A DNA stretch of 22,016 bases from a virus. Below are positions 1 to 22,016 of this stretch, piece by piece (the first letter of the stretch is position 1; each line of letters opens with the position of its first letter). The notes beneath the pieces are model-generated. The model worked only from the letters and a program-made list of their open reading frames with translations. It was not told the origin of the DNA and did not search any database. A program made the translations under genes and the position numbers. Location: positions 1 through 22,016 of the IMG/VR virus record IMGVR_UViG_3300032820_000140. One strand, given 5' to 3'.

Positions 1-326
1 AGGCCGGCCCGCGTATTGATGATCGCTGCGACTAGCTTCCCTTGATATCCCAGTCGTCCGTGGACGACGTAGGACTCGTCGGCGACGGCGAATGGATCGC
101 ATCCCCACCGGATGGCCTGATTGGCGACCCGGAAGCAATTCGCCAAGGTTCCCTCTCTGTTTCCTGCGACGATCAGGTGTTTGGGCGTAAGGGTTCCCGA
201 GGATATGACCGTGGCGATTCGCTGCAGGTGCTCGAATCTGCCGGTGTCCATCACGGCGACGGCGGTGTCCTGGACAGGTTGGCGGATAACGGCTGGAAGT
301 CGGTTGTTGTCGGTTTTTGATGTCAT
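1..326 (-). CDS. RecT-like single-strand annealing protein, N-terminal part
   Basis: Only the first 108 codons are present; the gene runs off the left edge. The start ATG shares one base with the stop of the upstream gene (TGATG), so translation is coupled. The visible part contains ANQAIRWGCDPFAVADESY followed by VVHGRLGYQGKLVAAIINTR. This pattern of an aromatic/small helix, then a Tyr-Gln-Gly-Lys-Leu strand and an Ala-rich helix, is what RecT-family annealing proteins show early in the fold. Such proteins coat single-stranded DNA and anneal it to a complementary strand during phage recombination or replication. The neighbour two genes upstream is a YqaJ-type exonuclease, the usual partner, which supports the call. 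The C-terminal half cannot be judged. Confidence 0.72.
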   Translation of the reverse strand, partial: MTSKTDNNRLPAVIRQPVQDTAVAVMDTGRFEHLQRIATVISSGTLTPKHLIVAGNREGTLANCFRVANQAIRWGCDPFAVADESYVVHGRLGYQGKLVAAIINTRAG

Positions 327-595
327 CACTTTTTCTCCAGTGAGTGTGCTTGCGAAATTGCTAGTTTCTCTACGTGATCGGCCCACGTCTTCCACTTGTG
401 GACGGTCGCTTTCCTCCGCCGTAAGGATTTCTGCGCCCGCTCCGACGGTCCCTTGTCACTTGCTTTAAGATGTTCGTTGATCCGCTCGACGAACTCCATC
501 TGCTTTGTCTCGTGTCCGCGTAAATACGAAAGTAGAGAAGCGATCGACGGGCTCTCGAAGCCCTGCCCGCAGGTCGGGCACTTGTGTTCGGTCAT
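326..595 (-). CDS. small Cys/His protein between exonuclease and annealing protein
   Basis: This is an 89-residue protein. Its ATG overlaps the exonuclease stop by four bases (ATGA), and its own stop overlaps the next start, so all three genes form one coupled unit. It opens with EHKCPTCGQGFES, a CxxC knuckle, followed about 17 residues later by an RGHE segment, which resembles half of a C2H2 zinc finger or a single-knuckle zinc ribbon. The rest is a charged, Lys/Arg-rich helix with no membrane segment. Being locked between the two recombination proteins suggests a nucleic-acid-binding accessory role, but that is inference. I do not recognise a named family. Confidence 0.75.
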   Translation of the reverse strand: MTEHKCPTCGQGFESPSIASLLSYLRGHETKQMEFVERINEHLKASDKGPSERAQKSLRRRKATVHKWKTWADHVEKLAISQAHSLEKK

Positions 596-1548
596 GTTGT
601 CTCCAGGTGAGGGGTTATCGGACGAATACGCGGATTCCCGTATGGCAGAGCCACAGATGACGGCAGAGTCTTCCTTGTCCGGAGTGTCCGGTTCGTGCTG
701 GCCGCGACGGTGAATTCCTTGCGATCAGAAGTCAGCCAAGACCATACAGATCCGTCTTCAGCGACACCGTAGCTGGCGTCGCCGATCTGTTGTCGTATAC
801 GGTTCTCTAGCGCCCTGATTCTGGCGTCCGCTTCCTTGCGATCTGACTTCGCTGCCAGCAGGGCCTCGACTTCGGCGCCGTCCAGGTCCACCCACGCCGC
901 TTGCCCGTTGTCGTTAGGGTGGAGGCGTCGAAGCAACTTCGTGCACGACTCCGTGTGATCCGCATCCGGTGGATCTCGCCGCTCGACCCGGCCCCAGAAG
1001 TCCCGAAGGCGATCCAATAGCGCGCGCTGGAAATCTGGATCGGCCTCGACGTGCCGGACGAGCGGAGTGTTTCCGCCGACGAGGGCGCCAAGATACCCGT
1101 GATCCCAGCCGCGGACGAGCATCTGGTGTTGGAGCTGAACTTGAAATCGCAACGGGACCTGATCGTCGGACCACTCCGATGCGTTGTACGCGCCTACGTT
1201 TTTTAATTCCAGGACTGCTTCCTCTTCGACTATCTCCGCGTCGAGCGTTGCCCGGAGCCATGGATGCTCCGAGTGCTCGTAGACTTGATAACCGTCGCCA
1301 TACGAGTTTAGGCGAGCGGTCTTGCCGGTGACCTCGTTAAATATAGAGGCGATAGCCGACTCCAAGTGTAACCCGATCCACTGTGCGTCAGTCGGTTCCT
1401 CGTCGGTCGGGTTTATTTTACGTTCGTACACAGCCAGTTCGCTGTCGTAGCCGACGCCGAGGATCGAGGCCGATTCACTGGCGCCGACGAACTCGGTGCG
1501 CTCGCGGAGCCAGCCCGCGCGTGTCTGGTATGTTCTTAGCTTGGTCAT
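592..1548 (-). CDS. YqaJ-family (lambda exonuclease-like) recombination nuclease
   Basis: The protein has 318 residues, a normal length for this PD-(D/E)xK exonuclease family, which resects one strand of a duplex end to feed an annealing protein. Motifs in order are GASESASILG (about 22-31), HLE with Glu63, ATLDA with Asp103, LELKN with Glu114 and Lys116 (the D...ExK catalytic set), and VQLQHQM (about 137-143). The C-terminal third carries a likely helical region (about 225-260). The start is preceded by a strong AAAGGAGG. It forms a coupled operon with the small Cys/His gene and the RecT-like gene, a lambda-Red-like module. The motif set makes the family call firm; processivity and polarity are known only from relatives. 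Confidence 0.9.
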   Translation of the reverse strand: MTKLRTYQTRAGWLRERTEFVGASESASILGVGYDSELAVYERKINPTDEEPTDAQWIGLHLESAIASIFNEVTGKTARLNSYGDGYQVYEHSEHPWLRATLDAEIVEEEAVLELKNVGAYNASEWSDDQVPLRFQVQLQHQMLVRGWDHGYLGALVGGNTPLVRHVEADPDFQRALLDRLRDFWGRVERRDPPDADHTESCTKLLRRLHPNDNGQAAWVDLDGAEVEALLAAKSDRKEADARIRALENRIRQQIGDASYGVAEDGSVWSWLTSDRKEFTVAASTNRTLRTRKTLPSSVALPYGNPRIRPITPHLETT

Positions 1549-1565
1549 TGATTATCCTCCTTTGG

Positions 1566-1820
1566 TTATGTTGACGCCGCGTCTAAGTTGCTAGTGTTGA
1601 CTATGCCGAGGAGAGTTTGAGCGGCGCCCGCGAACGTGTCGCTCCTGATCGTGCCTCGATTCTCAACGTAAATCGTTACCTCCAGCCGCTCGGAGTTGGT
1701 TTGGAGATAGTGGTATAGCTCCGCGGATGTCGTCCACAGAGCGTTTTCGTCGACCCGTCCCCCCTCGACCTCGCCTCTGATGTAGTCCGCCACTACTGAA
1801 TCCAGTTCTTGGTGTGTCAC
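1566..1820 (-). CDS. hypothetical 84-residue early protein
   Basis: The frame is open further upstream, but a perfect AAAGGAGG five bases before the GTG at 1820-1818 decides this start; the longer version would carry a Gly/Pro-rich artefact encoded by the GC-rich spacer. The protein begins MTHQELDSVVADYI and is acidic, with an Asp/Glu-rich N-terminal helix and a Thr/Ala-rich tail, and no Cys cluster or membrane segment. It lies between the exonuclease and the DUF932 gene on the same strand. The 98-base spacer upstream (1821-1918) is GC-rich and can form a GGGCCG...CGGCCC hairpin and a CCGGCGCCGG palindrome without a following U-tract. Function is unknown. Confidence 0.72.
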   Translation of the reverse strand: MTHQELDSVVADYIRGEVEGGRVDENALWTTSAELYHYLQTNSERLEVTIYVENRGTIRSDTFAGAAQTLLGIVNTSNLDAAST

Positions 1821-1918
1821 GTTGACCTCCTTTCGAGTTCCGGCGCCGGACGGCATCCATCCGGAGAGCGCCGAGGCCGGGCCGGTTCCATCGGCCCGGG
1901 GCTCGGGGCCCTCTGTGC

Positions 1919-3016
1919 CTATGTGGCTGACGGTGTCCAATCATCCGGTGAGAGACTAATTACGTCGCCGCCGAGGTACTCAAGTTCGGTCGCCCTTCCG
2001 TAGTCGGCGACGTCCTGGCTGGCTCTTGTGACAGCGCTGTGAAGTCCGTACTGCGTCAGGTCTCCCCCTGCGATCAGGTGCTCCAGGACGCTCTCGCCTT
2101 CGCCTTCGCTCAGATCGAGCCGACTCGATACAACCTTGACCGCCTCGGTCGGGCTGGCCTGTAGGCTCACCCCGCGAGCGACCTGGAGCCGCTCGACGTA
2201 GTCCTGGAAAATCCGGCCGTCCATCGCCGCCTTCGTCGTGTCGCGGACCTCAAGCCACAGAGCCTTGTCCGCTGCGGCCCTGGTCTCCGTCGAGAGGTAG
2301 CGACCTGTCTCGCTCGCGCCGTCGCCGCCTATCTTGAGCTGGCTGCCGCTGTGGTTGCGCCGCATCAGGTCGTCGCGAAACACAGCCATATTGGTACACT
2401 TCCTGGTATGGATTCCGGGCTCTAGGTACAGAGCCCGGCCGCCGACCTCCGAGTTTCCCAAGATGAGCCCGGCCTCGACTATATCCACCGTGTCGTTTCC
2501 CTTCCCCCACGTGACCGACTCCACCCCAACCGGAAGGATTTCCGCGACCATGTCCGGTCGAGTTACCTTGAGGTACAGTTGCGTCTCGGTGATCGCGGCA
2601 CTGGCGATCTCGCCACCGCACTCCGTGATCGCTGGAAGGACCGCGTTCGCAAAATCCCAGTTGTCCAGTGGTCGGTAGCGATCTGAAAGGAAGGCGCGAA
2701 CACCGCGATCCAGTGTCCGAACGAATCTCTTGGCGGGCTCCGCTTCGAGCCAATGGTTGAGGTTCGACACGAGTAGGTCTGGCGCCTCAGATCTCATTCG
2801 ATCATAGTACTTCTTGGGGACTCCCAGCCTAGCCGCGAATTGGCCGTGTGCTGACTCCCTCATTCGTAACTCGTCGGCGCCCTTTATTTCCAACGACAGC
2901 TCGTCGCCGGAAACGCTGAACCGCATGTCGCGCGTGTCGGCCAAGTAATCTACTTTGGCTTCGTTCTGGCGACGCAGCTCGGATGCGAGTTCGGTTAGTG
3001 TCATTGCAGTTTTCAT
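1919..3016 (-). CDS. DUF932 family phage/plasmid protein
   Basis: The protein has 365 residues from the ATG at 3016, chosen because AGGGGAAACG precedes it and because residues upstream are translated spacer. The diagnostic part is RTLDRGVRAFLSDRYRPLDN (about 124-143), the core of the DUF932 / phage-plasmid-like family. Before it lies a helical segment including GVPKKYYDRM; after it comes a mixed alpha/beta region and a C-terminal acidic stretch. The family is common in early regions of phages and on plasmids, usually near recombination or replication genes, as here. No biochemical role is established to my knowledge. The gene sits behind a structured 103-base leader. Confidence 0.85.
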   Translation of the reverse strand: MKTAMTLTELASELRRQNEAKVDYLADTRDMRFSVSGDELSLEIKGADELRMRESAHGQFAARLGVPKKYYDRMRSEAPDLLVSNLNHWLEAEPAKRFVRTLDRGVRAFLSDRYRPLDNWDFANAVLPAITECGGEIASAAITETQLYLKVTRPDMVAEILPVGVESVTWGKGNDTVDIVEAGLILGNSEVGGRALYLEPGIHTRKCTNMAVFRDDLMRRNHSGSQLKIGGDGASETGRYLSTETRAAADKALWLEVRDTTKAAMDGRIFQDYVERLQVARGVSLQASPTEAVKVVSSRLDLSEGEGESVLEHLIAGGDLTQYGLHSAVTRASQDVADYGRATELEYLGGDVISLSPDDWTPSAT

Positions 3017-3119
3017 CGTTTCCCCTTTTTCGGCGGATGGGTCCGGACCGCCTTTCCGGTCAGCGTCGAAAGACGCTGGCAGCCCGCCGGGATCCGATCC
3101 AGGCAGGTTGGCCAGAGCC
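3017..3119 (-). promoter_or_regulatory. structured leader of the DUF932 gene
   Basis: On the minus strand this spacer holds a perfect 7-bp hairpin CAGCGTC-TTTC-GACGCTG (3061-3078) and a GGTCCGGACC palindrome near 3050, followed by AAAAAGGGGAAACG before the start codon. There is no U-tract directly behind the hairpin, so it is not a normal intrinsic terminator. Attenuation, mRNA stabilisation or processing are possible; none is shown. Confidence 0.35.
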
Positions 3120-3395
3120 TTAAGACACCTCCCCCGAGCTTGTCGGAAAGAAGAATGGCAAGCCCATGACCGTCGCCAGCGACTGATGCCATTCCGGGAT
3201 TTCGTCGCCGTGCTCCTGGATCCACTCGACAACTGCGTTGATCGCTCCTGGATTGTCGCCGAAAAAACTGTGCAGGGCCGAATGAGAGGAATAGCCGATT
3301 CCCTCCAGGAGCGACTCGAATTCCCTCACGCCGCTCTCGCCCTCGAATCTCATGTCCGTGCAATAGTCGTCGATCAGCTCGTTGAAATCTTTCAT
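3120..3395 (-). CDS. hypothetical 91-residue acidic early protein
   Basis: The start at 3395 is preceded by AAGGGGAACCG. The product begins MKDFNELIDDYCTDMRFEGE and is strongly acidic and mostly helical by eye, with EFESLLEGIGY and VVEWIQEHGDEIPEWH segments and a short aromatic patch (GLPFFFPTS) near the end. There is no transmembrane segment or known motif. Small acidic early phage proteins are often inhibitors or DNA mimics of host factors, but nothing here proves that. Its leader contains eight CCA repeats between the upstream stop codon and the SD. Confidence 0.72.
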   Translation of the reverse strand: MKDFNELIDDYCTDMRFEGESGVREFESLLEGIGYSSHSALHSFFGDNPGAINAVVEWIQEHGDEIPEWHQSLATVMGLPFFFPTSSGEVS

Positions 3396-3422
3396 CGGTT
3401 CCCCTTGTTGTGGTGTTGGTTG

Positions 3423-3446
3423 TGGTGGTGGTGGTGGTGGTGGTGG
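3423..3446 (-). repeat. (CCA)8 trinucleotide run in gene leader
   Basis: Eight perfect copies of TGG on the plus strand (CCA in the mRNA) start directly after the TAA of the upstream gene. They are followed by a further A/C-only stretch and then AAGGGG. The transcribed spacer is therefore essentially free of G until the SD. It is one of four such leaders in this operon. Confidence 0.95.
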
Positions 3447-3644
3447 TTAGCTGGCGACGATTCCAGCCGCGTGTAGCTTATCTATCGCGCGTCTCCGCCG
3501 GTCATAGCTGCCAGATGGCAGGCCCGAGATTGCCTGGGAAACATCACACGCCTTGGCGTCCGCCGGAACCCGTATAGCCTGGGTGCCTCTCGACAGGTAC
3601 AGCACGCTGTGCCCGCCTCTCCGCTGCAGCTCGAAAGATGCCAT
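3447..3644 (-). CDS. hypothetical 65-residue basic protein
   Basis: Two starts are possible: a GTG at 3653 with the SD abutting it, and the ATG at 3644 lying eight bases behind CGAGGAG. The second is preferred on spacing. The product, MASFELQRRGGHSVLYLSRG onward, is basic, with a DRRRRAIDKLHAAGIVAS C-terminus. It has no Cys cluster or membrane segment. A small strand-rich N-terminal half followed by a helix would be compatible with a nucleic-acid-binding fold, but I do not recognise it. The leader holds twelve ACC/CCA repeats and the gene is followed directly by the next repeat-bearing leader. Confidence 0.65.
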   Translation of the reverse strand: MASFELQRRGGHSVLYLSRGTQAIRVPADAKACDVSQAISGLPSGSYDRRRRAIDKLHAAGIVAS

Positions 3645-3663
3645 GATGTACACTCCTCGTTGT

Positions 3664-3699
3664 TGGTGGTGGTGGTGGTGGTGGTGGTGGTGGTGGTGG
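3664..3699 (-). repeat. (CCA)12 trinucleotide run in gene leader
   Basis: Twelve perfect TGG units on the plus strand lie between the stop of the 118-residue gene and the CGAGGAG of the 65-residue gene. This is the longest run in the window and so the one most prone to replication slippage. Confidence 0.95.
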
Positions 3700-3709
3700 T
3701 ATCAACCAA

Positions 3710-4066
3710 TCAGTAAGTCACCACGTCACAGATGAGCCCGACCGCTGAATACTTGCGCTTGATTGCATCCATACTTCGCTCGATTCTGCCCAGCTCTAGA
3801 ACGCTCGCGTCACCCCAGCCTTCTGCGACGGCGTAGTAAGTTGACCCGTTCATGCAGTCAATCGCAATCTCGCGCTGCAGCTCTGTTTCTACCCGCAACT
3901 CGCCGGTTTCTTCGAGTTCACTCAGCATCTGTTCGGCGGCTTCCATTATTTCAACGCTATCCCACTTCGGTTTTTGCTCGGCGATGAAACAATCGGCGAT
4001 TGCGTCTCCGACTTCGAGTCGGTGGCTGATGATTTCCCGCTGTGCGTCGGTGAGCTTGATCGTCAT
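3710..4066 (-). CDS. hypothetical 118-residue early protein
   Basis: The frame is open to 4276, but the extension is just the translated repeat (a poly-Thr stretch) plus the shadow of the upstream gene. The ATG at 4066 is preceded by CCAAGGAAACAAAG and is taken as the start. The product begins MTIKLTDAQREIISHRLEVG and continues with acidic helices (SVEIMEAAEQMLSELEETGE) and a more varied end (YYAVAEGWGDASVLELGRIE). No catalytic motif, Cys cluster or membrane segment is visible. It is probably a small helical accessory protein of the early operon; function unknown. Confidence 0.72.
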   Translation of the reverse strand: MTIKLTDAQREIISHRLEVGDAIADCFIAEQKPKWDSVEIMEAAEQMLSELEETGELRVETELQREIAIDCMNGSTYYAVAEGWGDASVLELGRIERSMDAIKRKYSAVGLICDVVTY

Positions 4067-4086
4067 CTTTGTTTCCTTGGTGGTGT

Positions 4087-4107
4087 TGGTGGTGGTGGTG
4101 GTGGTGG
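4087..4107 (-). repeat. (CCA)7 trinucleotide run in gene leader
   Basis: Seven perfect TGG units on the plus strand, extended by imperfect copies on both sides (about 4078-4110), lie between the stop of the 86-residue gene and the AAGGAAA of the 118-residue gene. In the mRNA the spacer is A/C only. Confidence 0.93.
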
Positions 4108-4112
4108 TGTTA

Positions 4113-4373
4113 CTACAAGCCTTCGGACTCAGAAAACTCGTAGAGCGGACGCTCGCATTCCTCAAGTGCATCCGACTGGTATTCCTGATTTCCGATACGG
4201 GTGTACCATTTGCCCTTGCCGGAACCGGGAGAATTAGACGGCCAATAAGAGGTATCCTCGATACACAGTGTGCCATAAATCCAGCCTTTGGCGCCGAGAA
4301 GCGCGTCGTCCTGGAATGTTGCGGCGAGATCGTCGGCCCACTGCCGTGTGCCCTGGAAACGCTCGAAAGTCAT
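4113..4373 (-). CDS. hypothetical 86-residue protein, first gene of the early operon
   Basis: This gene is first behind the leftward promoter. Its start is preceded by AAGGAGACAAAGGCC. The product contains QWADDLAATFQDDALLGAKG and then an aromatic-rich part (WIYGTLCIEDTSYWP, GKWYTRIGNQEYQ), and ends with an acidic tail. The high Trp/Tyr content and small size suggest a compact beta-rich domain. I do not recognise the family. As the first early gene it would be made soonest and most strongly after derepression, a position phages often give to host-takeover proteins; that is inference. Confidence 0.75.
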   Translation of the reverse strand: MTFERFQGTRQWADDLAATFQDDALLGAKGWIYGTLCIEDTSYWPSNSPGSGKGKWYTRIGNQEYQSDALEECERPLYEFSESEGL

Positions 4374-4390
4374 GGCCTTTGTCTCCTTGT

Positions 4391-4410
4391 TGGTGGTGGT
4401 TGGTGTTGTT
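4391..4410 (-). repeat. degenerate CCA/ACA run in the 5' leader of the early operon
   Basis: The mRNA leader reads AACAACACCAACCACCACCA and then AACAAGGAG. It is a shorter and less regular version of the CCA runs in the next three leaders, in the same place directly upstream of the SD. Confidence 0.75.
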
Positions 4411-4413
4411 GTT

Positions 4414-4432
4414 TGATACCCTCATTGTATCA
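4414..4432. promoter_or_regulatory. 19-bp inverted repeat, probable operator
   Basis: TGATAC-CCTCATT-GTATCA has two perfect 6-bp arms around a 7-bp centre. It covers the -10 box and start-point region of the leftward promoter, the classical place for a repressor site. The adjacent divergent HTH gene is the obvious candidate to bind it. No second copy was found by eye around the rightward promoter. Confidence 0.65.
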
Positions 4433-4451
4433 GAGTTTGCCCGCGTGTCAA
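4424..4451 (-). promoter_or_regulatory. leftward early promoter, sigma70-type
   Basis: On the minus strand there is a perfect TTGACA (4451-4446), a 16-base spacer and TACAAT (4429-4424). Transcription would start near 4418-4416 and give a leader of about 45 bases before the 86-residue gene. This is the best promoter in the window and it drives the early operon. Confidence 0.8.
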
Positions 4452-4487
4452 TAGTCATGACGTATTATTTCCTCTTTTTTTTCCGGG

Positions 4488-4523
4488 TGGTCAATCTTGC
4501 TGGCCCGTGTTATAATGTCCGCA
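4488..4523 (+). promoter_or_regulatory. rightward promoter of the HTH gene, leaderless
   Basis: TATAAT (4511-4516) carries an extended -10 (TG at 4508-4509). A weak -35, TGGTCA (4488-4493), lies 17 bases upstream. The expected start point, six to seven bases after the -10, falls on or next to the A of the ATG at 4523, so the mRNA would have no leader and no SD, as with lambda cI from its maintenance promoter. Confidence 0.7.
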
Positions 4524-4801
4524 TGGAAACTCTACCTCTCTCGTGTCAGATCGTGGACCGGCTCCGGGAGCGTCTCGTAAAATGGGGCGCAGGCCGTGCA
4601 GTTTCCGCTGCTACGGGCATTTCCGAGCCCACCATCAGCCGGATTGCCGGCCGCAAACGAACGCCAACGACTAGACAGGTTGACCTGCTGGCCGCGTACT
4701 TGGGTGTCCGACTGGCGAAGTCGGTCGGGCGTGCCAGAAACCGGCCAGAAACCGACCAGGAACCGGCCAGGAACCGGCCAGGAACCGGCGACGGTGGCTA
4801 A
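4523..4801 (+). CDS. XRE-like helix-turn-helix regulator, probable phage repressor
   Basis: The protein has 92 residues. The HTH lies at about 23-65: GAGRAVSAATGISEPTISRI, then a loop and a third helix ending at LLAAYLGVRLA. The pattern TGIS..TISR is typical of XRE/Cro-cI DNA-binding domains. The frame is open far upstream, but the ATG at 4523 lies at the start point of an extended -10 promoter and begins the recognisable domain. After the HTH comes a hydrophilic tail, rich in Arg, Pro, Glu and Gly, encoded by an 11-bp tandem repeat. The gene is divergent from the early operon, whose promoter carries an inverted repeat, so it probably represses that promoter. A Cro-like or activator role is an alternative. 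There is no cleavable peptidase domain of the LexA type. Confidence 0.82.
   Translation: METLPLSCQIVDRLRERLVKWGAGRAVSAATGISEPTISRIAGRKRTPTTRQVDLLAAYLGVRLAKSVGRARNRPETDQEPARNRPGTGDGG
4734..4788 (+). repeat. five tandem 11-bp repeats, CCAGRAACCGG, inside the HTH gene
   Basis: Copies start at 4734, 4745, 4756, 4767 and 4778; the last three are identical and the first two differ by one or two bases. As 11 is not a multiple of 3, each copy is read in a new phase and the array encodes the low-complexity C-terminal tail of the regulator. Gain or loss of a copy would shift the frame and change the C-terminus. Confidence 0.95.
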
Positions 4802-4808
4802 GATTAGA

Positions 4809-4848
4809 CTTTTGGCGATCTTTGGACGTCTTTGGTGATCTTTGGTGA
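4809..4848 (+). repeat. four 10-bp repeats in the methyltransferase leader
   Basis: Units CTTTTGGCGA, TCTTTGGACG, TCTTTGGTGA and TCTTTGGTGA follow each other at exactly 10 bp between the HTH stop and the methyltransferase ATG at 4862. No SD is visible in this spacer. Confidence 0.9.
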
Positions 4849-4861
4849 TACAGCTACCACG

Positions 4862-5905
4862 ATGATTCCTAAACGATGCTTGACCTTCGGCAGTTTGTTT
4901 TCCGGCATCGGTGGCCTTGACTTGGGCCTTGAGCGTGCCGGCCTGACTTGTAACTGGCAGGTAGAGATTGATGAGTACGCAAACAGAGTTCTGGCCAAGC
5001 ACTGGCCCGACATCCGAAGGTGGGGAGACATCCGTACGTTTCCTCCCGACACCGAGAGTGGAGCAGGGCGGTGGCCAGCGGAGCGGAAGTCGGAAGGACG
5101 AGAATTCAACTCTTGGTCAGATGGCGAGACTTGGTCGGTTGACCTCATCTGCGGTGGTTTCCCCTGCCAGGACATCAGCTACGCCGGTCGCGGAGCAGGG
5201 CTCGACGGGGAGCGAAGCGGATTGTTTTTCGAGGCCATTCGCGTGGTTCGACAACTCCGACCCAGGTACGTGTTGTTGGAAAACGTGGCAGCGCTCCTTA
5301 CTCGGGGGCTGGACCGAGTACATGGGGAGCTGGCCTCGCTCGGTTATAGTACGGAATCGCATTGCATACCGGCTGCCGCCGTTGGTGCCCCGCATATCAG
5401 GGACCGGGTCTTCGTTGTGGGCTACTCCGCAGGCGAGGGATCATTTTCCAGTACACTCACCGGAGTACATAGCGGCGAAGAAATCACAGGGTCATGGGAT
5501 GCGGAATCTGAACGACGAAGTGAAGCTGTGGCCGACTCCAAGGGCGAGCGACTCGGAAAGAGGCGGCAGGGGCGAACTACTACACCAAGTGAAAGGCGGG
5601 ACACCCCGCGGGAAGATGTGGCCGACACCGACGACCAGCGACTGGAAGGATACGGGCGAGAATATGAACTGGGAAAAACGAGCAGCGATAAGTCGTCTGC
5701 CGGGAGTTGTCAACGTGCTGGAAACCGATTCTTCGACGCCCCCATCGGCGGCGAGTGGCTCCCTGAACCCGACGTGGGTCGAGTGGCTCATGGGGTTCCC
5801 TCCAGGGTGGACCGACTTAGAGGTCTCGGAAACGCCGTAGTTCCCCAAGTGGCTGAATGGATTGGCCGTGGAATCATAGGCGACATTACGATCGACGATA
5901 TCTAA
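4862..5905 (+). CDS. C5-cytosine DNA methyltransferase (Dcm type), orphan
   Basis: The protein has 347 residues from the ATG at 4862; a GTG at 4832 would add ten residues, and neither has a good SD. Motifs are in order: I FGSLFSGIGGLDLGLERAG (S-adenosylmethionine binding, 9-27), II EIDEYANRVLAKHWP, IV GGFPCQDIS with catalytic Cys102, VI LLENV (Glu140), VIII HIRDRVFVVG (178-187), a variable target-recognition region (about 190-300) and the late motif LGNAVVPQVAEWIGR (322-336). All key residues are present, so it should be active. It transfers a methyl group to cytosine C5 in a specific, here unknown, site. No endonuclease lies beside it, so protection of phage DNA is the likely role. It lies 60 bp behind the HTH gene, probably in the same transcript. 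Most of it is overlapped in the +1 phase by another long frame. Confidence 0.95.
   Translation: MIPKRCLTFGSLFSGIGGLDLGLERAGLTCNWQVEIDEYANRVLAKHWPDIRRWGDIRTFPPDTESGAGRWPAERKSEGREFNSWSDGETWSVDLICGGFPCQDISYAGRGAGLDGERSGLFFEAIRVVRQLRPRYVLLENVAALLTRGLDRVHGELASLGYSTESHCIPAAAVGAPHIRDRVFVVGYSAGEGSFSSTLTGVHSGEEITGSWDAESERRSEAVADSKGERLGKRRQGRTTTPSERRDTPREDVADTDDQRLEGYGREYELGKTSSDKSSAGSCQRAGNRFFDAPIGGEWLPEPDVGRVAHGVPSRVDRLRGLGNAVVPQVAEWIGRGIIGDITIDDI
4971..5840 (+). CDS. nested +1-phase ORF inside the methyltransferase gene, WPTP-repeat protein
   Basis: This is a 289-codon open frame fully inside the methyltransferase gene, starting at an ATG four bases behind AGGTAGAG. It is not a featureless shadow. 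It has CWKTWQRSLLGGWTEY and WPRSVIVRNRIAYRLPPL (102-138), three related motifs LWATPQARD (149-157), LWPTPRASD (186-194) and MWPTPTTSDWKD (216-227), and a C-terminal LNPTWVEWLMGFPPGWTDL (265-283). From memory, this set of motifs recurs in phage proteins found next to or overlapping C5-methyltransferases; I could not verify that here. The WPTP codons are the VADT/VADS codons of the methyltransferase and the C-terminal motif overlies its GRVAHGVPSRVDRL, so a conserved methyltransferase frame might create the pattern passively. Function is unknown; expression is not shown. Confidence 0.55.
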   Translation: MSTQTEFWPSTGPTSEGGETSVRFLPTPRVEQGGGQRSGSRKDENSTLGQMARLGRLTSSAVVSPARTSATPVAEQGSTGSEADCFSRPFAWFDNSDPGTCCWKTWQRSLLGGWTEYMGSWPRSVIVRNRIAYRLPPLVPRISGTGSSLWATPQARDHFPVHSPEYIAAKKSQGHGMRNLNDEVKLWPTPRASDSERGGRGELLHQVKGGTPRGKMWPTPTTSDWKDTGENMNWEKRAAISRLPGVVNVLETDSSTPPSAASGSLNPTWVEWLMGFPPGWTDLEVSETP

Positions 5906-6295
5906 CGGACTCCCACGCTTCTACCACGCTTCTACCACGGACTACCACGCTTCTACCACGCCTATCGCCCCCCTGCTTTCCTTGCTTTCCTTGCTTCGCT
6001 TGCGTCTCTTGCTTGCGTATTCCCCGCCGTCGTATATTTACTAGCGATCAGCCCTAGAAAATTGCGCTTCGGCGGCACTGACTAAGCGGGCGCGAATTGG
6101 CTGGCCAATTGCAGACCAATTCACCAACTCGCACTTAATCGCACTCCGTCCCAAAATATTTTCTTGCCCTATCTTTGCTCACCGCAGCGAGTTGTGACTC
6201 TCGTCTGCCGATTTTTCCCGCCCAGCCAATTCGGACAGCTCGTAGCCAATTACCCCTTTTAAAGACTTTGGCTTCCTTTCCTAAGGGGGAACACG
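5906..6295. other. non-coding stretch downstream of the methyltransferase
   Basis: About 390 bases hold no convincing gene on either strand. It contains the 10-11 bp CCACGCTTCTA array, then a 9-bp CTTTCCTTG pair with degenerate copies (about 5978-6015), and a group of CCAATT boxes at 6095 (inverted), 6105, 6116, 6226 and 6246. No intrinsic terminator follows the methyltransferase directly. Confidence 0.7.
5913..5965 (+). repeat. tandem 10-11 bp repeats, CCACGCTTCTA
   Basis: Units start at 5913, 5924, 5935, 5945 and 5956. Three are identical 11-mers, the third is a 10-bp variant (CCACGGACTA) and the fifth is degenerate. The array starts eight bases after the methyltransferase stop. Confidence 0.93.
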
Positions 6296-6475
6296 ATGAT
6301 CGAGAATCCGCTGCTTCTGACGCCGGCTGAGGCGAGCAAGAAGCGTGATCTTTCCGGGGTGGCAAGAATCGTGGCGTCGCGTATAATCACGTCAAAGGCA
6401 CCGATGCCAACCCGGCACAAATCCGCCCCGAGCCGGTCCTGCGGGAGAATCGGGGGTACGGCGGCCCGTCCATAG
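6296..6475 (+). CDS. possible small 59-residue protein
   Basis: The ATG follows AAGGGGGAACACG, a good SD in a region otherwise without genes. The product starts MIENPLLLTPAEASKKRDLS and continues with basic residues, ending in a Gly/Arg/Pro-rich tail. The LLTPAEA opening resembles small excisionase-like or AlpA/MerR-like DNA-binding proteins, but the expected wHTH remainder is not recognisable; the gene may be degenerate. The +2 frame stays open from about 6346 to 6656 without a start codon near an SD, so a decayed longer gene is an alternative. Treat as tentative. Confidence 0.35.
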   Translation: MIENPLLLTPAEASKKRDLSGVARIVASRIITSKAPMPTRHKSAPSRSCGRIGGTAARP

Positions 6476-6676
6476 GCCGAACTACTTCTCGCGGAAAGCG
6501 ACCGGAGAGCCTGACCCCGGCTCCGGATCGTCGCGGGACGGGCAGGGTGAGAGCCGGACCGCCCGAGAAACATCCGGACGACCGAATACGGATACCTCAA
6601 CGGACAACGTCGGCCCCTCTCGCGTTGCGGGGGGGGTCTCCCAAAGCCGTTGCCTAACAAACAACTATTGGTGTGC

Positions 6677-6694
6677 AATTGGTGCGCACCAATT
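6677..6694. promoter_or_regulatory. 18-bp perfect palindrome AATTGGTGCGCACCAATT
   Basis: The 18 bases are identical to their reverse complement. A partial direct copy (ATTGGTGTGC, 6667-6676) lies exactly 11 bp upstream of ATTGGTGCGC within the palindrome. Its half-site includes the CCAATT box that recurs over the preceding 600 bp. It is a likely dimeric protein binding site. Confidence 0.7.
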
Positions 6695-6783
6695 AGCTAC
6701 CGTATCTATACCGATTCGGTCGAACGTCACGAATAGACTACCAGCACCAACTGTCCAGCCGGGAAGTCAACCAAATCTCGGTT

Positions 6784-6803
6784 CCCGTCGCATCCCGTCG
6801 CAT
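6784..6803 (+). repeat. GTCGCATCCC-type 10-bp repeat, first block (2 copies)
   Basis: Two tandem copies of CCCGTCGCAT end with a further CCC. The same 10-mer recurs about 130 bp downstream in a five-copy block, in the same orientation. Confidence 0.93.
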
Positions 6804-6840
6804 CCCAGGTTACCACTTCCGGCGATTTGGTTACCGCCAC

Positions 6841-6884
6841 AAAAAAAAATTAGGCCGCTTTTCCACTGGATAGGCGGCTTTTTT
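6841..6884. terminator. bidirectional intrinsic terminator
   Basis: GCCGC (6854-6858) pairs with GCGGC (6874-6878). The loop contains a second small TCCA-C-TGGA pairing. Six T follow on the plus strand, and nine A precede it on the plus strand, giving a T-run for minus-strand transcripts. It lies between the rightward methyltransferase side and the leftward late operon, so it can stop both. Confidence 0.7.
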
Positions 6885-6920
6885 CGTGCGCCGCCGGGCC
6901 AATTTGGTTACTGACCGCTC

Positions 6921-6970
6921 GTCGTATCCCGTCGCATCCCGTCGCATCCCGTCGCATCCCGTCGTATCCC
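6921..6970 (+). repeat. GTCGYATCCC 10-bp tandem array (5 copies)
   Basis: Five head-to-tail copies: GTCGTATCCC, three GTCGCATCCC, then GTCGTATCCC. The only variable position is C or T in the fifth base. With the first block this makes seven copies, an iteron-like arrangement at one helical turn per unit. Confidence 0.95.
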
Positions 6971-7229
6971 TGAGTTCGTTCGGTTTTCGCATACCGAATG
7001 ATGGGTTTCCCGTGAAAAACCCCGCAGAAAACAAGTCAATTCTCGATTCGTTCGTTCGGTAGATGCGCGGTTCGTTCGGTTCGCCGCATGACGAACTAAG
7101 TTTCCGATTGAAGCGCCAAAGAGAACGGGGGGTGTGCGCGCAAAACACCCCCCCCTTACAGGTGCGTCAAACCCTAAAAAACACCGCATGAAAAGCGATG
7201 CCTAGAAAGCCGGGGAACACCCCCGCAAC

Positions 7230-7260
7230 CTACCCCCTAACTACCCCCTAACTACCCCCG
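7230..7260 (+). repeat. CTACCCCCTAA 11-bp tandem repeat
   Basis: Two full copies (7230, 7241) and a third partial copy (7252-7260) of a C-rich 11-mer; the complementary strand carries matching G-runs that could form unusual structures. Confidence 0.9.
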
Positions 7261-7315
7261 CCGATCGTCTTCAAAGAAAACTGGAAAAGTTCAAACAGGC
7301 AAAGTTGCCTGCTGA

Positions 7316-7427
7316 CCCTACGCAACACCCTACGCATGCGCGAGCACCGAAAAACGTTTTCGGCCTTTTCGGGCTTGGCCAACGCCAGCCATACCCTACG
7401 CACGATCTTGCGTAGGGTACGGCTGGC
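7316..7427. repeat. CCCTACGCA cluster and 19-bp-arm inverted repeat
   Basis: CCCTACGCA occurs at 7316, 7328 and 7394 and inverted at 7409. The last two are the inner part of a long dyad: arms 7384-7402 and 7409-7427, 19 bases each, with one mismatch and a 6-base centre. In minus-strand RNA the mismatch becomes a G-U pair, so the hairpin is fully paired. No U-tract follows, so it is not a standard terminator. A second short dyad (CGAAAA...TTTTCG) lies at about 7348-7362. Confidence 0.85.
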
Positions 7428-7473
7428 AGACAATTCAATCGGCATATGTCCGACTAAATGGGACTAAGTCCGA

Positions 7474-7500
7474 CCGGCCGGATCCGGAGCCGGCGCCGGC
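7474..7500. repeat. three overlapping or adjacent GC palindromes
   Basis: CCGGCCGG (7474-7481), CCGGATCCGG (7478-7487) and GCCGGCGCCGGC (7489-7500) follow one another 66 bases past the last late gene. They may form the 3' structure of the late mRNA; no strong T-run follows on either side. Confidence 0.7.
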
Positions 7501-7565
7501 TTTCTATCGGGCCGGACTAGAATGGCAATATGCGGTCGAGAAACTGGGGCTTCTGTGGGGCATAC

Positions 7566-8813
7566 CTACATTAAGTCGTCGGGCGTGATTAGGCCCTCTC
7601 CCAATAAGAACGGGATCGGACGCGGTGGGCCGTAGGAGTGGCTTTCTTCCGGGCGAAATCGTTGCTTTAACGACATATTCCCGTCTGGTGTCACAGTCCT
7701 CCATTCGATTGAAGCGCGAGTGTCCGAGTAGTCTTCCCCGTCCTCATCTTTTCCGGTATGGATGGCGGCCCCGTAATGCCAGAGCTTTGCCGGGCTGGTG
7801 TCGTGGTTCACGAAGATGTTCCCGACCCGGTCGCCGGTATATTCGTGGGATAAGTTTGTATCGTAGACCGGCGTATGAACCCCAGCGGTGTTCAGGTGTC
7901 CGATGTGCCAAGTGCGCCCTTTTATCCCAGTCGGGCTTGTTCCGTCCGGTAAAGTCCCTTGGTCATGGTAGCCGATCCATATTCTTTCGATGTCGTCTCG
8001 ATCCTCGTTTGACTCAATTGCCAGTTGCCACGCGTGATCAATAGACCCGGATCGTTGTCCGGGAAGGACGCTAGGAGGAAACCCTAACTTGAGATCGGAG
8101 TCAAAGACTACGCGCCCAGTACCGTCCAGGTCATAACGCTGAAGCGTACCGTCACTGGATGGATCATCTGGGGTACGGGGTGCGGGCCACGACGCACGGA
8201 GCTTTTGCTGTGCCGTGTATATATGGTTGTTGTAAATGTCAACGTCATAGTCCCAGATCCGCTCGGCGATAAAATGGGCATCGGAATACGTAACGTGTGT
8301 ATTAATCAGTTCAGTAACGACGTGCGTTGTTAGATCCATTTCATACAAAGCGTACGGCCAGGGATTCCCAGGAATTGAACCGAATGCTTGGAAATATAAC
8401 TTGCCGATTGACCCGTACACCTTTATCTGTTCTGGTCTGCGAGTGCCGCCGGGGACTTTGACTTCTATTTCTTCAACGTCGAGCCCAGTTAGAAAGTCGC
8501 ATCGGTATATCGTGCTCAAAGACGCATTTGCGTAGTAAGCGTGTCCGGCTACCGCATCGAACCCGAAGTTATGCTGATTGTTGTTCTGACCACCACCCCA
8601 ACCCGTTGTGAATCTGTGCGCCGGATTTAAGGGGTCATCGCTCCAGTACCATACTGGGCTAAAGAAGATATCCTGCCCTTGGATTCCCAGGTCGATCCCG
8701 CCCTCGTCGTACCCTTGTTCCGGATCCCAGATGCCCAGACCTCCCCGGTGGTAGAAATTCCCGCCTTTCACGCAGCAACCCCGGGCGATCGAGAACCGGA
8801 TAGGTGGGCCCAT
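7566..8813 (-). CDS. probable tail-tip receptor-binding protein, propeller-like
   Basis: The protein has 415 residues and is the last gene of the late operon; its ATG overlaps the stop of the gene before (TAATG). The N-terminus (PIRFSIARGCCVKGGNFYHR, with a Cys pair) looks like a short attachment segment. The body shows repeating beta-strand units with Asp/Gly/Trp turns such as VYGSIGKLYFQAFGSI, ALYEMDLTTHVVTELI, LQRYDLDGTGRVVFDSD and RTWHIGHLNTAGVHTPVYD, the look of a beta-propeller of the YVTN/NHL kind. Position at the distal end of the tail genes and the carbohydrate-binding habit of such folds suggest host recognition. The fold is judged by eye only; an enzymatic depolymerase is possible. 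Confidence 0.7.
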   Translation of the reverse strand: MGPPIRFSIARGCCVKGGNFYHRGGLGIWDPEQGYDEGGIDLGIQGQDIFFSPVWYWSDDPLNPAHRFTTGWGGGQNNNQHNFGFDAVAGHAYYANASLSTIYRCDFLTGLDVEEIEVKVPGGTRRPEQIKVYGSIGKLYFQAFGSIPGNPWPYALYEMDLTTHVVTELINTHVTYSDAHFIAERIWDYDVDIYNNHIYTAQQKLRASWPAPRTPDDPSSDGTLQRYDLDGTGRVVFDSDLKLGFPPSVLPGQRSGSIDHAWQLAIESNEDRDDIERIWIGYHDQGTLPDGTSPTGIKGRTWHIGHLNTAGVHTPVYDTNLSHEYTGDRVGNIFVNHDTSPAKLWHYGAAIHTGKDEDGEDYSDTRASIEWRTVTPDGNMSLKQRFRPEESHSYGPPRPIPFLLGEGLITPDDLM

Positions 8814-9481
8814 TATTCACACTCCGCGCCGTCGAACTGCCAACGGCCTTTGCCGGCGTCGGCCTCTGGGAACCATTTAGCTGTCGCTTCCTTGTCCTTG
8901 GTTACCTTCTGCCCACTCTCCATCCAGTCGTTCCAAACCAGGATCCTGGAATTATCATTGATGTCCGCCTCGGTGATCGTACAACGGCCAGACTTTTCGG
9001 AGTCGATGTCGTTATCGGGTAGAACCTGCCAGCTCATAGGCTGGTCCGCTGATACAAGGGTCCGCCTGGGAGTATCACTGATTGCGGATGCCCCGGCAGT
9101 AGGAGACAGAGTAAGCCCGAAACAGAAGAACCCGAATAGCCCGTCCATATTGGCGTCTTCCGGCTTGAGGTCCCAAGTCGCATCCTCGACCCCGAAGTTC
9201 TCACCGTTCACCGGGTCCGTTACTCCGGAGCCCAGCCGGGCCATAGCCGGCCAGTCGAATGTCAGCCGGCCGAAACCTCCGGCCTTTATCGGGCTCTCGC
9301 CTAGAACGGCGTACGTGCCCCGTCCCCGGGGTTTCTCGAACTCGTATACCACCAGACCATCGGTCGCCTGCGTCACCCCGGTCACTCGGACAATTGAATA
9401 AGCTGGAGCCTCCTCTTCGGTCAAGTTCTCGCAGCGGAGCCATCGTCGACGGTCGTGCTGCCGGGTGACGGTGGCGGGCAT
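8813..9481 (-). CDS. tail-tip or baseplate structural protein
   Basis: The protein has 222 residues. Its start lies two bases behind the upstream stop and its stop overlaps the next start, so it is translationally coupled on both sides. It opens RRRWLRCENLTEEEAPAYSI, then RVTGVTQATDGLVVYEFEKP, then YAVLGESPIKAGGFGRLTFD and a Gly/Pro-rich strand region. I recall proteins with this order (aromatic N-terminus, EN..gEe.PaYs, strand, KP, pI..GG.G) from tail regions of planctomycete phages; that recall was not checked. It is probably a beta-sandwich component linking hub and receptor-binding protein. No enzyme motif is visible. Confidence 0.68.
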   Translation of the reverse strand: MPATVTRQHDRRRWLRCENLTEEEAPAYSIVRVTGVTQATDGLVVYEFEKPRGRGTYAVLGESPIKAGGFGRLTFDWPAMARLGSGVTDPVNGENFGVEDATWDLKPEDANMDGLFGFFCFGLTLSPTAGASAISDTPRRTLVSADQPMSWQVLPDNDIDSEKSGRCTITEADINDNSRILVWNDWMESGQKVTKDKEATAKWFPEADAGKGRWQFDGAECE

Positions 9482-9483
9482 AG

Positions 9484-10374
9484 TTAGACCTTTTCTTCAA
9501 AACTCATCGTGTAACTCACATTATCCGTCCGGTCATTCACGCCGGACACTGTGCGATAAGAAGCGTTGCCGTGATACTTTCCGCCCGACAAAACAGTTAT
9601 CCCGGTTATCGTTTGGGTCGCGGCCAGCCATGTCCCATCGACCACAGAATCTCTCCCGTCGAGCGTGATTGCCGTTATAGTCCCCGTTCCTCCCAGATTC
9701 GCCAAACCCTTGCCCGCGGTCCGGAGTTCGGTGACCGCACCAGATCCCAGTAAGAACGCCACGCCGGAGCCTGAGACTGTAAACGTCCCGGTAGTATTTC
9801 CACTCAGCCAGCGGCATACGCCCGCCTCGACCGTGACAGCCGTAGCCGTAACAGCCTCGCCGATAGTGACCTTGGCTTGCGGACCGTTAAGCACGACCTC
9901 GGCAACAGTCTGACTAGGGTCGTCGCCGAAGTGTGCGACGTGAACCACGCCAGACCGCACGGACAGGAGTCCCACCGTTCGAGTCCCGTCAGTGGTCAGA
10001 TACAGCCCGGCCTTTCCGGACAACGTACTCTGTTCGGCCCGCTCTACAATCACGTCTATAGCGCCGGAATTTTCTAGCTGAATATATTGCTTGCCGCTTC
10101 CGGCGATCTCAAGGCGATCGCAATCAATCTGCAGGTTGATCGGCGTGGAGTCCCCGTCACCATATACCCCGATACGCTCGTCGTATCCCTCAAGAATCCA
10201 GACGTCGCCCAAAGCGACACCTGACTGGTCGAGCGTGCCGGTTATTGGCGAAGACCCAGGACCGATTATAATTTCATCCCCCGCGCCAGGAACTCCCGAC
10301 GGGCTCCAGCAAGCAGCCGTTCCCCAGTCGCCCTCGTTATTCGGATCGAAACCCCACCAGTGTTTGCGTGCCAT
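9484..10374 (-). CDS. beta-solenoid tail protein (paralogue of the 438-residue protein)
   Basis: The protein has 296 residues, with an SD TAGGAGCGGAC before the ATG. It begins with a Trp-rich head (RKHWWGFDPNNEGDWGTAACW) followed by SGVPGAGDEIIIGPGSSPIT, the W..A..W..g.vP..gD entry common to parallel beta-helix passenger-type repeats. The remainder is a series of short Thr/Val/Gly strands (AKVTIGEAVTATAVTVEAGV, GTFTVSGSGVAFLLGSGAVT) consistent with a beta-solenoid. The same entry motif occurs in the 438-residue protein on the other side of the hub gene. Likely a side fibre or baseplate decoration; polysaccharide binding is inference. Confidence 0.72.
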   Translation of the reverse strand: MARKHWWGFDPNNEGDWGTAACWSPSGVPGAGDEIIIGPGSSPITGTLDQSGVALGDVWILEGYDERIGVYGDGDSTPINLQIDCDRLEIAGSGKQYIQLENSGAIDVIVERAEQSTLSGKAGLYLTTDGTRTVGLLSVRSGVVHVAHFGDDPSQTVAEVVLNGPQAKVTIGEAVTATAVTVEAGVCRWLSGNTTGTFTVSGSGVAFLLGSGAVTELRTAGKGLANLGGTGTITAITLDGRDSVVDGTWLAATQTITGITVLSGGKYHGNASYRTVSGVNDRTDNVSYTMSFEEKV

Positions 10375-10382
10375 GTCCGCTC

Positions 10383-12086
10383 CTAATTCTGTATGTAAAC
10401 GGGCGCCCTTCGGCCGTAAAAAGAACCCTTTATCGTCTCGTTGAAAGCGTCCCGACGGAACTTCTCTCGTCGGCTGACCTCCCGCTTTTCGTCGTCGCTT
10501 GGGACCGCGAAGTCGTGTTGCCCGTTTCTGCTAACTACCGTTCGCGTTCCGCTTGGTCCTACCGAATAAGTTACCTGCCGGATCGCCCCGTCGAGTTGTA
10601 CAGGAACCAAGCCGGCATAACTGACCGACCCACCTAGCTCGCCCACGAATTGCGCGGCAGCCTCCGTAATGTAAACGTCCGCTTCTGTATCCACCGCGAC
10701 ATCGTTCTCGGTGTATCCTTCTACGTCGTCTGTGTTGTCGTCACCGTCGTGATACACATGGATTCTGGTCAGTTGCAGCTCAGGCTTTTTCACCGTCAGG
10801 TAACCGAAACCCAGCCTCTCGAAGTCCTCGCCCACTCGACGGGTTACCAGCCTTTCCCCTGCGTCATTCACCACGTTCACAGCAGCCGTAAGGCGCAGGT
10901 CTGGTTCCCAGTCGGTGGCCGCCAGATCGTCAATTGATACGACGGGCTCCGCGGCGACCACGATCCCCTTAGACCCCAGCAGAGAAAACGATACATTCAC
11001 CGGGGCCGACTCTGCGTCGACGGCGTCCATTGAGCCGGTAAAATACGTTCCAGTAACAAACGGAGACTTCGGTGTGTCTTCTCCCGTTACCGGGTCTGTC
11101 TCCGTATCGACCAAGTCGGGAAGAAGTGGGAGAACCTGCTCTAGCTTTGTGATTGGGTATCCCTTGCCGCCCATATCGAACCCACCCTCGGCGAGTTCAA
11201 CGACCTGAAACCACTTGTATACGCTTCTCAGCGCCCGGTCTAACGCATCGGTCGCGTCTCCACCCGGGTCCTCAGTGTCTGTTCCACGTAAACCCCTCCA
11301 GATTGCCAGTTCCATTGACTCTGGATCCCCGAATCCGTCCACAGGTCGATAACTGATATCCTTGAGCGGCTTGATCTTGTCGTCCGTATCCAAAGCAACA
11401 GCCCGCAGCTTCCATTTGGCCTGGAATTTAACTAACGATCCAGAGATCAGAATAGCCAAAGGGCGGACCGGGCTTTGATAATCCACGCCCTGCGTCATTT
11501 GTCTCGGATCACGCGGTGGGTACTCGCCGACGTTCTTCTTTCTTATCGCGAATGAGCCGTCAAACTGAGGAACAATAACCGCGCCCAGGTCCTCAAGCAG
11601 CTCACTTAATGCCGAGGCCGGTGGCGCGTCAATCCAATCAACCGACGGGCGGGCGTCGTTAGGTAGGTCCGTGACGCTGTATGCCGTCTCTCCTAATTTG
11701 TCCAGGATCAACGTAGCTAGTTCTTGGGGTGTTTTCTCGGAGCTTTCCACCACCGTCCCATCCGGCTGCCTGCGGTTGTATTCGCCTGACAGCGGCAACG
11801 CGAACCTCCACTTCCAACGACGGTCAAGAATCTGAAACGTGATTGTGTCGCCGGCGCCACCAAACGACTCGACCGCTTGCCTGACCGCTGAGTCAGGTAA
11901 GATCAAACTCACTCCAGTTTCGTCGTAGCTTAACGCTAACGTCCCTACGTCCTCGGGGAGCTGATTCCCATCGCTGGCGCAGGTCACCAGCGCCACCGAT
12001 GGTTGGACACCGTCCGTGACGGTTATCGACGCATCCATTATCGAATGGAGCCCCGGGAACGACACTCTGGATATTGCTGGTGGCAT
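10383..12086 (-). CDS. tail hub / tail-associated baseplate protein
   Basis: At 567 residues this is the longest gene of the window. Its ATG shares a base with the preceding stop (TAATG). Residues about 20-105 hold strands and ADIDRRWKWRF-like character (FQILDRRWKWRFALPLSGEY) where a vector or local coordinate is set, followed by SEKTPQELATLILDKLGE and DARPSVDWIDAPPASALSEL. A helix-strand segment LLEDLGAVIVPQFDGSFAIR then follows. This layout is that of hub proteins of the gp27/gpD/Tal class, which cap the tail tube. The second half (about 330-567) is strand-rich and acidic. No peptidase or lysozyme motif was seen. The assignment rests on layout and position, so it is moderate. Confidence 0.68.
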   Translation of the reverse strand: MPPAISRVSFPGLHSIMDASITVTDGVQPSVALVTCASDGNQLPEDVGTLALSYDETGVSLILPDSAVRQAVESFGGAGDTITFQILDRRWKWRFALPLSGEYNRRQPDGTVVESSEKTPQELATLILDKLGETAYSVTDLPNDARPSVDWIDAPPASALSELLEDLGAVIVPQFDGSFAIRKKNVGEYPPRDPRQMTQGVDYQSPVRPLAILISGSLVKFQAKWKLRAVALDTDDKIKPLKDISYRPVDGFGDPESMELAIWRGLRGTDTEDPGGDATDALDRALRSVYKWFQVVELAEGGFDMGGKGYPITKLEQVLPLLPDLVDTETDPVTGEDTPKSPFVTGTYFTGSMDAVDAESAPVNVSFSLLGSKGIVVAAEPVVSIDDLAATDWEPDLRLTAAVNVVNDAGERLVTRRVGEDFERLGFGYLTVKKPELQLTRIHVYHDGDDNTDDVEGYTENDVAVDTEADVYITEAAAQFVGELGGSVSYAGLVPVQLDGAIRQVTYSVGPSGTRTVVSRNGQHDFAVPSDDEKREVSRREKFRRDAFNETIKGSFYGRRAPVYIQN

Positions 12087-13402
12087 TATGAAACAGCCGC
12101 CCTGGTGAGCTTAAAGTCTGATCCTATATTTAGTCGTGAAACGTCTGCCGTGCCATTGTTGTCGATCACGAGGCTGGATACTGCTTTATGCGGGTCTGAG
12201 ATTCGTGACGACCCCGAGTAGCGTTCTATGGTGTTGATAGCAACCGTTCCATCTTGCTCGGAGAAATCAAGGTGTCCGTTGCCGCGGAGTGTAACTTGGT
12301 CAGATCCGGCCTGATTATTGTCGGTGTTCCACTTAAGCCAGCCGTCTCCGTCAATCGAAACGATTCCAATCGAACCTCCGTTCGCTGTAACTATGCCGCC
12401 AAATATCGCAAGGTCTATCGGAGTCGCTACGCCGACCCGTTGATCAATCAGGATAGTCCCGCCGTGTATTGTGATCGTAACCGCCGAGGAGATAGGTAAA
12501 CAACCGTTTCCGAGATGCAGGCTTCCATCCATAACCGTTATGGCTCCTACCTTTGTGGTGTCCAGGTTCCGGTATCCTAGCGCTACGCTACCGGACCGCA
12601 TGAACCCGGTCACTTCGAGGGGAGCGAAAACCTGAGTAGCCGGCCCGGTGACAGTCGATTCAGGCCCGGTCGATATAATGTTCACATCGCACGTAGTCGT
12701 GCCTCGAATGAATACTCGCCCGGTTTTGTTAGGCCCTGCCCCGTCGCCCTGGTACAGAATCGGGTCAGTTGCTCGCAGGTGCGTCTCGCGGTACTCTTCA
12801 TAGACCCCCAGCGGGTTTTGAGCATTGATATGTGGCAGCCCGATGTTCCCGGCGTAGCTTTTGTTGACGACTAGTGTTATCGTGTTCAGCCCGGTTGTCA
12901 GGGAATAGAGCAGATCGGAGTTTCCGGAGCCGTCGAAGTAAAGCGTATCGTCCGACGATGGCACGGCTGCGCCAGAGAAGTTGTCGGCCGCGTTCCAATG
13001 GTTCGGGCCGGTCGCAGCGGTCGCCGTTGCCTCGGTTGCTGTCCCGTTCCCCGCCGTCGTCTCAGTCACGGATATAGTGAACGGCCTTCCAGCCTTCTTT
13101 GCCGTTAACGTCACGACTGCACCGCTGACCGTTGCCACCACCTCGGAGAGTTCGGGAAAGTCATTCTTTCCGTTGTCCAAGTTCATCGACGCCGTCGAGT
13201 CGGTGAAGGCGATATTTTCGATTGCCTGCCGAATTGTCGTTGCAACCTGGGCCGTGGTCACTAAGCTGCCGATCGTAACAACAAGATCCTTGCTGTTGAT
13301 CGTCAGCGTGCAGGTGTCATCAGCCGCCCAAGTATTGGCTATTGTGATCGTGTCTACCTGTTTAATGGCGGCGGCGTGGCCCGTCCAAGTTATGCTTGCC
13401 AT
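12086..13402 (-). CDS. beta-solenoid tail protein with N-terminal tail-like domain
   Basis: The protein has 438 residues and starts behind ATAGGAGCCGTC. The first ~130 residues (ITWTGHAAAIKQVDTITIAN, then INSKDLVVTIG, VATTIRQAIENIAF, KKAGRPFTISVTET) form a domain I remember in planctomycete phage tail proteins. The entry motif HWNAADNFSGAAVPSSDDTL (about 133-152) then opens a solenoid-like part with NKSYAGNIGLPHINAQN, VYEEYRETHLRA and many short Val/Ile/Thr strands. It lies directly upstream of the hub gene and shares its repeat style with the 296-residue protein downstream. Probably a fibre or baseplate component. Confidence 0.72.
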   Translation of the reverse strand: MASITWTGHAAAIKQVDTITIANTWAADDTCTLTINSKDLVVTIGSLVTTAQVATTIRQAIENIAFTDSTASMNLDNGKNDFPELSEVVATVSGAVVTLTAKKAGRPFTISVTETTAGNGTATEATATAATGPNHWNAADNFSGAAVPSSDDTLYFDGSGNSDLLYSLTTGLNTITLVVNKSYAGNIGLPHINAQNPLGVYEEYRETHLRATDPILYQGDGAGPNKTGRVFIRGTTTCDVNIISTGPESTVTGPATQVFAPLEVTGFMRSGSVALGYRNLDTTKVGAITVMDGSLHLGNGCLPISSAVTITIHGGTILIDQRVGVATPIDLAIFGGIVTANGGSIGIVSIDGDGWLKWNTDNNQAGSDQVTLRGNGHLDFSEQDGTVAINTIERYSGSSRISDPHKAVSSLVIDNNGTADVSRLNIGSDFKLTRAAVS

Positions 13403-13410
13403 GACGGCTC

Positions 13411-14175
13411 CTATGTTGATGTCGGCTTATTCGGTTCTCCCGTCGGTGGCATACCTGACGCGAGAATAAATGTATAGCTCCAGCTCACTCCATAATCCCG
13501 GTACTTGAGACCGACCAGTTTCGGACTCCTTTTTGATTCTCGGTGCTGGGCTCCATCCTCGCTCGACCTGGAGAATAGCAAGGCCGGCACCGTCGGGTAT
13601 CCACCCTGACCCACCGCGGAGCCGCTCTGGACGATTGTCATGGCTGTTTGAAACGCGGTCTCCTGGACAACCGGCGCATCGGAAATTGTCTCCAGGGCGA
13701 CCAGTCGCGGACCTCCTCCGCTAAAGCTCAGGCTTTCCTCGAATGACGAGGTCGTGGCGCTCTCCCCGCCACCGCTACCGCTGGTCGTGTCCTCTACTGT
13801 TTCGAGAACGACCCGGAAAGATCTCTGCGTCGCGTATTCGGCACCGTCCCCCTTGGGATAACCCAATTGAACGACCCGAACCCCAGATATCGAGGTGCCT
13901 CCGTCCAGAAAATGCGGGCTCCTTGTAGCACCATCGTCGTGATAAAGGCCGCTGACGGATACGTCCGTGTCCAGGTAAGCCGTTTCAAAATCCTCTATCG
14001 CCTTTTTGATCGTCCCCTGCCCTGTAGCTATCAGGACGCCGTCCAGAGTTAGTCGCGTTGTAATCGTTTCTGGGAGATCAAACTCTGAATAGCTTATCGT
14101 CTTCTGGAAACTGCTTACGGTGACGGTGTTAGCGTCGTGCTGTCCTCCAGTGTCCGTTCCGTGTTTGTAAATCAT
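13411..14175 (-). CDS. distal-tail-like structural protein
   Basis: The protein has 254 residues and starts nine bases after the tape-measure stop, with only a weak SD (TTAGAAG). It has a strand-rich N-terminal half (TVTVSSFQKTISYSEFDLPE, TRLTLDGVLIATGQG), a Gly/Ser-rich linker around 130-142 and a second half ending YGVSWSYTFILASGMPP. A gene between tape measure and hub is where distal tail (Dit) proteins lie, but the sequence itself gives only a general beta-rich structural signature. No enzymatic motif is present. Confidence 0.62.
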   Translation of the reverse strand: MIYKHGTDTGGQHDANTVTVSSFQKTISYSEFDLPETITTRLTLDGVLIATGQGTIKKAIEDFETAYLDTDVSVSGLYHDDGATRSPHFLDGGTSISGVRVVQLGYPKGDGAEYATQRSFRVVLETVEDTTSGSGGGESATTSSFEESLSFSGGGPRLVALETISDAPVVQETAFQTAMTIVQSGSAVGQGGYPTVPALLFSRSSEDGAQHRESKRSPKLVGLKYRDYGVSWSYTFILASGMPPTGEPNKPTST

Positions 14176-14184
14176 GGCTTCTAA

Positions 14185-15354
14185 CTAGAACGATTTCATT
14201 GCGTTGGTTCGGCTACGACTTTCTTGGTTTTGCAATTCTTGATTCCAAAGTTTGAGGTTCCTAGTCATAGAGCCAACAACCTCGGCCAATGTGGCTTCCA
14301 ATTCAGCGACTCGTTGAATGTCGTCTCCAGCCGAATCTATTTGTTTCTTTAAAGACTGACTGTGTTCCTCCAGCAAAATATTGTGGGCTGTTCTAACATC
14401 AATTTCTTTTTCAGAAGCCTCTGTTTGTCTCTCAAAAAGAGTTGTGTCCGCTCTAATTTCGCTGGATCGAATTACTGGATCACCTGTCTCATCTTCCGGG
14501 TGGATTAAGACCATATCGCGCAACACTGCCAAAAACGCCTGAAAGGGAGTTGCTCCCTCAGGAGCCCGAGGACCGGCTGTTTCGGCCTGTAAAACCCTCT
14601 CTCGTGATTGTGCCAACGCTGTCTCTAGAGATTCCTGAGCGGCTGCATCTGGCAAGATCTTCCGTAGCTGTGCTTCAGCCGACATCCTTCGACTTGCTAG
14701 GTCGTCTAGTAACCGAATGGTGTTGGATAATTCATCATTCGCGTCCCCACTGTTGTCGGCTAGAACGCTATAAGCTACTCCGAACAGAGCGAGAGCACCG
14801 CCAATACCAAGCAACGGCAGGGCAGCGGCTTCGACTGCCGCTAATCCACCAGCTAGGGAAAAGGAGCTGGCGGTCGCCGTTACTTGCGCGGCCGCCATTG
14901 CGGTAGTCGCTGTTCTAATAGCTTTGATCCCCTCAGTAACACCCTTTAAGGTGTCGAACGTTCCGCTCAACACGTCTACAAGTCCCTGGATTTTAGCCAT
15001 TTTCTCCAGGAACTTTGCAAGGTCATCGTCAGCCGAAAAGCCCAGCAGAGCCGCCCCCCGAACCAGAGTCATCGCCCCGGTAGCGGCGGACTTGAAACCC
15101 TCACCCGCTTGGAAAGCGGCGTCCCGGGTCTTGTTCAGGGCCTCGGTCGTCTTTTCAAGATCCGTGACCCTGTCGACGACTTCGCCAGCCTTATCCTTAA
15201 GCTTCTCGAACTCGTCGGCAACCGACTTGATCGCCTCGTCAGCCGTGGACTCGTAGTCCTGGATTCCCTTTTGAGCCTCAGAAACGTCGACCTTAATCTT
15301 GGATTCGGTCTGCTTCACCGCCAGCTGAACTACGACATCCCTTATCTCGGACAT
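14185..15354 (-). CDS. tail tape measure protein, short
   Basis: The protein has 389 residues from the ATG at 15354, chosen for the AGGGGG seven bases upstream; the longer frame translates the neighbour's DNA. It has a helical, coiled-coil-like N-terminus (IQDYESTADEAIKSVADEFE, KLKDKAGEVVDRVTDLEKTT), a central Ala/Gly/Leu hydrophobic part (about 145-198) and a second helical region with long heptad-like stretches to the end. This is the usual build of tape measures, and the gene follows the chaperone pair as in most siphoviruses. It is short for the family; by the usual scaling of about 1.5 angstrom per residue the tail would be near 60 nm. The start overlaps the preceding small gene by 62 bases. 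Confidence 0.85.
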   Translation of the reverse strand: MSEIRDVVVQLAVKQTESKIKVDVSEAQKGIQDYESTADEAIKSVADEFEKLKDKAGEVVDRVTDLEKTTEALNKTRDAAFQAGEGFKSAATGAMTLVRGAALLGFSADDDLAKFLEKMAKIQGLVDVLSGTFDTLKGVTEGIKAIRTATTAMAAAQVTATASSFSLAGGLAAVEAAALPLLGIGGALALFGVAYSVLADNSGDANDELSNTIRLLDDLASRRMSAEAQLRKILPDAAAQESLETALAQSRERVLQAETAGPRAPEGATPFQAFLAVLRDMVLIHPEDETGDPVIRSSEIRADTTLFERQTEASEKEIDVRTAHNILLEEHSQSLKKQIDSAGDDIQRVAELEATLAEVVGSMTRNLKLWNQELQNQESRSRTNAMKSF

Positions 15355-15559
15355 CAGACACCCCCTGAGATAGTTGGTCGACGGCGTCGGCCAAGCTGCG
15401 AGCAATGCCTACGAGGTCGATCATGTCGTGAAGTATCTTCCGCGACATCTCCGGAGTGAGCAGTTCGGGGTGGAGCCGCCGGAGCCGGGTCTCGACTAGG
15501 TCCAGAGAAAACCGCAAGGAACACACGGCAAGGTTGACCTGTTTTCTGGCGCTGTCCAT
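15293..15559 (-). CDS. small tail-assembly protein overlapping the tape measure start
   Basis: The protein has 88 residues. Its ATG shares one base with the stop of the chaperone extension (TAATG), so it is coupled. It begins MDSARKQVNLAVCSLRFSLD and continues as amphipathic helices (TRLRRLHPELLTPEMSRKIL, MIDLVGIARSLADAVDQLSQ); the C-terminal 20 residues lie over the tape measure start and are low in structure. A competing frame (15354-15671) has a Pro/Arg-rich translation and no SD and was not used. Position suggests an accessory chaperone; no family is recognised. Confidence 0.6.
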   Translation of the reverse strand: MDSARKQVNLAVCSLRFSLDLVETRLRRLHPELLTPEMSRKILHDMIDLVGIARSLADAVDQLSQGVSDVRDKGCRSSAGGEADRIQD

Positions 15560-15912
15560 TATTCGACTCCATCCAGTGACGCCAGAATCGTAGCGTGATA
15601 TCGGACCGTTGGATCGTCTGGGAAGCTCCCAACGGCTCTGCATTCCCTATTGTGGTGGTACGCCTGGGCATTGCAAGTGTAATGATCCGCCTGAAACGGT
15701 CTGCCTTTCGGGCACATGGTCCGCCCTCCCGGGCGCTTGTGAAAACACGGTGCCGCGGTCCCGCGTGGTCGCGGGCTAAATGATCCGTCGGCCCGAATAG
15801 CCGGCTTACCTTTCTGCGGGCCGGTTTCGTAATAAAGGTAACCCAGACAGTGTCCGCAGTCTCGATTCGCTAGTTCGGGGTGACGACGCGGGATAATCAC
15901 CCCGTATATTAG
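15559..15912 (-). CDS. tail assembly chaperone T part, reached by -1 frameshift; Cys-rich
   Basis: This frame can be entered from the upstream chaperone by slipping one base back at AAAAAAC; the first codons after the slip encode LIYGVIIPRRHPEL. A GTG at 15900 exists but has no SD, so frameshifting is the likely main route. The extension has about 117 residues and six cysteines: a CGHC pair (15 and 18 counted from the GTG), then Cys 52, 63, 76 and 87. That is a probable zinc-binding arrangement. The end reads RECRAVGSFPDDPTVRYHAT. The fusion with the upstream gene would be 272 residues, as for gpG-T chaperones that coat the tape measure. The cysteine set is unusual for a lambda-type T part. 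Confidence 0.75.
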   Translation of the reverse strand, partial: LIYGVIIPRRHPELANRDCGHCLGYLYYETGPQKGKPAIRADGSFSPRPRGTAAPCFHKRPGGRTMCPKGRPFQADHYTCNAQAYHHNRECRAVGSFPDDPTVRYHATILASLDGVE

Positions 15913-15918
15913 TTTTTT
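15877..15918 (-). promoter_or_regulatory. programmed -1 ribosomal frameshift site
   Basis: On the minus strand A-AAA-AAC (15918-15912) stands in the correct phase (ATA AAA AAC TAA) at the last codons of the upstream chaperone. Eight bases later a perfect 7-bp stem begins: GGGGTGA (15903-15897), a 13-base loop, TCACCCC (15883-15877). A slippery heptamer with a hairpin at this distance is the classical -1 signal. The -1 frame opens straight into the downstream frame with no stop. Confidence 0.88.
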
Positions 15919-16376
15919 ATGAGTGTTTCCTCGATGCTCTCACCGGCCTCGCAGGAGTCAACGAAAGCGTCCGGATCGTCCGCACCCTCGGGTTCCGGAT
16001 CGGTCGAGTCTTCTGGTGGCGTGTCACATGGCACCCGTCCGAGTATTACGTCGGTCAGCACCTCAAAAAGCTGGGGCTGTATCCGGAGTATCTCGTCGTT
16101 CTCGCGGTTCACCATGCCGCGATGGTCCCTCCGCAGGTCCCATTCGATTATGTATCGCTTAATAAGGCTGGCGTATACGTCTTGCAGTTTGTCGATCGCA
16201 CCGGACTGGAGAAACGAAGCAGCTTTGTGAAGAAACCTCTGCCGAGGCTTGCGCTGCATCGGCCGCATTCGTCCCGTGACATCCGGGTAGAGTCCTCGAA
16301 CGCCCCGTATGAAGAATGGTTGCGTGTATCCGTCTGGGATGTATCCCAGCCTTTGCCCATTTGTTCCGTCTTCCAT
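15909..16376 (-). CDS. tail assembly chaperone (gpG analogue)
   Basis: The protein has 155 residues, with AAAGG before its ATG. The N-terminal part has RGVRGLYPDVTGRMRPMQRK, the middle is helical (KLQDVYASLIKRYIIEWDLR), and the C-terminus is very acidic (TPPEDSTDPEPEGADDPDAF). It lies between tube and tape measure genes, the fixed place of the chaperones. It ends in IKN-stop on a slippery run, so a fraction of ribosomes makes the longer GT fusion. Both forms would bind and hold the tape measure before tube polymerisation and are normally absent from the virion. Sequence similarity to lambda gpG is not visible; the call rests on place, charge pattern and the recoding site. Confidence 0.82.
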   Translation of the reverse strand: MEDGTNGQRLGYIPDGYTQPFFIRGVRGLYPDVTGRMRPMQRKPRQRFLHKAASFLQSGAIDKLQDVYASLIKRYIIEWDLRRDHRGMVNRENDEILRIQPQLFEVLTDVILGRVPCDTPPEDSTDPEPEGADDPDAFVDSCEAGESIEETLIKN

Positions 16377-16388
16377 GAGGGCCTTTCG

Positions 16389-17360
16389 TTACGTTGTGCT
16401 GTCGACGTCGAAGTAAATTGGATGTGTTGAGACCGTGGCCGCGACGTAAGCCAAAGCGCGGGCTTCGTACTCCAGTTGTATCCCGATTTCAGTTTTCCCT
16501 GCGATTACCGGGGTGGTCTTCGTTTGAGTTAAGTGCGCCATAGGGATGGTGCAGGGATAGGTACCGTCAGTGATCACGATCTTTCCGGCCGTCTCCGTTC
16601 CGTTAAGGAGTGCTGTGTAATTGCTGGAGTTGAACGGGACCAGGACCGAGAGGGTGACTATTAAGTCCTGCGGGGTGATGTCGTTAGCCGTCTGGGAGTT
16701 CCTAAATCGAACGTCCAGAGCGTTGTCAATCGTAAGCGTGAAGGAATCAGGCTTTACCCCTGCATCACCGTCGAGAGACATAACTGAGACATCGTGAAAC
16801 AGGTAAGGGTTATTCGTGGCCGTGACGGCGATCGCGGCTATGTTCGAGTCCCAGCTTGATTCGACTTCGTGCCCCTTCCCCACGATGTCCATGCTGAGCG
16901 TTATCGGCTGGTCACGGGTCCCGGAGAACGTCGCCTTGCCGACGTGACAATCTTGAAACTCGTAAATAGCTCCGACCTTGTCGATCAATAGTCCGAACGG
17001 TAGAAGCGTGTCGGATATAGAAAAACGGTCGCTTGCTCCATTGTCGCCGCTGACTCCGCCCCCTGCGGACTTGGCCGTTCCCAGGATGTAGGGCAGAAAG
17101 TTCTCAAGCAATGTCGGGCTGGCGGCCACCGTGAGGTTTCCTCCTACCTCCGTCGTCCCGGCCCGCTGGATCTCCGAGTGCCTGGCGCGGGACCCCCGTA
17201 TACCGGCGACGTCTAACACGCTCTCCTTGATCACCATCGACTCGGGAGGTATGAACGGGAAAGCGTACGTCGAGCCGGCGGACCAGTCAGTGTCCCCGGC
17301 CCCACCCTTTATAGCGGCGCGACCGTTGGCGCCCATTTTCGCTGCGGAAGAAAAGGCCAT
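16389..17360 (-). CDS. major tail tube protein
   Basis: The protein has 323 residues. It begins MAFSSAAKMGANGRAAIKGG and carries the segment SMVIKESVLDVAGIRGSRAR, a tube-protein signature of a strand followed by a G-rich loop with basic residues. Strand-rich domains follow: TTEVGGNLTVAASPTLLENF, RDQPITLSMDIVGKG, and DSFTLTIDNALDVRF. This is the layout of long-tailed phage tube proteins that stack as hexamers. The gene follows a completion-type protein and precedes the chaperones. No sheath gene is adjacent, which argues for a non-contractile tail. The SD is AGGGTGACAGC. Confidence 0.82.
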   Translation of the reverse strand: MAFSSAAKMGANGRAAIKGGAGDTDWSAGSTYAFPFIPPESMVIKESVLDVAGIRGSRARHSEIQRAGTTEVGGNLTVAASPTLLENFLPYILGTAKSAGGGVSGDNGASDRFSISDTLLPFGLLIDKVGAIYEFQDCHVGKATFSGTRDQPITLSMDIVGKGHEVESSWDSNIAAIAVTATNNPYLFHDVSVMSLDGDAGVKPDSFTLTIDNALDVRFRNSQTANDITPQDLIVTLSVLVPFNSSNYTALLNGTETAGKIVITDGTYPCTIPMAHLTQTKTTPVIAGKTEIGIQLEYEARALAYVAATVSTHPIYFDVDSTT

Positions 17361-17364
17361 GCTG

Positions 17365-17838
17365 TCACCCTGTTAGGATCTGCTCGACGACGATATCCCC
17401 GAGCTTCGTTTCAAAATCTTCTATTCGGTCGGGTGTCAATCCAACCTCCGGACGGGCCGGCATCCGGCTCGTTCCTGTCATGTGGAACGTCGCATACGGG
17501 ACTCCCGTCCCGAACAGCAGGCCGGTTCCTTCCGACCCCCGAAAAAACTCTCTGATCGAATAGTTGCTTCCGCGTTGGGTCAGGCTGCGAACAAGTTGGC
17601 CGGTGTCGATCAAGATCGTATCGTGTCCCTTGCGAGCGATAGTGGCCGGTGCGAGCTTGGCCCACTTGTTCCCGGCCGAACTCTCCGATTTGTCAAAGTA
17701 CCGCTTGTGGTCCTTCTCCAGCTCGTCCATCTGGCTCTCTAGTAATTCTTCGACCTTGGGGCGGACGTTCTCGTCGTAAGCGAGTTGGATCCCGACGAAT
17801 AGTTTTTCAAGACCGTCCAGGCCGTCGACTGTCTGCAT
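17365..17838 (-). CDS. phage virion morphogenesis / tail completion protein (gpS/gpG family-like)
   Basis: The protein has 157 residues from the ATG at 17838, which lies five bases behind GAGG; the longer frame reads into the neighbour. The family signature is at the end: LIDTGQLVRSLTQRGSNY, then GLLFGTGVPYATFHMTGTSR and MPARPEVGLTPDRIEDFETK. The motif of a Gly-Thr-x-x-Pro-Tyr-Ala pair with a His and an R-P-Arg-P stretch is that of tail completion protein S and related virion morphogenesis proteins, which seal the head-tail junction or finish the tail. The N-terminal half is helical with acidic stretches. The stop lies four bases before the tube start. Confidence 0.85.
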   Translation of the reverse strand: MQTVDGLDGLEKLFVGIQLAYDENVRPKVEELLESQMDELEKDHKRYFDKSESSAGNKWAKLAPATIARKGHDTILIDTGQLVRSLTQRGSNYSIREFFRGSEGTGLLFGTGVPYATFHMTGTSRMPARPEVGLTPDRIEDFETKLGDIVVEQILTG

Positions 17839-17845
17839 AGCGTCC

Positions 17846-18169
17846 TCAGTTCTTCGCGCAAAACTCGACGACCGCAGTTCCCGCATTGGCCAGCAGAGCG
17901 ATCTCGGCAAAGCCGAACGCCTCCGTAGGAATCTGGTAGGCGTCGCCGGCCGTCAATGCTTGCGTGATCACAGCGTTGTTGGAATCCTTTAGATCCGCCA
18001 GTGTTCCGCCACGCTTGGGCGACACAAGGTAGGTGACAGAGGCAGCCGTCGAGAGGCTTGTCACCACGAATCCACCTCCGCGGGCCCCGGCGTAACTCAG
18101 GCGCTGCGTTGTCGAACCGGAGGCAGTTACCGCCACCGACTCAATCGTTTGAGACTTCAGGCCGACCAT
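17846..18169 (-). CDS. small virion structural protein, beta-rich
   Basis: The protein has 107 residues, with a perfect AAGGAGCTAAC before its ATG. It is made of short strands (SVAVTASGSTTQRLSYAGAR, GFVVTSLSTAASVTYLV), a Gly-rich link, and a C-terminal IPTEAFGFAEIALLANAG segment. A small all-beta domain of this size in the connector/tail-completion cluster may be a head-tail adaptor or a decoration. I remember similar proteins in planctomycete prophages but cannot name a family. Confidence 0.68.
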   Translation of the reverse strand: MVGLKSQTIESVAVTASGSTTQRLSYAGARGGGFVVTSLSTAASVTYLVSPKRGGTLADLKDSNNAVITQALTAGDAYQIPTEAFGFAEIALLANAGTAVVEFCAKN

Positions 18170-18170
18170 G

Positions 18171-18638
18171 TTAGCTCCTTGTCAATTGGCACGGGAATCG
18201 AAGGACCAGTCCGCCGAGGTCGAGGTTGTCCAGCCACGCGTCCTGTTGGAACGTCTCCCGCGGAGATACGTCGCAACTGTAAACGTTCCCCGCCGTCACC
18301 GCCGCAACCTCTTTGTGGTGAAACTCCATGACGATCTTTTCTAACCAGAGCGCTAGTCGGTCGAAGTTCGTCGTTTGGTTCTGGTTTCCCACCTGCACAA
18401 GCAGAACCGCAACCGGATACTGGATAAGGTTCACCCCTATATTGTCCGCCGCGTCGCCCTTGATCATGACCGGCTGGCCGAACGGGCTTATAAGACATGC
18501 CGGCAATCCGGCAACTTCTTTCTTGCGGATCGTTGACGACTTCATCTTTACCACGTTCGAGAGGCCGCTTAACGACAGGGCAGTTATCTGTGTCGAAACC
18601 TCGTCGATGATCTGGTTGTAGGCGCTGGTGCCGGCCAT
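18171..18638 (-). CDS. tail terminator-like protein
   Basis: The protein has 155 residues; its ATG directly follows the previous TAG and AGGACCTAG serves as the SD. It has an N-terminal helix (AYNQIIDEVSTQITALSLSG), strands including GLPACLISPFGQPVMIKG, a paired strand region (IQYPVAVLLVQVGNQNQTTN) and a helix (DRLALWLEKIVMEF) followed by further strands. That mixed alpha/beta build and place between connectors and tube match tail terminators that cap the tube and join it to the head. The match is by layout, not by a diagnostic motif. Confidence 0.65.
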   Translation of the reverse strand: MAGTSAYNQIIDEVSTQITALSLSGLSNVVKMKSSTIRKKEVAGLPACLISPFGQPVMIKGDAADNIGVNLIQYPVAVLLVQVGNQNQTTNFDRLALWLEKIVMEFHHKEVAAVTAGNVYSCDVSPRETFQQDAWLDNLDLGGLVLRFPCQLTRS

Positions 18639-18989
18639 CTAGGTCCTTTCCGGCGTAACGCTGCACTTGTAGCCGCTCAGGATTGACCCAGCTTCCACCC
18701 GTGAAACGTCCAGGATCGTGTAGACTACCGGCGTTGACGCGCCGTCTGTTATTGTGTCGCCCGGTTCGACGTTGTTCGAGCTGCCGACTTCGTTCCCAGG
18801 TAGGAAAAAGGTCAGCGAGTCCGTAGCGAAGCGGGCGCCCATCCGAGATAGTTCCGCGGTGGACTTGGCGCCGCGCAGGGCTTTCGTGATAGCCACCGTT
18901 GTGTCGCCGGCGTTCCGCTCCAGCGTGAGCGTCACCGCCTCGATGTTGTCGAAGTACTGATAGTCGTTGCTGATGTCGATGGTTGGCAT
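18639..18989 (-). CDS. head-tail connector / head closure protein
   Basis: The protein has 116 residues. It starts four bases after the TGA of the preceding gene, with AGTTGAAAG upstream. It is strand-rich: NIEAVTLTLERNAGDTTVAI, RFATDSLTFFLPGNEVGSSN, GDTITDGASTPVVYTILDVS. The pattern with a central NVEPGDTI loop is that of small barrel-like neck proteins that plug the portal after packaging. Its place, third behind the major capsid gene, supports this. No catalytic residues are expected. Confidence 0.66.
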   Translation of the reverse strand: MPTIDISNDYQYFDNIEAVTLTLERNAGDTTVAITKALRGAKSTAELSRMGARFATDSLTFFLPGNEVGSSNNVEPGDTITDGASTPVVYTILDVSRVEAGSILSGYKCSVTPERT

Positions 18990-18992
18990 CTT

Positions 18993-19220
18993 TCAACTGA
19001 CAACCTCGCTGATGATCTCCATAGGCTCTAGCATCGCCAGCGCCTTGTTTATTTCTGACAGCTCCTCGTAGAGTGCTCGTTTGTACCCGACGTGGTCAAA
19101 CGATTGGCCGTTTGGTGCCGAGTAGGTTGGGACACCTCCAGCAGTGGACGCGCTCATCGCCGCCAGCTCCACGCCGATAGAGGTCCGTCTGGTTTTCAGG
19201 TTGTCGGCCAGGGTTGCCAT
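18993..19220 (-). CDS. small head-tail joining protein, gpW-like size
   Basis: The protein has 75 residues. It starts 12 bases after the T-run of the terminator and has no SD; the leader is TATTAATAACAC. The sequence MATLADNLKTRRTSIGVELA has a helical N-terminus, a GGVPTYSAPNGQSFDHVGYK loop with a Tyr pair, and a C-terminal helix (YEELSEINKALAMLEPMEII). Size, two helices around a strand loop and place resemble lambda gpW, but the match is not specific. Confidence 0.62.
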   Translation of the reverse strand: MATLADNLKTRRTSIGVELAAMSASTAGGVPTYSAPNGQSFDHVGYKRALYEELSEINKALAMLEPMEIISEVVS

Positions 19221-19231
19221 GTGTTATTAAT

Positions 19232-19267
19232 AAAAAAGCCCGCCTCCGGTGGAAGCCGACGGCGGGC
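19232..19267 (-). terminator. intrinsic terminator behind the capsid module
   Basis: On the minus strand GCCCGCC (19267-19261) pairs with GGCGGGC (19244-19238) with a 16-base loop that can pair further, followed by six T and TATTAATAA. It lies 32 bases past the stop of the 99-residue gene and 12 bases before the next ATG. Partial stopping here would leave the capsid gene more strongly expressed than the tail genes. Confidence 0.85.
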
Positions 19268-19299
19268 CGTGTCACGGAAGCAACACTACTACAGTGTAT

Positions 19300-19599
19300 C
19301 TAGGATGCAGCCTTACTTGTCCGAAACCGGAAGAGTCGTGACTCTACGCCGAGTCGTACACAATACATTCGGATGGCCTCACTCTCGTCGCAGGCGCCAA
19401 CCACCAGGGCCTCGTCTGGGACTTCCTTGCTCGATTTGCTGCTAAGAACACGGACGTTGAAAGACTTCGTGTGATCCGGGCTCTCCAGCTTTCGGCGAAC
19501 GACTAATCGAGGTGTTTCTTCCTTCGCCGGTGCATCGGGAGAGTCCGCGAATCCGACAGTGGACTTCGTGGCCAAAGTGGCCGATTTGGATCTTGCCAT
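19300..19599 (-). CDS. small basic head-associated protein
   Basis: The protein has 99 residues from the ATG at 19599; the longer frame reads the leader repeat. It begins [20 protein letters not shown] and is basic, with a mid part [20 protein letters not shown] and a segment [20 protein letters not shown], then RFRTSKAAS. It has two Cys and no membrane segment. It lies directly behind the capsid gene and before the terminator, so it shares the capsid's high expression. It may be a minor capsid or adaptor protein; no family is recognised. AGGA occurs in each 10-bp unit of its leader, the nearest ten bases before the start. Confidence 0.65.
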
Positions 19600-19610
19600 T
19601 GGTTTGGTGT

Positions 19611-19640
19611 CCTGTGGTGTCCTGTGGTGTCCTGTGGTAT
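19611..19640 (-). repeat. three 10-bp repeats in the leader of the 99-residue gene
   Basis: CCTGTGGTGT (plus strand) occurs at 19611, 19621 and, ending in GGTAT, at 19631. In the mRNA each unit reads ACACCACAGG with AGGA at each junction, so the leader offers several SD-like cores in tandem and is otherwise A/C-rich. Confidence 0.95.
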
Positions 19641-19655
19641 GTGTTGCTTCCGAAC

Positions 19656-20864
19656 CTACGCTGTGCACTTGATGACTTTTCTAGGCTCAATGACCGCGGG
19701 CGAGCCCTTCCGGCGAACCTTGATCTGGGTCACGATGTCGCGGCTGAAACCGGCTTCACTGTTCCGGTCTGCGCGATTGAGCTGGATCGGAAAGATTTCC
19801 CGATACTGAAAGGCGCCCGGGAAGTTTCCAAGGAACCATGTGCTCGTCGAGTTCGTTCGATCCTTGACCCACTGACTGGTCAGGACCGTATACTGCCGGC
19901 GTGTCTGCATGTCCAGAGGATTCGCTGAAATCGTTCGAGGAACGGTTGCCGAAATAGCCCCCTGCTCGATAGTACCTGTCAGGGCACGATGGGCGGTGAA
20001 TTCCAGGCCAGTCGGAACGACGATCTGTATGGACCCGCCGATTGTGATTGGGTCGCCAGTGTTCGGGTCGGTGATATCGTCCCACAAAAGAGCAGCCGAC
20101 TCTATGTCCGTGTAATCTACCAAGGCGGTCGAGGCTGACAGATTGTCGAAAGTGCCCTCGGTATGGGTGTCGTTGTAGGTCGCTTGTACGGCTCCGCCGT
20201 TGCGAGAGTAGCTGGTTGTTACACCAAGAACCGTGTCCAATACTTCACGTTCCCAGGTGATTGCCAGGGCTTCGGTCGCCCCACTTAGACTTTTCTCCAT
20301 AACGCCGGTTTTGTCTTCGGCTATCGCTTCCTCAGTCACCGGAAGTATAAAACCGTCCTTTATTTTACGCGGCGCCGTGACGTACTCTTCGGAGATGCCG
20401 ACCAATGGATACTCTTCGCCCTCGCCAACGTCTTCGGCAACGTCCCCTATCTTGCTGATCCCGGGAATGATCTCAACCGTTTGCGTTTCCGCTGGTGTCG
20501 TGGTGACCAAGCCGCGGGCGATGAAATCAGGCTGCTCCAAAGCGTCCAACACGGCAGAATAAGTTATCTGGCCGATGATGTTTGAAAACACACTGGAGTC
20601 GACGGCGTTCGCCGCTTCCTGCAGATGAATTCCCGTTCGGCTATTGTGACGGCGTGAGAAATCCACGTCTCGGAGATACTCGGCCCCGTCCGGGACCAGT
20701 CCCTCGAATAACATCCGGAGGCCGGCGCTCTTCATCAAGCTGGTTTCGCCAGCCCGAAGCATTGCCCAGGTCTCCTCGTAGAATACTCTGTCGCCGCCGG
20801 ACTCGCGGGAGCGTGATTCCAGCATATGGCGGGCGTCCCGGATGTCGTTCGGTGAGTTGAGCAT
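19656..20864 (-). CDS. major capsid protein
   Basis: The protein has 402 residues from the ATG at 20864, which follows TGGAGACAGAC; upstream frame is repeat and neighbour. The N-terminal ~60 residues are charged and helical ([20 protein letters not shown]), followed by the capsid fold: [80 protein letters not shown] and the C-terminal [27 protein letters not shown] and [12 protein letters not shown]. The final block (F...D.v...kvr..G....ePr) is the usual P-domain end of HK97-type capsids. The gene is flanked by a decoration-like protein and, after a short gene, a terminator, as expected for the most highly made virion protein. Confidence 0.88.
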
Positions 20865-20880
20865 GTCTGTCTCCAGTTTG

Positions 20881-20914
20881 TCGGAAGTTGTCGGAAGTTG
20901 TCGGAAGTTGTCGG
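20881..20914 (-). repeat. 10-bp tandem repeat in the leader of the capsid gene
   Basis: TCGGAAGTTG on the plus strand occurs at 20881, 20891 and 20901, with a fourth partial unit at 20911. It fills the 53-base space between the decoration gene's TAA and the capsid SD. In the mRNA each unit reads CAACTTCCGA. Confidence 0.95.
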
Positions 20915-20917
20915 AGA

Positions 20918-21733
20918 TTAGCGGGTCTGATAACAGCTCGCGTAGTCGAGCGTGAGGGTCTCGGCGGTTCCGCTGCCGTTCTTGATCCCGGCGACGAAAT
21001 ACATAGGCTCCAGGCCGGAAAACAGAATCGAGTGTTTGATTGACGGAGTGCGTGGGTTGGCCCCGGTCTCTCGACATTGAACGAAGGTGGAACCGCTGGG
21101 AACGCTTCCAGCGACGTTGCCGGTGTCGATCCAGAAAATAACGTCAGCCGCAAGGCTGCTCACGGGCCGGATATCACAGCGGAAAGTGTAGTAGCCTGTA
21201 TTGTCGCTAGAGGCATCTACGTCGGTCACCGTCTTGGTTTGGGTCGTGGCATTGCTGGTGATCACGGCCCAGTTGTCCGAGGAGCCGGCTTTGTAGAACC
21301 CGGCGCCGTCAAAGGTCGTGGCTGGTCCGGCGTCTGCATCGACCATAAGGTTAGTCGTCGCGACGTCAGATAAGCCCATGAAGATGTTCGCGTCGTCTGT
21401 ATTTGCCTCGGTGTACTTTGCGCGGATCATGAAGGTGCACGCCTTGCCTGCTGCGAATGTGAAAACTTTCGCAAAGGATCGCAGTAGGGTCATGTCCTCA
21501 TCGGTCGCGTCGTTAGTGATTACCACCTCACCCCCGGCAACGTCGGACGTGACGGCGATAGTCGAACCAGTGTCTCCGGTGCAGAGCCACTTCCCGTCGG
21601 CGGAGGTCTCGGTAACCGCGAGGGCTCCGGACCCGACATCGTTCGAGGTCATTCCGACGAAGTCATCGTGAAAGCCGTGGGTTTTCGGCAGATACAGGAC
21701 AGAGTCGGGGAGGAGTACGTTGGTCTTCGGCAT
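20918..21733 (-). CDS. capsid-proximal beta-sandwich protein, probable head decoration
   Basis: The protein has 271 residues from the ATG at 21733, which lies six bases behind GGAG; a TTG 18 bases upstream is less likely. It is strand-rich and acidic: FHDDFVGMTSNDVGSGALAV, SADGKWLCTGDTGSTIAVTS, GGEVVITNDATDEDMTLLRS, CTFMIRAKYTEANTDDANIF, GYYTFRCDIRPVSSLAADVI. This is the layout of a concanavalin/LamG-type jelly roll (outer strand DDF, FT.RAKY, mid IFMGLSD, WAV...). It precedes the major capsid gene, a common place for decoration or head-fibre proteins. It may bind carbohydrate on the host surface; this is inferred from fold alone. Confidence 0.66.
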   Translation of the reverse strand: MPKTNVLLPDSVLYLPKTHGFHDDFVGMTSNDVGSGALAVTETSADGKWLCTGDTGSTIAVTSDVAGGEVVITNDATDEDMTLLRSFAKVFTFAAGKACTFMIRAKYTEANTDDANIFMGLSDVATTNLMVDADAGPATTFDGAGFYKAGSSDNWAVITSNATTQTKTVTDVDASSDNTGYYTFRCDIRPVSSLAADVIFWIDTGNVAGSVPSGSTFVQCRETGANPRTPSIKHSILFSGLEPMYFVAGIKNGSGTAETLTLDYASCYQTR

Positions 21734-21790
21734 CACAGGCTCCAGGTTCAATGTGGGCTCGGGTGGCCCGGGGGCTCAGTTTGTAATTTG

Positions 21791-22016
21791 TTAGCGGACC
21801 TTGGCGCGGGCCGCGGCGACACGGGCGTCCCAGGACTTCTCGACCGACTCCGATACGATTGTTGACTTCTCTGCCGGAGGACTGGTCAGCGGTCGCGGGC
21901 GGAAGCTCCGACGCTCCGGAGCGGGGTGTCGCTTGGGCCAGCTCTCGACCAGTGGCTGTCGCTGGACGGTATCGACGGCCGCAATAGCAGCTACCCGCTC
22001 GGGCGTGGCCTCGACG
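21791..22016 (-). CDS. partial C-terminus of an upstream head gene
   Basis: An open frame enters from the right edge and stops with TAA at 21793-21791, giving the last 74 residues. It begins VEATPERVAAIAAVDTVQRQ in the visible part, has a Pro/Arg-rich middle (HPAPERRSFRPRPLTSPPAE) and ends with a basic helix (SVEKSWDARVAAARAKVR). A low-complexity linker followed by a charged C-terminal helix is what scaffolding or protease-scaffold proteins show at this place, but with the body missing this stays open. Confidence 0.55.
   Translation of the reverse strand, partial: VEATPERVAAIAAVDTVQRQPLVESWPKRHPAPERRSFRPRPLTSPPAEKSTIVSESVEKSWDARVAAARAKVR

Follow-up and report, generated by a model that had tools for sequence, protein, structure and literature searches.

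The +1 frame nested in a viral C5-cytosine methyltransferase (MTase) gene is not there by chance, and both reading frames of the gene are under selection. We think it quite probable that the locus encodes one C5-cytosine MTase made of two overlapping polypeptides, of the M.EcoHK31I type; the frame-0 product is called alpha and the +1 product beta below. Long same-strand overlaps with selection in both frames have rarely been proven in prokaryotes. This one covers about 570 nt and is kept across many bacterial phyla, in phages and prophages as well as in bacterial genomes, although the second protein is rarely annotated, and its two frames are probably two parts of one enzyme.

Two overlapping reading frames in one methyltransferase gene

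The gene comes from IMG/VR virus record IMGVR_UViG_3300032820_000140, positions 1 to 22,016 (one strand); this whole stretch of 22,016 nucleotides is the window. The features of the locus are as follows.

4862-5905, + strand: alpha, catalytic chain of the C5-cytosine MTase, 347 aa (ATG 4862; PF00145, phrog_363, phmmer)
4959-4966, + strand: Shine-Dalgarno (SD)-like AGGTAGAG ahead of ATG 4971, weak and not conserved (sequence, codons of homologues)
4971-5840, + strand: beta, +1-frame ORF, 289 aa from ATG 4971, stop at 5838-5840 (phrog_1008, stop and similarity tests)
5153-5179, + strand: alpha motif IV, GGFPCQDIS, which includes the catalytic Cys (phmmer, coordinates)
About 5241-5840, + strand: conserved, selected part of beta (synonymous constraint, stop and similarity tests)
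5241-5390, + strand: N-part of beta (AWFDNSDPGTCCWKTWQRSL...WPRS...Y.LPPLVP), in +1 over alpha motifs VI-VIII (consensus of the beta profile A1, +1 stop counts)
5279-5299, + strand: alpha motif VI, ENVAALL (phmmer, coordinates)
5390-5422, + strand: alpha motif VIII, PHIRDRVFVVG, the limit of homology to ordinary C5-MTases (Pfam, phmmer)
5415-5441, + strand: beta cassette 1, LWATPQARD (coordinates)
5526-5552, + strand: beta cassette 2, LWPTPRASD; frame 0 there reads VADSKGERL (5528-5554)
5616-5642, + strand: beta cassette 3, MWPTPTTSD; frame 0 there reads VADTDDQRL (5618-5644)
5763-5819, + strand: motif IX in the beta frame, LNPTWVEWLMGFPPGWTDL (A1 profile, hhalign to single-chain relatives)
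5822-5857, + strand: alpha motif X, GLGNAVVPQVAE (matches motif X of fused relatives)

The alpha ORF is open from TTG 4832 and ends at 5905, with ATG 4862 the more likely start. Alpha matched phrog_363 (3.4e-75), M.HhaI and M.HaeIII (phmmer) and PF00145 (3.8e-42), the last confined to aa 18-205, which hold motifs I to VIII. Motifs I-VIII and X are present, including IV (PCQ), VI (ENV) and a motif X core reading GNAVVP, which are features of a C5-cytosine MTase. Frame 0 of alpha has no canonical motif IX, and the Pfam and phmmer matches stop near aa 205; alpha is not a complete single-chain C5-cytosine MTase, in which motif IX lies between the TRD and X.

The ORF directly upstream (4268-4801) had a weak match to a phage transcriptional repressor (phrog_4583, 6e-4). 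Short tandem repeats with units of 10-11 bp surround the MTase gene (window positions 4733-4789, 4811-4849, 5913-5961 and 6920-6970); among them are GCCAGGAACCG (x5) within the upstream HTH-like ORF, TTTGGTGATC (x4) at the start of the MTase gene and CCACGCTTCTA (x4.5) just past its stop.

The initial annotation had described a 289-codon +1 ORF inside the MTase gene, and this ORF is present from ATG 4971 to the stop at 5838-5840. The three WPTP/WATP-x-ASD/ARD units ascribed to it are also there in number, but the third reads TSD, neither ASD nor ARD. Its terminal motif was located at 5763-5819, and the sharing of bases between the motifs of the two frames was borne out as well: cassettes 2 and 3 coincide with VADSKGERL and VADTDDQRL of frame 0, and the terminal motif coincides with GRVAHGVPSRVDRL (5777-5818). 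The frame-0 codons GTG GCC GAC under cassettes 2 and 3 are near-fixed among homologues.

A search against phage protein families, as had been suggested, placed the +1 translation in a recurring family, phrog_1008 (E 6.6e-33, profile positions 34-284 of 329), with the match covering most of the family length. This family, labelled "DNA methyltransferase," is known but without an explained function. Beta had no match in Pfam, NCBIfam, PADLOC or PDB sequences, and no HNH, defence or PDB homology was found in these searches. Weak matches of A1 to glycolipid transfer proteins among PDB sequences (E 1.2) were set aside as chance. The A1 consensus of the N-part reads SWRTSQxCLxEGxxxFSETWPRSGMMRNGTAYxLPPLAPL.

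Both frames are constrained across homologues

Two viral-contig searches, one for each product, yielded 129 distinct homologues, part of which were picked by their similarity to beta. We counted stops in regions set by frame 0 (motif IV to motif X) and obtained expected counts by shuffling synonymous codons within each gene. In every one of the 129 homologues, a large part of the alpha gene is open in +1, and between motifs IV and X this frame held 61 stops against 577 expected. Many of these 61 are simply the stop codons at which the +1 ORF ends; the +2 frame held 1219. Whether homologous MTases carry +1 stops had been posed as a check on the nested frame, and these counts show the frame kept open. 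Similarity of the +1 products gave z scores of 3.3-14.9 (median 8.8) across homologues. Furthermore, a separate cellular set of 73 loci had 7 stops in +1 against 225.5 expected, with the +2 frame at 661 against 673.6.

Long alternative ORFs do arise by chance in G+C-rich genes, and the +1 frame might in principle be open from composition or codon use alone. We give this explanation next to no probability, since shuffles that keep both composition and codon use yield about 9 to 30 times more +1 stops than observed and since ordinary MTases carry about as many stops as the shuffles predict: a control of six phage C5-MTases whose motif IX is ordinary had 81 stops in +1 against 82.4 expected and no match to beta. 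The SPbetaL7 MTase has no beta.

Between motifs VIII and IX, the +1 frame had 1 stop against 125 expected when frame 0 was held fixed. With beta held fixed, frame 0 had 0 against 301, a count that is partly biased because the set was chosen for an open alpha. Among cellular loci selected by beta, alpha reached motif X in 75 of 75.

Substitution rates by codon position changed along the gene. Over alpha aa 15-130, the frame-0 third position evolved at 0.58-0.65 in the most divergent pairs, and its rate was lower in aa 130-187. Over aa 230-300, position 1 was the fastest (0.63 versus 0.53 and 0.49), which is the pattern predicted by a constrained +1 frame. Past aa 336, beyond the end of beta, the third-position rate was again 0.57-0.65 and codon usage was ordinary. 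Synonymous choice was restricted from about aa 138 (window position about 5243), was nearly frozen in the last stretch (A318 is GCT in 122 of 122) and relaxed after aa 328 (about 5815), so that the constraint ends near where the +1 ORF ends. The impression that both frames are constrained, first gained from the motifs, thus holds, on the stop deficits in each frame and the reversed codon-position rates.

Beta recurs with alpha in three layouts

We ran the beta profile A1 on genomes of 84,980 prokaryotic species and recovered loci from many phyla. In 75 of 75 distinct cellular loci, beta overlaps alpha in the same relative frame (alpha in -1), and no stand-alone beta was found among them. Loci without an alpha core mostly lie at contig ends, and two others (L207 and L384) are chimeric or interrupted. 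Alpha and beta are thus an obligate pair. The recurring dual-coded pair beside C5-MTases that the initial annotation had suggested is indeed widespread (129 viral homologues and 75 cellular loci). It had also held that a lack of stand-alone homologues would speak against a second gene; such homologues are absent, but taken with the selection tests their absence refutes nothing and points to an obligate pair, not to a chance frame.

After actinophage and Paenibacillus-type relatives were added, loci were sorted by sequence patterns into three layouts, with some loci unsorted, including 117 without a detectable motif VIII pattern. The dual layout of the window (146 loci) has motif IX in +1 and motif X in frame 0; in the fused layout (58 loci) the alpha frame holds both IX and X; and in the split layout (22 loci) alpha stops after VIII, and X, mostly with IX, lies in +1. 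The actinophage pair Toaka gp83/gp82 is of the split layout, with IX and X both in +1.

Almost every sorted locus has the N-part of beta in +1, and over this region +1 stops numbered 0 against 98.6 expected in the dual class, 1 against 41.5 in the fused class (where the count began 12 codons after ENV) and 0 against 19.9 in the split class. When motif VI was included, the fused class had 37 stops against 72, because its +1 ORF begins just past motif VI. In the fused class the alpha frame already has IX and X, yet the N-part is kept in +1, which indicates that beta does more than supply motif IX.

Several loci had unusual arrangements. In L384 (2000-3193), a tyrosine recombinase ORF ends exactly where the MTase resumes at the WPTP array (...DGFSL* ASQSSLWPTPQARD...), and the MTase gene looks interrupted at the border of motif VIII and the TRD, possibly an integration site. 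In L207 (2687-3377), from a Bacteroidota MAG, an unrelated N-terminal part that by eye resembles a PAPS reductase takes the place of the alpha core and continues in frame into the C-terminal part of alpha with motif X, and the C-part of beta stays in +1. A Pseudodesulfovibrio MAG (L192:1997-3641) has two dual-coded alpha/beta units in tandem. In some E. coli prophages (L335:1489-2658), RefSeq gives alpha as two partial MTase pseudogenes; despite this annotation, the alpha and beta profiles each find their frame there.

The missing motif IX and the WPTP cassettes lie in beta

The terminal motif of beta, LNPTWVEWLMGFPPGW, resembles the canonical motif IX of Klebsiella phage Olmo, LTPRECFRLQGFPDSF, and LNPTWVEWLMGFPPGWTDL is invariant or near-invariant in A1. 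MTases that lack motif IX in frame 0 have beta, and the six with an ordinary IX do not. In the fused chains of actinophage relatives, the order is alpha motifs I-VIII, WPTP cassettes, motif IX and motif X, so that the C-terminus of beta lies in frame, exactly between alpha VIII and X. Profile alignment (hhalign) matched alpha to fused-chain residues 1-161 (prob 100) and beta profile positions 76-209 to residues 197-342 (prob 97.5, E 7.6e-12). Alpha motif X aligned with residues 350-370, a match that is weak alone (prob 37) but collinear. The alpha and beta profiles share nothing in hhalign.

The AlphaFold model of the fused chain was confident in the large domain and the IX-X region (pLDDT about 87-92) and matched M.HhaI along its entire length (Z 21.8, rmsd 3.7, 230 residues). 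Its WPTP cassette region was under pLDDT 50, disordered or unresolved, so that structure lends no support to a role in target recognition. Beta modelled alone was poor (pLDDT 57.6).

The WPTP cassettes are modular and recur between loci, and the same cassette peptide can stand in either frame; PTPRATDGTKGGPNQRGSSGDLMLPSAV, for example, had 49 distinct occurrences in +1 and 14 in frame 0. Judged from this exchange, WPTP is most likely the functional reading and VADS/VADT a shadow of the same bases. Such modular, recurring units make recombination at conserved DNA plausible, and the constraint might then act on DNA or RNA (cassette-swap recombination sites, RNA structure), with beta as a by-product. 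We consider this highly improbable, as the pattern follows codons, with frame-0 position 1, which is free in beta, evolving fastest; as +1 stops are almost absent, whereas +2 stops are at expectation; and as one and the same cassette peptide is encoded in +1 at some loci but in frame 0 at others.

Initiation of beta

The initial annotation had placed the start of beta at ATG 4971 behind the SD-like AGGTAGAG. The element is in the sequence, but it is not a conserved start signal: the ATG sits on the Asp codon of a conserved Glu-Ile-Asp, which is GAT in 34 homologues and GAC in 54, so that ATG 4971 is no conserved start. Synonymous constraint also sets in about 90 codons downstream, and on these two grounds we ruled out this SD and ATG as the conserved start of beta. 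The window locus has no +1 start with an AGGA, GGAG or GAGG match at normal spacing.

Across loci, SD and ATG pairs occurred in +1 in 66 loci against 20.6 expected (+2, 2 against 4.2), and the share of +1 ATGs with an SD was 0.31 versus 0.18; this enrichment owes part to the longer open region. Start sites of beta seem to differ from locus to locus, and separate internal initiation of beta is likely.

Programmed frameshifting from frame 0 to +1 could instead yield an alpha-beta fusion, and the in-frame joining of alpha with the C-part of beta in some actinophage relatives would fit it. We hold this to be very unlikely. Beta is constrained over motifs VI-VIII, so that a shift after VIII leaves the N-part unexplained, and a shift before VI would cost alpha its own VI-VIII; moreover, the dual class has IX and X in different frames, which one shift cannot join, and internal start signals are enriched in +1.

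A proposed two-chain enzyme

In the two-chain enzyme that we propose, frame 0 would give alpha, which would carry AdoMet binding, catalysis (motifs I-VIII, with the Cys of GGFPCQ) and, as its closing helix, motif X. The part of alpha from VIII to X would be variable filler only (the VADS/VADT stretch), which must stay open because the ribosome has to reach motif X. The +1 frame, initiated separately within the gene, would give beta, with its conserved N-part, one to several WPTP cassettes and motif IX. The two chains would then assemble as those of M.EcoHK31I do, and beta would complete alpha with a small domain facing the DNA, which comprises motif IX and probably target recognition. We infer that beta is translated, binds alpha and is needed for activity, and we lean slightly toward the view that its cassettes set specificity.

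Two roles had been offered for the nested protein. A specificity-linked partner is the best reading, given motif IX in beta, the obligate pairing and the fusion into alpha in relatives. A separate anti-defence product is disfavoured, as beta is always with this MTase in the loci examined, holds the missing IX and is fused in relatives. More broadly, beta could have arisen by overprinting of the MTase gene as a protein in its own right, with an anti-restriction, regulatory or other role, and stand outside the enzyme. Its N-part, which has no counterpart in single-chain MTases and stays in +1 even when IX is in the alpha frame, speaks for such a protein, as does the lack of database matches described above; we nevertheless judge it unlikely, because beta never occurred without this MTase in the loci examined, because its C-part is the missing motif IX and relatives have cassettes and IX fused into alpha, and because beta is absent from MTases that possess an ordinary motif IX themselves.

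More tentatively, and with somewhat less confidence than for the cassettes as specificity elements, we suggest that the two-chain enzyme represents a large class of phage and prophage MTases, most of them unannotated, that keep catalytic and DNA-recognition chains in two frames of one DNA stretch. WPTP cassettes would be gained, lost and moved between these frames, and the N-part of beta would be a novel element, confined to the overlap, that binds alpha or DNA. If so, a single recombination or indel event could alter or relocate specificity and leave both chains intact.

The two-chain reading suggests a function for phrog_1008 and would account for the many phage "DNA methyltransferases" in which motif IX seems to be missing. 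It also means that alpha, if expressed without beta, may look dead and have its methylation motif misassigned. In addition, relatives of the fused, split and dual-coded layouts offer a natural series on how genes enter overlapping frames.

Comparison with known systems

Single enzymes are already known in which a C5-MTase consists of two polypeptides, with motif IX on a chain of its own. For family-wide dual coding, two-frame selection and cassette movement, our literature search found no earlier paper, which is weak evidence since its coverage was partial.

In M.EcoHK31I, the small subunit (176 aa) is encoded in a different frame within the gene for the large one, and in vitro activity needs both subunits. 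The window locus is similar in that its small-chain gene is nested in the large-chain gene in another frame. M.EcoHK31I (YGGCCR) was described as a two-polypeptide C5-MTase by Lee, Kam and Shaw (1995, NAR 23:103, cited in PMC3404938), and PMC3404938 assigns motifs I-VIII and X to the large subunit, together with the predicted TRD, and motif IX to the small subunit. The window locus shares a large chain with I-VIII and X but without IX, and a small chain from the same locus with IX; it differs in that the fused relatives place the cassettes with IX, that is, in beta, whereas the published TRD is in the large subunit. The window gene also differs in being a phage or prophage gene with no recognised restriction partner, and the comparison with M.EcoHK31I is one of subunit architecture.

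M.AquI (CYCGRG) is a split C5-MTase with a catalytic half and a motif IX half as two chains from one locus, as in Toaka gp83/gp82. Its beta carries IX and X, whereas motif X of the window is in alpha, and only the actinophage split class shares the M.AquI arrangement. A further difference is that in the window's class the overlap spans most of beta.

The same dual-coded pair occurs in Paenibacillus larvae phages (Diva gp49/gp50 and Bloom gp56/gp57), where it is annotated as two genes, Diva gp50 as "g49 internal gene"; Bloom gp57 and its near-identical Diva counterpart belong to phrog_1008. The annotation gives no functional explanation.

The ShiLan domain is an out-of-frame HNH endonuclease hidden in a phage methylase, a mobile insertion present in some phages (PMC11855218). 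Our locus resembles it in coding another protein in a second frame of a phage MTase gene, but here the overlap covers the core motifs and is universal in the family, not an insertion. No ShiLan-type HNH domain was found in beta (Pfam, NCBIfam, PDB).

M.SPRI and M.phi3TI are multispecific phage C5-MTases with exchangeable TRDs in variable number between motifs VIII and IX. The locus described here likewise has a variable number of short exchangeable units between VIII and IX; in M.SPRI and M.phi3TI all units are on one chain, whereas the WPTP units lie mostly in the second frame.
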